Shown here in pieces: positions 1 to 64,000 of a stretch of 64,000 nucleotides of DNA (within the stretch, counting starts at the first letter, position 1; every line of letters starts with the position of its first letter). The notes under the pieces are model-generated. The model searched no databases. It had not been told where the DNA came from and was given only the letters and a program-made list of their open reading frames with translations. Source of the stretch: Treponema sp. (GTDB lineage Bacteria > Spirochaetota > Spirochaetia > Treponematales > Treponemataceae); NCBI GenBank assembly GCA_016281495.1, contig JAEEIU010000018.1, forward strand, positions 1 to 64,000. The letters are read 5' to 3'. Made by a program: the position numbers and the translations under genes.

Positions 1-492
1 ATAAACATCAACCCGAACCACAACCAGGTACTTCAAAAAAAATGCAAACCGTTGTATGATTATGTAAGGTATGTTTCCAGAGTAAAGGAAAACAAGAAGA
101 AGGGAATGAGCCTGAGGGAAGCCGTAGATGATGCAATTGAATGGGCGATTAACGAGGATCTTCTGGACGGTTTCTTCAGGATTCAAAAGGAGGAGATTTT
201 GGCAAACTCTTTGACGGAATTTGACGAGGAAGAATTCATCCGCGACATCCACCAGGAAGGCTACGACGAAGGATTTTCCAATGGCATCTCCCAGGGCATC
301 CAACAGGGTATCTCTCAAGGTATCTCCCAAGGTATCTCCCAGGGCACCAGACAAAAGGCCATGGAAGCTGCCAGGAATGCGCTGAAAATGAATCTTTCCA
401 TGGAGCAGGTTGCCCAAATCACGAATCTTTCTCAGGAAGAAGTTCGTGAACTTGCTAGAGGTGTTGTACCCGAAGTGGGACAATGCAGTTAA
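1..492 (+). CDS. Rpn family recombination-promoting nuclease/putative transposase, C-terminal part (5' truncated by window)
   Basis: Frame open from base 1 (INPNHNQVLQKKCKPLYDYVRYVSRVKENKKKGMSLREAVDDAIEWAI...), typical Rpn C-terminal region with GISQ repeats and HTH-like tail. Confidence 0.8.
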   Translation: MNINPNHNQVLQKKCKPLYDYVRYVSRVKENKKKGMSLREAVDDAIEWAINEDLLDGFFRIQKEEILANSLTEFDEEEFIRDIHQEGYDEGFSNGISQGIQQGISQGISQGISQGTRQKAMEAARNALKMNLSMEQVAQITNLSQEEVRELARGVVPEVGQCS

Positions 493-681
493 ATGGGTGA
501 TTAGGGAAGATAGAAGGTATTTCACAGTACACCTAAAAAAAAGTCCTCCGGCTCTACACTTTAACCTTTTTTTAACATTTTTTGTAACATATTGTTGATT
601 ATTTCGTTTGATTGTTGTACATTTAAACTGATGTACACTTAAAATGGCGTGGAATATGCTGTTTTTAAAGGGGGAATTTAC

Positions 682-1725
682 ATGAAAAAGATAACTAAGA
701 TATGTGCAGTAGTAGCAGCCTGCCTGGCTGCCATCGGACTTACGGGATGTCCACACGCACAGGATTTTTTTAAGAGTTTTGGAAAGGACGATTTGTACGG
801 AACCTGGATGACGCTGGAATTTAATCCAACCACAGGGAACCGAGAGGATTATTACATTAATACTACAAATGGTGACCCTTATGTCATCACATGGAAGTTT
901 GACGGAAAGTCAGAAAATATGTTCAACGGTAATGGAGGAAATTTCTGGCAGCATTTGATTCATTATAATCCCTATAGTGCTTCGGAAAAGGTTCATGTTA
1001 ACGATGATGGAACTTATACTTTTGGTACCAAGGCTAGAGAAACATTCTGGTATGGTGAATATGCTATAAAGGGTAATTCAGGTTACAGTAAGGGCAAGCT
1101 TTATCTGTATTATGAATGTGGTTATGAGTTGCCTCTTAATGGAAGCGGAGTTTCACTTGAAACTCTTAAGACATGGAAAGTTAATGATTATCTGTCTCAT
1201 GCTGGATTGAATGGGTTGACCGATGAAAAACTGTCAGATGGATTCACTGACTCACATAGACATACCGCTGATAACGGTGTGGAATATTATCTTAATAATA
1301 ATGTAACTGTTCAGATTAGGGAAGTTGGTGGCCAGAAACAGTGCAGTGATATAGAGTATTTCCGTTTTAACTTGAAGGATGGTTCTGCATCAGGTTACAC
1401 TCGTTTGATGGCAACTAGCTTGGATACGACTGGTGATGAAGACGATATAATCGGTGGTATTTACAGCCAATGGGCTTCAGGTCCAGGAACTGGACTATCA
1501 GGTCAATATAACGGAGGACATAAAGTTCATAGTGGTAACTCTTGGACAGGTCAAAGCACACGCTATATGGGACGCATTTCGGTAACCAGTACGCCGGAGA
1601 ACCCTGATTGGCTTTATTCAATCACCAAGACTAATGCTCAACTGTTCAATCTTGATGATACTGCAAATGATTTTACCAATTATTCAGATCCTAATGCAGA
1701 AGTAAATGCTAGGGCCGAAGAATAA
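682..1725 (+). CDS. hypothetical lipoprotein
   Basis: ORF 649..1725 with better start at 682 (MKKITKICAVVAACLAAIGLTGC lipobox) behind a purine-rich RBS. Confidence 0.75.
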   Translation: MKKITKICAVVAACLAAIGLTGCPHAQDFFKSFGKDDLYGTWMTLEFNPTTGNREDYYINTTNGDPYVITWKFDGKSENMFNGNGGNFWQHLIHYNPYSASEKVHVNDDGTYTFGTKARETFWYGEYAIKGNSGYSKGKLYLYYECGYELPLNGSGVSLETLKTWKVNDYLSHAGLNGLTDEKLSDGFTDSHRHTADNGVEYYLNNNVTVQIREVGGQKQCSDIEYFRFNLKDGSASGYTRLMATSLDTTGDEDDIIGGIYSQWASGPGTGLSGQYNGGHKVHSGNSWTGQSTRYMGRISVTSTPENPDWLYSITKTNAQLFNLDDTANDFTNYSDPNAEVNARAEE

Positions 1726-1754
1726 ATAATCCCACAGCCAACATAATTAACAAT

Positions 1755-1793
1755 AACCCCCCGACGGACTGGTTCTGCCGGGGATTTTTTTTG
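1755..1793 (+). terminator. candidate intrinsic terminator
   Basis: CCCCCGACGG..CTGCCGGGGATTTTTTTT after the lipoprotein stop. Confidence 0.6.
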
Positions 1794-1983
1794 TTCTGGT
1801 TCAGGTGGCGGGGAATATAAAATTGTTCAATAATATAGATAAAATGTTGAAAAATCGGGAATTTGCCGATATAATTATGATGGGGGTGCGATGTACTTTC
1901 CCCCTGTGTACTTGAAATAATCTTTAGAATTGTTTATAATGCTCTTTTAGAGATTTTGGTGTTTTTAATATTTTTAAAGGTAT

Positions 1984-3918
1984 ATGTTTAATCGGAGAAA
2001 GGCCTGTATCCTTGTGGTGCTGGCGGCTATCAGTTCTAATTTACTCTTTTCCTATGAGTTGACTTTTAAGCTGACTCCGGGTGCTTTTTTTCCGTTTGTT
2101 TCGGGCGGGCAGAATTTTGACACTGTTGGCTTTAACGGTTTCTTTGACACCGGCCTTAACTTGAACAATGTCCTTAATGCAGGAACTGAATTCGGCTTTT
2201 TTGTAGTTCCAAAGCAAAACTCCTCTGAGCTTCCCGAAGACGCATCCAAAAACATAGTAATGGTTCCCGTAGGCTTGCATCTGGAGGGCAACTGGTTCGT
2301 CAAGTCCAGGATGGAAGTGAGTGCCGGTCTTGCAATGGGGGTCGGTATGGCCATGAACGGCAGGCTCACGGATTATGCGCCTTGGGCAAGGGCCTATGGT
2401 GGTGCGGCGTTCAGGATTAATCCGCAGTGGTCTGTGGGACTTGAAGCCTCTTTCTTTGCGTATCAGTCTCATGCCCTGTTCGGCATGCCTTCTATTGGTG
2501 GTCCTTCAATCGGGCTGTCCGTTAAATTCAAGCTGGATACAGAGAAAATCTCCGGCAAGGTAAATGCCTCCATCGAGCAGGAGGAAAGCCTGTTCCCGCT
2601 CATGTCAAAACTTTACAAGGAAAATCCGTTTGGCACTGTTTATGTAGAAAACAACGAGTCGGCTGAAATTCGCAATGTAAAGGTTTATTTCCGTACGGAG
2701 AACTTTACTGCATCTGATCTTCTGTGCGGTGAGATTGATTCAATCAACAAAAGGGAGACTGCCGAGGTTCCGCTTGTGGCTGACTTTAACGAGCGCATCA
2801 TGATGTTCAGTGAGTCAGGAAACATTCCGGGTGAGATTGTAGTTGAATATGATCTTCTTGGACAAAGGCGTACTTCTGTAGAATCCGTGGTTGTCTCGGT
2901 ATACAACAGAAACCAGGTGCGATGGTATGACCCGAATGTTCTGGCCGCTTACAGTTCAACTACGTCTCAGGAAGTTCTGGACATAGCCAAATATCTGGTG
3001 GGTGTAGGACGAAACCAATTGCGCTCAGGATTGAACCGCAACCTTCAGTTTGCAATGTACTGTTACGAGGGAATCAGGCTTCTTGGAATTGAATGCAAGC
3101 CGGACAATTCTACTCCATATTCAACCAGCCATATGGACGGAGAGGTCCTTGACTACATCCAGTATCCGTTCCAGACGCTTCTCTATAAATCGGGTGATGT
3201 TGATGATATTGGCATCCTCTTTATGACAATGCTTGAGGCTACGGGAATCCATGCGGGATTTATTCCTCTGGAGAATGACTTTATCGTATTGATAGATTTG
3301 AGCATGAAGGCATCCCAGTTAGGAAATTACTTTGACGGAAAGGACCGTGTGGTTGTGATGGACGGGGCAGTGCTGGTTCCAGTGGCAATGTCCACGCTAA
3401 GGGAAGGTTTTGTAAACAGCTGGTACAATGCCGTAGAAGAAATCAAGCAGGCAGCGGATAACGAAGAGGAAATAACGTATTATTCAATTCTGGATGCATG
3501 GGAATATTATCCTCCTGCTTCTGTTTCCAGCGGTGGCAATTCAACTGAAAAGCCTCTGGAAGATTCCCTTATTACTGCTGTTGAAACTGACATGGCAAGA
3601 TATGTTACCACTGAATTCGGTCCACAGATTGCGGCCATGCAAAATCAGCTTGCCTCAAAGGGAATTTCTGTGGAACTGCTGAACAAGCTGGGCCTTCTTT
3701 ATGTTCGTGCGGGAATGTATTCAAGTGCAGTTCCTGTGTACGAGAGGTCTGCCGCCATGGGTTCGGTAGCTGCCATGAACAATCTGGGTAACATAGCAAT
3801 ACTGCAAAAGCGTTATCAAGAGGCAAGGATTTGGTATGAGAGGGCATTGAACCTTGAGCCCAATAACAGCACAGCACTTCGTGGTTTGAATCAGGCATTG
3901 GGATATTTGGAGGACTAG
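1984..3918 (+). CDS. secreted protein: N-terminal beta-barrel-like region, degenerate transglutaminase-like region, C-terminal TPR
   Basis: Signal peptide; colinear with the next ORF; TPR-like SAAVPVYERSAAMGSVAAMNNLGNIAILQKRYQEARIWYERAL; catalytic Cys/His equivalents replaced (V, D). Confidence 0.7.
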   Translation: MFNRRKACILVVLAAISSNLLFSYELTFKLTPGAFFPFVSGGQNFDTVGFNGFFDTGLNLNNVLNAGTEFGFFVVPKQNSSELPEDASKNIVMVPVGLHLEGNWFVKSRMEVSAGLAMGVGMAMNGRLTDYAPWARAYGGAAFRINPQWSVGLEASFFAYQSHALFGMPSIGGPSIGLSVKFKLDTEKISGKVNASIEQEESLFPLMSKLYKENPFGTVYVENNESAEIRNVKVYFRTENFTASDLLCGEIDSINKRETAEVPLVADFNERIMMFSESGNIPGEIVVEYDLLGQRRTSVESVVVSVYNRNQVRWYDPNVLAAYSSTTSQEVLDIAKYLVGVGRNQLRSGLNRNLQFAMYCYEGIRLLGIECKPDNSTPYSTSHMDGEVLDYIQYPFQTLLYKSGDVDDIGILFMTMLEATGIHAGFIPLENDFIVLIDLSMKASQLGNYFDGKDRVVVMDGAVLVPVAMSTLREGFVNSWYNAVEEIKQAADNEEEITYYSILDAWEYYPPASVSSGGNSTEKPLEDSLITAVETDMARYVTTEFGPQIAAMQNQLASKGISVELLNKLGLLYVRAGMYSSAVPVYERSAAMGSVAAMNNLGNIAILQKRYQEARIWYERALNLEPNNSTALRGLNQALGYLED

Positions 3919-3921
3919 GGT

Positions 3922-6900
3922 ATGAAGCGTTCATCTAAGAAATACAGGAATCCGGAAAAGAAAGCCCGCAAAGACCGCTCCAAGAAAATGCTTGCCACTG
4001 GAATGATGATCTGTCTGGGTAGTCTTCCGGTCTGGTGTGATGACGAGGTCCTTCTTACCATTTTCCCTTCTGCCTCTAAATCTGTTGGTTCTTATGCTGA
4101 TGTTCAATATGATTTTGGTGTGGGTGGAAAGCTCACATGGCGTAGGAACGGAAACCTGGACTTGTTTGTTGAAGGTGATTATAAAAGCCTTGCGCTTCCG
4201 AATGTCTCTTCTGCCACATTGCTGAATGGAGGTGTGGGGGCAGGATACCATCTTCCCATAAATGACCGCTGGGGCGTGAACATGAGCGCTCAGGTGGGTG
4301 GATACCGTGCCTCAAAATCAGACGGTGTATTGACTGGCCTTTCCGGTGGAATCAACATTTCCATGACATATAGAATCAATCCGACAGTATCTGTGGAAAC
4401 GGGTGCCGTTGCAAACCATTATGTCGCCAAGCCGGAACCTCTTTTGACTGATGTTGGTGCCTCCGCAGGCCTTACGATTAACCTTACCAAGGCATTGTCA
4501 GACGCAACTAACGTCAAGATGGAGACAAAGGAAATCCTTCCTGTGTTCCCGGTTCTCTACTCATGGTACAAGAACAATTCTTTTGCCAGCGTGGGAATCA
4601 CAAACGAGGAAGACGCGGACATCGAGAATGTTCACATAAGCTTCTATCAGCCGCAGTACATGAGCCAGCCCAATCTGTGTGCAACAAAGGAAAAGCTTGG
4701 CAAGGGAGAATCCTTTGACGCAGAGCTTACCGCCTTCTTTAACGAGCGCATGCTTGACCTTACGGAAAAGACCAACACAGAGGCTTCCGTAATAATTGAA
4801 TATTCATATCTTGGTCAAAAGAAAAAGAAGACCATATCAATGGTGGTTCCGGTATACGGACGCAATTCAATGAGCTGGGACGATGACCGCCGTGCATCTG
4901 TATTCGTATCTTCCAAGGACCCTGCTGCACTTTTGTTCTCCAAGTACATTTCTTCTGTAGTACGTGACAACATACGCATGGGTATCGCGCCGAACATTCA
5001 GTATGCAATGGGAATTTTTGATACCCTTGATCAGTTCGGAATCAACTATGTCATTGACCCGTCTTCCGCTTACTCTGACAATGTAGGTTCTTCTTCAATC
5101 GACTTCCTGCAGTTCCCGTATCAGACTTTGACATATCGTGGCGGTGACTGTGATGACCTTTCAATTTTGACATGTTCGCTTTTTGAGGCTGTTGGTATAA
5201 AGACTGCATTCATCACGATTCCGGGGCATATCTTTATGGCGTTTGACTCCGGCTTGACTATGGCGGAAGCTGCCCAGTCATTGATGAACGCAAACAATCT
5301 GATTGACCGCGACGGCGAGGCATGGGTACCGCTGGAAATCACATTGACCAACGAGGGATTCAGCCGTGCATGGAGGACAGGTGCAAGGGAATGGAATCAG
5401 GCATTCAAGGATGGAACAGCTGCCTTCTATGCAATGGAAGACTCCTGGAAAATCTATGACCCTGTAAGTGTCCCTGGTGCAAGCGCTTCATTCACTCTGC
5501 CGGAGAAAGAGGTTGTCGCAAGGCTTTTCCAGCACAGCATGGACCAGTGGGTTGCCCGGGAGATTTCTCCTGTTGTTGCCAAGTACAATGCCATTCTTGC
5601 TTCTCATGATTCTGTGGAGGTCAGAAACGAACTTGGTGTTCTTTACGGACGCTACGGTCTTTTTGTTGAGGCTGATGATCAGTTCAAGAGGGCAAGACGA
5701 AAGGGGTATAAGCCTGCGCTTTTGAATACTGCCAACGTTTATTTTGCACGCAAGCAGTACGAGATAGCCCTGGAATGGTACAGGAAGGTTCTGGAGACGG
5801 ACAAAAACAATGACCTTGCCATGCTTGGTATAGCACGCTGCCAATATGAGCTTGAAAATTATGATGAATGTGATGCCGCGTTTGACATTGTGCGAAACAG
5901 GAATCCTGCTCTTGCTGCTGAATATACATATCTTGGAGCATTTGAAGAGACTGTAGGCCGAAGCTTCTCTCTTGCAGATCGCATTTCCATGACAAAATGG
6001 GATACCGGAAAAACTTCTACCGGCATATTGAATACGGGTGATGATTCTGAGTCTGAAGATGGATATGTCGGCGAGGACTCAAACGGATTTGTCATTGCGG
6101 ACACAGACACTTCTGATTCCAATACCGTAGTTATCGGTAATGCAGATTCTCTTCTTTCTCAGCTTGCGGGTATGAGTGATCCAAACGGGATGCTCAGGCC
6201 TGATGCCATTATACCGGATGACAAAAAGAAGAAAGAGGTTCTTGAAGATCCTTATGCGGAAATGGATGACTACGCAAATCTTGTGGAAGAACTGCCGGGC
6301 CTTATTGCACAGCTAAGGGTTCCGGAAACAAAACTTGACGGCACAAAACCTGTCATGGTAAGTGAGACAAGAATTGCAAGCGTTAACCCGACACCTGTGG
6401 ACAACGGCATTGAAGAAGTCCGCACGACACCAGAAAAGCCGACAGAGCCAAAGAAAGACCTGTCATCCCTTATAACAAAATCCACGCTTGAGTCACGTCC
6501 AAGCACCGAGCCGACAGTAGAGGCCACACTGGTCACCGTAACACCGACAGTCGCAGTTACACAGCCAACAGTACAGGAAACACCAGTCACAGTTGCAACA
6601 ACAGCACCCGTGACACAGCCAACGGTCGAGACAACACCGGTCACCGTCACACCAACAGTAGCGGTAACACAGCCGACCGTAGAGGCCACACCGGTTACCG
6701 TTGCAACAACAGCCCCAGTTACACAGCCGACAGTCGAGGCAACACCAGTAACCGTTGCAACAACCGCACCAGTTACACAGCCGACAGTCGAGGCAACACT
6801 AGTAACCGTAACACCGACCGTAGCGGTTACCCAGCCTACAGTACAGGCAACACCAGTAACCGTCACACCAACAGTCGCCGTGACACAGCCAACCGTAGAG

Positions 6901-8901
6901 GCCAAACCGGTCACCGTTGCAACAACCGCACCCGTGACACAGCCCACAGTAGAGGCAACACCAGTAACGGTCACACCGACAGTCGCCGTAACACAGCCGA
7001 CCGTCGAGGCAACACCAGTAACCGTAACACCGACAGTCGCAGTATCACAGCCAACAGTGCAGGAAACACCAGTCACCGTAACACCGACAGTCGCCGTAAC
7101 ACAGCCGACCATAGAGACAACACCGGTTACCGTTGCAACAACAACACCCGTGACACAGCCGACAGTTCAGGCCACGCCAGTTACCGTTGCAACAACAGCC
7201 CCAGTAACACAGCCCACAGTCGAGGCCACACCGGTCACCATTGCAACAACAACACCAGTGACACAGCCGACCGTAGAGGCCACACCAGTTACCGTAACAC
7301 CGACAGTAGCAGTTACACAGCCAACAGTAAATACAACCCCAGTCACAGTTGCAACAACAGCCCCAGTGGCACAGCCGACCGTAGAGGCAACACCGGTCAC
7401 CGTTGCAACAACAGCACCCGTGACACAGCCAACGGTCGAGGCAACACCAGTCACCGTCACACCGACAGTCGCCGTGACACAGCCGACAGTACAGGCAACA
7501 CCAGTCACAGTTGCAACAACGGCTCCAGTAACACAGCCAACGGTAGAGGCAACACCTGTCACCGTTGCAACAACAACACCAGTGACACAGCCGACCGTAG
7601 AGGCCACACCGGTCACAGTTGCAACAACAGCCCCAGTTACACAGCCTACAGTACAGGCAACACCGGTAACGGTCACACCAACAGTCGCCGTAACACAGCC
7701 AACGGTAGAGGCAACCCCAGTCACAGTTGCAACCACAGCCCCAGTGACACAGCCGACCGTAGAGGCCACACCAGTAACCGTAACACCAACAGTCGCGGTA
7801 ACACAGCCGACCACGCCTCAGTTTACGACGCAGGAAATCGTTATCAGGGACACAGACACCGTGCTTGCTGAACTTGGAATAGACAAAGACGACCTGATGG
7901 ATGAATATGAGATGGACGAGGACGAGGCCTTCTTTGCCTCACTTTTGGACGAAACGGATGATGAATTTGATGACAGCCCTGTAGGTGCACTTCTTGCCGA
8001 GGAAAAGGCAACAGAAAAGCCTGTGGTCATTGGACCCGTCTTTAAAAACGTGCAGGAGGATTCAACTCCAAAGACAGAGACAGTTCAGCCGGAAGAAACC
8101 ATTCAACCGGGCGAAAAAATGGCATATACAGAGGTTCTCCCCACAGTGGAAAGGGCCGCTCCAAGATATACGGCGACTGCATCTTCAAAATGGGCACCAG
8201 AGGAAGTTTACACCGCAAAAATCATTCCCGGCATGAAAACCTACGAGGAAGAGATGAGTACCTACTCCGAGGATAAAAGCTACCTTTACGAGGACAACAA
8301 CGGCCTGCTTTCTGAGGACACCGCGGAGGCCATTGCACTGGAAAAGGCACAGGCGCTTTTGGATGAAGAAGAACGTAAAAAAAATGAATACGCAATAGAA
8401 AATTGGGAGAAATTGGCATATAATAATACAGTAGACGGTACTGATCCTCTGTTCTCCTATCTTGCGGATAATGTCCTGGAAGAGATTCAAAATACAAGCA
8501 TTGTGGACAAAATCCGTGAGCAGGGTAATATGTCTCCGGCAGAAAAGCTCGCCAAGGAAAGACAGTCAAGCCTTCTTGCCAAGATGGAGGAAGTGCTTGA
8601 AAACGACAGGAAGTCCAAGGCAAGCCCAGTTGAAGACACGGATGTTGAAGAAGAAAACGAAACCATTGCCCAACTTACTGAAGAAGAAAACCCGGATGCC
8701 ACGGGCGGCATAATTCAGGCAAGTGATGTGAATAATGAAGATGAAAAAAAGAAGGGTCCTGGAAAATGGCCATATGTTGCCGGTGGAGCAGGACTGTTAG
8801 GATTATTTGTTATCTTCCTGATTGTATTCTGGAAGAAAAAAGATGATGACGAAGATGATGATAAAAAGGACTCGCTGGAGAAGCAGGGGGTAAATGTATG
8901 A
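3922..8901 (+). CDS. large envelope protein: beta-barrel-like region, transglutaminase-like domain, TPR, Thr/Pro/Val repeat region, C-terminal TM anchor
   Basis: GGDCDD...PGHIFMAFD (Cys/His/Asp), TPR repeats, 24 x 18-aa repeats, C-terminal YVAGGAGLLGLFVIFLIVFWKKK. Confidence 0.75.
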   Translation: MKRSSKKYRNPEKKARKDRSKKMLATGMMICLGSLPVWCDDEVLLTIFPSASKSVGSYADVQYDFGVGGKLTWRRNGNLDLFVEGDYKSLALPNVSSATLLNGGVGAGYHLPINDRWGVNMSAQVGGYRASKSDGVLTGLSGGINISMTYRINPTVSVETGAVANHYVAKPEPLLTDVGASAGLTINLTKALSDATNVKMETKEILPVFPVLYSWYKNNSFASVGITNEEDADIENVHISFYQPQYMSQPNLCATKEKLGKGESFDAELTAFFNERMLDLTEKTNTEASVIIEYSYLGQKKKKTISMVVPVYGRNSMSWDDDRRASVFVSSKDPAALLFSKYISSVVRDNIRMGIAPNIQYAMGIFDTLDQFGINYVIDPSSAYSDNVGSSSIDFLQFPYQTLTYRGGDCDDLSILTCSLFEAVGIKTAFITIPGHIFMAFDSGLTMAEAAQSLMNANNLIDRDGEAWVPLEITLTNEGFSRAWRTGAREWNQAFKDGTAAFYAMEDSWKIYDPVSVPGASASFTLPEKEVVARLFQHSMDQWVAREISPVVAKYNAILASHDSVEVRNELGVLYGRYGLFVEADDQFKRARRKGYKPALLNTANVYFARKQYEIALEWYRKVLETDKNNDLAMLGIARCQYELENYDECDAAFDIVRNRNPALAAEYTYLGAFEETVGRSFSLADRISMTKWDTGKTSTGILNTGDDSESEDGYVGEDSNGFVIADTDTSDSNTVVIGNADSLLSQLAGMSDPNGMLRPDAIIPDDKKKKEVLEDPYAEMDDYANLVEELPGLIAQLRVPETKLDGTKPVMVSETRIASVNPTPVDNGIEEVRTTPEKPTEPKKDLSSLITKSTLESRPSTEPTVEATLVTVTPTVAVTQPTVQETPVTVATTAPVTQPTVETTPVTVTPTVAVTQPTVEATPVTVATTAPVTQPTVEATPVTVATTAPVTQPTVEATLVTVTPTVAVTQPTVQATPVTVTPTVAVTQPTVEAKPVTVATTAPVTQPTVEATPVTVTPTVAVTQPTVEATPVTVTPTVAVSQPTVQETPVTVTPTVAVTQPTIETTPVTVATTTPVTQPTVQATPVTVATTAPVTQPTVEATPVTIATTTPVTQPTVEATPVTVTPTVAVTQPTVNTTPVTVATTAPVAQPTVEATPVTVATTAPVTQPTVEATPVTVTPTVAVTQPTVQATPVTVATTAPVTQPTVEATPVTVATTTPVTQPTVEATPVTVATTAPVTQPTVQATPVTVTPTVAVTQPTVEATPVTVATTAPVTQPTVEATPVTVTPTVAVTQPTTPQFTTQEIVIRDTDTVLAELGIDKDDLMDEYEMDEDEAFFASLLDETDDEFDDSPVGALLAEEKATEKPVVIGPVFKNVQEDSTPKTETVQPEETIQPGEKMAYTEVLPTVERAAPRYTATASSKWAPEEVYTAKIIPGMKTYEEEMSTYSEDKSYLYEDNNGLLSEDTAEAIALEKAQALLDEEERKKNEYAIENWEKLAYNNTVDGTDPLFSYLADNVLEEIQNTSIVDKIREQGNMSPAEKLAKERQSSLLAKMEEVLENDRKSKASPVEDTDVEEENETIAQLTEEENPDATGGIIQASDVNNEDEKKKGPGKWPYVAGGAGLLGLFVIFLIVFWKKKDDDEDDDKKDSLEKQGVNV
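6517..7812 (+). repeat. in-frame 54-bp tandem repeat, 24 copies, two alternating modules
   Basis: 18-aa unit V(E/Q)ATPVTV-ATTAPVTQPT or V(E/Q)ATPVTV-TPTVAVTQPT; 24 x 54 = 1296 bp, counted directly from the translation. Confidence 0.95.
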
Positions 8902-11900
8902 AGCGAATAATAGGCAGGATTTCATTTTTATTTATTTTGATTTTGAGTCTTGGACTTATAAGCTGTGATTCCTGGATGACTGGAGACAATTTTTTTGACC
9001 AGATTGCAGATGAAGTAAAATACGCCAACGCAGAAAAGATAAAGGTTTTTATCCGCTACCCCAACCGCAACATGGGTGAAACAAGCCCCAACGGAAGCTC
9101 AAACCAAAAGGTGGACATACCCTTTACCGTTACAGCCGTAGACTCAAGCAACTACGCATTTTATAAATGGGCCGCTTTTAAAACCCAAGATTTTCCTACA
9201 ACCCAACAGCATAACATACTTTACACAAATGAAACTGCCTATGAACAATATAAAGATAAGGAACTGGGCACGGATGAGGTTGTTTTTGAAGACCCAAGGG
9301 AAGCAATAACAACAGTAAGGGTTCTTCACGAAAGAAATGACGTATTTATAATGCCTATATGTGTCCGCCGTCCTTATCTTGTCAGTTCCAATCCCTCTAA
9401 TGGACAGCAGAACGTTGTAAAGAATCAGGCAATTTCTCTAGTCTTCTCCCAGCCTATGAAAATAGGAGACTTGATTAATGTGAACGATCCTGAGAATGCG
9501 CCGTTGGAAGGTAATCTAAGAGATTATAAAGTAAATGAAGATGATGATGAACCTAAGATACATGTTTCTTATGTACAAGGTTATGGTACAGAGAATGTAA
9601 GCTATTATGATGATCTTATAACAAGACTTTGTGACTCAACCGGTGCTGTCAACACAAATGCAGGCTTGAAACTGAAGGCTACACTCCATCCCTCTCATAA
9701 AACTCTTTTGATAAGAACTCCAGATGGTTTGTATTGGCCTTCTGGAGCTACCATAAGTGTAAGGGTAAGTCGAGATGTTAACTGTGAGGTTGGTGATAGA
9801 GAATATGAAATGGCTGATGACGAAGAGTTCATCTTTAATGTTGGTACGGGAATGGATGATGCAAATCCAACAGTTGGAGAACTGGAAGTTGGGTTTAAGG
9901 AACTTAAGCGAAATCCTGCAACAGGTACAAATTATGAACGTGTTTCATCGAACTTGAATGTTAGGGCATATATTCTTGACAAGACAAAGAGCACTGATAT
10001 TAATGAAACTGAGGCATCTGTAAGTACGGTTTATTGGTTATTATATTATATGGCCGCACCTTCTAGCTCTCTTGAAGCTCCGGATGGAGTAGGATCTTTT
10101 AAGACAGATGGTACTCATAGTTATTCATCTGGTGCTGACTTTAGTGATAATCCTAAGGCTAACCTTACTTCCTCACAGAGGAGTTCTGGTCTTGTATTCT
10201 CAATCGACAAAGATCACTTGCCTGGCTATGATGGTCTTTTTAAGCTTCTTGTTTATGGACAGGATAATGCAGGAAATACTGGAAATCACAGTACCATTGC
10301 CCCTGTGCATAGTACAAATACTACTGCGGCTGAATCAAAATACATTTACTTTATTAAAGATACTCAAGCTCCGAATATCAGCGCATCCCAGGTTGTTGCT
10401 ACTTCAACAGGTGATTCCGCTCCTTACGGATGGTTCAATTCCACTACCATTTCCAATATCACCATAAAGCCTAGCAGCACTAGTCCAATCAAGGATTCGC
10501 CAAATGTCAATAACAGGTATAGGTCAGACAAGGTATGGTGGATTTTCTATATGGGAAGTGAAACTGGTGCTGAGGCTTGGGACACTTTAGTAAAGATGGA
10601 GGACAATACAGGTACAGGCGGATGGGGAGCATGGCACGAGGTTACAGATGACGGCAACTCTTTGTCTGAGTTGATAGGCTCAACACTTAATTCTAGTTCA
10701 ATAACCGAAGGTAACGTACCTCTTTATGTCAAGTTCAGGGATGATGTAGGAAACATATCAGATTTGACGGAGCTTGAAAATGTAATTAAGTTTGATGGAA
10801 CTGCACCTGTACTGGGAGACTTGAGCTGGACTTCTAAGAATTCTTCTGCCCCGGGAATTGCAGATTCCAATGTTCTTGGAAATCAACAGCTTGTTGTTCC
10901 GTTTACTGAGAATCTTTCCGGAATCAAGAAAATAAAGGTAACTGTGGTGGATCCAGTTGGCGATGAGTATGAAACACCTTTCCGTAACACGAATTTTGCA
11001 ATAAGAACATCTCCATCCGGTGAGTTACTTCCAGGAAGCGCAGATGCTACCGATGGTACTTCTTATATTGTTAACACTCCTGTATCAACAACCTTTACCT
11101 CTCTTTATATAGATAACCTTAAGATCTCAGAGAGTTCAACTCTTGCTGAAGGAAACTATACCGTAAAAGTCAAGCTCTTTGATGCGGCTCTTAATGAAAC
11201 GGCAGAAAAGGAAATCCAGCTTTATGTGGACAGAACGAACCCTGAAATAACTGAGATGTATTTTGATGGAGTAAAGAATGACTCTATTAATAACTATTAT
11301 GCTGGTAGTATCTTGCTCAATCCTGAAACTACATATACTACAAGCAGCACCGGCAATACTCTATTCATAAAGATGACTGAAACAGGATCCGGTATTCAAA
11401 AAATTGATATTCCATATGGATTTGCAACAAATCCATATGCTCCTTCTAGTTCAGCATCTCAGACACCACGTGGTATAATTCCAACAACAAGTACCAAACT
11501 TTTTGTATCTACTAATGGTGGTACCTCTTATACCGAGGTTCCATGCTCTGTAGACACAGCTTCAAAATGTCTGACCATAGCACAGGACAATGCAATCAGG
11601 GGAACAGATGTACTGCTTAAGATAACCAATATTACACTCTCTGGTACTCCTGGTACTGTTGAGGCTCTTGTTGGTGCAGTCTTGAGGGATTATGCCGGAC
11701 ATGCAAATTCTGCCGTCAAATATGCAGCTGTTGCGGAAGATTATTCAGCTCCAGAAGTATCATCAGTTTCAATTGGTGACTCCGGAAAACACCTTAACGG
11801 CAGTAATGCACTAGTAAACGATACTGGCATAAGTGCACAATCAGGTTATACTGATACTCCGATTGTCAATATTGTGGCCCGCCTTAACGAATATGCAACT

Positions 11901-14900
11901 GATTCCGCCGTGACAACATGCTCTGGTTTAAGAAAGATAGTTCTTGAAGGAGCAAGCTTTACTTCAAATACCGAAATTGAGGTATGTCAAAATATCAGTG
12001 TAAGCTATAACAATTACCCTGTAAATTCTTGGCGATATATACACTCTCTTGGAACAAAGGACTCAGTTGAGGAGTGCCCGTTTGCCTATTCAATTCCAAC
12101 TGGCGATACTACTAGCGGAGGAGGTTTCTATATTGTAGACGACCATACCGCCGTGCTAAGGATTCCTCTTAACATCACAGCTGACTATCCGTTTAGCATC
12201 AGGTATGTCAAACTCGATGATACAGCCTCGGATGGTGAAAAGACGGTTAAAATCAGTTTCTTTGATACTGCAAGACAGCTTGAGACAACCGCTTCAAATC
12301 AAACGACCATGAAAATAACATACTGTGCCACCGCGCCGACAATCAAAGTAAACGATGCTTCTGGCACTGACCCTGAGGCAATAACGGCTGCCAACATTCA
12401 GACTCTTGTGCCCAAAAACAACGGACTTCAGGTTTATGCGGATGCGACAAGCAATAAGGCTTGGGTATATTCACATGACACTCAGAACAACAGAAACGGT
12501 ACAAATACGACTCCTTCGGGAAGCGGTGTATATATAAGTAAAGAAAATTGTCCTTATTTTAACCTTAAGATTACATCAAGCGATGTGGCAAAGCCAAAGG
12601 CATATGCCTGGACTTATGACAGTGCGGACATACCTGCATCAGAATCATCAGAATGGAACTCCACTGACTCATCTTACAGGGTGAATGTCACCTTCCCGAC
12701 CTCGGGCGATATTTCAGGTACTCCAGCGGAACATGACCTTTATCTTCATGTGGCGGACTATGCCGGAAACGTAACCACCAAGCAGATGAGCACATTCAAA
12801 TGGATAAACGAGACTGTGCCCAGTGCATGGCCAAAGAGAAATACAACCGGAGATGGCGGAACGAAGATGGAGCCCGGTGTTTACTATCTTGAAGCCAGCG
12901 GTTGGTATACGTATGGGGGTAAAAATGATCCTAAATTTACTGTTACTTTCCCTGCCGGAACAACTGGAACAAAGAAGATTTACATTCCTGCAAGCTGGTT
13001 CGACAAGGTTTGTACCAACGGTGCCCCAATTTACGGATATGCCTTGGGAACTCATACTCGATTAGGCGACGGACATGCAGATATCGATTGTGCCAAAGTT
13101 GATGGAACTGGCCCCTATCTTGAGCTCCCGGATAGCTTCTATATCTCTGACAACAATAAGGAGATTTATTTCTACGTCTATGATGCCGTCGGCAATGACC
13201 TTACTTGTGTAGTCAATGTTGTTGTGGACAACACCCCACCTCTCATGCAGGTTAATGTATCTCCTGCTGGGGCAGGAAAACTGAAGTGGGCGGAAGAATC
13301 TTCTATTGTTGAATTGTCATCTGCCACTACGAACTATGAAAGCTGGCGCTTTGGATTTGCAAATTCAGGTAATGACACCGGTGATGTTTTTGCTGTACAG
13401 GGTGGAAATACATTGTTTAGCAGAGATACTTTAACCAAGGGCTTCTCAGCTGCGAATCCTATTGTGCTATATTCAACTTCTAATGCCCTAAAAGTAATGC
13501 TGTATACAACAACTACGGATATCTTGGAATATAAGTACTCAATTAATGATGGAACTGCTACAACGGTGCCATATACTTCGGATCATGAGTACATTTCTTC
13601 AATAACTATTCCTGGTACACCGGGTGAAGAACAAAAAATCAGATTCTATGCCATAGATAGGGGTTCTAATGTCACGAATCTTTATTTCAGGGTGTATGTT
13701 GATAACCAAGGTCCGACAGTAAGCTTGACGAATGCGACAAACATCTATACAAATCCAACTGATCACAAGAACTACATTGCCAGTATAAATGAAGCCACAG
13801 CTTCCACAGCTACGATTACAATCACTGATGAACTTGTCGGTTTCGGATCAGGCGAAAAGACTTTAACCTATAACAGTGCCAAATTGCTTGATTATTTGAC
13901 AGTAGATACTACTGCCAATACACTTAAACTTAAAACAACCTATCAAGCTGATGCCTTGGGTAACGCAAATACAGCTTCAATATCATACAACGGAAGCTCC
14001 AGCTGGGCATTGGATAATGCGGCTCCAATTGTTAGTGTACAAGAAGGCTCCATGACAGACTGTATCAGAATCGGTACAACACTCTACTTTAAGGGCAGCA
14101 GTGCAAAACTCAGACTTAATATCGTTGAGACAGGTTCTGGACTTCATAATGATTCCTTGAAGAATAATGCTGAGATTTCAATGTCTACCTACAAGACCTC
14201 AGACAATAAGATTGTTCTATCGAGTGGAGTTGTAAAGGATAATGTTGGAAATACTGACGTATATACACTTGTCAACGATATTATTCAGGATGCAAGTTTG
14301 CCAGTAAAACCTGCTTCTATACAATCTGTCTCTACCAATTCCGGTGGAAATTCGTATCGGGACGGAAATACGGTTTATTTCAATGATTCAACTAATTCCA
14401 TTACACTGAATCTTTCTGGTGCTAGTGATAGTGGTGGAAGCGGCCTTGTAGGATATTCAATTTCCGGTAATGGAGTCGAAGTAACTGAAACCGATTCCGG
14501 CTCGGTAACAATTGAACCGACAGGAGAAGACTTCCCTTCATCTACATCTATCATAATTTATTCAAAGGATGGTGTAGGAAATGTCAGTGACTCTGGATTG
14601 ACAGTTACACTCATAAAGGATGAGGAGGCCCCGGAGATAGATGATGTCACATATCCGACTGAGGGTGTTGTTGTAGTGGGCGATAAGATATACTTCAAGG
14701 GCTCTCCAACCATAACGCTTAGTATAAGTGACGATGGATGTGGCCTGGACGGAAATTCATGGGGTAACGGAAAGACAATAACTATCACTGATACATATTA
14801 TGATTCAGATAACCATACCCTCAAGATTCCAATCAATACGATTTATGATAAGCTCGGAAATTCCAGCGAATATGTCCTGAGTGATAAAATATACAGGGAT

Positions 14901-16832
14901 GATTCTGCTCCGGACATTCAGCCAGCCAACTTCGAAGTTCAGGGTACGACCCCTTATGTTGGAATGATAAATGTAAATACTTCTACACAGGTATCCTGGT
15001 ACAAGGGCGATTTCAAGGTTTGCATCAAAAACAGCGAGACTAGCGGTTGTGGTCTTGCATACTGGCAGATCGGAACTTCTTCTAACAAGGGAGCCGACAA
15101 TTATGTTTCAGGTACGGCAGAAAATGAATTCCTGGCACTTCCAAACTTAACATCAGTTTCAGTGCTTTACATCTATGTTGAGGACAAGCTTGGAAACTAT
15201 CGTGTTAAAAAGCTCAGTACAATTAATACCAACTATGCGGACCCCTGGCTCAAGAACCCGGGCGGAACAGTAACTCCTCCGGTAATAGGCGATGTTACAG
15301 GAATAACTGCTACAGTTGGCGCAAGCACAAGTTCAAATTATATCCATAGGGACGGAAACAGCGCTTACTACAATGGAGCTGCAAGTGCCGTAACAATCTC
15401 CATGACTGTTCCGAATACAAACATAAAGGGCTATAATCTTACCGGAAGCAATGCTGATGCCATAAGCACGACTTTGACACCGACCTTAAGCGGAGATTCA
15501 ACTGAAATATCAATCTACGCCTTTGATTATGCAGGAAACAGCAGTACGCCGCTTACCCTTACATTTATAAAGGATGCTGATGCTCCTACGTTTGAAATGG
15601 CGACTCCCGGATCTTCTGTAACCTCAGCCAAGGCCCCAAACGGATTTACCGTAAACACCTATACTTCAGGCACAACACAGCTTAGCTTTACAATTTCGGA
15701 TGTTTCTGGACTTGCGGCCTATGCCCTTGTTCACAACGAAGGAGATGGTAATGACTATTCAGGTTACACTGGATCCCTGGACTGGATAAATACAACAGGT
15801 ACTTCAATTACGCTGACATTGCCTGATACCTCTCATTACAACACAAATTACATGCTTCTCTTAAAGGATAAATTGGGTAATGTTACCAAACCTGATGGTA
15901 CAGGTACAAGTGCTTATTCAGCTGCAGCTGTGAAAAACGGTTCTAACGGATGGTGGTGTAGTGAACCTGCAACAAAGTCTTTCTCGGCAGGCAGCAAAAT
16001 TGATGGCAACAATCTTGAGGTTGAATTGAACGGTGTTGATTTCGCTGTATCAAAAATAGCGGTAACTGCAACAGGAGTGACAGGAATAAGCGGCGGTAAA
16101 GTAAAATTCAAGGATACTGACGGCAGCTATAAGGAAATAGACTGTTCTTACAATGGCGGTACAATAACTATTTCTGGTGGTAAATATCTGAGCTATGATG
16201 GATCAATCAAGTTCACTCTTACCGGTGGTGAAGGACTTGCAGTTCCGACTTCAATCAAGCTGAATGGCAGCGTGGAGATTACGACAATAGGCACTCTGTC
16301 ATTCTTTGCAGGTTACAACAGGTTCAAGTTCGGAGGAATGGACAGGACAGAGCCTAAGGCAGAGAAAACACAGGAAGCACCGGTCAGGTTGACGAGGAAC
16401 ATATCTGTGGGAGACTTCTTTGCGGCCATGGACAGCCCTGCATATGCGGAATCAGATAATAGGGTGGCATTCAGCGTCGGAAAGAACATGGATGCCGTTG
16501 TGGAAGGCAAAAAGCAGAAGGAAACTGTAACTGTTCAGGAAGAATTTGGTTATAATAATGTGGCCTCTGATGCGGAAAATCTGCCCTTGCAGAACCTTTC
16601 ATGGCATGCCCCGGATGGCCCGATACTTGAGGATGCAGGACAGGAAGAAGAGGCCCTTGCCTTGAACCTTAGCCCTGAATTCAATTCTTCCAACCAGGTC
16701 TTGAGTGCAAGCGATGCAGGAAATCCACAGGAAGAAAGCCACGGCTGGAATCCCGCTCTGGTTGTTTCCCTGCTGGCAATGCTTGCACTGGGCCTTGTCG
16801 CCCTGTGTGTAAGAAAAAGACCAGTCAGGTAG
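8898..16832 (+). CDS. giant lipoprotein with multiple Ig-like domains and C-terminal TM segment
   Basis: Lipobox LILSLGLISCD; recurrent (D)xxxP boundaries (KDTQAPNIS, FDGTAPVL, VDRTNPEIT, VDNTPPLMQ, VDNQGPTVS, KDEEAPEID, KDADAPTFE); C-term ALVVSLLAMLALGLVALCVRKRPVR; ATGA overlap with upstream ORF. Confidence 0.8.
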   Translation: MKRIIGRISFLFILILSLGLISCDSWMTGDNFFDQIADEVKYANAEKIKVFIRYPNRNMGETSPNGSSNQKVDIPFTVTAVDSSNYAFYKWAAFKTQDFPTTQQHNILYTNETAYEQYKDKELGTDEVVFEDPREAITTVRVLHERNDVFIMPICVRRPYLVSSNPSNGQQNVVKNQAISLVFSQPMKIGDLINVNDPENAPLEGNLRDYKVNEDDDEPKIHVSYVQGYGTENVSYYDDLITRLCDSTGAVNTNAGLKLKATLHPSHKTLLIRTPDGLYWPSGATISVRVSRDVNCEVGDREYEMADDEEFIFNVGTGMDDANPTVGELEVGFKELKRNPATGTNYERVSSNLNVRAYILDKTKSTDINETEASVSTVYWLLYYMAAPSSSLEAPDGVGSFKTDGTHSYSSGADFSDNPKANLTSSQRSSGLVFSIDKDHLPGYDGLFKLLVYGQDNAGNTGNHSTIAPVHSTNTTAAESKYIYFIKDTQAPNISASQVVATSTGDSAPYGWFNSTTISNITIKPSSTSPIKDSPNVNNRYRSDKVWWIFYMGSETGAEAWDTLVKMEDNTGTGGWGAWHEVTDDGNSLSELIGSTLNSSSITEGNVPLYVKFRDDVGNISDLTELENVIKFDGTAPVLGDLSWTSKNSSAPGIADSNVLGNQQLVVPFTENLSGIKKIKVTVVDPVGDEYETPFRNTNFAIRTSPSGELLPGSADATDGTSYIVNTPVSTTFTSLYIDNLKISESSTLAEGNYTVKVKLFDAALNETAEKEIQLYVDRTNPEITEMYFDGVKNDSINNYYAGSILLNPETTYTTSSTGNTLFIKMTETGSGIQKIDIPYGFATNPYAPSSSASQTPRGIIPTTSTKLFVSTNGGTSYTEVPCSVDTASKCLTIAQDNAIRGTDVLLKITNITLSGTPGTVEALVGAVLRDYAGHANSAVKYAAVAEDYSAPEVSSVSIGDSGKHLNGSNALVNDTGISAQSGYTDTPIVNIVARLNEYATDSAVTTCSGLRKIVLEGASFTSNTEIEVCQNISVSYNNYPVNSWRYIHSLGTKDSVEECPFAYSIPTGDTTSGGGFYIVDDHTAVLRIPLNITADYPFSIRYVKLDDTASDGEKTVKISFFDTARQLETTASNQTTMKITYCATAPTIKVNDASGTDPEAITAANIQTLVPKNNGLQVYADATSNKAWVYSHDTQNNRNGTNTTPSGSGVYISKENCPYFNLKITSSDVAKPKAYAWTYDSADIPASESSEWNSTDSSYRVNVTFPTSGDISGTPAEHDLYLHVADYAGNVTTKQMSTFKWINETVPSAWPKRNTTGDGGTKMEPGVYYLEASGWYTYGGKNDPKFTVTFPAGTTGTKKIYIPASWFDKVCTNGAPIYGYALGTHTRLGDGHADIDCAKVDGTGPYLELPDSFYISDNNKEIYFYVYDAVGNDLTCVVNVVVDNTPPLMQVNVSPAGAGKLKWAEESSIVELSSATTNYESWRFGFANSGNDTGDVFAVQGGNTLFSRDTLTKGFSAANPIVLYSTSNALKVMLYTTTTDILEYKYSINDGTATTVPYTSDHEYISSITIPGTPGEEQKIRFYAIDRGSNVTNLYFRVYVDNQGPTVSLTNATNIYTNPTDHKNYIASINEATASTATITITDELVGFGSGEKTLTYNSAKLLDYLTVDTTANTLKLKTTYQADALGNANTASISYNGSSSWALDNAAPIVSVQEGSMTDCIRIGTTLYFKGSSAKLRLNIVETGSGLHNDSLKNNAEISMSTYKTSDNKIVLSSGVVKDNVGNTDVYTLVNDIIQDASLPVKPASIQSVSTNSGGNSYRDGNTVYFNDSTNSITLNLSGASDSGGSGLVGYSISGNGVEVTETDSGSVTIEPTGEDFPSSTSIIIYSKDGVGNVSDSGLTVTLIKDEEAPEIDDVTYPTEGVVVVGDKIYFKGSPTITLSISDDGCGLDGNSWGNGKTITITDTYYDSDNHTLKIPINTIYDKLGNSSEYVLSDKIYRDDSAPDIQPANFEVQGTTPYVGMINVNTSTQVSWYKGDFKVCIKNSETSGCGLAYWQIGTSSNKGADNYVSGTAENEFLALPNLTSVSVLYIYVEDKLGNYRVKKLSTINTNYADPWLKNPGGTVTPPVIGDVTGITATVGASTSSNYIHRDGNSAYYNGAASAVTISMTVPNTNIKGYNLTGSNADAISTTLTPTLSGDSTEISIYAFDYAGNSSTPLTLTFIKDADAPTFEMATPGSSVTSAKAPNGFTVNTYTSGTTQLSFTISDVSGLAAYALVHNEGDGNDYSGYTGSLDWINTTGTSITLTLPDTSHYNTNYMLLLKDKLGNVTKPDGTGTSAYSAAAVKNGSNGWWCSEPATKSFSAGSKIDGNNLEVELNGVDFAVSKIAVTATGVTGISGGKVKFKDTDGSYKEIDCSYNGGTITISGGKYLSYDGSIKFTLTGGEGLAVPTSIKLNGSVEITTIGTLSFFAGYNRFKFGGMDRTEPKAEKTQEAPVRLTRNISVGDFFAAMDSPAYAESDNRVAFSVGKNMDAVVEGKKQKETVTVQEEFGYNNVASDAENLPLQNLSWHAPDGPILEDAGQEEEALALNLSPEFNSSNQVLSASDAGNPQEESHGWNPALVVSLLAMLALGLVALCVRKRPVR

Positions 16833-16965
16833 TGTGTCATTGCCGGACTTGCTGAATGTCATTGCCGGACTTGATCCGGCAATCTGCCGATGTACTTGCT
16901 AGGCAACGTAAAGATTATCGGGTCACGCCCGATAATGACAAGGCGGCCCGATAATGACGGGTTTT
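16833..16965. repeat. REP-like palindromic intergenic repeat cluster
   Basis: GTCATTGCCGGACTTGATCCGGCAAT and TTATCGGGTCACGCCCGATAATGAC palindromes. Confidence 0.65.
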
Positions 16966-17100
16966 GGCTGAATTTTAGTAAAAAAAGTGGAAAAAATGGA
17001 GATTTTTTTAAAAAAATTGCTGAAATAGGTGGTTTTTTTTGAAAAAAGTATTATACTGATATAGTAAAGGATGGTTTACAAGACATCCACGGAGGTTTTT

Positions 17101-17535
17101 ATGAAAAGAGGATTGGCTTTTGCATTTGTCGCACTTCTTTCAGTTTGTTTTGCGTTCGCTGAGGGTTCTTATGTAGTAAAATCAGTGAAGGGTTCTGTTC
17201 GCTATGAGGTAAGCTCTGGAAAACTGCAAAACGTAAAGGTAGGACAAACTCTTTCTTTGTCAACATATCTTAACGTAGGTCCAAATGCCAATGTAGTTTT
17301 GACTATTGACGGAAAGGATGTTACAATCAACGGCATGAAGAAGGATACATTGGACAAGCTTTTGCCAAGCAATTCCCTTAAGAACAGCGGATCTGGTGCC
17401 GGTGCAAATGTAGCAAGCGCCAAATCAGGAAGCAAGTCTGGTGTAAATACAGCATCTCAGCGTGCAGACATCAAGTCTGAGGAATTGGATTGGGGTGAGG
17501 ATGCGGCCGAAGAAGAGGCAGATGATACCCTCTGA
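17101..17535 (+). CDS. secreted FecR-like domain protein
   Basis: Signal peptide MKRGLAFAFVALLSVCFAFA; VKSVKGSVRYEVSSGKLQNVKVGQTLSLSTYLNVGPNANVVLTI resembles FecR fold; RBS GGAGG upstream. Confidence 0.6.
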   Translation: MKRGLAFAFVALLSVCFAFAEGSYVVKSVKGSVRYEVSSGKLQNVKVGQTLSLSTYLNVGPNANVVLTIDGKDVTINGMKKDTLDKLLPSNSLKNSGSGAGANVASAKSGSKSGVNTASQRADIKSEELDWGEDAAEEEADDTL

Positions 17536-17592
17536 TTTGTCCGGATATTTTTTGAACCCTCTGTTTAGGGGCTGATTCAAAATCTTTATTCG

Positions 17593-17641
17593 AAATCCTG
17601 TGTGACAGGGGGTCTCTTCTGTTCCGCAGGATTTTTTTTTA
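17593..17641 (+). terminator. candidate intrinsic terminator/attenuator between FecR-like gene and cyclase
   Basis: AAATCCTG...CAGGATTTTTTTTT. Confidence 0.6.
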
Positions 17642-17702
17642 CAGGATTCCCGGTTTTTAAGTGATTCGGGGCCTGATTTTTGTTTTTTAAAAGGTTAGGA
17701 GA

Positions 17703-20549
17703 ATGAAAGACAATAAAAAGCGACTGGGAAATTTCTTTTACCTGCTTCTTCCGATTCTGGTTGTAGCGGCAAGTTCCCTGTTTGTGTTTACCAAGACAGA
17801 CAGCAAAATCAATGACATTTTTATGCGTGCCCTTCCGTCTTTGACCGAAAGCGAAAAGGTGCTTCTTGTCAACATAGATGACATTTTGATTGACGAAACC
17901 GGTGTGTGGCCTTTGACCCGTAACATCTACGGAGACATGATAATCAAGATGAAGGAGCTTGGTGCGGAAGCATTCATTTCCGACTTGAGCTTTGTAGACA
18001 ACAGTCCTATGCAGGTCAATCAGGAATACCTGAACGATGACCTTCCCCGCTATGTGGACGATGACTTTAACGAAATAAACGGTAACGTGGACTATGCCGT
18101 AAGTTCTCTTGTGGACGGTTCCGTGGAGATGGCCGATGCAGGAGACCTTCTTGATCAGGTTATCGAAAGCAACGATTCAATCAAGGACCGCCTTAAGATT
18201 TCAATTCTTTCGGCAACAAAAAACTACGACATAGACCTTGCCAATGCGCTCAAATTCTTCGGCAATTCATACCTCACCCTCTGGATGCAGGTAGGTTACG
18301 ACATGAGCGATGTTGACATGGTGTATCTGAACGACCAGCTTGCCCTGAACAATGTGGTTTCCGACGATGACACGCTTACCCCGGAATACTATTCAATTCA
18401 GCCTGCAATAGATTTGCTCGTAAAGAATTCCGCTTCAACCGGTTTTGTAAACGCAGACCCTGACTCTGACGGATATTTGCGCCGCCTGAACCTTGTTGCA
18501 AAATTCAGGGGACGCTATTACGGACAGCTGGTATTCGTACCGATCCTTCACCACTATGGAGATCCGCAGGTTATCGTAAGCAATTCTTCAATTACCCTAA
18601 AGGATGCAAAGATTTCTGACACGGAGACCCGCGACATCGTGATTCCCCGCAGTGAGGATGGTACCGTACTCGTAAAATTCCCCAAGAAAAAATACATAGA
18701 CTACAATCAGGTTTCCGGATGGAACATTTACAGGCTCCAGCTTTTGGAAAAGACCCTTGTGCGTAATCTGCGTAACATGGACAGGGACGGATATTTTACT
18801 GTGTGGGATGGAGAAGAAACCCCAACGGATGCCTACAGCAATGTTGAATACATTCGTGAGGAGCTCTATTCCGGTGAGTCAGAGGATTTTACACATGAAA
18901 TGTACAACGATTACATGGAACAGTTCCTTGTGGTCGCAGACGAATATTTGAACGGCCCCTACGAGCAGCTTCTTTTGGATATGCCGGAGGTTGACTCAGA
19001 ATGGGCGGATAACATCAGGAGCTATTTCAACAGTTCACGGAATCTTCTTGCAGACCTTAAGGTTTCCCGCAAGGACATGACGGAAGTCTTGAAGGATGCC
19101 CTCTGTATCGTGGGTACAACAGCCTCAAGTACAACGGATTACGGACTCATCACATATCAGGAGCAGTATCCAAACGTCGGTGTTCACGCATCAATGGCAA
19201 ACCAGCTTTTGAACAGGGAATTTGTTGATGATGCACCGTGGTGGGTGTCACTCGTAATTGCCCTGATTGTCTGCTACTTCTATGTCTTCATCTGCTTTAA
19301 GATTAAGACACCGGGACGCAAGCTTCTTCTTGGTCTGGCAGTTTTGATTCTTGCCGTGGGTGGACTCCTTCTGGCATTCATCATGACAAAGAAATATCTT
19401 GGCGTAATTGTTCCAATGGTTTCCATGGGAATCACCTTTGTTGCAATGACCGCAATCAGTTTGATCAGCACAAACAAGGAAAAGAAATTCATTCAGGATA
19501 AATTCGGCGCCTATGTTGCCCCGGAGATTGTTGATGAGCTTGTAAAACATCCGGAGACCGCAACGGTTGGTGGAGACAGCAAGCACATTACGGCCCTGTT
19601 CAGTGACGTAAAGACATTCTCTGGATTTACCGAGACCGTCAACAATGTGGCCACAAAAGCCGTCATGGAGCACAATCAGGATATCCGCGACGGAAAATTC
19701 CCCATGGAAGACGTGCTTACTGACGATGAGGTTGCAATGCGTGGTGCTGCCAAGGGAGCTGAAAAACTTGTTGCCTATCTAAACGATTACCTGGGTGCCC
19801 TGAGCGATGCCATCATGAAGGAGCATGGAACTATAGATAAATACGTCGGTGATGAGATTGTGTCCTTCTTTGGAGCCCCTATTGATGACCCGAATCATGC
19901 ATGGAACGCCTGTGTTGCGGGTATACGCATGCTGCAGGCCGAAGCCCAGTACAACAAGGAACATGAGTCAGAGCTTCCGATCAACGTAAAGACCGGAAAG
20001 CCATTCTTCCTGAACTCCCGCGTTGGAATCAATACCGGAGACATGGTTGTCGGTAACATGGGTACTTCACGAAAGCTCAACTATACCGTCATGGGAAACA
20101 ACGTAAACCTTGCATCCCGCCTGGAAGGAACCAACAAGGCATATCAGTCATGGATCATGTGTTCGGAAAGCACATGGAAGGAAGCCACTGCCACAAAGCA
20201 TGACGACGAGCTTATCGGACGCCGCTTTGACTGCGTACAGGTTGTCAACGTGGTTCAGCCGGTTCCCATCTACAATATCCTTGGCTTAAAGAGCGAGCTG
20301 CCATCCGAGCAGGTAGAGGCCGCCGAAATCTTCAACAAGGGTATAGAATGGTACCTTAAGGGAAATGAAACCCCGGACATGCCCAAGGATCCAGAAGATT
20401 TGAAGAAGGCATATCAGTTCTTCAAGCAGGCACTGGAATGTTACCCCAACGACCGCTCATCCGAGGTATTCATGCAGAGGTGCATGTTCTTCGTCCAAAA
20501 CGGCCTCCCCCCACGCTGGGACGGTGTCTATACCATGACATCAAAGTAA
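17703..20549 (+). CDS. CHASE2 domain-containing class III adenylate/guanylate cyclase
   Basis: Extracytoplasmic CHASE2-like region, TM cluster, cyclase motifs FSDVKTFSGFTE, DKYVGDEIVSFFG, LNYTVMGNNVNLASRLEG. Confidence 0.9.
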   Translation: MKDNKKRLGNFFYLLLPILVVAASSLFVFTKTDSKINDIFMRALPSLTESEKVLLVNIDDILIDETGVWPLTRNIYGDMIIKMKELGAEAFISDLSFVDNSPMQVNQEYLNDDLPRYVDDDFNEINGNVDYAVSSLVDGSVEMADAGDLLDQVIESNDSIKDRLKISILSATKNYDIDLANALKFFGNSYLTLWMQVGYDMSDVDMVYLNDQLALNNVVSDDDTLTPEYYSIQPAIDLLVKNSASTGFVNADPDSDGYLRRLNLVAKFRGRYYGQLVFVPILHHYGDPQVIVSNSSITLKDAKISDTETRDIVIPRSEDGTVLVKFPKKKYIDYNQVSGWNIYRLQLLEKTLVRNLRNMDRDGYFTVWDGEETPTDAYSNVEYIREELYSGESEDFTHEMYNDYMEQFLVVADEYLNGPYEQLLLDMPEVDSEWADNIRSYFNSSRNLLADLKVSRKDMTEVLKDALCIVGTTASSTTDYGLITYQEQYPNVGVHASMANQLLNREFVDDAPWWVSLVIALIVCYFYVFICFKIKTPGRKLLLGLAVLILAVGGLLLAFIMTKKYLGVIVPMVSMGITFVAMTAISLISTNKEKKFIQDKFGAYVAPEIVDELVKHPETATVGGDSKHITALFSDVKTFSGFTETVNNVATKAVMEHNQDIRDGKFPMEDVLTDDEVAMRGAAKGAEKLVAYLNDYLGALSDAIMKEHGTIDKYVGDEIVSFFGAPIDDPNHAWNACVAGIRMLQAEAQYNKEHESELPINVKTGKPFFLNSRVGINTGDMVVGNMGTSRKLNYTVMGNNVNLASRLEGTNKAYQSWIMCSESTWKEATATKHDDELIGRRFDCVQVVNVVQPVPIYNILGLKSELPSEQVEAAEIFNKGIEWYLKGNETPDMPKDPEDLKKAYQFFKQALECYPNDRSSEVFMQRCMFFVQNGLPPRWDGVYTMTSK

Positions 20550-20593
20550 TTTGAGTAGTTACACGGGCTCTTTCGAGGGCCCGTGTGACAAAC

Positions 20594-21406
20594 TTATTCC
20601 GAATTAGTTTGTGCCAGTTTCTTTACTTTTTCAAGAGGCAGATCGACAGCTTGTGCTATCTGTTCGTGGGTACCGAGGTTCATTGCCAGGAGGTTTTTGG
20701 CATTTTCAATCTTGGTTTTTTCAGCTCCCTTTTCCATTCCTTCCCTAATTCCCTCACGGCGTACGTCATGGTCATGCAGACCCCAGGAAAGGTAGGTCTG
20801 CCTGAGTTCTTCAATTTTCTTCTTTCTTTCCACCATAGCATCCAGCCTCCTTGTAAAGTTTGATTCCGCCTTATCCGTTTGAATGAACTTGAGGAATGCC
20901 CTTAACCCCTCGTTCTCCACCTTTTCATATGCAGTACAGTTAAACACTTTGAGTGTAGCTGCATCATTAAGGTTCACACCGGAATCCTCCTGGCATATCC
21001 TCCTTACATTATAGCATGGAATTTGTTTTTTGAAAGGGTCAAAACGACACAAAAATATGACAATACTTTCCTTCAGGTCCTCGTAGTTCTGGCCCTTTAA
21101 AAGTGAATCCATGTCCATCATGCTCTGGTAATAGCGGGACCTTTTTCCGATGTCATGTTCATCCCTGTTCTGGATTTCCACATCGTAGATCCTATTCCCA
21201 TCCTCCACGTAGACGTCGAGCCTTATTCCATGCGATGTATACAGCGGATCAAATCTCTTCTGGGGCTCAGGATACTTTATCCATTTGATTTTTACTCCCA
21301 GAAGGCATTCCAGGACCTCCCTGCAAATCTCTTTGTCCTGCATCACAATACCAAACATGAAGTCATCATGATAGGTAAGTGCTTCAAATGGTTTTAATGT
21401 TTTCAT
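20594..21406 (-). CDS. Rpn family recombination-promoting nuclease/putative transposase (full length)
   Basis: MKTLKPFEALTYHDDFMFGIVMQDKEICREVLECLL...DVEIQNRDEHDIGKRSRYYQSMMDMDSL; PD-(D/E)XK nuclease family transposase layout. Confidence 0.9.
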   Translation of the reverse strand: MKTLKPFEALTYHDDFMFGIVMQDKEICREVLECLLGVKIKWIKYPEPQKRFDPLYTSHGIRLDVYVEDGNRIYDVEIQNRDEHDIGKRSRYYQSMMDMDSLLKGQNYEDLKESIVIFLCRFDPFKKQIPCYNVRRICQEDSGVNLNDAATLKVFNCTAYEKVENEGLRAFLKFIQTDKAESNFTRRLDAMVERKKKIEELRQTYLSWGLHDHDVRREGIREGMEKGAEKTKIENAKNLLAMNLGTHEQIAQAVDLPLEKVKKLAQTNSE

Positions 21407-21484
21407 TTGGAATCCTCCGTACTATCTAATTAGCACACAAACTGTGGTTTTTAACAATTTTGGGGAGAATTTTTTGATTTTTTT

Positions 21485-21628
21485 TTGTCACGCGGATTCG
21501 AGATTCCTACGGAATCTCCCTTTTGGGGTGGAGAATTAGAGTGATTCTCTTGAGAATTCTGCAGCCAAAGAGCCAACTAACAAACTTCTTTAAAGATTTT
21601 GCGTAGCAAAACCGAATCCGTGTGACAA
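21485..21628. mobile_element. candidate 144-bp MITE-like element with 16-bp terminal inverted repeats
   Basis: TTGTCACGCGGATTCG ... CGAATCCGTGTGACAA (one mismatch), each end followed internally by a hairpin. Confidence 0.55.
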
Positions 21629-21740
21629 TCATTTCGCTTTGCTCTTCTTTACTAATTTGAAAAATTTTAGTATATTATAGGATAACTATTATTTTTTTCG
21701 GGAATGAGGCTTCTTTTTTGTCTCCTTCCCTGGAGATTTC

Positions 21741-22352
21741 ATGAAATATTCGATTTCTAACATTCGCTGTGACGAAGAAGACGAAGAAAAGGGTAAAAAA
21801 GAACAGGCACCTGATCCGCTGATGGAAAAATTCATAAAGACAAGACAGATATTGCTCAGTGGTGAAATTAACGAGGAAAATGCCGAAAAAACCGTACGTC
21901 AGCTTTTGATTCTTGAGGCCGAAAGCGATGAGCCGATTTATATCTACATTGACAGCCCTGGTGGTGATGTTGATGCAGGTTTTGCCATTTTTGACACAAT
22001 CCGCTTTGTGAATGCACCGGTCTATACCATTGGATGGGGACTTGTTGCCAGTGCGGCGGCCTTGATTCTGCTTGCTTCACCTAAAGAAAGGCGCTTAAGT
22101 TTACCACACAGCCACTATCTTATTCATCAACCGTCATCCGGAATGAAGGGTGTGGCAACCGATATCGAGATTCATGCTGCCGAAATTGCCAAGACAAAGG
22201 CTAAGCTCAACGAGATTATCTCTGAGGAAACCGGAACAGATTTGGAAAAGGTTTCTGCGGATACAGATCGTGACTACTGGCTCAATGCAGAGGAGGCTGT
22301 GAACTACGGTCTTGTCAGCAAGGTCATTGCTAAACGGTCTGAGCTTAAATAG
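21741..22352 (+). CDS. clpP: ATP-dependent Clp protease proteolytic subunit (variant active-site segment)
   Basis: EPIYIYIDSPGGDVDAGFAIFDTIRF, VASAAAL, LIHQPSSG, DTDRDYWLNAEEAVNYGLV. Confidence 0.9.
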   Translation: MKYSISNIRCDEEDEEKGKKEQAPDPLMEKFIKTRQILLSGEINEENAEKTVRQLLILEAESDEPIYIYIDSPGGDVDAGFAIFDTIRFVNAPVYTIGWGLVASAAALILLASPKERRLSLPHSHYLIHQPSSGMKGVATDIEIHAAEIAKTKAKLNEIISEETGTDLEKVSADTDRDYWLNAEEAVNYGLVSKVIAKRSELK

Positions 22353-22367
22353 GCTTTTTGATTCTTT

Positions 22368-23315
22368 ATGACTTTTGACCTTTCAGACGAATTATTAGGC
22401 GACATCATTTTCTCTATGGAAGATCAGGGCGGAAGCTGGTATGTTGATTCAGCCGATGGCCAGATTGCTTCCGAGGACATGATGCGTGAGGTAGTTCTGG
22501 AGGAAGGCAATGAAAGGAAAGAGGATTTTTACCCGCTGCCGTTGTGGACTAGTGACGACGGTTACGGGTTGATGGAGGAGTTTACCAAAGATTTGCATGC
22601 GCCGGATGCCCGCAAAGATTTAAGGCAGGCAATCTCAGGCGGAAGGGGGGTATTCAGGAATTTTAAAAACGTATTAAAAACGTATCCGGAAGTCGAACGG
22701 AAATGGCATTTGTTCAAAGATGAAAAAATGAAGGAAAAAGTTCGAATATGGTACAATGACCTGCGTGAGTCATGGAACCTAGAGCGTCTTGAGGAAGCTG
22801 AATTCAGTGAGCCAGATACGGACGAGATAGTTCAAAATGACTTTGTGTTTAGTGAATATGATTCTTCCAGGGACAGGAATGATATTGAGCGCGGGTTTAA
22901 TCAAATGACAGAAGAATTTGTCAAGGAGTTGGCAGTTCAGTATGATGATGATCTGGGCAATGCATTGTCTTCTTTATTCAAGCGTAATGTCCGTGCGTCA
23001 GAAAACTGTGAGAAATCAGGATTTGTGTGCAGAACGCTTTCCGATGATTTTGCAGGCTGTCTGCTTACCGACTTTTGTCCGTCCCAGACAAAGAAAACCG
23101 CAGAGATTTTGTATTTCTTTGTCAACCGCGATTCCCGAGGGCTGGGTATAGGTAAAAGTTTGCTTTTAAAAAGCATGGCCTTTCTTAAAGAGCAGGGAGT
23201 CAGCCGGATTGTGATTGCAACCACTTCTGTGTCCGAGACGATGAAGCCTTTGCTGGATGAAAATGGTTTCGAAAAAATTGGTCCGGGCTATGTTGCAGAT
23301 TTATCTTCATTTTAA
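22368..23315 (+). CDS. GNAT family N-acetyltransferase (C-terminal domain) with uncharacterised N-terminus
   Basis: LYFFVNRDSRGLGIGKSLLLKSMAFLKEQGVSRIVIATT. Confidence 0.7.
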   Translation: MTFDLSDELLGDIIFSMEDQGGSWYVDSADGQIASEDMMREVVLEEGNERKEDFYPLPLWTSDDGYGLMEEFTKDLHAPDARKDLRQAISGGRGVFRNFKNVLKTYPEVERKWHLFKDEKMKEKVRIWYNDLRESWNLERLEEAEFSEPDTDEIVQNDFVFSEYDSSRDRNDIERGFNQMTEEFVKELAVQYDDDLGNALSSLFKRNVRASENCEKSGFVCRTLSDDFAGCLLTDFCPSQTKKTAEILYFFVNRDSRGLGIGKSLLLKSMAFLKEQGVSRIVIATTSVSETMKPLLDENGFEKIGPGYVADLSSF

Positions 23316-23326
23316 GGAGTTATGAA

Positions 23327-24175
23327 ATGGCTTACAATAATCATGCCGTAAACGAAAATCAGATTGCATCTTTTTTGGTGGATGCAGTGAAAAATGTAGA
23401 GGGCTCTTCTGTTGCAGAAATTGAGTCACTCAACGAAATTGCAAAAATGTTCAAGAAAAATGTTCCATTCTCAAAAAGAAAGTATGTAGGCGCTTATTTA
23501 CTTAAGCTGGCAACAGGTGGACGTCGCTTTAGCCGTGACCGCAATGACAGGAACGATCGTTTTAACCGTGACAGGAATGAGCGTCCAGAGCGCAGAGAGA
23601 GAAGTGAAAGAATTGAACGTGATGATCACCCGCATACACCACGTGTTCAGATAGATCCTTCAATGGCAACTACAATTTTCGTAGGCATTGGAAGAAACCG
23701 CCGTGTATTCCCTCGTGACCTTCTTGGCCTTTTGGTTAGTGTTGCAGGCCTTGACCGCGAGCGTGTTGGAGAAATCCGTGTATTTACAAGCTACTCATTT
23801 GTTCAGCTTTATACCGAAGACTGCGAAAAGACAATTGCTGCCCTCAACGGATATGACTATCGCGGAAGAAAGCTTTCCGTAAGCTATTCAAGAAAATCAG
23901 ATGAAGCATCAGAAGAAAGCTCATCAGAATCAAAGTCTTATGAAAGTGAATCTTCAGGTTTGAACGAGGAAGCAATCCCTTCAAACGTAACAAATACAGC
24001 ACATGCCGATACATCTGCAAACAACGAGATGGACAGGCTTGCCGCAGAGCAGAGTGAATTTGCCGCACGCCAGACAGCTGTTTCATCAGGAACCGCTAAC
24101 GATGAGAACATCCAGCCGTTCTTTGAGACAACTGATGACGGACAGGTTAAGTCACGTTTTGGAAATTCAAACTAA
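23327..24175 (+). CDS. DbpA-type RNA-binding domain protein
   Basis: FVGIGRNRRVFPRDLLGLLVSVAGLDRERVGEIRVFTSYSFVQL; Arg/Asp-rich linker. Confidence 0.75.
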   Translation: MAYNNHAVNENQIASFLVDAVKNVEGSSVAEIESLNEIAKMFKKNVPFSKRKYVGAYLLKLATGGRRFSRDRNDRNDRFNRDRNERPERRERSERIERDDHPHTPRVQIDPSMATTIFVGIGRNRRVFPRDLLGLLVSVAGLDRERVGEIRVFTSYSFVQLYTEDCEKTIAALNGYDYRGRKLSVSYSRKSDEASEESSSESKSYESESSGLNEEAIPSNVTNTAHADTSANNEMDRLAAEQSEFAARQTAVSSGTANDENIQPFFETTDDGQVKSRFGNSN

Positions 24176-24862
24176 GTGATTGATGTTGTTCGTACAGGAC
24201 CGTTACAGGTGAACTCTTGTGTGGTTCATCTTGACGGTTCTTTTGTATTCATAACAGATCCCGCCGCATGCCCGGAGTCCAGGGATGAGGATGCCCTGAC
24301 GGGTTTCCTTGAAGAAAGGAATCTGGAGCCTGTGGCGCTGTTTCTTACACACGGACATTTTGACCACGTTTCGGGGCTTAAACCAATAAGGAAACGTTGG
24401 CCGGATGTTCCCGTCTTCATTCATGAGGCAGATTCAAAAAGCATAGGACCTGACAGCGAGGTGGAACAGGGAAAAGCACTGCGCTATATTGGACTAAGCT
24501 CATTCATACCCGCATGCACAGACTTGCCGCCAGCCGATGATTTCCTCAAAGACAACCAGACATTGGGCACGTTAAAATTCAAGAGTCTTTCACCAAAAAC
24601 TTTGGCCGCATTGAACAAGTGGAAGGTCATATCAACTCCAGGACATACTCCCGGAAGCGTGTGCCTTTACAATGCCGACGAAAAGCTTTTGATATCAGGT
24701 GACACTGTATTCTACCAGTCATGGGGAAGGACAGATTTCCCTGGTGGAAGTGAAAGTCAGATTCAGGACAGCCTTTCAAAACTCTACAGGAAACTTCCGC
24801 CCGATACTCTTGTTTATCCCGGACATGAATACTACGGTTTTAAGATAAGCGAGAATTTTTAA
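24176..24862 (+). CDS. MBL fold metallo-hydrolase (glyoxalase II-like), GTG start
   Basis: FLTHGHFDHVSG, STPGHTPGSVCLY, SGDTVFYQSWGRTDFPGG, YPGHEYYG. Confidence 0.9.
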   Translation: MIDVVRTGPLQVNSCVVHLDGSFVFITDPAACPESRDEDALTGFLEERNLEPVALFLTHGHFDHVSGLKPIRKRWPDVPVFIHEADSKSIGPDSEVEQGKALRYIGLSSFIPACTDLPPADDFLKDNQTLGTLKFKSLSPKTLAALNKWKVISTPGHTPGSVCLYNADEKLLISGDTVFYQSWGRTDFPGGSESQIQDSLSKLYRKLPPDTLVYPGHEYYGFKISENF

Positions 24863-24876
24863 TTGTTCAGTATTAC

Positions 24877-25554
24877 CTATTTCTTAAAATACTCAGGATA
24901 TTTCTGCTGAATCTCCGATGCATCAATGTGAACCCTGTTTATATGATGAAGGAATTCCTCCCTTGTTTTCTTTGCGTTCTTTTTCTTTATTGCATCAAGG
25001 ATTGCATGGTGTTCGCTTATGATTCTGGAGGCATTTGAGCTGTGGAGTCCCAGCGTGCGGAAACGGTTGTGGTGGATGTTCATAAGCTGGACCGTATAAT
25101 AGCACAGCATTCTGTCCGTAATCTGATACATGGACCTGTGGAATGCGTTGTCAAATTCCATGAACTTTTCGAAGTTTTCTTTTTTATAATAGAATTCCTG
25201 TAGGACTATGTTTTCTTCCAGTGCGTCGATGTCTTTTGCCGTTGCCTTTTCGCATGCCAGCTCTGTAACTGCTGATTCTATGTTTGCGCGGATAAAGCAT
25301 GCCTCATCAACAAGCTGCATGTCTATAAGGCTAACAAGGCTTCCCCTTTGAGGCAGGATTTCCACTATCTTTGTCTTGGCAAGTTCCTGCAAAGCCTCAT
25401 GTACTGGAGTTCTGGATATTGAAAGGTTGGTGGCTATTTCCTGCTCGCTGATCATGCTTCCGGGCTTAAGCTCAAGATTCTCTATGTTTTCCTTTATGAT
25501 CCTGAGCGCATAGTCATGATTTGATTCTTTTCCGTTTTTTTCTGCAATTTTCAT
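24877..25554 (-). CDS. GntR family transcriptional regulator (FadR/FCD subfamily), probable hexuronate regulator
   Basis: GSMISEQEIATNLSISRTPVHEALQELAKTKIVEILPQRGSLV plus FCD-type helical domain; divergent from transporter genes. Confidence 0.85.
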   Translation of the reverse strand: MKIAEKNGKESNHDYALRIIKENIENLELKPGSMISEQEIATNLSISRTPVHEALQELAKTKIVEILPQRGSLVSLIDMQLVDEACFIRANIESAVTELACEKATAKDIDALEENIVLQEFYYKKENFEKFMEFDNAFHRSMYQITDRMLCYYTVQLMNIHHNRFRTLGLHSSNASRIISEHHAILDAIKKKNAKKTREEFLHHINRVHIDASEIQQKYPEYFKK

Positions 25555-25587
25555 ACAAGTAGAATAACCTTGATTTTTTTCGTTGTC

Positions 25588-25603
25588 AACTAGTGTACTA
25601 GTT
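25588..25603. promoter_or_regulatory. candidate GntR operator (AACTAGTGTACTAGTT)
   Basis: ACTAGT half-sites in the gntR/transporter divergent intergenic region. Confidence 0.6.
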
Positions 25604-25704
25604 TATATCCTGCTAGTTATAAAAAAAGTGAAAATTTTTGAAAATTCGCAATATTTTCCTTGACAAGAGAGTTTTTTGATGACACAATAATAATTGAATA
25701 TTAG

Positions 25705-25717
25705 GATACTAGTATAC
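25705..25717. promoter_or_regulatory. candidate GntR operator (GATACTAGTATAC)
   Basis: Same palindrome core as upstream of uxuB and uxaC. Confidence 0.7.
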
Positions 25718-25759
25718 AAGTGTTCTACAATGTAAATAAAAAGCAGGAGACAGGCTTAT

Positions 25760-26659
25760 ATGAATAAGTACATGAAAAAGTATTGGCAGTATTATGTCAT
25801 GATGCTGGTTCCAATAGTCTATTACCTGGTAATCCGATACATACCGATGCTGGGAAACATCATTGCATTCAGGCGTTATCGTGCAGGTCACAGTATCTTT
25901 GGTGATGAATGGAGCGGCCTTAAATACTTCAAGCAGTTCATCGGAGACAAGACTTTCTGGAGGGCATTCAAGAATACTCTTGTCCTTAACATATCTTATC
26001 TTTTGTTCAGGTTCCCACTTACGCTTTTGTTCGCTTTGCTTCTTAATGAGATCAGGAGCCGCATGGCAAAAAAGATGGTTCAGACCATTTCATATCTGCC
26101 TCACTTTATCTCAATGATTATCGTAACGGGTATGATCCGTGAGCTTGTTTCCACTACAGGTCCAATTAATGCATTGCTCAAGTGGCTTGGACAGGAACCG
26201 ATTTCGTTTATCTCAAGTCCGCAGTGGTTTGTTCCCATATTTGTAATTTCCGGAATATGGCAGAGCCTTGGATGGGGTACTATCCTTTATCTGGCCGCCA
26301 TCTCCAGCATTGATCCTTCTTTGTATGAGGCAGCAGAGGTAGACGGTGCAAATCATTTCCAGCGTGTCCTTCATATAACGATTCCGAGCATCATGCCTAC
26401 CATCGCGACTTTGCTCATCCTTGACATCGGTAGCCTTATAGGTTCAGGTGCCGCTTTTGAAAAAGTATTCCTTTTGTACAATCCAATGACATACGAGACG
26501 TCGGACATCATCTCGACCTTTGTGTTCAGGCTTGGTCTTGGTTCCGGCAACTATAGCTATGCAACCGCAGTAAGCCTTTTTGAAGGTGTCCTGAATTTGA
26601 TTCTGCTTACAACTGCAAACAGGGTTTCCCGCAGGGTCACTGGAACTGGATTGTGGTGA
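25760..26659 (+). CDS. ABC transporter permease, LplB family (carbohydrate)
   Basis: YYVMMLVPIVYYLVIRYIPMLGNIIAFRRYR; EAAEVDGANHFQRVLHITIPSIMPT. Confidence 0.9.
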   Translation: MNKYMKKYWQYYVMMLVPIVYYLVIRYIPMLGNIIAFRRYRAGHSIFGDEWSGLKYFKQFIGDKTFWRAFKNTLVLNISYLLFRFPLTLLFALLLNEIRSRMAKKMVQTISYLPHFISMIIVTGMIRELVSTTGPINALLKWLGQEPISFISSPQWFVPIFVISGIWQSLGWGTILYLAAISSIDPSLYEAAEVDGANHFQRVLHITIPSIMPTIATLLILDIGSLIGSGAAFEKVFLLYNPMTYETSDIISTFVFRLGLGSGNYSYATAVSLFEGVLNLILLTTANRVSRRVTGTGLW

Positions 26660-26669
26660 TAAGGAGGTT

Positions 26670-27572
26670 ATGATGAAAACACAAACTTTAAGATCTGTAC
26701 GTGTTCGTGATTCTGCTTCATATAAGGTGTTCCGTTTCTTTAATGCAATCGTCATGCTGTTTGTATGTGCGGTAACTCTTTATCCTTTCCTTTATCTTGT
26801 GGCTCAGTCCTTTTCTTCTGAGACTGCCATCATGCAGGGTAAGGTAACGATTTTTCCCGTTCATTTTAACGTGGCTACCTATGTGTCCGTCTTAAAGAAG
26901 GGCGAGTTCATGCACAGTTACAAGAACACGCTTGTCTACACATTGATTGGAACGACTGCCTCCATGGTCTTTAGCTGTCTTTTGGCATATCCCCTTTCTA
27001 AACAAAAGCTGTGGGGAAACAAGTTCATCATGAAGCTGATCATCTTTACCATGTACTTTGGCGGTGGTTTGATTCCGAACTATATTTTGATGCAGCGTCT
27101 CGGTCTTGTTAACAAGGTTGCGGGCTTTATCATTCCTTCTCTGTTGAGCACATATTACATCATCTTGATGAGGTCTTTCTTCAGGAATGTTCCAAAGGAT
27201 CTGGAAGAAGCGGGAGAAATAGACGGCCTTACGCCTATGGGAAACTTAATTCATGTTGTCCTGCCTCTTTCCATGCCGATTATTGCGACGATGATTTTGT
27301 TCAATGCCGTAAACTACTGGAACAACTGGTACAACGCATTCCTTTATCTGGACAAAAAGGACATGTGGCCTGTGGCATATTACCTGAGGACAATCATCAA
27401 CGGTGCATCTACAAGTGCGGATCCTGGAGAAGTAAGTGCGGAGAAAATGCAGATTGCGGCAAACATCAAGTCATGTTCCATGGTATTGATGACGCTTCCA
27501 ATCATCTGTATTTATCCGATAATTCAAAAGTATTACGTTCAGGGCATGATGCTCGGTGGCGTAAAAGAGTAG
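26670..27572 (+). CDS. carbohydrate ABC transporter permease, YtcP family
   Basis: EAGEIDGLTPMGNLIHVVLPLSMPIIATMILFNAVNYWNNWYNAFLYL. Confidence 0.9.
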   Translation: MMKTQTLRSVRVRDSASYKVFRFFNAIVMLFVCAVTLYPFLYLVAQSFSSETAIMQGKVTIFPVHFNVATYVSVLKKGEFMHSYKNTLVYTLIGTTASMVFSCLLAYPLSKQKLWGNKFIMKLIIFTMYFGGGLIPNYILMQRLGLVNKVAGFIIPSLLSTYYIILMRSFFRNVPKDLEEAGEIDGLTPMGNLIHVVLPLSMPIIATMILFNAVNYWNNWYNAFLYLDKKDMWPVAYYLRTIINGASTSADPGEVSAEKMQIAANIKSCSMVLMTLPIICIYPIIQKYYVQGMMLGGVKE

Positions 27573-27643
27573 CGGTTATTGTCCGGGGCTTGTCCCGGAA
27601 ATATATATAGGTTTAATGAGTATAAAAACTCAGGAGGTTTATA

Positions 27644-29347
27644 ATGAAAAGGAGTTTAGGAATTTCATTGCTGGTTGCCGGTGCACTGTTGCTTGCAAGC
27701 TGCGGTGGAAAAGGTAACGACAAGAAAGCTGAGACTGCAGCAGAGCCGGTTGCACTTGACTATCAGTTTGGAGTAAATCAGGCATTCCATTCTGACACAC
27801 CTGTAACTTATTCAATTTCTTTCAGCGATGCATCATGGTATCCGATGGTTGACACATGGAAGACAGAGGGTGTTTTCAAGAAGATTAAGGATTTGACAAA
27901 CGTTGATCTTGACATCACTTCTTATGACAGCGGTGACTATAACCAGAAGATTAACCTTGCAATCAACTCTGGTTCAGCAACTTACATCATTCCAAAAGTT
28001 TACAGCGAAGATCAGTATGTTGCAGGTGGCGGTGTTGTAGCAGTTTCTGATTACACACAGTACATGCCGAACTTTACTGCATTTGTAGAAAAGTACAACA
28101 TGCAGCCAGATTTGGACACAATCAAGCAGAGCGACGGAAAATTCTATCGCCTTCCAGGTATGCATCAGGCAGCTTTGCAGGACTATACAATCATGGTTCG
28201 CGATGACATCTTTACAGCAGCAGGATTTGACGTACGTGAACTTGAAAAGGACTGGACATGGGAAAAACTCCATGACGTTCTTGTTGAAGTAAAGAAGTAC
28301 ATGGTTTCTCAGGGCCTTTGCAAGCAGAGCGACTACATTTGGTCTGACCTCTGGTGCGGTGAATCTGGAAAGGGACAGGGCGGTAACCTGCTCAAGCTGA
28401 TGGGTTCATCTTACAAGGTTCTCTCTGGATGGGCTATCGAAGGCTCAAACGGCGGTATCAAGTGGGATGCATCAAAGAAGGAATTCTATTCTTCTTCAAT
28501 CAGCGATGACTTCAAGAAATTCATCACAGTTGCAAACAGCTTCGTAAAGGACGGAATCCTTGATCCGGAAACATTTACTCAGAGCGATGAAGTTGCACAC
28601 AACAAGTTCTACAACGGAAAGACAGTAATCATGTCTACAAACCGCTCACAGCTTGCAAACGACATCATCGGTGTACAGAAGATTCTTGGCGACGGACCAA
28701 AGTGCTATGTTACAGCTTATCCAAGCGGAACAACAAAGGACCTTGCAGAAACTTCACGTCTTGAATGTGGTGTAATGATTTCACAGAAGGCACGCGAGGA
28801 ACTTGGCGAAGAAGGATTCATCAAGATGATGCGCTTTGTTGACTGGCTCTTCTATTCTTCAGATGCTTACAGCCTTATCAAGTGGGGACCTGAAGGTGAG
28901 ACATGGCAGTGGGCAGATGTTGGCGGAAAGAAAGTAAAGCAGCTTCTTCCTGGATACAAGTGTGGTGGTCTTGGTATCAGCGGTGGAGATGATGATGTTG
29001 ACATCCGTCTCCAGTGGGGATATGCCGGCGGTAACTACTACTATGGTCACTCAACTGCAGAATCAACAGACAACTTTACTCCAGACGTACAGGATCTCTA
29101 TGCACGCTATGGAAAATACAAGACTGTTGCTACTGTTGACCCTGTTGCAAAGCCGTCAGAAGATGAGCGCGAACAGCTCAACCTGTGGGCAACTCCACTT
29201 ATTGACAACATCAATACTTGGACACTCAACTTTGTAACTGGAAAGAAAGATGTTAACAAGGATTGGGATGAATATGTTGCATCTTGCAAGAACTTGAACA
29301 TCGACAGCATTGTTGAAATGACAAACAAGATCTACAAGGCACAGTAA
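27644..29347 (+). CDS. extracellular solute-binding lipoprotein (ABC transporter)
   Basis: Lipobox LLLASCGG; SBP-like sequence; adjacent to permeases. Confidence 0.85.
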   Translation: MKRSLGISLLVAGALLLASCGGKGNDKKAETAAEPVALDYQFGVNQAFHSDTPVTYSISFSDASWYPMVDTWKTEGVFKKIKDLTNVDLDITSYDSGDYNQKINLAINSGSATYIIPKVYSEDQYVAGGGVVAVSDYTQYMPNFTAFVEKYNMQPDLDTIKQSDGKFYRLPGMHQAALQDYTIMVRDDIFTAAGFDVRELEKDWTWEKLHDVLVEVKKYMVSQGLCKQSDYIWSDLWCGESGKGQGGNLLKLMGSSYKVLSGWAIEGSNGGIKWDASKKEFYSSSISDDFKKFITVANSFVKDGILDPETFTQSDEVAHNKFYNGKTVIMSTNRSQLANDIIGVQKILGDGPKCYVTAYPSGTTKDLAETSRLECGVMISQKAREELGEEGFIKMMRFVDWLFYSSDAYSLIKWGPEGETWQWADVGGKKVKQLLPGYKCGGLGISGGDDDVDIRLQWGYAGGNYYYGHSTAESTDNFTPDVQDLYARYGKYKTVATVDPVAKPSEDEREQLNLWATPLIDNINTWTLNFVTGKKDVNKDWDEYVASCKNLNIDSIVEMTNKIYKAQ

Positions 29348-29359
29348 TAGAAATTAAAT

Positions 29360-29398
29360 ATCCTGCGGATGTTCATCAAAAGTGAATGTCCGTGGGAT
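29360..29398 (+). terminator. candidate hairpin terminator/attenuator between SBP gene and uxuA
   Basis: ATCCTGCGGATGTTCA-TCAAAAG-TGAATGTCCGTGGGAT stem. Confidence 0.5.
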
Positions 29399-29534
29399 TA
29401 TTTACGGAAAATGGAAGTGCCATTTTCTGACTTGAATCTGATTCCTGTTCCGTGTAGAATAGAGTGCGTTTCTTATGATTCAAGTCTGATGATGACATTT
29501 TTTCGAATGAGCGTGAACAAGTGAGGTTTTTATT

Positions 29535-30641
29535 ATGGAAATGACATTGCGGTGGTACGGAACCGGTTTTGATTCTGTTACGTTGAAACAGATACGCCAG
29601 ATTCCGGGTGTACACGGTGTTATCACGACTTTATATGATTCTGTTCCAGGAGATGCATGGGAACTTTCTGCAATCCAAAAGATAAAAAAAGAAGTTGAAG
29701 ATGCCGGATTAAAGATTGCCGGAATTGAAAGCGTAAACATTCACGATGACATAAAGATTGGCGGCGGCGACCGTGACAAATATATAGAAAATTACATCAA
29801 GACACTGGAGCACTTGGGACAGGAAGACATCCACATGGTGTGCTACAACTTCATGCCCGTGTTCGACTGGACAAGAAGCGAGCTTGCACGTGTGACTGAG
29901 GACGGTTCAACTGTTCTTGCATACAACTCAAAGGCTGTGGAGGCAATCAAGCCGGAAGAGATGTTCAATTCAATCGACAAGGATTCCAACGGTTTCATTC
30001 TGCCAGGATGGGAACCTGAACGCATGGCACGCGTAAAGGAACTCTTTGCAATGTACAAGGACATCGACAATGAAAAGCTTTTTGAAAATCTGGTTTACTT
30101 CCTCAAGGCAATCATGTCTGTGTGTGACAAATACAACATTGACATGGCGATTCACCCGGATGATCCCGCATGGCCTGTGTTTGGACTTCCACGAATCATT
30201 ACATGTCAGGAAAATGTTGTCCGCATGCTAAAGACAGTGGACAATCCGCATAACGGACTTACATTCTGTACAGGCTCTTACGGAACCAACCGCAAGAACG
30301 ACCTCTGCGAGATGATCAAGGCTGCAAAAGGTCGCATTCACTTTGCACACATCAGGAACCTCCGCTTCAACACAGCGATTGATGATCCCGTTCAGGATTT
30401 CCAGGAGTCGGCACATCTTTCTTCCTGCGGCACTTTCGACATGTTCAAGATTGTACGCACCCTTTACGAAACTGGCTTTGACGGAGTTATCCGACCAGAC
30501 CACGGACGCATGATTTGGGACGAAAAGGCAATGCCTGGTTACGGTTTGTATGACCGTGCTTTGGGTGCAACATATTTACAGGGTCTCTGGGAAGCATGTG
30601 AAAAAATGATTGACCGTAGCGGAGTTGCACTTTATAAGTAG
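29535..30641 (+). CDS. uxuA: mannonate dehydratase
   Basis: MTLRWYGTGFDSVTLKQIRQIPGVHGVITTLYDSVPGDAW...RPDHGRMIWDEKAMPGYGLYDRALGATYLQGLWEA. Confidence 0.95.
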   Translation: MEMTLRWYGTGFDSVTLKQIRQIPGVHGVITTLYDSVPGDAWELSAIQKIKKEVEDAGLKIAGIESVNIHDDIKIGGGDRDKYIENYIKTLEHLGQEDIHMVCYNFMPVFDWTRSELARVTEDGSTVLAYNSKAVEAIKPEEMFNSIDKDSNGFILPGWEPERMARVKELFAMYKDIDNEKLFENLVYFLKAIMSVCDKYNIDMAIHPDDPAWPVFGLPRIITCQENVVRMLKTVDNPHNGLTFCTGSYGTNRKNDLCEMIKAAKGRIHFAHIRNLRFNTAIDDPVQDFQESAHLSSCGTFDMFKIVRTLYETGFDGVIRPDHGRMIWDEKAMPGYGLYDRALGATYLQGLWEACEKMIDRSGVALYK

Positions 30642-30679
30642 GTGTTGGGGCTGTTGGATTATTCAGCTGGAGAAGAAAA

Positions 30680-31213
30680 ATGATAGTGCTTGTAACCGGG
30701 GCATCCCATACAGGAAAAACTCTGCTTGCACAAAGGATTCTGGAAAAATGCAGCTTTCCTTATCTTTGCATTGACCATTTGAAGATGGGGCTTATCCGAA
30801 GCGGCTGTACAAAACTTACTCCAGAAGATGACGACGAGCTTACGGATTACCTTTGGCCTATAGTCCGTGAGATGATTAAGACTGCAATCGAAAACAAACA
30901 GAACCTTGTTGTGGAAGGCTGCTATATTCCAGCAAATTGGCGTTGTGATTTTGACACACAGTATCTGAATGAAATCCGCTTTGTGTGCCTTGCTTTAAGT
31001 GAATCATTCATATCTCAAAACTTTGACACGATGTGCTCCCATGCCTGTGACATAGAAGATCGTATGGATGACAGCGGCTTTACCCAGGACTTTGTTAAAA
31101 AAGAAAATGCCGCATTCATCAAAAGGTTTACGGAAGCCGGTGAAAAAGTGACCGTAATTGATGAAGCATATGAATCAGTCTTGGATGATGTGGTCAGGCA
31201 TATTGTGAAATAA
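30680..31213 (+). CDS. P-loop kinase-like protein
   Basis: Walker A GASHTGKT; adenylate-kinase/zeta-like small P-loop fold. Confidence 0.65.
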   Translation: MIVLVTGASHTGKTLLAQRILEKCSFPYLCIDHLKMGLIRSGCTKLTPEDDDELTDYLWPIVREMIKTAIENKQNLVVEGCYIPANWRCDFDTQYLNEIRFVCLALSESFISQNFDTMCSHACDIEDRMDDSGFTQDFVKKENAAFIKRFTEAGEKVTVIDEAYESVLDDVVRHIVK

Positions 31214-31214
31214 A

Positions 31215-31346
31215 GAGCCGATAAAATTGGCTGAATCATTCAAGAAATATGAAAAAGAGCCTATAAAATGGTAAAATGAGCCGAAAAATTGCGAAAAATG
31301 CTTGCATTTAATTGCAAATGAGCCTATAATCTGTAAATAGAGGCTC
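31215..31346. promoter_or_regulatory. phased direct-repeat array GAGCC(G/T)ATAAAAT upstream of HipA-like gene
   Basis: GAGCC copies at 31215, 31257, 31278, 31320 (spacings 42, 21, 42) plus inverted GAGGCTC at 31340. Confidence 0.7.
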
Positions 31347-31351
31347 AAAAT

Positions 31352-32824
31352 ATGGAATATTTGCTTTACAAGAAAAACATTCCCATCCTCCAGTTTGAAG
31401 AAGACGATGCGCATTACATCACCGCCATAAAAAAGGTGTTCAATGTGCTTCATCTTCCGCCCCATCTTTTTACCGACGGCAAAGCTTCTGCCGAAAACGA
31501 ATATGGCCTCTGTCAAAAACTTGAAGATTTCTTCAACTACCGGATAATTCCCTATTACCGCAGGGGCTTTAGGGAAATGCTTGAGGAACTTGAAATTCAT
31601 TCAGGGGAGGAGCTTGCAAAAAAAAGCTTTTACCTGAGTCTTTCGGATCAGTATTGGGTGTGCCCGCTTGATCAGTTTGGAAAAATCTGGTGGGAGGACA
31701 TTAACTTCTTTGCCAACGAATATGACAGTGCAATCGGACTCAGGCTCATGACGGCATCTGGTGCGCTCAACAAAAATTCCTCTTCATATTCTCCGGACAC
31801 CACGACAGGAGGAGAACTTCCCAAACGCTGGATACGCAGGGATGGCATGAACTATCTTGAAAAGGCCGGTACAGGAACCGAACAGCAGGAACCTTTAAAC
31901 GAAGTACTCGCAAGTGAAATATGCCGCCGCCTCAAAATAGCGCATGTTCCGTATGAGCTGGAAATCCGTGACGAAAACTATTATTGCATTTGCCCTGACA
32001 TCGTGGATCAGAATACGGAAATGGTTCCCCTTGATTCAATCTATCAGGACATTCATCTAAAAGATGGAGTAAAATATGAGTTTGCAAAACTTGTGGAGCG
32101 ATGCGATGCCCTTGGAATCCCAAACGCAGAACAGGACCTGCTAAAAATATTCCTGCTGGATTATATAATCGCAAACGTGGACAGACATTCCTATAACATC
32201 AGCTTCCTGCGCAATTCAGACACTCTGGAGTGGATTGGCGTTGCCCCGGTTTATGACTCAGGAAAATCAATGTTCATCAACAAGCTGGACTTTGAGATAG
32301 AGGCGACATCCTCGTTCAGAATTGGAGCCAAACCGTTTGAAGAAACTCAGGCCGAACAGTTTAAAAATCTCCCCATGGAAAAGATTGCACATCTTGTTGA
32401 TTTTTCTTTGCTAAAGGACATTGCAAAATGGTACAAAAGTTTTCTTGCTCCGTTACGCCGTTTGTCCGATGCAAAAAAAGCCGCCCTGGTAAACGCACTT
32501 GAAGAGCGCATAAATGAGGCAAAGATTCTGCTGGCTCAAAAGCAAAAGGAAAAACAATATTCACTTAAACATGACGGGCCGTTATATGTCGGAGGATATG
32601 AACTGGGGTCAGATCAAAAAACAGTACGCAAGTCAAAACCAAAGTCCGCGGAAATAGTCTACGCATCTCTTGTACAGGACCCCACCCAAACAAAGGAAAT
32701 CCTTTCCGAACGTCTGGGCCTCTCGCGTGCAACCATAACCCGTGCCCTTCAAAAACTCCGTGAAGAAGGCAAAATACTCCGCAATGGTTCCAACAAAACA
32801 GGACGCTGGGAGATTGTGGGGTAA
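31352..32824 (+). CDS. HipA-like kinase domain protein with C-terminal winged HTH
   Basis: IIANVDRHSYNISF and VAPVYDSGKSMF match HipA catalytic/DxG-type motifs; C-term TKEILSERLGLSRATITRALQKLREEGKILRNGSNKTGRWEI. Confidence 0.8.
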   Translation: MEYLLYKKNIPILQFEEDDAHYITAIKKVFNVLHLPPHLFTDGKASAENEYGLCQKLEDFFNYRIIPYYRRGFREMLEELEIHSGEELAKKSFYLSLSDQYWVCPLDQFGKIWWEDINFFANEYDSAIGLRLMTASGALNKNSSSYSPDTTTGGELPKRWIRRDGMNYLEKAGTGTEQQEPLNEVLASEICRRLKIAHVPYELEIRDENYYCICPDIVDQNTEMVPLDSIYQDIHLKDGVKYEFAKLVERCDALGIPNAEQDLLKIFLLDYIIANVDRHSYNISFLRNSDTLEWIGVAPVYDSGKSMFINKLDFEIEATSSFRIGAKPFEETQAEQFKNLPMEKIAHLVDFSLLKDIAKWYKSFLAPLRRLSDAKKAALVNALEERINEAKILLAQKQKEKQYSLKHDGPLYVGGYELGSDQKTVRKSKPKSAEIVYASLVQDPTQTKEILSERLGLSRATITRALQKLREEGKILRNGSNKTGRWEIVG

Positions 32825-32901
32825 ATCCTCTTATGGTAAAACAAATAGACCTTTTGAAGTGTCTGTGTTATAATTTTAAAATATAAACCTTGGAGGTGTT
32901 T

Positions 32902-34557
32902 ATGAAAAAAGTTTTGTTTGTGCCGGCACTCATTTTGTGTCTGTTTGTTTCTTGTAAGAAGAATGAGGTTGCGGAAAAGCAGGTGGATGAATCTCCCGCT
33001 CAGATTGTGGAGCCTGTTCAGGCAAGTGCTGAATTGACACAGGAAGAAAAAGACGCGCAAAAAGTTGATCAGATATTGAACGACCCCAACCTGACTGTAT
33101 ATCAAAAAATTGAATCCCTAGGTTATCAGGTAATGGACATGCTAAAGTTCAATTACCGAAAGGAATCTGATGACCTCGTATCATGGCGTGAAAGGGAAGT
33201 CAAATATGACATGAACGACAAAAAAGTTTCAAAGGAAAAACTTATGTCTACTGTCTGGACATTGAACAAAGATGTAGCTGATTCTGTTGTTCTTGTTTTT
33301 TATTCAGATGACTTTTTTGCAATCGGTGACGAAACGTCTGGACCTTCTGCATTCGGTAAATATGATACGGATGGTGGTGTCCTGACTCTTAAATCTTGCA
33401 GTTATGATCCGAGCATAGGCTTTTACAATAAAATCTTTGCCAAGGATGAAGTAATCTGCCGGCTTAACTATACGACCAGGGATTATTATTATGGTAATGA
33501 GCTTCTTTTAAATGGTGTGAAATTTTTCCCTGAAGGTTCTCAAGCTCAAAAGGAAAACGGTGTGTATGCTGATCTTGAAGGATATACGGTTGACGTAATA
33601 AAATCCATGAAAGTGATGAGCGGGAATGTAAAGTTTCATACCAAGCCATCTGCTGATTCAAAAACACAAAACGTAGAAATGTATTCGGAAATGTTCCCCG
33701 AAAAACCTGAGGCTAAAACAGATATGCTTAAACGTGGAACAGTCATCACCACTTATGGATTAATGCACGTCTCTGAAATGATAGATGGAGTACAAGGTCG
33801 ATGGTATTATGTTTCCGTACCCAAAAATGATGGTGAGCAGTACGGCTGGATTTTCGGCGCTTATTTTGTAGATTACGATGCGGCAAGGCAGGTTGAATAT
33901 AAAGAGATTTTGAATGCCGAATTCAATTCATCGCTAAAAGAAGGTTATGATCCATTTGCAAACAAACGCAAATTGGATTTGTCTGATTCCTCAAAGTATA
34001 AAGTACATGACATAGGCCTGTTCATGTTTTTTTCTTACGATGGATTTAACACTAAAGTGTATGATTCGCCTGAGTTGAAAAATGAAATATATACTCTCCA
34101 AAAATGTGATGAAGTAAACTTTACGCGCTATGTCACGGTTATTGCAAGCGGAAAGACGAGTGTTGAAATGGAGACAACTTCCGGTCAATACGGTTTTATA
34201 GAGATGGGAAATCCATATAAAGATGGTCAGTTTGAACATGTTGAAACACTTTCTGTGGATGGAAAAGATGTTGAAGTTCTGACGCTGGATGGATCTTTTG
34301 AAGTGTCTGATGGTATATTCATAAAATCACTGCCCTCGGAAAAATCAGAAAACCTGCATGAAATTACACATGAAGAAGGGGGCCGTTATCATAAAACTTC
34401 TGCAATCACTGCTGACTACAAGTGGGTAAAAATTACTATAGACGAGTGGACAGGATGGGTTCCCGCAGATTCATTGAGCGTAGATAGGGGTGGTCCTATA
34501 ATTGACACTCCGATAAACATGATAGAATGGGAACTTGAAGGGTGTAATCTGATATAG
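32902..34557 (+). CDS. lipoprotein with SH3-like segment
   Basis: MKKVLFVPALILCLFVSCKK lipobox; VKFHTKPSADSK...RGTVITTYG...GRWYYVSVPKNDGEQYGWIFGAYF. Confidence 0.7.
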   Translation: MKKVLFVPALILCLFVSCKKNEVAEKQVDESPAQIVEPVQASAELTQEEKDAQKVDQILNDPNLTVYQKIESLGYQVMDMLKFNYRKESDDLVSWREREVKYDMNDKKVSKEKLMSTVWTLNKDVADSVVLVFYSDDFFAIGDETSGPSAFGKYDTDGGVLTLKSCSYDPSIGFYNKIFAKDEVICRLNYTTRDYYYGNELLLNGVKFFPEGSQAQKENGVYADLEGYTVDVIKSMKVMSGNVKFHTKPSADSKTQNVEMYSEMFPEKPEAKTDMLKRGTVITTYGLMHVSEMIDGVQGRWYYVSVPKNDGEQYGWIFGAYFVDYDAARQVEYKEILNAEFNSSLKEGYDPFANKRKLDLSDSSKYKVHDIGLFMFFSYDGFNTKVYDSPELKNEIYTLQKCDEVNFTRYVTVIASGKTSVEMETTSGQYGFIEMGNPYKDGQFEHVETLSVDGKDVEVLTLDGSFEVSDGIFIKSLPSEKSENLHEITHEEGGRYHKTSAITADYKWVKITIDEWTGWVPADSLSVDRGGPIIDTPINMIEWELEGCNLI

Positions 34558-34596
34558 AAAAAGTGCTGGAAAACTGAAAAAATAGTGGATTTTTTT

Positions 34597-34622
34597 ATAC
34601 TAGTATGCTAGAATACTAGTAG
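34597..34622. promoter_or_regulatory. double GntR operator upstream of uxuB
   Basis: ATACTAGTATGCTAGAATACTAGTAG: two ATACTAGTA cores 16 bp apart. Confidence 0.7.
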
Positions 34623-34649
34623 GAGAATTTCTGTTATTAGAGGTTGATT

Positions 34650-36260
34650 ATGAAACTTACAGTTGAAGGAATAAAGGACACATCTGATTGGAAGGCCAAG
34701 GGATATTCGCTTCCTGAGTTTGACAGGGAAAAGGTCATGGAGGCTACCAAGGCCAACCCGTTCTGGATTCACTTTGGTGCGGGAAACATTTTCCGTGCGT
34801 TCCAGGCGAATGTTGTTCAGGAACTTTTGAACAAAGGTGTGCTTGACCGTGGTCTTGTGGTTGCAGAAGGATATGACTACGAGATAATCGAAAAGATGTA
34901 CCGTCCCCACGACAACATCGGTGCTCTTGTTACCTTGAAATCAAACGGATCGGTTGAAAAAACTGTGGTCGCTTCGATTATGGAATCGTTGGCTGCCGAC
35001 AGTGCAAACAAAAATGACTGGAACAGGTTGTGTGAGATATTCCGTTCTCCTTCACTTCAGATGGTTACGTTCACAATCACCGAGAAAGGCTATCTCTTAA
35101 AGAATGCAAGCGGAGTGTTCATGCCGGGTGTGGAAGATGATTTTGCTTCGGGTCCTGTTTCGCCAAAGAGTTACATCGGCAAGGTTGTGAGCCTGCTTCA
35201 TGAACGTTATTCAAATAGTACGCTTCCAATCGCAATGGTAAGCATGGACAATTGTTCCCACAACGGAGACAAGCTCAAGGCCGCGGTGACAGAGTTTGCA
35301 TCTGAATGGGAAAAACGTGGCGTGTGCAAGGTTGGATTCCTTGACTATGTGAACGACCGCAGCAAGGTGACATTCCCATGGACGATGATAGATAAGATTA
35401 CTCCACGTCCTGATTCAAAAATAGAAAAGATTCTTTCTGACGATGGCATAGAGCAGCTTGAACCAGTAATCACAAGCAAGAAAACTTATGTTGCTCCATT
35501 TGTAAATGCAGAGGAATGCCAGTATCTTGTTATAGAAGACGCATTTCCCAACGGCCGTCCTGAACTAGAAAAAGCCGGACTATATTTTACCAATCGTGAA
35601 ACCGTGGACAAGGTGGAAAAGATGAAGGTATGCACATGCCTTAATCCACTTCATACATTCCTTGCTGTTAGCGGATGTCTTTTGGGCTACACCCTGATTG
35701 CCGATGAAATGAAGGATGCTGATTTGCTCCGTCTTGTAAAACGCCTTGGCTATGACGAGGGGCTTCCTGTTGTCGTGGATCCAGGAATCATCAAGCCGCG
35801 TGATTTTATTGACGAGGTAGTGAATGTGCGAATCCCCAATCCGTTCATGCCGGATACTCCACAGAGGATTGCCTGTGACACTTCTCAAAAACTTAGCATC
35901 CGTTTTGGCGAGACAATCAAGAGGTATATGGAGCGTTCAGACTTGTCCCTTGAAAACTTGAAGGTGATTCCAATGGTGTTTGCACTGTGGCTCCGTTATC
36001 TTATGGCAGTTGATGATAATGGAAATGCCTTTGAGCTCAGTCCCGATCCGCTTTTGGATGATGTGCGAAAATATGTAGCCGATGTAAAGCTTGGAGGAGA
36101 GGCAGAGTCTGCATGTAAGGCGGTTGAACCCCTGCTTCATCGTGCGGAAATATTCGGTGTGGACCTCGGTGAATGTGGCCTTGAGCAAAAAGTAAAGGAA
36201 TACTTTGCATTGTTGATTGCCTCAAAGGGTGCCGTCCGTTCAGCAATAAAGAATCTTTAG
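34650..36260 (+). CDS. uxuB: mannitol dehydrogenase family protein / fructuronate reductase
   Basis: FWIHFGAGNIFRAFQANVVQELL ... VCTCLNPLHTFLAVSGCLLGY. Confidence 0.85.
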   Translation: MKLTVEGIKDTSDWKAKGYSLPEFDREKVMEATKANPFWIHFGAGNIFRAFQANVVQELLNKGVLDRGLVVAEGYDYEIIEKMYRPHDNIGALVTLKSNGSVEKTVVASIMESLAADSANKNDWNRLCEIFRSPSLQMVTFTITEKGYLLKNASGVFMPGVEDDFASGPVSPKSYIGKVVSLLHERYSNSTLPIAMVSMDNCSHNGDKLKAAVTEFASEWEKRGVCKVGFLDYVNDRSKVTFPWTMIDKITPRPDSKIEKILSDDGIEQLEPVITSKKTYVAPFVNAEECQYLVIEDAFPNGRPELEKAGLYFTNRETVDKVEKMKVCTCLNPLHTFLAVSGCLLGYTLIADEMKDADLLRLVKRLGYDEGLPVVVDPGIIKPRDFIDEVVNVRIPNPFMPDTPQRIACDTSQKLSIRFGETIKRYMERSDLSLENLKVIPMVFALWLRYLMAVDDNGNAFELSPDPLLDDVRKYVADVKLGGEAESACKAVEPLLHRAEIFGVDLGECGLEQKVKEYFALLIASKGAVRSAIKNL

Positions 36261-36271
36261 GCGACTTGTAA

Positions 36272-37054
36272 ATGGCTGAGGAAAAAATTACTCAAGTATA
36301 TGAAGCATTAAAAAATCTTGAGGAAATGCTCTGTAAGGAAAATCCAAAAGCCAAACTAAAATTCTCACCGTTGATGACTGCTGTGGGTATAGGGGCTGTG
36401 GATGTGGTAGAAAAACTCATTGCATCCGGTGCCGATGTAAGCGAAAAAATGTCAAACGGAATTACAGCTCTTCATGTTGCCAGCGTAAAGGGTGATGCGG
36501 ATATGGTGCGGCTCCTTTTGAAACATGGCGCAAATGTCAACATGACCAATGACAACGGTTTTTCTCCCCTCAGCTATGCAATCGTCATGAAAAGGGATGA
36601 AGTAACGGATATTCTCACCAAGGCCGGTGCAAATCTGAATATCCCGATTGCAACAAAAGTCAACGGAGAGAAAATCACATTCAATCAAAAACTCAATGAA
36701 TATATTTCACAGTTTACGCTGCAGGGTAGGGGAAAGCCGTCTGCAATCTACAAGGCCACGGAAATCTACAATGGACATTTTGCCATGAGCAAGCAGACCT
36801 TTTCTAAAATACGGAATGAAAGGGGAGAAAACTATCATCCGGAAAAGAAAAATGTCTTCCTCCTCGCAATAGGAATGCACCTTACGCTTTTGCAGACCGA
36901 AGACCTTCTTTCCAGTGCCGGGTATGCCTTTGATTCCTCAAGCAAATTCGACATGGTGGTAAAACGTTTTGTCGAAGAACGCAACTTCAACATGGGAAAA
37001 CTCGAAGAAACCCTCTACAATGAAGTCGGAGAAACTTTCTGCAAATATAATTAA
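36272..37054 (+). CDS. ankyrin repeat protein with C-terminal HTH-like domain (copy 1)
   Basis: NGITALHVASVKGDADMVRLLLKHGANVNMTNDNGFSPLSYA; C-term KQTFSKIRNERGENYHPEKKNVFLLAIGMHLTLLQTEDLLSSAGYAFD. Confidence 0.8.
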   Translation: MAEEKITQVYEALKNLEEMLCKENPKAKLKFSPLMTAVGIGAVDVVEKLIASGADVSEKMSNGITALHVASVKGDADMVRLLLKHGANVNMTNDNGFSPLSYAIVMKRDEVTDILTKAGANLNIPIATKVNGEKITFNQKLNEYISQFTLQGRGKPSAIYKATEIYNGHFAMSKQTFSKIRNERGENYHPEKKNVFLLAIGMHLTLLQTEDLLSSAGYAFDSSSKFDMVVKRFVEERNFNMGKLEETLYNEVGETFCKYN

Positions 37055-37055
37055 A

Positions 37056-37074
37056 AGTCGCCTGGTATGCGACT
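37056..37074. repeat. AGTCGCC-hairpin (copy downstream of ankyrin gene 1)
   Basis: AGTCGCctggtatGCGACT. Confidence 0.5.
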
Positions 37075-37110
37075 AAAAACCTGAATAAATGGATTACAAT
37101 TTTCTCTAGT

Positions 37111-37944
37111 ATGTCAGGACTAGAGAAGTTTTTTGAGCTGTCTGTCATTGGTGAACTTGTAACCAAAAAAGGCATGTTCAGTAATATACAAAAATTTGAT
37201 TTCCTTTCCCAATGCTCACCACTTGTGATTGCGATTGTAAAGGATGATCCAAAGATGGTAAGTGTGCATCTTGAAGCAGGGGCAGATCCAAATGAATGTG
37301 ATGATGACGGATTTACTCCCCTGATGGCCGCTGCAATTTTTTCAAGAAAGGAAATCATTAAGCTTTTACTTGATTGCGGTGCTGATGTAAACGCAAAGAC
37401 TAAAGACGGACACACGGCTCTTGTATATGCCAGTTTCTTTTCCGACAGTGAATGTGTGAAAATGCTGGTCGATGCAGGGGCAGACTTGAGTACTCCCCGA
37501 TTCAGGCATGACAATTCAATTAAAACATTTCCTGAGGCCCTTAGCTTTTACATGAGGGAATACACTGAACAAACCAGACAGGACATTTCAAGCATCTACA
37601 AGAATACCGAGATTTCTGAAAAGAGTTATGCACTTACCAAACAGACCTTTTCAAAAATCAACAGGAACATCAACAGCAATAAAAAACAAAATTACCATCC
37701 CAAGAAAAATACAATACTGCTTCTGGCCTTTGGAATGAGGCTTAATCTTGAGCAAACTGAAGACTTGCTTTTGAGCGCCGGATACAGCCTGGACGAAAAC
37801 AGCCGCTTCGACATGATTGTCCGCAAATCCATAGAAGAAAAAAAATATGACCTGGGAAAAATCAACGACATCCTCTTTAAGGAAACTGGACGGACAGTCT
37901 TCAGATTCTGGGAAAAGGATGATGGGAGAGAAGTTGATGAATGA
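37111..37944 (+). CDS. ankyrin repeat protein with C-terminal HTH-like domain (copy 2)
   Basis: DDGFTPLMAAAIFSRKEIIKLLLDCGADVNAKTKDGHTALVYA; paralogous C-term NYHPKKNTILLLAFGMRLNLEQTEDLLLSAGYSLD. Confidence 0.8.
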   Translation: MSGLEKFFELSVIGELVTKKGMFSNIQKFDFLSQCSPLVIAIVKDDPKMVSVHLEAGADPNECDDDGFTPLMAAAIFSRKEIIKLLLDCGADVNAKTKDGHTALVYASFFSDSECVKMLVDAGADLSTPRFRHDNSIKTFPEALSFYMREYTEQTRQDISSIYKNTEISEKSYALTKQTFSKINRNINSNKKQNYHPKKNTILLLAFGMRLNLEQTEDLLLSAGYSLDENSRFDMIVRKSIEEKKYDLGKINDILFKETGRTVFRFWEKDDGREVDE

Positions 37945-37993
37945 CAAGAAGGGTAGCCTTGCAGTCGCCTTGAGGTAAACGGAAAGATAAAAA

Positions 37994-38010
37994 GTCGCCT
38001 GTTAAGCGAC
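37994..38010. repeat. AGTCGCC-hairpin (copy downstream of ankyrin gene 2)
   Basis: GTCGCctgttaaGCGAC. Confidence 0.5.
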
Positions 38011-38079
38011 CAATTGTTTTTATAATAGATGTATTATTTATGTAAACTTATAAAATAATACAATCAAAGGAGGATTGTT

Positions 38080-38496
38080 ATGAAAATGAGAAATAAGGTA
38101 ATTTCGGTTTGTGCTTTACTTTTGTTGTTGGTTCACAGTGGTGCGATGGCAGAGGTTCACGCTTATCTCTACAATTTACATGCAGAAGCAAAATATGTGG
38201 GTAAAAATGTAAGTAATGAACAGATGGATGAGGCGGTTGCGAAAGAGGTTAAAAGTGGTATGCCAGGATGGACCTATAATGGTAAGGTTGGAAAACTATC
38301 TAAAGCAGAAAAAGAGATATTTGAAAGGGCTTTGTGCCAGTATGATTTGTCTTCTGGTGATGTGTATCTGGTAGTGATATTTCTGAATAATTATACACAA
38401 GCGTATAGGGTTTATGTAAGGATTAATTCGGTAAAAAGTGATGGCGGATTCAATTATTATTATTCTGAAATAACATCATGGAATAAGAATTATTGA
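38080..38496 (+). CDS. small secreted hypothetical protein
   Basis: Signal peptide MKMRNKVISVCALLLLLVHSGAMA; RBS AAAGGAGG. Confidence 0.65.
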   Translation: MKMRNKVISVCALLLLLVHSGAMAEVHAYLYNLHAEAKYVGKNVSNEQMDEAVAKEVKSGMPGWTYNGKVGKLSKAEKEIFERALCQYDLSSGDVYLVVIFLNNYTQAYRVYVRINSVKSDGGFNYYYSEITSWNKNY

Positions 38497-38579
38497 TATA
38501 AATGAACAAAGTATTTCTTTGTGAAAACAATATATCAATGATTTATTCATGTTGGATGAAAAGGATGGAGGTAATGGAA

Positions 38580-39005
38580 ATGAAAAAGATTTGTTTGGTT
38601 GTGATGGCGGTATTGTCTGTTCTTCTGGTAAGTTGTATTACTTTTTCTCAGAAGAGTATATGGGTTTCAAATGATAAAATTAATTTGGATATTCTGAAAA
38701 GCGATCAACGAAAGATACGCGAGAATAGTGGTGAAATTAAGACATGGAATTGCTATAAGCTTTCGAAACAAGATTTTGATAAACTTTGGAATTCTTCTCC
38801 AAAAGTGACGATTTATCGAGGGGTGGAATGGTATCCATTTGATCCAGAAGAAGAATTTATTGAAAGTTATAATTCTTCAATACAAAAATTAATGCTCCAA
38901 TATGATGTTTTATGTAGTGACTTAGAAAAGTACGATGATGGTGATGGGTATTTTTACTTTACATTTGTTGTTAATAGGAAAACAGGACAAGTGAGAGTAT
39001 ATTAA
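38580..39005 (+). CDS. small lipoprotein
   Basis: MKKICLVVMAVLSVLLVSC lipobox within ORF 38502..39005. Confidence 0.65.
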   Translation: MKKICLVVMAVLSVLLVSCITFSQKSIWVSNDKINLDILKSDQRKIRENSGEIKTWNCYKLSKQDFDKLWNSSPKVTIYRGVEWYPFDPEEEFIESYNSSIQKLMLQYDVLCSDLEKYDDGDGYFYFTFVVNRKTGQVRVY

Positions 39006-39039
39006 TATGAGAAAATTGTTTGTTTATAGAAAGGCTTGA

Positions 39040-40365
39040 TTGAGTTATGGAAAGGAGATGCAAGCAAATATGAATGATAATATGAAAACAATAAAGAAAA
39101 TCATTATTGTGGCGTTTATGGCAATATGCTGTTCATTGGCTTTTGCGGATGCATTTACTGATGCTGTACAAGATTTGGGAGTATATGCGGCTTGTGTTGG
39201 AACTTATTCTGCAAGTGAAGCTGGTGGAGGATGGTATGATGATCCTCATGATTATTATAGGCCTCAAGATGTGGCAGCCAGACTTGCTAATGAATCAGGA
39301 GATAAGACAAAAACCAATACGTTTTATGGAATTTGTTTTAACTATGCAGAAGCAGCATTTGAATATGTAAATAGATATGTAACATGGTATCAATCTAAGG
39401 GAATGTATGAGCGTCAGTTTTGGATTGCTGGTGTACAACAGAATCCTAATCAACTTGAACTTATGAGCCTTGGAGATAAAAACAATTATAGCCGCATGCA
39501 GAATGGGGTTCCCGTGAAGACATATTCAACAAGTTTAAGGGATGTAAAAACTCATGGAGGAGCAACTTATCATGCATGGATTTGGATTGAGCGTGAAGAT
39601 GGCGTTTGGTTTTGGGTTGATCCTACTTGGACTGATAATCTTGGTTATGTTGTTTATGGTTATGTTAATAATGGTGTGGAAATCCAATGTCGTCCTGATA
39701 AATGGTATTGCCAGGTTTATCCAAGTTCATTAGACAGTCTTCCTCTTCCTCCTGCGATGGGTCCAAAAAAAGCACCTAGTAAGACAGCCAATTCAACAAA
39801 TAGATCAGAAACAATCAACGATGCTGCCACAGATTTGATTGTAAAAGCCATACTTGAACCTGTCGATAAGGGCTTAAGAGATACGTTTATCAATGTTGAT
39901 TACAGTCTTATGGATTCATATTGGGGATTGATTTTTTCTACGGATTTTCCGTTTTCTGCTATTTCGGATGGGGGCATAAAACCGAATAAAATGGGATATG
40001 GTCTTGATCTGTTTTATTTTGTAGAAAATGGGGCAGTCATAACTGGTCTTGAATATCTCATAAACCGTCAAAATGAAAATAACATGCATTCTTTGATTCT
40101 GGATATTGATTTTACAAGAAGATTCACAGGCAATATTGCATGGTACCTCGGTGGTGGAGTAGGTTTGCGTTTTGATTTTTCAAATGATACATGGCTTCCT
40201 CGAGAGCAAGAAGGGCTTGTAGGTCATTCATGGTTTGCCTGGGAGGTGGAGACGGGCCTTGTATTAAACTTCTATAACTTTTTTTCAAAGCTTGGAGTCT
40301 CATATAACAATGTAATTGGATTTTCTGCATCTGTGGGAGTCGGACTTGCGATAGAGTCGTATTGA
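39040..40365 (+). CDS. secreted protein with transglutaminase-like N-terminal region and C-terminal beta-barrel-like region
   Basis: Signal peptide; GICFNYAEAAFEY ... HAWIWIEREDGVWFWVDPTW (Cys/His/Asp); alternating beta-rich C-terminus. Confidence 0.6.
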   Translation: MSYGKEMQANMNDNMKTIKKIIIVAFMAICCSLAFADAFTDAVQDLGVYAACVGTYSASEAGGGWYDDPHDYYRPQDVAARLANESGDKTKTNTFYGICFNYAEAAFEYVNRYVTWYQSKGMYERQFWIAGVQQNPNQLELMSLGDKNNYSRMQNGVPVKTYSTSLRDVKTHGGATYHAWIWIEREDGVWFWVDPTWTDNLGYVVYGYVNNGVEIQCRPDKWYCQVYPSSLDSLPLPPAMGPKKAPSKTANSTNRSETINDAATDLIVKAILEPVDKGLRDTFINVDYSLMDSYWGLIFSTDFPFSAISDGGIKPNKMGYGLDLFYFVENGAVITGLEYLINRQNENNMHSLILDIDFTRRFTGNIAWYLGGGVGLRFDFSNDTWLPREQEGLVGHSWFAWEVETGLVLNFYNFFSKLGVSYNNVIGFSASVGVGLAIESY

Positions 40366-40517
40366 AACCCGTCGCCGCATAAGGGACTAACATCTGAAAA
40401 TTGAATGTTATATTTTTCTCAATTACATGAATCACAGGTCAAATACTTTTTATGTAAAACCCCTTAGGCAGCTGCAATCACCTTGAGTGAATGATTGGCT
40501 TGTGATAGAATAAAACC

Positions 40518-41318
40518 ATGGACTTTAGAAAAATCAATTACGATGTCATGAACGATACGATTGACTTGTGCACCAAGCTGGACTATCTTAAAAAATCGAT
40601 TAAGGATTCAATAGACAGGGAGCGCATTGTCTTTCAGGATGATAAAGTTGAATCGGGTTCTATCGTGGCGAACAAGAACATGAAAATCATGGTTTCCGGC
40701 AGACGGACTTATGAGGCGGCGGAACAATACAAGGGTAAAAAAATCTGCTGCCTGGATTTTGCCAACAACCACAATGTAGGTGGCTCACCCTGGTCTGCAG
40801 GTGCTCAGGAAGAATCGATGTGCAGGATTTCAACCTTGTATCCCTGCATTTTTGCAAAAAAGGAAGAATATTATGACAGGCACAAAAAGAGTTTCGAAGT
40901 CGGACTGATGGACGAAATGGGTAATGATGATTTGATTTACGTTCCCGATGTCGTCGTGTTCAAGACGGATGATTTTGCTCCCAAGCTGAAGGATGAATCG
41001 GAATGGTTCAAGACGGATGTAATTGTGTCTGCTGCCCCTCAGTTGGGATGGAATTATGACGAGAAAAAATACAGGACGGTAATGGAAAGCCGCATTAAAA
41101 GAATCCTTGATGTCGCTTCACATGAAAAGGTTCAGGCATTGATTCTTGGGGCATTTGGCTGCGGTGCCTTTAATAATCCACCGGAAATTGTGGCTGACAT
41201 TTTTGCAAATCTGATACGGAACTATGATTTTGAAACCGTGGAGTTTGCGGTTTTCTGTTATAAGGATACAACAAATTTTGATGTTTTCGAAAGGCGTTTT
41301 AAAGATTTGACTGTATAG
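40518..41318 (+). CDS. TIGR02452-like microbial-type PARG/macro domain protein
   Basis: CLDFANNHNVGGSPWSAGAQEESMCRISTLYPCI; VQALILGAFGCGAFNNPPEIVADIF. Confidence 0.85.
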   Translation: MDFRKINYDVMNDTIDLCTKLDYLKKSIKDSIDRERIVFQDDKVESGSIVANKNMKIMVSGRRTYEAAEQYKGKKICCLDFANNHNVGGSPWSAGAQEESMCRISTLYPCIFAKKEEYYDRHKKSFEVGLMDEMGNDDLIYVPDVVVFKTDDFAPKLKDESEWFKTDVIVSAAPQLGWNYDEKKYRTVMESRIKRILDVASHEKVQALILGAFGCGAFNNPPEIVADIFANLIRNYDFETVEFAVFCYKDTTNFDVFERRFKDLTV

Positions 41319-41352
41319 GCAATTTACTCTTGAATGTTGTTTTGGGTTTGTG

Positions 41353-41366
41353 GTATACTAGTATAC
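41353..41366. promoter_or_regulatory. perfect palindromic GntR operator upstream of uxaC
   Basis: GTATACTAGTATAC, perfect 14-bp palindrome. Confidence 0.75.
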
Positions 41367-41376
41367 GAGGTTATTT

Positions 41377-42816
41377 ATGAAAGCTTTTCTTGATGAAAAT
41401 TTTGTTTTAGAAAACGAGTATGCTCAGATTTTGTACCACAAATATGCCAAAGGTGAAGCTATTTTTGACTTTCACAACCATCTCTCACCCAAGGAAATCT
41501 ATGAAAACAAGAGTTTGGGAAACCTTGCAAATGCATGGCTTGATCACGACCACTACAAATGGCGCGCGATGAGGGCCTTTGGTGTAAGTGAAGAATTGAT
41601 CACAGGCCACATCAACAAAGATGGCAGCGTTAAATCTGATGAAGAACGTGGCGGTCCTGATGCGGTTCAAAAGGCAGACTATGAGCGTTACCTTGCTTTC
41701 GTAAAGACACTTCAGGGATGTGTTGGAAATCCCCTTTACCACTGGAGTCATCTGGAACTTGCACGTTATTTTGGAATTACCGAACCTGTTACGGAAAAAA
41801 ATGCTCGTGAAGTTTGGGATAAATGCAATGCGCTTCTTTCCCAGCCTGATTTTGGTCCTCGTGGTCTCCTTAAAAAAATGGGTGTCCGTGAACTTTGCAC
41901 TACCGACGATCCACTGGATAATCTTGAATGGCATAAGAAACTTGCAGAGGAATGGAAGGATGTAAAGGTCCTCCCGTCGTTCAGGCCGGATGTAATCGTC
42001 AATGCGGAAAGCCCTGATTATCCGTCGTATATTTTGCGCTTACAGGAAATGGATGGAAAGCGTATCATGGAGCTGTCGGATATGATGGAAGCAGTTTCAC
42101 GTCGCATGGATTTCTTTAAGGAAAATGGTTCCCTTGTGAGCGACCATTCTCTTGAAAATGATTTTTATCTTCCGGCAAGCTATCAGGAAGCAGGTTATAT
42201 TTTTCAAAAGGCATGGATTGGAAAAAAACTTTCACATGACGAACTTGCAAAATACAAGGGATGGGTTTTGATTGAACTTGGAAAACTATATGCGCAAAAG
42301 GGTTTTGTAATGCAGATTCACATAGGGGCGCTTCGCGATCAAAATGCCGCTATGTTTGATGTGGCGGGAAAAAACATCGGTGAAGACAGCCTGCATGACT
42401 TTAACTTTGCACCACAGATTGGAGCAGTGTTGAACGCAATATATTCTGCTTCCCCAAATGCACGGACGATACTCTACAACCTGAATCCAAAAGACAATGA
42501 GGCTCTTGCAACTATGGCCGCCAATTTCCGAAACTGTCAGTTTGGACCTGCATGGTGGTTCAATGATCACAAGGACGGAATTGAGGAACAGATCCGCGTG
42601 TATGCCAGAACTTCAGTTTTGTCACGTTATGTCGGAATGCTTACGGACAGCCGCAGTTTCCTTTCTTATCCAAGACATGAATATTTCCGCAGGATATTGT
42701 GTAACTTTATCGGCAATCTTGTTGAATCAGGTGAGTTCCCGTGGCAGGAAGAATCTTTGGGCGAAATGGTAAGGAACATTTGCTGCAAAAATGCGGAGGA
42801 GTTCTTTAGGGCATAA
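41377..42816 (+). CDS. uxaC: glucuronate isomerase
   Basis: FDFHNHLSPKEIYENK...LGNLANAWLDHDHYKWRAMRAFGV...GMLTDSRSFLSYPRHEYFRRILCNFIG. Confidence 0.95.
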   Translation: MKAFLDENFVLENEYAQILYHKYAKGEAIFDFHNHLSPKEIYENKSLGNLANAWLDHDHYKWRAMRAFGVSEELITGHINKDGSVKSDEERGGPDAVQKADYERYLAFVKTLQGCVGNPLYHWSHLELARYFGITEPVTEKNAREVWDKCNALLSQPDFGPRGLLKKMGVRELCTTDDPLDNLEWHKKLAEEWKDVKVLPSFRPDVIVNAESPDYPSYILRLQEMDGKRIMELSDMMEAVSRRMDFFKENGSLVSDHSLENDFYLPASYQEAGYIFQKAWIGKKLSHDELAKYKGWVLIELGKLYAQKGFVMQIHIGALRDQNAAMFDVAGKNIGEDSLHDFNFAPQIGAVLNAIYSASPNARTILYNLNPKDNEALATMAANFRNCQFGPAWWFNDHKDGIEEQIRVYARTSVLSRYVGMLTDSRSFLSYPRHEYFRRILCNFIGNLVESGEFPWQEESLGEMVRNICCKNAEEFFRA

Positions 42817-42836
42817 GGGTGAAGGAGTGTTGAATT

Positions 42837-43628
42837 ATGGAAATCAAACTGAAGGATTTTGATAATGGAAAGGCATTTGATTTTGGAAAGACTTCCGGGG
42901 ACTATGCGAAATTCCGTGACATTTATCCTGATGCCTTCTATCAGAAACTTGCGGAACTTAAGCTTGGTGTAAAGGGACAAAAAGCATTGGATTTGGGAAC
43001 AGGTACCGGTGTCATTCCACGAAACATGTACAAGTACGGAGCGGATTGGACAGGAACCGACATTGCGGAAAACCAGATTAAATTTGCACGTGAGCTTTCG
43101 GAAAAAGCAGGATACAAAATCGACTATCTTGTCTCACCTTCAGAAAAACTTGATTTCCCGAATGGTTCGTTTGATGTCGTTACGGCGTGCCAGTGTTTCG
43201 GATATTTTAACAAGGATGTGATACTTCCAAAGATTCATGACTGGCTCAAGGATGGAGGGCATTTTGCCGTTTTGTTTATGGCATGGATTCCCGCAGAAAG
43301 TGAGATTGCCACAAAAACCGAAGAGCTTGTTTTAAAATATAACCCGGACTGGAATGGCGGTAGATGGAAAAGAAATCCCGTTGAATTTCCTGACTGGGCG
43401 GAACCGTATTTTACTATGGAAGATGGAATCGGCTTTGACGTGCCTGTTACCTTTACGCGTGAGTCATGGCATGGCAGGATAAAGACATGCCGTGGTATTG
43501 GAGCGTCTTCTTTAAGTGCGGAAAAAATTGCGGAATGGGAAAAAGAACATCTTGCATACATGGCAACTCTTCCGGAACAGTTTGACATAATTCATTACGT
43601 TACGATTTTGAATTTAAGGAAAAAATAA
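42837..43628 (+). CDS. class I SAM-dependent methyltransferase
   Basis: ALDLGTGTGVIPRNMYKYGADWTGTDIAENQIKFAREL. Confidence 0.85.
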   Translation: MEIKLKDFDNGKAFDFGKTSGDYAKFRDIYPDAFYQKLAELKLGVKGQKALDLGTGTGVIPRNMYKYGADWTGTDIAENQIKFARELSEKAGYKIDYLVSPSEKLDFPNGSFDVVTACQCFGYFNKDVILPKIHDWLKDGGHFAVLFMAWIPAESEIATKTEELVLKYNPDWNGGRWKRNPVEFPDWAEPYFTMEDGIGFDVPVTFTRESWHGRIKTCRGIGASSLSAEKIAEWEKEHLAYMATLPEQFDIIHYVTILNLRKK

Positions 43629-43629
43629 A

Positions 43630-44205
43630 ATGGATGAAAATGTCGCGGCAAAAAGAAAATGGAATTTTGATTCAAGCCTGGAATTGAAAACCGAACGTCT
43701 TACTCTCAGGCCGATGCGTGTTGGAGATGAAAAGGCTGTTCATGAATATGCGGGTGACCCTGAAATCACGATGATGTTCTGGCTTCCCAACGATACCTTT
43801 GAGGAAACCGTTGACTTTGTAAAAAAGAATGCTGCGGCATGGGAATCTCCTGATCAGACCAATTTTGAGTTTGTAATTTTATATGAGGGAAAAATAATCG
43901 GCGGATGTGACTGTGATTTGGGACATAGTGAGGATCATTCATACGGAACGCTCGGATGGATACTGAACAAAGAATACAGGAAACAGGGTTTTGCGTCAGA
44001 GGCGGCCAGTGCGGTTGTAAAATTTGCATTTGAAAATCTTGGCATAAACAGAATCCTTGCACAATGCGACTGTAATAATGCGGCTTCGTTTGGCGTGATG
44101 AAAAAAATCGGAATGAAGCTCATCAACGACAAGGGAACTCGCACATATCCAAAAACAGGAATTACATCGGGTGAATTCACCTGTGAAATATTAAAAGAAA
44201 GCTGA
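43630..44205 (+). CDS. GNAT family N-acetyltransferase (RimJ-like)
   Basis: TERLTLRPMRVGDEKAVHEYAGDPEIT; GTLGWILNKEYRKQGFASEAASAVVKFAFENLGINRILAQCD. Confidence 0.85.
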   Translation: MDENVAAKRKWNFDSSLELKTERLTLRPMRVGDEKAVHEYAGDPEITMMFWLPNDTFEETVDFVKKNAAAWESPDQTNFEFVILYEGKIIGGCDCDLGHSEDHSYGTLGWILNKEYRKQGFASEAASAVVKFAFENLGINRILAQCDCNNAASFGVMKKIGMKLINDKGTRTYPKTGITSGEFTCEILKES

Positions 44206-44212
44206 GGAAGAA

Positions 44213-45100
44213 ATGAAGAGGATTGTTCAATTTGTAATCTGCATTTCAGTAATGCTTTGTGCTGCTTGTTCAAGTTTGGATTACGTAGTAAAAGACAAGA
44301 CACAGAATATTGCAAAACTGCAAACTTGTGCTGATTACAATTCAGAACCAGTAAACTTTGAAATAAAACATCTGGTGGATGAAAAACAGTCTGCAATAAT
44401 CAGGAAGTATTTTAAGGAGAATGCTGGATTGGATCTTGATGCATTGGCTTCTTCAAATAAAACAACTTGGGAAAAGGCTGTTGAGCTCGCTGTCTTTGTT
44501 GCAAAAAACATTCCGCACGACAATCAAAAGGAATGGCTGGACGACCGCTGTGCAATACCCCTTTGGGAATATTCGCGCAGGGTTACGACAGGATTTAACT
44601 GCAGGTGGCACAGCATTATCTTGAGCGAACTGATGCTTTCTGCAGGAATAAAAAACAGGTTCATCACATGTCTTCCTGAGGACAAGGATGATGGCGACTG
44701 TCATGTCGTGAATGTTGTATGGCTTACGGAATTGAACAAGTGGGCCATGATTGATTCAGACATGGTTGAATATGTTGTTGATGAAAATGAAGTCCCACTT
44801 TCTCTTTCCGAGATGCGGGATGAAATTATTGCGGGCAGGGAACTTAATGTAAGGGTTCTTCCTGGTTTTGAGGATTCATGGGTGGCACAGGAAAGCGGCA
44901 TCAAATACATGCAGGCATATTGGGCAAAAAATCTGTATTGGTTTGCGGCACACACAACTTACGGGTTTAATCTTGAAGGAACAAACCGGCCTTCTCAGGA
45001 TCTTTATTCAGCCTTGATTCCACCGGGATATGACTGTTCGGCCATGTATGACAAGGGGCATGAAACTTCTAATAAAAATGCATTTTGGGACATTAAGTGA
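44213..45100 (+). CDS. lipoprotein with transglutaminase-like domain
   Basis: Lipobox MLCAACSS; GFNCRWHSIILSELMLSAGIKNR...GDCHVVNVVWLTELNKWAMIDSD. Confidence 0.65.
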   Translation: MKRIVQFVICISVMLCAACSSLDYVVKDKTQNIAKLQTCADYNSEPVNFEIKHLVDEKQSAIIRKYFKENAGLDLDALASSNKTTWEKAVELAVFVAKNIPHDNQKEWLDDRCAIPLWEYSRRVTTGFNCRWHSIILSELMLSAGIKNRFITCLPEDKDDGDCHVVNVVWLTELNKWAMIDSDMVEYVVDENEVPLSLSEMRDEIIAGRELNVRVLPGFEDSWVAQESGIKYMQAYWAKNLYWFAAHTTYGFNLEGTNRPSQDLYSALIPPGYDCSAMYDKGHETSNKNAFWDIK

Positions 45101-45121
45101 TAAAAAAGAGGTAAATGGAAT

Positions 45122-45760
45122 ATGAACGAGACATTGAAGAAAATCGGAGAAACTGGAATCATTCCGGTTGTTGTTTTGAATAGGGTGGCAGATGCGGAAC
45201 CTTTGGCAGAAAGCTTGATCAAGGGCGGGCTTCCGTGCGCGGAGGTTACCTTCAGGACTGATGCGGCAGAGGAAAGCATTCGTGCCATTGCGAAAAAGTT
45301 TCCGGAAATGTTCGTGGGTGCAGGAACTGTGCTTACGGTGGAACAGGCGGACAGGGCGGTTGATGCGGGTGCAAAATTCATAGTCAGTCCCGGCTTGAAT
45401 CCAAAGGTTGTTGAACACTGCCTTAAGAAAAATTATCCCATTACACCTGGAATCATGACGCCGTCTGAATTGGAAATTGCATTGGGCTTTGGACTTGACG
45501 TTGTAAAGTTCTTCCCTGCAGAAAATGCGGGGGGACTTAAGATGATAAAGGCCATTAGCGCTCCATACACGATGATGAAGTTCATGCCGACCGGTGGAAT
45601 CAATACGACAAACGTGCGAGACTATCTTGCCTGTGACAAGATTCTTGCATGCGGAGGAAGCTGGATGGTAAAGGGCGACCTGATAAATGCCGGAGATTTT
45701 GCAAAGATTCAGGAACTTACAAAAGAAGCGGCGGCTATCGTAAAGGAAATCCGTGGGTAA
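45122..45760 (+). CDS. eda: KDPG/KHG aldolase
   Basis: GIIPVVVLNRVADAEPLAESLIKGGLPCAEVTFRT; FVGAGTVLTVEQADRAVDAGAKFIVSPGLN; KFFPAENAGG. Confidence 0.95.
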   Translation: MNETLKKIGETGIIPVVVLNRVADAEPLAESLIKGGLPCAEVTFRTDAAEESIRAIAKKFPEMFVGAGTVLTVEQADRAVDAGAKFIVSPGLNPKVVEHCLKKNYPITPGIMTPSELEIALGFGLDVVKFFPAENAGGLKMIKAISAPYTMMKFMPTGGINTTNVRDYLACDKILACGGSWMVKGDLINAGDFAKIQELTKEAAAIVKEIRG

Positions 45761-45769
45761 GTGGAAAGT

Positions 45770-45900
45770 GTCATGCTGAACTTGATTCAGCATCTTAACA
45801 TGCAATAGTAGGATTCCGAATCGAGTTCGGAATGACGGTATCAAGTTCGGAATGACGGTATCGAGTTCGGAATGACGGTGTCAAGTTAGGAATGACGAAT
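45770..45900. repeat. REP-like element plus four tandem 20-bp units
   Basis: TCATGCTGAACTTGATTCAGCATCTT...GGATTCCGAA then 4 x TC(A/G)AGTTCGGAATGACGGTA. Confidence 0.8.
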
Positions 45901-45917
45901 AATATGGAGGATAGAAT

Positions 45918-46937
45918 ATGAAGGTTGTAACTTTTGGTGAGATTATGTTAAGGCTTGAGCCTGAGGGATATTTCCGTTTTGTTCAGGTGGACAAGATGAC
46001 TTCGACATTTGGTGGGGGAGAGGCTAACGTGGCGGTGTCGCTTGCAAATTACGGGCTTGATGCATATTACGTTACCAAACTGCCAAAGCATGAAATCGGT
46101 CAGGCGGCGGTGAACAGTCTTAGGCGTTACGGTGTCCATACAGAATACATAGTGCGTGGCGGCGACCGTGTTGGAATATACTACAATGAGCGTGGTGCAA
46201 GTCAGCGTGGGTCAAAGTGCATTTACGACAGGGCACATTCTTCGATTGCGGAAGCTGTTCCCGAGGATTTTAACTGGAAGGAAATCTTTACTGACTGCAA
46301 GTGGTTCCATCTGACGGGCATTACTCCGGCATTGGGTGGCAACATGGTAAAGATTTGCATTGAGGCATGCAAGGCCGCAAAGGAAGCAGGTGCAACCGTA
46401 AGCTGTGACTTGAATTACCGCGGCAAGCTCTGGACTCGTGAACAGGCCCGTGAAGCGATGACGGAAATCTGCAAGTATGTTGACGTGTGCATTTCGAACG
46501 AAGAGGATGCAAAGGACGTATTCGGAATTGAAGCGGAAAACACGGACATTAACGGCGGCAAACTGAACAAGGAAGGCTACAAGTCAGTAGCAAAACAGCT
46601 TGCTGACAAATTCGGATTCAAGAAAGTTGCGATTACACTTCGCACTTCAATCAATGCAAACAGGAACAATTGGGCTGCCCTTTTGTACGACGGAAAGGAT
46701 TACTGTTTCTCTAAGGAATATGAAATGTACATCGTGGACCGCGTTGGTGGAGGAGACAGTTTCGGTGGCGGTTTGATCTATTCCCTCTTGAACGGAAAGT
46801 CAACACAGGATGCCGTGGAATTTGCCGTAGCTGCGAGCTGCCTTAAGCATACCATCGAAGGCGACTTTAACATGGTGAGCGTGGACGAAGTGGAAAAACT
46901 CTGCAAGGGAAACGGTTCCGGAAGAATACAGAGATAG
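45918..46937 (+). CDS. kdgK: PfkB family sugar kinase, probable 2-dehydro-3-deoxygluconokinase
   Basis: VTFGEIMLRLEPEGYFRFVQVDKMTSTFGGGEANVAVSLANYGL; VDRVGGGDSFGGGLIYSLL. Confidence 0.9.
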   Translation: MKVVTFGEIMLRLEPEGYFRFVQVDKMTSTFGGGEANVAVSLANYGLDAYYVTKLPKHEIGQAAVNSLRRYGVHTEYIVRGGDRVGIYYNERGASQRGSKCIYDRAHSSIAEAVPEDFNWKEIFTDCKWFHLTGITPALGGNMVKICIEACKAAKEAGATVSCDLNYRGKLWTREQAREAMTEICKYVDVCISNEEDAKDVFGIEAENTDINGGKLNKEGYKSVAKQLADKFGFKKVAITLRTSINANRNNWAALLYDGKDYCFSKEYEMYIVDRVGGGDSFGGGLIYSLLNGKSTQDAVEFAVAASCLKHTIEGDFNMVSVDEVEKLCKGNGSGRIQR

Positions 46938-46958
46938 AACCTGCCGTTTAAAACAGGT

Positions 46959-47001
46959 AAAGCCCGGTCGGTTGCATGAACACTGTGCCGGGCTTTTTTT
47001 T
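46959..47001 (+). terminator. intrinsic terminator after kdgK
   Basis: AAAGCCCGG ... CCGGGCTTTTTTTT. Confidence 0.85.
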
Positions 47002-47014
47002 ATTGAGGTGGCGG

Positions 47015-47830
47015 CTACTCAAGGATGTGGCCGATGTGCCTCTTTTCAAAGAACATGTCGCGGTTGGTCAGGACTATGAGTGTGGCTGCGACAACGACGA
47101 CTATGGTTTCAACGCATTTGGTGTTTTGCGTCATGGCGATTTTTTCCTGCATGAAGTTTATGAACAGGTGGAAGATAATGCTTGCAAGCATGCTGCGCCC
47201 GTTCTTGACATAAACCCATGTCGTGATGAATCCCATCGGTGCAACTGAAATCAGGAAGTTGAGCATGTAGAGTACATTCATCTGCCTTATCTCATAGTGG
47301 TAGGTTCCGGGAATCCAGAAGAGCGGAAGATGCCACAGCGCCCAGATAAATCCAAAGATGATTGATTCCTTGAACCATGAATGATACTGTGCGATTGAAT
47401 CTTCTCCATAACCGCGCCATCCCACTTCCTCAAGGACTGCCGCAAGGAAGATTGTTGCAAATGCCGACAGGACACCTACGCCCGTAAACGAAAAGTCCTT
47501 GGTGAAAGAGAACTGGTCGAGCGATTCTCCAAAAGCGGTGGAAAGTAAAATTGAACATGCCACGATTGCAGAGAAAAGAAGTACCGCAGCGATGATGTAA
47601 AGCGGCTTAAGTTTCCAGAAGTTGAAAATCTTTCGCTTGAAGTCTTTTTTGAGTGCGTCACTCTTTGACGTGAACACCGTGATTATTGCAACCGTTGCGG
47701 GACACAATCCTCCAAGTACCATTCCCAGTGTGTTGGTGAGTCCGTCGTTGAACAGGATTGCGAAAAGCCAAAAGGCCCATGTTGTTGCGAATACTGTAAT
47801 ATAAAATCTCTTTGGTTTGTAAACGTACAT
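47015..47830 (-). CDS. CPBP family intramembrane metalloprotease
   Basis: LEEVGWRGYGEDSI ... FGFIWALWHLPLFW. Confidence 0.85.
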   Translation of the reverse strand: MYVYKPKRFYITVFATTWAFWLFAILFNDGLTNTLGMVLGGLCPATVAIITVFTSKSDALKKDFKRKIFNFWKLKPLYIIAAVLLFSAIVACSILLSTAFGESLDQFSFTKDFSFTGVGVLSAFATIFLAAVLEEVGWRGYGEDSIAQYHSWFKESIIFGFIWALWHLPLFWIPGTYHYEIRQMNVLYMLNFLISVAPMGFITTWVYVKNGRSMLASIIFHLFINFMQEKIAMTQNTKCVETIVVVVAATLIVLTNRDMFFEKRHIGHILE

Positions 47831-47850
47831 ATTATTTCTCCTAATGAATT

Positions 47851-47937
47851 GTCATGCTGAACTTGATGGCCTTCGGCGGCTTCGCACAGCATCTTGTCGT
47901 GAAATGTTGGGATTCCGGAGCAAGTCCGGAATGACCG
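47851..47937. repeat. REP-like intergenic element (same family as 45770)
   Basis: GTCATGCTGAACTTGA...CAGCATCTTGTCG...GGATTCCGGAGCAAGTCCGGAATGAC. Confidence 0.7.
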
Positions 47938-48819
47938 TCAGACAATCTGTGCTTCGCTCTTCCAGCCATTGAGTTCCACGATAAGGTCTGTCTTGACCTG
48001 CGGATCATCCTTCTCACGTTTTCCTGAAATGACCTTTGCGTTTGAATCCACAAAGCGTGTGGAACGTCCCGCATTCTTGAGGTAATAGTTCTGTCCTTCT
48101 GCAAAACAGATTTTTGAAACAGCATGGAAATGGTTCAGGTCGATTTTTCCCTTTACACCGTTTACTTCCAGCCTGATGTTTGAGTTAGTGTTCAGTTCGA
48201 CATGACCAGAGGCATTTGTGACAAAAACATTTTTTGCCTTGCCGTCAAATTCAATTGAATCAAACACTATGTCGCGGACTTTAAGGTTTTCAAGTTCGGC
48301 GTTAAGCTCAATGTCTGCCACAAACTTTACCGGAATGCGCACAAGGATAAAGAGGTTTTCGAGCGAGGCAAGATCAGACAAGTCCGAGGTATGCTTTACG
48401 ACAACATCCATGTTCCTCTTGTCTTCCTCAATCTTAACTTTGACCTGCTGCTTGATAAATGAAAGCTTGTTGGATGCGGCAATGACCTGGATTTTCTCAT
48501 CGCTGGTCTTTTCGATGATGAGCTCATGTGCCGTTCCAATCTTGAGGTCGATTTTCTTGGGGCTGTCCAGATCGTATTCTGTACGGCTGTCGTAAAGAAA
48601 TTCATTTTTTGAAATGAGGCTTTTTTCTTCGCTTAAAAGTGAATCGATTGATTCATTAAAGATTGAAGAAATGGCAAGGAGATTTTCGATGTCCGGAATC
48701 CCGTTGCCATTCTCCCATTTTGTGATGGCCTGACGGCTCACGTGAATTTTTTCAGCGAGCTGTTCCTGTGAAATGTTCTTCTGCTTTCTTAGCGTCTTAA
48801 GTTTTTCTGCAAAATTCAT
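47938..48819 (-). CDS. XRE family transcriptional regulator with DUF4097-like beta domain
   Basis: MNFAEKLKTLRKQKNISQEQLAEKIHVSRQAITKWENGNGIPDIENLLAIS; adhesin-like beta-rich C-terminus. Confidence 0.85.
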   Translation of the reverse strand: MNFAEKLKTLRKQKNISQEQLAEKIHVSRQAITKWENGNGIPDIENLLAISSIFNESIDSLLSEEKSLISKNEFLYDSRTEYDLDSPKKIDLKIGTAHELIIEKTSDEKIQVIAASNKLSFIKQQVKVKIEEDKRNMDVVVKHTSDLSDLASLENLFILVRIPVKFVADIELNAELENLKVRDIVFDSIEFDGKAKNVFVTNASGHVELNTNSNIRLEVNGVKGKIDLNHFHAVSKICFAEGQNYYLKNAGRSTRFVDSNAKVISGKREKDDPQVKTDLIVELNGWKSEAQIV

Positions 48820-48830
48820 ATTACACCTCT

Positions 48831-48887
48831 CTTATGATGTTTTGTTTCCGGAAGCTGGTCCCCCGGTCTTTTCACCAACATCATAAG
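48831..48887. promoter_or_regulatory. 11-bp perfect inverted repeat upstream of XRE gene
   Basis: CTTATGATGTT (48831-48841) and AACATCATAAG (48877-48887). Confidence 0.5.
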
Positions 48888-48975
48888 GTGGCCTGCCTGA
48901 TTTTACCAGAAAGTACTGTTTACAAAAGCAAATTTTCCCGCTACTTATCGTAGCATTTTGATGTTTTTACGCAAA

Positions 48976-50094
48976 TTATCCCAAATAATCCGCAGTAAAG
49001 GCATCGATGTCGGGATATCGCTTTGGTTTTATGCCGGCCTTTTTGTATTCCTCCAGGAATGAATCTAAAAGCAAGTCGAATTTTTGTGCGGTTTCATTCA
49101 GGTCATCGGGGTTGTAGGTTTCCAATCCGTCGTACTGTGCGATGTCCGTCATGCCGTAAAGCTCTTCTGCCATGCCGGTGAAATTGACAAGGCTCGTGTA
49201 TGCAAGATGCCTGTTCCCTGTGGAGGCGGCAAGGTGCATTTTGTTCCTCCAGTTGGAAAACATTTCCTCATAGGCTCCGGGAAGAACGTCGGCTGCCTTT
49301 TGCTTTTCGCATTCAAGTGATTTCTTAGCCTCATCAAATGTTGCGGTGCATTTTCCCATGAGATTGCACAGTGAGGATTTGATGTCTTCTATTTCGTTGG
49401 CAGAGATTACAGCTTCAATCAGATTTGTTAAATCCGATGGCCTTTTTTTCATTTCCGAAAGTTCTTCATAAATCCGCTTTGAGCTTTTTTTGAAATAGGT
49501 CTTGTTCAGCATGGCTAGGCTGTTTTCAAGGACAATCACCGTGGCACCGCTGTATTTCCTGCATTCCGGAAGTGCCGTGGATGTAACTGCCCGAGCGAAA
49601 AATGACTGCGCCTCCTTTAGCGATGATTCAGCTTTTTCAAAATCATCATTGGAGAAGGGTTGGTTGAGTTTTTCCCTTACGCTGTTACGGAGCGATTCAA
49701 GCTCTGTGCGGTACTTTTCGTCAGCGCAATATACTATGCGGCAGTCCATGAGTTTCCCGATGTTGGGGTGATTGTATTCCGCGTCGTTTTTGAGCGAGTC
49801 CCAGTTCGTGCAATAGATGTCATGTCCTACGTTCAGATCGTCCTGAATGAAACAGCTTGAAAGTTGCCATCCCCTGTCATCATTTATGAGTATGAGCAGG
49901 TCCAGGTCGGATTTCGCATGAACGTCTCCCGTGGCAAAAGAGCCGTATATTCCAATTAGTGCAATTGAGCCGGGGCAGATTTTCTTTTCCCTTTGAAGGA
50001 CAGCATCAATTATCTTTTGGTTTCTTTCTTCAAGTGGCTTTATATTGATTTCAGATTCCATGTTTTCTTCCATATCAAAAAATATTTTTGTCAC
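48976..50094 (-). CDS. nucleotidyltransferase domain protein (Pol beta superfamily), start possibly internal (50061 or 50073)
   Basis: GSIALIGIYGSFATGDVHAKSDLDLLILI. Confidence 0.75.
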   Translation of the reverse strand: MTKIFFDMEENMESEINIKPLEERNQKIIDAVLQREKKICPGSIALIGIYGSFATGDVHAKSDLDLLILINDDRGWQLSSCFIQDDLNVGHDIYCTNWDSLKNDAEYNHPNIGKLMDCRIVYCADEKYRTELESLRNSVREKLNQPFSNDDFEKAESSLKEAQSFFARAVTSTALPECRKYSGATVIVLENSLAMLNKTYFKKSSKRIYEELSEMKKRPSDLTNLIEAVISANEIEDIKSSLCNLMGKCTATFDEAKKSLECEKQKAADVLPGAYEEMFSNWRNKMHLAASTGNRHLAYTSLVNFTGMAEELYGMTDIAQYDGLETYNPDDLNETAQKFDLLLDSFLEEYKKAGIKPKRYPDIDAFTADYLG

Positions 50095-50122
50095 GCGGAT
50101 TCGAGATTACTAACGTAATCTC
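50088..50122 (+). repeat. single end of TTGTCACGCGG element with hairpin
   Basis: TTGTCACGCGGATTCGAGATTACtaacGTAATCTC. Confidence 0.6.
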
Positions 50123-50194
50123 CTGAAAAAAAGAGTGGAGGAAGATTTCTCAAATGTATTGAAAAACTTGCTCCACCCTTGAAAAGTCCTATGT

Positions 50195-52240
50195 TTATAG
50201 AACATTGATTTCGTCTGAAAGTTCCGCAAATGGTCCCGGCACGACATGGCTTCCGCGGTGGTTTCCGAAGAAGTCCCTGTTGAAGATGATGTCGCTTCCG
50301 TCGCGGCTTTCAAACCTCTGCTCAGGCTCAAATGCACATCCGAGTTTTTCCGTCGTTATGACACCGGTCGTAAAGTCTCCTATCAGGCTGGAAAGGTTTG
50401 TGGTCAGAAGGCCGTTCTTCAGGCTGATTTTTGCCTTTCCCTTTGCCACAAGATTTTCACCGTCATGCTTTGATACCGTGGCTCCGTTAAGGTATGCGTT
50501 GCCGTTTACCCATACAGGAAGATGTCCGAAGTGTGCGGTTGCAAGTTTTCCCATGTCAGGTTCCTTTCCAAAGTTGAAGAGTGAGATCCATTCGTCGTAG
50601 CTGGGGAAAATGTCGAAGGGGGCGGTTCCAACAACCTCGTAGTCTGCGTCTGTGGGCTTCTTGTCCTTGTTCTTTATCGCGTTCTGCTGAACGAAGATAT
50701 TGTTGTAGATCCTGTCGTCGCCGTGCAGTATCGTCATGAATCCCGCAACCTCTGTCCTGTGGCGGATGTGGTATGGAGTATAGCGCGGTTCCCTCTGGTC
50801 GTTTACGATGCTGTCAACTCCAGAATTAATCAGGCTGAATGAGCCTAAAATCAGGTTGTGCACCACACCGATTCCCTCACTTGGAATTGTGATTGAGGTT
50901 TTTGAAAGCAGGAGGTTGTTGTCGATGAGTGTTGGTCCGTGTCCTACTTCGATGAATACGTCGGTGGAGAACATTGCGCCCTTTGCCTGCTCAAATCCGT
51001 CCGGCCTCTGGTTATTGTACATGAGGTTTTGGGTAATCCTTGCGCCCTGTGCCTCCCAGTCAAGCCATACGCCCATGATGGTGTCGTGGATGTGGTTCCT
51101 CTGAATCAGGACGTCGATTGCGGCATGAAGCTTGATTCCTGCTGTTTCCGCTCCTCCAAGCTGCTGTGAGTTGCAGATGTGGTGGATGTGGCAGTCTTCT
51201 ATTGTAGAGAAAACGGCACCCATGCGTCCGACGATACCGGTCTGCTCGCAGTGGTGTACATGGCATCTTCGCACGATGTGGGATCCGATGTTTTCTTTTG
51301 TCCATCCGTGGTACTGTCCGCGGCAAACGGCGTCACGTTCCATCTGTGTGGGACTCTTGAGCCTCTTGGTGTAGAAGTACATGTCGTTTTCCCTGTCACG
51401 GTATTTTCCCAGGGAGATTCCACAACAGCGTGCATTGCAGACTTCCAAATCCTCCAGAATCCATCCCTTGCTCCAGTGCGGTCCGATGAGTCCGTCCTGA
51501 TATGAGGCGGGTGGGGCCCATGTGGTTGCTCCGTTGCAGATCTTGAATCCGCTCACTGTAATATAGTTGAGTCCGTTTTTCTTTGGCATGAAGCAGTTGC
51601 GCCTTGCAAGAACTTCAACTTCCTGCTTGTTGGGGTCCAGCCCCTTGAAGTTGCAGTAGAAGACGGTGTAGCGGCCTTCCTTTGTGTCCTTGTCCCATGC
51701 GTTTACGACGTATTCGGTTTTTTCTCCCTTGGGTTCCGGGGCCTCTCCTTCCTGCTGGCAGAACCACTTGAACTGAGATTCCTTTTGGTTCCATGCGTAG
51801 GGATCAGGCTTTCCCTCAAGGCATTCTTCTAGTGTGGTTGTCTCGTACATCATGAGGCCGTTCAATACTACGGAGCCTGTGTGCCTTACCGTGGGGGCAA
51901 AGTACCAGTCGCCGCAGACGTATGTGGTGTAGGGGTTGTAGCCGCCAAAAATGCCGTTGTCTATCTTTGCGGTCCAGACGTCGCCCTTGTATTTTTTCCA
52001 TCCCTTGAGTACTTCAGAGCCGCTGATTACTGCACCGAGCGGTTTTTCCGACTTGTATGTGATGCGGTTTTCTTCCGTGCCTCCAAAGCGCGGGACCACC
52101 TGTTCGCGGTAGATTCCCGGAGCCACACGTACTTCATCTCCAGCCTTTGCAATGGCAGCCGCCTCATTGATTGTCTTGAATGGAAGCTCCTTTGTTCCAT
52201 TTCCGTTTTTCTTCGTTTTTGCATTGACGAAATAAACCAT
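50195..52240 (-). CDS. right-handed parallel beta-helix protein (DUF1565-like), no obvious signal peptide
   Basis: MVYFVNAKTKKNGNGTKELPFKTINEAAAIAKAGDEVRVAPGIYREQVVPRFGGTEENRITYKSE; multiple HCEQTGI/IEDCHIHH-type rungs; internal start preferred over 52285. Confidence 0.8.
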   Translation of the reverse strand: MVYFVNAKTKKNGNGTKELPFKTINEAAAIAKAGDEVRVAPGIYREQVVPRFGGTEENRITYKSEKPLGAVISGSEVLKGWKKYKGDVWTAKIDNGIFGGYNPYTTYVCGDWYFAPTVRHTGSVVLNGLMMYETTTLEECLEGKPDPYAWNQKESQFKWFCQQEGEAPEPKGEKTEYVVNAWDKDTKEGRYTVFYCNFKGLDPNKQEVEVLARRNCFMPKKNGLNYITVSGFKICNGATTWAPPASYQDGLIGPHWSKGWILEDLEVCNARCCGISLGKYRDRENDMYFYTKRLKSPTQMERDAVCRGQYHGWTKENIGSHIVRRCHVHHCEQTGIVGRMGAVFSTIEDCHIHHICNSQQLGGAETAGIKLHAAIDVLIQRNHIHDTIMGVWLDWEAQGARITQNLMYNNQRPDGFEQAKGAMFSTDVFIEVGHGPTLIDNNLLLSKTSITIPSEGIGVVHNLILGSFSLINSGVDSIVNDQREPRYTPYHIRHRTEVAGFMTILHGDDRIYNNIFVQQNAIKNKDKKPTDADYEVVGTAPFDIFPSYDEWISLFNFGKEPDMGKLATAHFGHLPVWVNGNAYLNGATVSKHDGENLVAKGKAKISLKNGLLTTNLSSLIGDFTTGVITTEKLGCAFEPEQRFESRDGSDIIFNRDFFGNHRGSHVVPGPFAELSDEINVL

Positions 52241-52398
52241 AACCGAAAAATCCTCCTGTTTCGTTCCGGGGTCAGAAAAAAGCAAGACACAGCCGCCCCA
52301 GTAAACGATATTATAACACAGGATTTGGGAAGAGGAAAGTTGAAAGTTGAGAACTGAGAGTTGAAATTCTTGCCTAAATTTAGTATGATGTATTCAAT

Positions 52399-54051
52399 AT
52401 GAACATTATTGCAACAATCCTTCAGCTGGTGGGAAGCCTTGCCTTTTTGCTCTTCGGCATGAAAATGCTCAGTGACGGTATTCAAAAGAGTGCCGGCTCA
52501 AGATTGCAGGCCGCCCTTGGATTTATGACCGGCAACAGAATGCTGGCCTTCATTACGGGTTTGGTGCTTACGTTCATCATTCAGTCTTCCGGAGCCACTA
52601 CAGCAATGGAAGTAAGCTTCGTAAACGCGGGGCTCATGACCGTAAAGCAGTCTGTGGGCGTAACCCTGGGCGCTAACGTCGGTACCACCATAACCGCCTG
52701 GCTTGTGGTCTTTTTCGGCTTTAACTTTAAGATTTCGTCGTTTGCCATACCGATTTTCGGGCTGGGATACATAATCACCCTCTTCAAGAAATGGAAGAAG
52801 CAGGCCCTTGGTGAGGCAATCATGGGCTTCGGAATGCTCTTCATCGGTCTTAGCTGGCTGTCCGATACGATTGACCCGGACAACGGCACCCTCAACTTCC
52901 TGAGGCATTTTGCTGATTTTGGCGCCTGGAGCATTTTAATCGGAATTGTCGTGGGTATGCTGATAACTGCCTTGATTCACTCTTCATCAGCGGAAAGTGC
53001 GATCGTCATCACCATGGCATACAACAGGCTCATCCCCTGGGAATTTGCGGCGGCCCTGGTCATCGGAAGCAACATCGGCTCCACAATTGACGCTGTCCTT
53101 GCCTCCTTAAAGTCATCGGCTCCTGCAAAACGTGCGGCCCTTGTTCACGTCCTCTTTAACGTCGTTGTGGTTCTTGCGGCCTGCGTATTCTTCAACCCCT
53201 TCCTGAACCTGATAGACTTTATCGTTCCGGGAACCCCTGAGACCAACATCACCTATCACATAGCGGCCCTTCATACGGTGCTAAAGACGATTACGGCCCT
53301 CTTGTGCCTTCCCTTTACCGGACAAATCGCATGGCTTACGGAAAAGCTCATTCCCGAAACCGAGGATGCCGTTCCGACTGAATATGTATTTGAATTCAAC
53401 GAGACCGGCGGCCGTGAAAATGCGACCTCCTACATCGTTCGTGTGGAAAAAGAGATTCAGGACATGACGGTGCTTGTTACAAAAATGTTTGAGGGTGTAT
53501 CCAGTGGATTTAAAAACCGCGATGACAGTTTTATCGATAATAATATAGAAGAACTTACACGTCAGGAAGATTTTGCCGACCAGATGAAGGAACAGATTAC
53601 AAAGTACCTCATCAACTGCTCGCACTTGCCATTGAGCACGCATCAGATACGCAGCCTGAGCATAATGCAGCAGATAGTTGACGAACTTGAGGAAATGACC
53701 GACGACTGCTACAACGTGGCGCTCCTTCTTAAAAAATCGATTGACAACAAGATGGAGTTTGCACAGGAAGACATGGACCGTCTGGAACCGTATCTTGACC
53801 TGGCACGTCAGAGCATGTATTTTGTAAGCACGAACATCAACCAGCATCTGGACAAGGACAAGCTTTTGATTGCAAAGGAAATTGAAGCCCAGATTGATGT
53901 GTTCAGGCATAACCTGAAGCGTGTTGCACGAAAGCGTCTTGAAGCCGGTGCAAATGTAAAGACCGAGTTGCTTTACATCGACATTGTACGAAAGATAGAA
54001 AAGTTTGGAGACAGGGCCTACAGTATTGCAAATTCCCTGTCTGAGTTCTGA
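52399..54051 (+). CDS. Na/Pi cotransporter family protein with C-terminal PhoU-like domain
   Basis: GSLAFLLFGMKMLSDGIQKSAGSRLQ; TFIIQSSGATTAMEVSFVNAGL; LGANVGTTITAW. Confidence 0.9.
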   Translation: MNIIATILQLVGSLAFLLFGMKMLSDGIQKSAGSRLQAALGFMTGNRMLAFITGLVLTFIIQSSGATTAMEVSFVNAGLMTVKQSVGVTLGANVGTTITAWLVVFFGFNFKISSFAIPIFGLGYIITLFKKWKKQALGEAIMGFGMLFIGLSWLSDTIDPDNGTLNFLRHFADFGAWSILIGIVVGMLITALIHSSSAESAIVITMAYNRLIPWEFAAALVIGSNIGSTIDAVLASLKSSAPAKRAALVHVLFNVVVVLAACVFFNPFLNLIDFIVPGTPETNITYHIAALHTVLKTITALLCLPFTGQIAWLTEKLIPETEDAVPTEYVFEFNETGGRENATSYIVRVEKEIQDMTVLVTKMFEGVSSGFKNRDDSFIDNNIEELTRQEDFADQMKEQITKYLINCSHLPLSTHQIRSLSIMQQIVDELEEMTDDCYNVALLLKKSIDNKMEFAQEDMDRLEPYLDLARQSMYFVSTNINQHLDKDKLLIAKEIEAQIDVFRHNLKRVARKRLEAGANVKTELLYIDIVRKIEKFGDRAYSIANSLSEF

Positions 54052-54079
54052 TAGAAAAATAAAATTGGTGGTGGGAAAA

Positions 54080-54826
54080 ATGAAAAAAATACTTGCATGC
54101 TCTCTTATGGCACTCATGCTTTTTGGCTTTACATCATGTTCAAAGAAAAAGGAAAAGCGTTCTGCTCCGGCTGATTCTGATTTTCAGCAGGGAACTAACG
54201 TGTCTTCCGATGGCGAGGAGATTGTCAACTGGACTAACGAGCAGGGGTGCATCTGCGTCCTCTTTGGCGAAGGCTTTAACAGCGGAGAAGTATATGAGGA
54301 AATGCTGAACCGCCTTTCTTCCGTGTACGGCCTGGATTCCAACGGAGGGCTTTTGTATCCGATACTTTTCCCCGATGACCTTAAGGGCAAGATAGGCAAC
54401 CTTTATTCCCATCTGAATGACGTGGACATGCGTGGCCTGATTCTGCTGGGTGCTCCGGCTGGCACACACAATCAGCTTGCAAAATACATGGATCAGGATG
54501 GCGGAAGGACTTTCCCCGTGTTTTCTTTTTTTCCGCTGGATGACGTTTTGGGGCAGGAATATACATGCGACATTGTTCTGGAGTACGAAAGGAACGCCCA
54601 GGAACAGGTTGATTCAACGGAAGTGGAACAGAAGATAGACAAGGATGCGGAAGACATTGCATTCAAGGCAGTGCGTTACATGGCTCTGCTGAACGGTCCA
54701 CTTCCTATGAACGACCAGCTTAGGGAACACATTCAGAATATAGTGGGAGACAAGCAGATTAAGCGCTACGTTGACCATGACACAGGAATTCAGTCCATGA
54801 ACCATTATGTGCTGGAGCAGAAATAG
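54080..54826 (+). CDS. hypothetical lipoprotein
   Basis: MKKILACSLMALMLFGFTSCSKKK lipobox; start internal to ORF 54005..54826. Confidence 0.75.
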   Translation: MKKILACSLMALMLFGFTSCSKKKEKRSAPADSDFQQGTNVSSDGEEIVNWTNEQGCICVLFGEGFNSGEVYEEMLNRLSSVYGLDSNGGLLYPILFPDDLKGKIGNLYSHLNDVDMRGLILLGAPAGTHNQLAKYMDQDGGRTFPVFSFFPLDDVLGQEYTCDIVLEYERNAQEQVDSTEVEQKIDKDAEDIAFKAVRYMALLNGPLPMNDQLREHIQNIVGDKQIKRYVDHDTGIQSMNHYVLEQK

Positions 54827-55530
54827 TGGCGTTACCCGGTAGCTTTGAACAGTGCCAGTGCGGCATTCTGGGGGCGGAAGAAGACGTGCTTGCCCTTGCC
54901 CAAAAGAAAGAAGCCAACGCCCTTGTTGTTGCAGATTCTCACGGAAACACTCCAAGACTCAAGTCGATAATCGAACAGTGGGGAACGGATTCCGATGCAT
55001 TGATTTTTTGCGGGGACGGAATCAGGGACTTGTGTGCCATACTGGGAAATGCGGTTGAAGACAGGTCCTTTTCGCTTTGCATTCCACCGGTAATCGGCTT
55101 TGTGATGGGAAACAATGATTTTGACAGCTTTGTTGCGGTAAATCCACTCAGAAAGGAAGATGAAAGCCAGCCATATTATGTCGAGGTAAAGGTTCCTCCG
55201 GCATTGTGCATGAATATATGCGGAACGAATGTCTTTGTATCTCACGGCCACTATTACGGCGTTTACGGAAGTCCTGTTGCCCTGTGTGATGCGGCAAGGG
55301 AAAACGGTGCGACTCTGGCATTGTACGGACACACCCATGTCCCGAATGCAAGCTATATTGATGATGTGTATGCGGTAAATCCGGGAAGCTGTTCACTCCC
55401 AAGGATGGGTGAGCCTCCGACTTTTGCACGCCTGTTCTTTGCGCAGGGCAGGAAGATTCCGTTCTGTACGTTCTTCAAGCAGCAGGGTGGAAAATACGTT
55501 CCATACAAGCCGCTTGTAAGCCTTTGGTAA
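54826..55530 (+). CDS. YfcE family metallophosphoesterase
   Basis: ALVVADSHGNTPRLKSII ... FCGDGI ... VMGNND ... VSHGHYYGV ... LYGHTHVP ... NPGSCSLPR. Confidence 0.9.
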   Translation: MALPGSFEQCQCGILGAEEDVLALAQKKEANALVVADSHGNTPRLKSIIEQWGTDSDALIFCGDGIRDLCAILGNAVEDRSFSLCIPPVIGFVMGNNDFDSFVAVNPLRKEDESQPYYVEVKVPPALCMNICGTNVFVSHGHYYGVYGSPVALCDAARENGATLALYGHTHVPNASYIDDVYAVNPGSCSLPRMGEPPTFARLFFAQGRKIPFCTFFKQQGGKYVPYKPLVSLW

Positions 55531-55545
55531 AGGTTAAACGCAGTC

Positions 55546-57027
55546 CTAGCCGATGAGTGACTTGTTCTTCTTTGTGACAGGCTCGCTCGTTACGTCAACT
55601 CCCAGCTTCTTGAAAATCTTTCGGTCAACTTCACTAAGCATTACGGTTGTATGAACCTGACATCCTGACAATTCGGGAAGATGCTCCAGAGCCTTCTTGC
55701 AGTTTTCGTCGCTTAATGAAAGCATTGCGAGTGCGACCAGAACTTCGTCGGTGTGGAGCCTTGGGTTTTTGCCGCGGAGGTATGACACCTTCATGTTCTG
55801 GATTGGTTCTATCATGCGGGCGGGAATGAGCTTTACGCTGTGGTCGATTCCAGCCAGATGCTTTATTGCGTGAATGATGAGTGCAGCGCTTGTTCCCAGA
55901 AGGTCAGAGGTTTCGGATGTTACGATCGTGCCGTCGTTCAGTTCCATTGCAGAGCAGGGGAGGCCTGATTTTGCACCGCGTTCCTTTGCGGCAACCGTTA
56001 CCTTCCTGTCTTCGGTGGTAATCTTTGCCTGCTTCATCAAAAGTTCAATCTTGTTCACTTCGTCTTCGGTGGCCTTTCCTTCGGCAAGCAGGTTGAGCGT
56101 GTTGTAATATCGGCGGATGATTTCCTGCTTTGATGCAAAACAGCATGCCTCGTCGTCAACGATGCAGTAGCCGGCCATGTTTACGCCCATGTCTGTGGGA
56201 GACTTGTACGGGTTTTCGCCGTAGATTCCCTCGAATATGGCGTTGAGCACAGGGAAGATTTCTATGTCGCGGTTGTAGTTTACAGTTGTCTGACCGTATG
56301 CGTCCAGGTGGAACGGGTCGATCATGTTCACGTCGTTAAGGTCTGCCGTGGCGGCCTCGTATGCAAGGTTTACCGGATGCTTTAACGGAAGGTTCCAGAT
56401 GGGGAATGTCTCAAACTTTGCGTATCCAGCCTTGATTCCGCGCTTGTTCTCGTGGTAGAGCTGGCTTAGGCATGTTGCCATTTTTCCGCTTCCGGGACCA
56501 GGTGCCGTGACGACAACCAGAGGCCTTGTGGTTTCGATGTAGTCGTTCTTGCCGTAACCTTCGTCGCTGTCGATGAGGGCCACGTTTGTGGGATAGCCTT
56601 CGATTGTATAATGGTAGTAGGTCTTGATGTTCATCTTCTTGAGCCGTGAACGGAATGCCTTTGCAGCTTCCTGGCCCTTGTAGTGCGTGATGACGACGCT
56701 GCCCACCATGAGTCCGCGGTTCTGGAATTCATCCCTCAGGCGCAGTACGTCCTTGTCATAGGTGATGCCCAGGTCTCCGCGCACCTTGTTCTTTTCGATA
56801 TCCACCGCAGAGATGACTATTACGATTTCCGCATAGTCCGCCAGCTGCATGAGCATTTTGAGCTTTGAGTCGGGCTGGAACCCCGGCAGTACGCGTGAGG
56901 CATGGTAGTCGTCGAAAAGCTTTCCGCCGAATTCCAGATACAGCTTGTCGCCAAATTTGGCAATGCGTTCCTTAATGTGTTCTGATTGAATCTTAAGATA
57001 TTTGTCGTTATCGAATCCCGTTTTCAT
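55546..57027 (-). CDS. DUF1846 domain-containing protein
   Basis: GFDNDKYLKIQSEHIKERIAKFGDKLYLEFGGKLFDDYHASRVLPGFQPDSKLKML. Confidence 0.9.
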   Translation of the reverse strand: MKTGFDNDKYLKIQSEHIKERIAKFGDKLYLEFGGKLFDDYHASRVLPGFQPDSKLKMLMQLADYAEIVIVISAVDIEKNKVRGDLGITYDKDVLRLRDEFQNRGLMVGSVVITHYKGQEAAKAFRSRLKKMNIKTYYHYTIEGYPTNVALIDSDEGYGKNDYIETTRPLVVVTAPGPGSGKMATCLSQLYHENKRGIKAGYAKFETFPIWNLPLKHPVNLAYEAATADLNDVNMIDPFHLDAYGQTTVNYNRDIEIFPVLNAIFEGIYGENPYKSPTDMGVNMAGYCIVDDEACCFASKQEIIRRYYNTLNLLAEGKATEDEVNKIELLMKQAKITTEDRKVTVAAKERGAKSGLPCSAMELNDGTIVTSETSDLLGTSAALIIHAIKHLAGIDHSVKLIPARMIEPIQNMKVSYLRGKNPRLHTDEVLVALAMLSLSDENCKKALEHLPELSGCQVHTTVMLSEVDRKIFKKLGVDVTSEPVTKKNKSLIG

Positions 57028-57080
57028 ACGGAATTTTATTATAATTCAGATTGGAAAAAATGGCAAGTCGGAGAAAAACT

Positions 57081-57200
57081 ATAAAAATGTGTAAAAACAG
57101 GGGTAAAAATGCTATAAAAATGTGTAAAAATAGGCTAAAAAATCAATAAAAATGTGTAAAAATGGTTCTAAAACCCTTTATTTTTGTGTAAAAATCACAT
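57081..57200. promoter_or_regulatory. four direct TGTGTAAAAA repeats at 32-33 bp period upstream of DUF4143 ATPase
   Basis: TGTGTAAAAA at 57088, 57121, 57153, 57185. Confidence 0.75.
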
Positions 57201-57211
57201 AAAATATAAGC

Positions 57212-58510
57212 ATGTACAGAAAGGCGCTGATGAAACTGGCACAATGGAAATCCTCCTCCCATAGAAAACCTCTTGTTTTGCGTGGGGCACGTCAGGTTGG
57301 AAAAACCTGGCTTATGAAAGAATTTGGCCGATTAAATTACGAAAAGACTTTTTATTTCTCGTTTGAAAATGACAGCGAACTTGCAAAAATATTTGCAACA
57401 AATAAAGACCCCTATAGAATAATTTCGCTTTTGGGAACAATTAAAAATTCAAAAATCGAAAAAGAAAAACATCTGATTATTTTTGATGAAATTCAGGAAT
57501 GCCCAAATGCACTTAATTCGTTAAAATACTTTTGTGAAGATGCCAATGATTATCATGTAATAGCCGCAGGAAGTCTTCTTGGAACTTTTCTTTCAAGACC
57601 TATGAGCTATCCGGTTGGAAAAGTGAATCTGCTGAATGTTTATCCTATGGATTTTGAAGAATTCTTGGGAGCTGTTAATCAGCCACTTTTAAAATATTTG
57701 GAAGAAACTCCACCGGAAGAAATAATTTCCCTGCAGCATACGAAGCTTATTGAACAGTATCATGACTATCTGATAGTTGGCGGGCTTCCTGAATGTGTTT
57801 CAAGCTGGGCGGAAGAAAAAAATTCTGGGACAGTTATGCAGATTCAAAAAGAATTGTTGGCTTTGTATGAGAACGATATAACAAAGCATAACGGAAAAAT
57901 TGATGCAGGCAGAATTCTGCTGGTTTTCAGAAGTATTGTAACACAGCTTGCTAAAGAAAACGAAAAGTTTATTTACGGTTGTGTAAAGCAAGGTGCGCGT
58001 GCCCGCGAATTTGAAGTGGCTATAGAATGGCTTGTAAGTGCGAGTCTTGTACTTCGTGTTTATGATGTAAAAAAGCCTGAGCATCCGATAAAAGTTTTTG
58101 AGGATTTTTCAAGTTTTAAACTCTTCTTTTTTGATGTCGGATTGGCAAAATGTGCTGCTGAAGTTCAAAATAAACAGATTGTACTGGATTCTGATTTTCA
58201 GTTCAAAGGTGCGCTTACGGAAAACTATGTTCTGCAGCAGTTTCATGCGAATCTTGAAAATGATGTACATTATTATTCTCCTGCTCAGAATTACGAGGTA
58301 GATTTTCTTTTGCAAAACGAAATGCAGATAATACCTGTTGAATGTAAAGCCGGTGGAAACGTAACTTCCGCGAGCTTTAAGCGTTATCGCAGGGAGCAAA
58401 AGCCAGAGCTGGCAATAAGGTTTTCCCAGCTCCAATACAAAGAACAGGACGACATGATAAATGTTCCGCTGTACCTGGCAGACAAAATAAACGAAATTGT
58501 TTCAAAGTAA
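57212..58510 (+). CDS. AAA ATPase with DUF4143
   Basis: KPLVLRGARQVGKTWLMKEFGRLNYEKTFYFSFENDSEL; IFDEIQECPNALNSLKYFCEDANDYHVIAAGSLLG; C-terminal VDFLLQNEMQIIPVECKAG. Confidence 0.9.
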   Translation: MYRKALMKLAQWKSSSHRKPLVLRGARQVGKTWLMKEFGRLNYEKTFYFSFENDSELAKIFATNKDPYRIISLLGTIKNSKIEKEKHLIIFDEIQECPNALNSLKYFCEDANDYHVIAAGSLLGTFLSRPMSYPVGKVNLLNVYPMDFEEFLGAVNQPLLKYLEETPPEEIISLQHTKLIEQYHDYLIVGGLPECVSSWAEEKNSGTVMQIQKELLALYENDITKHNGKIDAGRILLVFRSIVTQLAKENEKFIYGCVKQGARAREFEVAIEWLVSASLVLRVYDVKKPEHPIKVFEDFSSFKLFFFDVGLAKCAAEVQNKQIVLDSDFQFKGALTENYVLQQFHANLENDVHYYSPAQNYEVDFLLQNEMQIIPVECKAGGNVTSASFKRYRREQKPELAIRFSQLQYKEQDDMINVPLYLADKINEIVSK

Positions 58511-59035
58511 GTTCCCGCTGATTTCGAGGTAGGGGTCGCCGGATTCTTCCAGCCATTGCATGATCTGGTTCTTGACGTTTTCTATCCTGCGGCGGGAGTT
58601 TTTGCCTCGGATGGCACATTCCCAGACAAGGCACACGCGCCAGCATTGGTCCTGGTAGTACTTTATGACCTGTTCGTCACGCTCCCTGTTGCACCTGAAT
58701 TTATTGCTCCAGAACTCCTGGTTGGACGAGGGAAAGCGGAAATAACGACAGCCTTCGTGTGCATACGTCGCATTTGCGCCGTTCGCATGAGAGGAAGCTA
58801 TTGGATGTCGGCTGGAGTCCCAGCCGTGCGCGTGCCAGAAGCAGCCGTTTATGAAGACTACGGCGTAGTAGCGGGGGAAGATTAGGTCGGGTTTCCCGGG
58901 GTAGCGTTTGTCGCAGATGCGGTACCTGAACCCTGCCCTGAACAGAGCGGAGCGGATCTGCTTTTCCGGCCTTGTGTCCTTTGACCGAATGTGAGACATC
59001 GCCTTGTGCCGTGATTCCGGAGATAAAACGTCCAT
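58502..59035 (-). CDS. vsr: very short patch repair endonuclease-like protein
   Basis: SPESRHKAMSHIRSKDTRPEKQIRSALFRAGFRYRICDKRYPGKPDLIFPRYYAVVFINGCFWHAH. Confidence 0.85.
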   Translation of the reverse strand: MDVLSPESRHKAMSHIRSKDTRPEKQIRSALFRAGFRYRICDKRYPGKPDLIFPRYYAVVFINGCFWHAHGWDSSRHPIASSHANGANATYAHEGCRYFRFPSSNQEFWSNKFRCNRERDEQVIKYYQDQCWRVCLVWECAIRGKNSRRRIENVKNQIMQWLEESGDPYLEISGNLL

Positions 59036-59045
59036 GGGGGAGATT

Positions 59046-59450
59046 CTATAACATTTCCGTGATTTTATCCAGAATGAGTTCGTCGGCGGGGAGCCATTTT
59101 ACTGAATGGAGGGTTTCCCGCGTGAGCCAGAGTGCGTTTTCGTGCTCCAGGAGCTCAAGTCTGCCAGATTCAAGGGTGCAGAGGATGCAGTGCATGGTCA
59201 GGTGGAATGCTGGGTAGTCGTAGTCCACGGTGCCGATGATTTTCTGCGCGTGAACCTGGGCCGAAAGCTCTTCCCTGATTTCGCGCTCGATGCACTGTTC
59301 TGGGGTTTCGCCTTCTTCGATTTTACCGCCGGGGAATTCCCACCAGCCCTTCCAGTCGCCGTAGCCGCGTTGGGTTGCAAAGATTTCCCTTTTGCCGCTT
59401 TCCGCATTTGTGCGCAGGATGACCGCCCCGCTGACGGTTATGGTTTTCAT
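59046..59450 (-). CDS. (deoxy)nucleoside triphosphate pyrophosphohydrolase, Nudix
   Basis: WWEFPGGKIEEGETPEQCIEREIREEL Nudix box. Confidence 0.9.
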   Translation of the reverse strand: MKTITVSGAVILRTNAESGKREIFATQRGYGDWKGWWEFPGGKIEEGETPEQCIEREIREELSAQVHAQKIIGTVDYDYPAFHLTMHCILCTLESGRLELLEHENALWLTRETLHSVKWLPADELILDKITEML

Positions 59451-59519
59451 CGTTGTCCTCCATCCGTACCAAGCATATCAGTTCTTGTGGTAAAGTCAAG
59501 ATAGAATGTGATTTGACGT

Positions 59520-59553
59520 TGTTGCTTAAGCAACATGCGAAGCCGCGTGACAA
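59520..59553 (-). repeat. single end of TTGTCACGCGG element with hairpin
   Basis: Reverse strand TTGTCACGCGGCTTCGcatGTTGCTTAAGCAAC. Confidence 0.55.
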
Positions 59554-59626
59554 CAATCTTTTTTCAATTACTATCCAGCAAGACACAAAGCCAATCAGTA
59601 AGACAATCTCAATTCTTAATTCTTAA

Positions 59627-59880
59627 TTATGCATTCTTAATTGTTAATTGTTCCGCCAGTTCCTTTACTTTTTCCAGTGACAAACCGACACCCTGTGCAA
59701 TCTGTTCGTGGGTCAGAACATTCATGGACAGAAATTTTCTGGCATTTTCCAACGCATTTCGTTGGATGCCCTGTTCAATTCCTTCCTGTCTTGCCCGTTC
59801 CATTATGTCCCTGTCGTGTAAATTCATAGCTAAGTAATCACTCCTGAATTTCTTATTCGCTTTGAGCTTCTCAACTTCTT
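59627..59880 (-). pseudogene. Rpn family C-terminal remnant
   Basis: In-frame KEVEKLKANKKFRSDYLAMNLHDRDIMERARQEGIEQGIQRNALENARKFLSMNVLTHEQIAQ, lacks nuclease core. Confidence 0.75.
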
Positions 59881-60414
59881 TCTTTTATCTTAATCCTATC
59901 AGCAATTTCCTGCACTTTTTCCAAAGGAAGTCCGATTGCCTGAGAAATCTGCTCAATAGTGTTAACACCCATTCGTAAGAAGTTTTCGGCGGTTTCTATG
60001 GCTTTTTGGGAGGCACCTTGGGCAAGACCGGCAGTAAGGCCTTCTTCGTACGCATCTTCTTTTTCATCATCTATCGTCTGTTGCCAAGTCATGTACTGCT
60101 TCCTCCATTTCATGTTTTTCTTGGCGAAACTAACCTTCTCCTCAATGGATTTGGTCAGCTCGCTCTGGACGCAATGTTCCTTCAGGTACTTGAAGAAGTT
60201 CTTTGCCTCTTCTCCTTTCATATTAGCATATTCCGACGCATTGAAAAAGACCTTTTTCTAATTAAGAATTAAGAATTAAGAATTATGAATTATGAATTAT
60301 GAATTATGAATTATGAATTGGAAGTTCCGGCTCGCTTTCCATTATCTTACAGAAGAGGAAATTGTTGGCAAAGGTCAATTCCTCCCACGACGGTGACTTT
60401 TTCTTTTTGGGCAT
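59871..60414 (-). pseudogene. Rpn family gene with core replaced by 7-bp repeat array
   Basis: N-term at 60414 (MPKKKKSPSWEELTFANNFLFCKIMESEPELPIHNS*) and C-term ORF 59871..60221; middle missing. Confidence 0.7.
60259..60320. repeat. 7-bp tandem repeat (GAATTAA)n(GAATTAT)n
   Basis: Direct reading: attaagaattaagaattaagaattatgaattatgaattatgaattatgaattatgaattgg. Confidence 0.9.
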
Positions 60415-60784
60415 AGGTGCCTCCTGTGTAATGATATTGAGGAATCTATAAATTCCACTAATATATATATGGTGCAGGACTTAACGTTTTTAACAAAAAA
60501 TCGGGGATAATTTTTAAAAAAATTTAAGAAAACGTGAAAATCGGTAAAGTCGTTTTTGGGGAATTTGTTTTGCCAGATGCTGTTGTCCACAAAGACATTT
60601 GAAATAACACACACCACACCACTTTCCCTGTGGAAAAACAGCAAAACCGCTTACACCGCACAAATGTATGCTTGCTACGAACCCCGCCTCTATTACAGCC
60701 TTTTCTCGGTTAACATTGAATTATCCATTTAATGTAAATGGCACTTGCCTTCCAATATCCAGTTCATACACATAAAAAGGAGAA

Positions 60785-60870
60785 AAAACATACGATGTTT
60801 TAAAAAATTCGTACGGAGAATTTCAAAAAACATACGGAGTTTTTACCTAAAACGTACGGAGAATTTTTGG
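60785..60870. promoter_or_regulatory. four phased TACGGAG-type direct repeats upstream of UPF0175 gene
   Basis: TACG(G/A)(A/T)G cores at 60791, 60812, 60833, 60855 (spacings 21, 21, 22). Confidence 0.75.
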
Positions 60871-60939
60871 GGTAGGGGGGAGATTTTGTATGGCCAAGGT
60901 TTTGTGGTATAATAGGGAAAATTAAGGAGGCTGGAACAA

Positions 60940-61173
60940 ATGGCTGAAACGGGCTTAATTGATTCTTATATGGAAAATCTGCCGGAAAATGATGATGACC
61001 TCAAAAAGATGGCTGTTGAGCAATTTACCAGTCATCATGTTTCTATCGGGAAATGTGCCCAGATGGTCGGGACGACAGAAGAAGATTTTATAAAGTATCT
61101 GGGACAGAAAGGAATCTCTGTTTTCCATTATGACAGCAGGGAAGAATTTGAGGTAGAGCTTGAGAATGCGTAG
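60940..61173 (+). CDS. UPF0175 family protein (antitoxin-like HTH)
   Basis: FTSHHVSIGKCAQMVGTTEEDFIKYLGQKGISVFHYDSREEFEVELE. Confidence 0.7.
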   Translation: MAETGLIDSYMENLPENDDDLKKMAVEQFTSHHVSIGKCAQMVGTTEEDFIKYLGQKGISVFHYDSREEFEVELENA

Positions 61174-61357
61174 GGGGGGGCAAACATAATTTTTCAAATT
61201 GCTTTTCCTTATAAAATATAATATAATAAAACTTGTAAAGCGTATCTGTGGAAGATATGTTAAGCTCATATCCCTCTGGAACGATTTTATATAAGATTGT
61301 ATATTTGTATATAGAATATTATATTTGATTATTACTATATTAGGTATAGAGGTAACA

Positions 61358-62230
61358 ATGAATTATTCACCTTTACGGTATCCTGGAGGGAAATCTAAAC
61401 TTTATAATTTTGTAGAGTCGATTATCTCTGCTGGAAATAATACTATCTATACATATGTTGAACCATTTGCAGGTGGAGCAAGTATAGCTCTGTCATTGTT
61501 GCTAAATAGAAAAGTTGAGAATATAATTATTAATGATTTGAATAAAGGAATATATTCTTTTTGGAAATCAATTTGTACAGATACTGATGGCTTTTTGGAA
61601 TTGCTCAATAAAACCCCTGTTGATCTAAAGAATTATTATAATCAAAAAAAAATATATCAAACCTCAAAAAAGTATTCATTGGAATATGGTTTTTCAACAT
61701 TTTTTCTAAATCGCACTAATTATTCTGGAATCTTAGATAGTGGCCCCATTGGAGGACTGTTGCAAAATGGGAATTACAAAATAAATGCCCGGTATAATAA
61801 AGAATTATTAGTTGATAAAATACTAAAGATTGCAAAATATAAAAAAAATATTAAAATATATAATAAAGATATTCTAAAGTTTAATACTCAGATTGTACAA
61901 TCATTATCAAATGCATTTATTTACTATGACCCTCCATATTACGTAAAAGGAAAAAAATTATATACAAATTTTTTGACTCATAATGATCATATTAATATCC
62001 ATAATTCAATAAAATCTGTACAACAACCTTGGATATTAACATATGACAATGCTAACGAAATTGCAGATATATATAATGATTTTAAAGCGTTTGAGTTCAA
62101 TTTATATTATTCTGTAAATTCAAGAAATGCTCGTAGGGCTGTCGAATTGATGTATATGAGTAATTCAAATTTCATTAATAATATTCCAACTGAAATTTTA
62201 AATACAATAAATCTTAAAGAGAGGCAGTAA
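61358..62230 (+). CDS. DNA adenine methylase (D12 class N6-adenine MTase)
   Basis: SPLRYPGGKSKLYNFV ... YVEPFAGGASIALSLL ... FIYYDPPYYVKGK. Confidence 0.9.
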   Translation: MNYSPLRYPGGKSKLYNFVESIISAGNNTIYTYVEPFAGGASIALSLLLNRKVENIIINDLNKGIYSFWKSICTDTDGFLELLNKTPVDLKNYYNQKKIYQTSKKYSLEYGFSTFFLNRTNYSGILDSGPIGGLLQNGNYKINARYNKELLVDKILKIAKYKKNIKIYNKDILKFNTQIVQSLSNAFIYYDPPYYVKGKKLYTNFLTHNDHINIHNSIKSVQQPWILTYDNANEIADIYNDFKAFEFNLYYSVNSRNARRAVELMYMSNSNFINNIPTEILNTINLKERQ

Positions 62231-62231
62231 T

Positions 62232-64000
62232 ATGAACATTGTAAATCAAGTAACAAATGAGGATTCATTAATCAAACTCGTACAAAAAGGAAATGAGGTT
62301 GGAAAGATATACTCTATTGACTATGAAAACGCTCTTGTATTAACAAATGATAGGTGGAGAAGAAATGTTAATGGTGTTCCTCAAAATTCTTTTTTGATAG
62401 CCACAAATATTTATCCAGAAGATTATGCAAATCAAGATGAATTTGATAAGGAAGTAATTTTACTTAGGGTTATTGGTTCTTATAAATTACCACAAGATGA
62501 TGACAACATTAGAACTAAATTGGATTCAATTCAAGATTCAAGATCGTTTTATGATATTGAAGAATTTGATAAATTGACAAGAAATGTACTTCAATTTAGT
62601 GGTTTGCAATGTCGTGTTCTAGGAACTTTTTATATGAAAAACCAAGAATTACAACTTGGTTCTGATATTGAGAATTTTTCTGCTTCAATGACACAAAGAG
62701 TTTATTTACCTAAAGGAGATTCGTTAAAGACAATAGTAAATTATGTTGATCCGATTCGAAAGAATAAATCAAAAGAAGATTTCAAGGCTCTGGGAATAAA
62801 AGAGAATGTTGAACCATTTAAAATCGGAACTGTACGCTACACATCTTCAGATAGGTTACAAAGAAGTGCTGATGAAATAAAAGTTCCTGTTGAGATACAA
62901 CCTTCAGATTTCTTAGCGAGAAGAACTGCAGTTCTTGGAATGACAAGAACTGGTAAATCCAATATGGTCAAACAAACAGTTTCTGTTGTAAAAGATATTT
63001 CCAATAAATCAAAGCTCCCAATTGGACAATTGATATTTGATATAAATGGAGAATATGCAAATGCAAATGGGCAGGATAAAGGCTCTATTTCTGACATTTT
63101 TAGAGATGATTGTATTAGATATCGTATGATGAAAACAGAAGGGTTCAAATCTTTACTTATAAATTTTTATGAACAATTGGAAGAAGGATTCCAAATTATA
63201 TCTGATAATATCAATGAAGAAAAAATTAGTTCTGCCCAAGATATAAAAACTTTTGCTAACGGAATGTCGTTCGAAAAACCAGAGGCAGGTGATAGGAGTG
63301 GACAAAATCGTTACGATGTCAAAGTTGCAATATATATGTGTCTCTTAAAAATTGCAGGCTTTGAAACACCTGATGATACTAATGTTACTTTTTCTGCTAA
63401 TCCTAAAATTAAATGTATACAGATATATGGAAAGACTATCAAAGATTATGCGGCAGAACAAGGAAAGACTCAAACAGAAATTGAAGAATCCTTAAAAAAA
63501 CTGAAAGAACCAAATACAATAAAAGGAGCATTATATTGGTTTATACAACTTCGGGAGAATGCTCAAGAAATAGTCAACGGATTAAATGCTGATAAGAAGG
63601 AATCTGGAAGTAAAAAGTTATGGTATGAAATTTTGCCATCATCTTCTAAGGATAAATTGTGGCTTGATGATGTTGATGTTTCTATGATGAATATGATTGC
63701 AAAGAAAAATTCATCAGGCGTTCCAATGTTTGGTTATAAGGCTTTAATTACTTCTAAGGATTATCATACGTCAGATAGAAAAACAGATATGAAAAATGAA
63801 ATATACGAATCATTAAAAGAAGGTAAGATTGTTATCTTAGATATGTCTGTAGGAAAGGCTAAATTGAGAGAAAAAATTAGTAAAGATTTAGCTCAGTATA
63901 TTTTTAATACATCTATGAATTTGTTTACCCAAAATATTACTCCTCCAAATATTATGATTTATATTGAGGAGGCTCATAACTTAATTGGTAAAGGCATGGA
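62232..64000 (+). CDS. HerA-like (DUF87) ATPase, 3' truncated by window
   Basis: Frame open to window end (absent from ORF track because incomplete); Walker A VLGMTRTGKSN, Walker B IMIYIEEAHNLIGKG. Confidence 0.85.
   Translation, partial: MNIVNQVTNEDSLIKLVQKGNEVGKIYSIDYENALVLTNDRWRRNVNGVPQNSFLIATNIYPEDYANQDEFDKEVILLRVIGSYKLPQDDDNIRTKLDSIQDSRSFYDIEEFDKLTRNVLQFSGLQCRVLGTFYMKNQELQLGSDIENFSASMTQRVYLPKGDSLKTIVNYVDPIRKNKSKEDFKALGIKENVEPFKIGTVRYTSSDRLQRSADEIKVPVEIQPSDFLARRTAVLGMTRTGKSNMVKQTVSVVKDISNKSKLPIGQLIFDINGEYANANGQDKGSISDIFRDDCIRYRMMKTEGFKSLLINFYEQLEEGFQIISDNINEEKISSAQDIKTFANGMSFEKPEAGDRSGQNRYDVKVAIYMCLLKIAGFETPDDTNVTFSANPKIKCIQIYGKTIKDYAAEQGKTQTEIEESLKKLKEPNTIKGALYWFIQLRENAQEIVNGLNADKKESGSKKLWYEILPSSSKDKLWLDDVDVSMMNMIAKKNSSGVPMFGYKALITSKDYHTSDRKTDMKNEIYESLKEGKIVILDMSVGKAKLREKISKDLAQYIFNTSMNLFTQNITPPNIMIYIEEAHNLIGKGM

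What the first reader, a model, noticed from the sequence alone, without database searches (positions are those of the whole stretch)
57081..57211. Four TGTGTAAAAA iterons at 32-33 bp period upstream of the AAA-DUF4143 ATPase
TGTGTAAAAA occurs at 57088, 57121, 57153 and 57185 (33, 32, 32 bp; about three helical turns). The first three copies extend to ATAAAAATGTGTAAAAA. The last is 22 bp before the ATG. AAA-DUF4143 proteins are abundant and of unclear function; an iteron-like leader suggests self-regulation or a DNA target.
Basis: partly seen in the sequence, partly recalled or inferred. Interest (0 to 1): 0.7.

Follow-up and report, generated by a model that had tools for sequence, protein, structure and literature searches.

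The report
Private repeat switches on ATPase-nuclease genes
A very common but uncharacterised bacterial ATPase-nuclease, listed as a candidate anti-phage gene, usually carries its own gene-specific set of evenly spaced DNA repeats in its promoter, which suggests that each such protein binds and controls its own gene and gives a first concrete handle on how the family works.

Summary
In detail: four TGTGTAAAAA copies at 57088, 57121, 57153 and 57185 (33/32/32 bp). They lie in the promoter of an AAA_14-DUF4143 gene (57212-58510) that PADLOC lists as PDC-S01, a candidate single-gene anti-phage system. They are not a local oddity. Relatives from Spirochaetota, Bacillota, Bacteroidota, Fusobacteriota and Gammaproteobacteria carry phased direct repeats in the same place. 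An exact 11-mer repeated at 28-36 bp occurs upstream of 46/80 relatives, against 3/203 neighbouring genes (one itself a DUF4143 gene) and 1/400 shuffles. The spacing is almost always 32 or 33 bp. The repeat sequence is gene-specific: seven of nine paralogues in this genome show recognisable repeats of their own. One copy often fills the -35/-10 spacer. The conserved core is A(5)RTGT; the 5' half differs between subfamilies. A separate subfamily uses palindromes instead. The predicted protein is a STAND-like ATPase with a winged helix and a Can2/McrC-like PD-(D/E)XK nuclease domain. Best explanation: each protein binds its own array cooperatively, on one DNA face, and represses its own promoter. 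Self-binding and repression are inferred, not shown. I found no report of the arrays in the literature held.

The parts
57082..57097 (+). repeat copy 1 (TAAAAATGTGTAAAAA)
57115..57130 (+). repeat copy 2 (TAAAAATGTGTAAAAA)
57147..57162 (+). repeat copy 3 (TAAAAATGTGTAAAAA)
57177..57194 (+). repeat copy 4, variant (TTTATTTTTGTGTAAAAA); its core 57185-57194 lies in the putative -35/-10 spacer
   Evidence: hexamers
57177..57182 (+). putative -35 (TTTATT), weak match
   Evidence: not reported by the stricter scan
57200..57205 (+). putative -10 (TAAAAT), 17-nt spacer; would give an almost leaderless mRNA
   Evidence: not reported
57212..58510 (+). AAA_14-DUF4143 gene (PADLOC PDC-S01), 432 aa
57212..57706 (+). 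AAA/STAND-like ATPase domain, residues 1-165; Walker A K31 in 216/216 family members, Walker B D92/E93 in 214/216
57896..58129 (+). predicted winged helix, residues 229-306; recognition-type helix 264-276, with R263 at its N-terminal end (candidate repeat reader)
58205..58504 (+). PD-(D/E)XK-type nuclease domain, residues 332-431 (E337, D364, E377-x-K379)

Best explanation
The four repeats are the operator of the ATPase-nuclease gene itself. Molecules of the gene's own protein bind the repeats through the winged helix. Because the copies are three helical turns apart, the bound protomers stand on one face of the DNA and can hold each other through their STAND/AAA ATPase domains. The promoter-proximal copy lies between the -35 and -10 boxes, so an occupied array shuts out RNA polymerase and keeps this potentially dangerous ATPase-nuclease scarce until something (nucleotide state, a phage trigger, dilution) releases it. 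Each family member has its own recognition sequence, so paralogues in one cell need not cross-regulate. Shown: the repeats, their spacing, conservation, gene-specificity, place in the promoter region, and the intact catalytic residues. Predicted by model: winged helix and nuclease fold. Inferred: that the gene's own protein binds, that binding represses, and what releases it.
For: Exact 11-mer repeats at 28-36 bp in 46/80 relatives vs 3/203 other genes of the same loci (Fisher p 2e-27; one of the three is itself a DUF4143 gene) and 1/400 shuffles. In 216 family members 121 beat all 20 shuffles (about 10 expected), 102 of them at 32 or 33 bp. Arrays sit upstream; 200 bp downstream gives 12/108. 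Repeats are kept while linkers diverge, across 71-99% identical Treponema orthologues and into other phyla. Seven of nine paralogues in this genome show recognisable repeats of their own; two further private motifs searched genome-wide hit essentially only their own promoter. The best -10 box begins 2-5 nt after the last core in 32/95 array genes, without any bonus for TG. A winged helix is predicted at residues 229-306 in a model of high overall confidence. In two protein-DNA covariation runs on overlapping gene sets the top pair was R263, at the start of the recognition-type helix, with the T after the TG core. Gene and array are shared with a 74% relative whose flanks differ.
Against: No binding or expression data. 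Apart from the R263 pair, covariation is spread over all domains (7 of the top 20 in the winged helix, about 4 expected), and shared ancestry is only partly corrected. Residues 250-259 of the winged helix are modelled with low confidence. In most STAND proteins the winged helix serves autoinhibition, not DNA binding (general knowledge). The window's own -35/-10 is weak and was not reported by the strict scan. In many array genes the best promoter-like pair lies elsewhere relative to the array.
Confidence: 0.6

Rival explanations
1. The protein binds its own array, but the array is mainly an assembly or loading platform (or an activator site) for a STAND-type oligomer, not a repressor site: the filament stores or arms the nuclease at its own locus.
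For: STAND/NLR-like fold incl. CED-4, plant resistosomes and Avs5 among the matches; one-face phasing at 32/33 or 23 bp suits ordered polymers; upstream copies reach far from the core promoter.
Against: In about a third of array genes one copy fills the -35/-10 spacer, which suits repression. A palindrome replaces the array in a related clade, which suits ordinary autoregulation rather than a platform.
Confidence: 0.15
2. Another regulator, not the gene's own product, binds the repeats.
For: No direct proof of self-binding; STAND winged helices often do not bind DNA (general knowledge).
Against: The same repeat type follows the gene through at least five phyla and plasmids with unrelated neighbours. 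Seven or more different private motifs in one genome would need as many private regulators.
Confidence: 0.12
3. Gene plus array is a selfish mobile unit and the repeats are its recombination or homing sites.
For: Gene+array is a low-GC islet between 50-55% GC neighbours; homology to G012 covers 57107-58492 only; many homologues on plasmids.
Against: Arrays are on one side only, with no matching downstream array as a rule; repeats are tied to the promoter boxes. Target-site duplications were not looked for.
Confidence: 0.06
4. The repeats are only phased A-tracts that bend DNA or act as UP elements for RNA polymerase.
For: Core is an A-tract; spacing is close to a whole number of helical turns.
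Against: TG after the A-tract, subfamily-specific G/C-containing half-sites repeated in all copies of an array, and arrays without A-tract cores such as TGACTTTAGATTTTTACCA x5.
Confidence: 0.05

Closest known systems
PDC-S01 (PADLOC phage defence candidate, single gene)
   Same: The window protein and all 52 aligned relatives match the PDC-S01 models. Described as ATPase fused to PD-(D/E)XK, fourth most common defence across prokaryotes, validation pending for most PDCs (PMC12988326).
   Different: The text passages on PDC-S01 that I read say nothing about regulation or DNA targets; the private operator-like arrays are the addition.
SSO1545 / PABY2304 archaeal ATPases (PDB 2fna, 2qen)
   Same: Best structural matches to residues 1-317, Z 14.5 and 15.7.
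   Different: About 15% identity; matches stop before the nuclease domain; no operator known to me.
BrxR / CapW / RptR repressors of defence loci
   Same: Transcriptional control that keeps an anti-phage system quiet (abstracts of PMC9122588, PMC9122589, PMC9122601, PMC12255303).
   Different: Those are dedicated repressor proteins (BrxR and CapW have WYL domains); here the ATPase-nuclease itself would be the repressor, on a 3-5 copy direct-repeat array.
MalT and IniR (STAND transcription regulators)
   Same: STAND ATPases that control transcription; MalT uses several direct-repeat boxes (own knowledge); IniR has a similar N-terminal ATPase (PMC5760070).
   Different: They act through a separate C-terminal DNA-binding domain on other operons and carry no nuclease.
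Plasmid iterons with Rep initiators
   Same: Several direct repeats next to the gene of the presumed binding protein.
   Different: No Rep domain in the adjacent genes; 32/33-bp pitch; the repeats lie in the promoter of the gene.

Membership tests
PDC-S01 | match to PADLOC PDC-S01 profiles over the full length | tested here: met
   E 2e-163, residues 1-428 of 432; 52 of 52 aligned relatives match
PDC-S01 | anti-phage activity | not testable with these tools
   no experiment; [quoted passage not shown]
AAA_14-DUF4143 (Pfam PF13173 + PF13635) | both domains above gathering score | tested here: met
   102.4 and 115.9 bits vs 27 and 28.1
STAND-type ATPase | ATPase - helical lid - winged helix order like SSO1545/NLR | tested here: met
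   AF2 model pLDDT 90; Z 14-16 to 2qen/2fna, then NLR and CED-4 over residues 1-317
PD-(D/E)XK nuclease | fold and catalytic residues | tested here: met
   domain model pLDDT 82, Z 9.7 to Can2 and 9.6 to McrC; E337, D364, E377, K379 in 208-213 of 216 members
PD-(D/E)XK nuclease | nuclease activity | not testable with these tools
   needs purified protein
Autorepressor with direct-repeat operator | gene-specific repeats in its own promoter | tested here: met
Autorepressor with direct-repeat operator | the protein binds the repeats and lowers its own expression | not testable with these tools
   only indirect: predicted winged helix, R263 covariation
Plasmid iteron/Rep replicon | Rep-type initiator encoded next to the repeats | tested here: not met
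   adjacent proteins are AAA_14-DUF4143 and DUF1846

The most novel reading that the evidence does not exclude
The arrays are the native DNA ligand of a large immune ATPase-nuclease family: the STAND protein assembles as a phased filament on its private array, which holds the nuclease inactive at its own promoter. Invasion breaks this resting complex, releasing both active enzyme and its own transcription. Sensor, effector and repressor would then be one polypeptide.
Probability: 0.15. Interest if true: 0.92.

Novelty: new variant of a known kind. Interest (0 to 1): 0.78.

Why it matters
PDC-S01 is counted as the fourth most common defence-type gene in prokaryotes, with about 39,000 cases in one survey (PMC12988326), yet no target, trigger or control is known to me. 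A gene-specific DNA array in the promoter provides a ready ligand for binding, structure and activation assays, and a built-in reporter of what triggers the protein. It also predicts that many recognition specificities can be read off by sequence alone, and that a STAND winged helix can read DNA bases.

Tried and rejected
Simple AT expansion: rejected (fixed TG core, private half-sites, fixed pitch). Plasmid iteron origin: no Rep gene adjacent. Regulon elsewhere in the genome: repeat absent elsewhere. General protein-DNA covariation map: diffuse beyond R263, so not used as proof. First inverted-repeat routine missed obvious palindromes such as L134; replaced by a stem search. First promoter scan gave a bonus for TG before -10 and so favoured a 3-nt distance; repeated without it. 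Within- versus between-array identity (0.68 vs 0.30-0.50) is partly circular because arrays were chosen by copy similarity. Sequence search of the PDB found nothing. Viral contigs gave only 10 relatives. The paper search for AAA_14 returned noise; DUF4143 itself occurs in one held paper, where a Thermus member rose 6.6-fold with plasmid DNA present, only in the Argonaute-positive strain (PMC4406477). Named plasmid members of the FPVIxxTGPRQSGK-type subfamily gave no 32/33-bp array, in line.

Full report
1. Observation. The 16-mer TAAAAATGTGTAAAAA (one mismatch allowed) occurs only here in the 3.2-Mb genome. The gap to the ATG is 17 bp, not 22. The gene is AAA_14 + DUF4143.

2. Conservation. 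The genome scan returned 80 relatives at 42-99% identity. Treponema orthologues (71-99%) keep TATAAAAATGTGTAAAA-like copies while the linkers differ. Clostridial relatives (55-61%) show TCAGAAAAATGTGT; a 45% subfamily shows TTCGTTGTAAAAAGTGT; a Bacteroidota member AAGTCGTACGAAAAAGTGT. An exact 11-mer at lag 28-36 is found upstream of 46/80 relatives, 3/203 other ORFs of the same loci and 1/400 shuffles, and the lag is 32 or 33 (Fisher p 2e-27). One of the three control hits is a second DUF4143 gene. In 216 unique family members, 121 beat all 20 shuffles and 102 of these have lag 32 or 33. These tests are not corrected for shared ancestry, but the arrays appear in many separate subclades of the tree and in plasmids of Segatella, Parabacteroides, Fusobacterium and Glaesserella.

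3. Private sequences. Nine DUF4143 genes lie in this genome. By eye, seven have clear repeats of their own, among them five TGACTTTAGATTTTTACCA copies at 23 bp, TTATTCGGTCGAAAAAYG copies at 32 bp and CTCAAAAAGGTGTAAA at about 33 bp; L005 has a 20-bp palindrome plus a direct copy and L004 only a short repeat. Genome-wide searches of two of these motifs returned essentially only their own promoter.

4. Layout. The array-bearing subfamily shares a core A(5)RTG(T) with a variable 5' half. The best -35/-10 pair puts the -10 box 2-5 nt after the last core in 32/95 array genes, so that copy fills the spacer. In the window the putative boxes are 57177-57182 and 57200-57205 around copy 4, but the match is weak. 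By subfamily, direct repeats are significant in 115/163 genes of the RKPLxLxGARQ group (110 at 32/33 bp), in 4/5 of the GPKWCGK group (23 bp or twice that) and in only 5/28 of the FPVIxxTGPRQSGK group. That last group instead has promoter palindromes: 17/28 beat 12 shuffles, against 5/97 of array genes.

5. Protein. The AlphaFold model (pLDDT 90) shows an ATPase domain, helical lid, winged helix (229-306) and C-terminal domain. Residues 1-317 match archaeal ATPases 2qen and 2fna, then NLRs and CED-4. The C-terminal domain alone matches Can2 and McrC nucleases (Z 9.7 and 9.6). Walker and PD-(D/E)XK residues are nearly invariant. PADLOC calls the protein PDC-S01. Covariation between repeat bases and residues has the same top pair in two runs on overlapping gene sets, R263 with the base after the TG; R263 sits at the start of the recognition-type helix. 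The rest of the map is diffuse and is not used as proof.

6. Spread. The gene and array form a low-GC islet. DUF1846 is conserved in the genus but its upstream neighbour differs in most other genomes, and homology to a 74% relative covers array plus gene only.

7. Mechanism. The simplest account is self-binding and autorepression through a cooperative, same-face array. Shown: repeats, pitch, conservation, gene-specificity, promoter overlap in part of the family. Predicted: winged helix, nuclease. Inferred: binding by the own product, repression, release. Defence function itself rests on the PADLOC label and on neighbours (Vsr, a PD-Lambda-5_B-like methyltransferase and a HerA-like ATPase), not on a test.

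8. Prior work. DUF4143 appears in one held paper and PDC-S01 in three; the two I looked into list it as an abundant candidate, without mention of regulation in the passages read. Subscription papers and preprints were not searched, so novelty is provisional.

Noticed in passing
window 57212-63998: Defence-type neighbourhood: PDC-S01 gene, Vsr endonuclease (58502-59035 -), a PD-Lambda-5_B-like DNA methyltransferase (61358-62230) and a HerA-like ATPase running off the window.
   Followed up: partly
loci of the FPVIxxTGPRQSGK subfamily, e.g. L005, L134, L140: Instead of direct repeats these DUF4143 genes have long palindromes at the promoter (17/28 beat shuffles), so operator geometry seems to switch between subfamilies.
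   Followed up: partly
L018 around 4475: A second DUF4143 gene just downstream has its own four-copy GGGGATTTTGCA-like array, different from its neighbour's.
   Followed up: no
G012 contig 180 and window 58502-59035: vsr lies near this DUF4143 gene in two genomes but in a different arrangement.
   Followed up: no
window 6509-7811: About 24 copies of a 54-bp tandem repeat (162-bp higher-order unit), possibly coding.
   Followed up: no
window 45820-45897: Four copies of a 20-bp tandem repeat ATCAAGTTCGGAATGACGGT.
   Followed up: no
window 60260-60319: AATTATG repeated 8.6 times, near-perfect 7-bp tandem, a possible slippage site.
   Followed up: no
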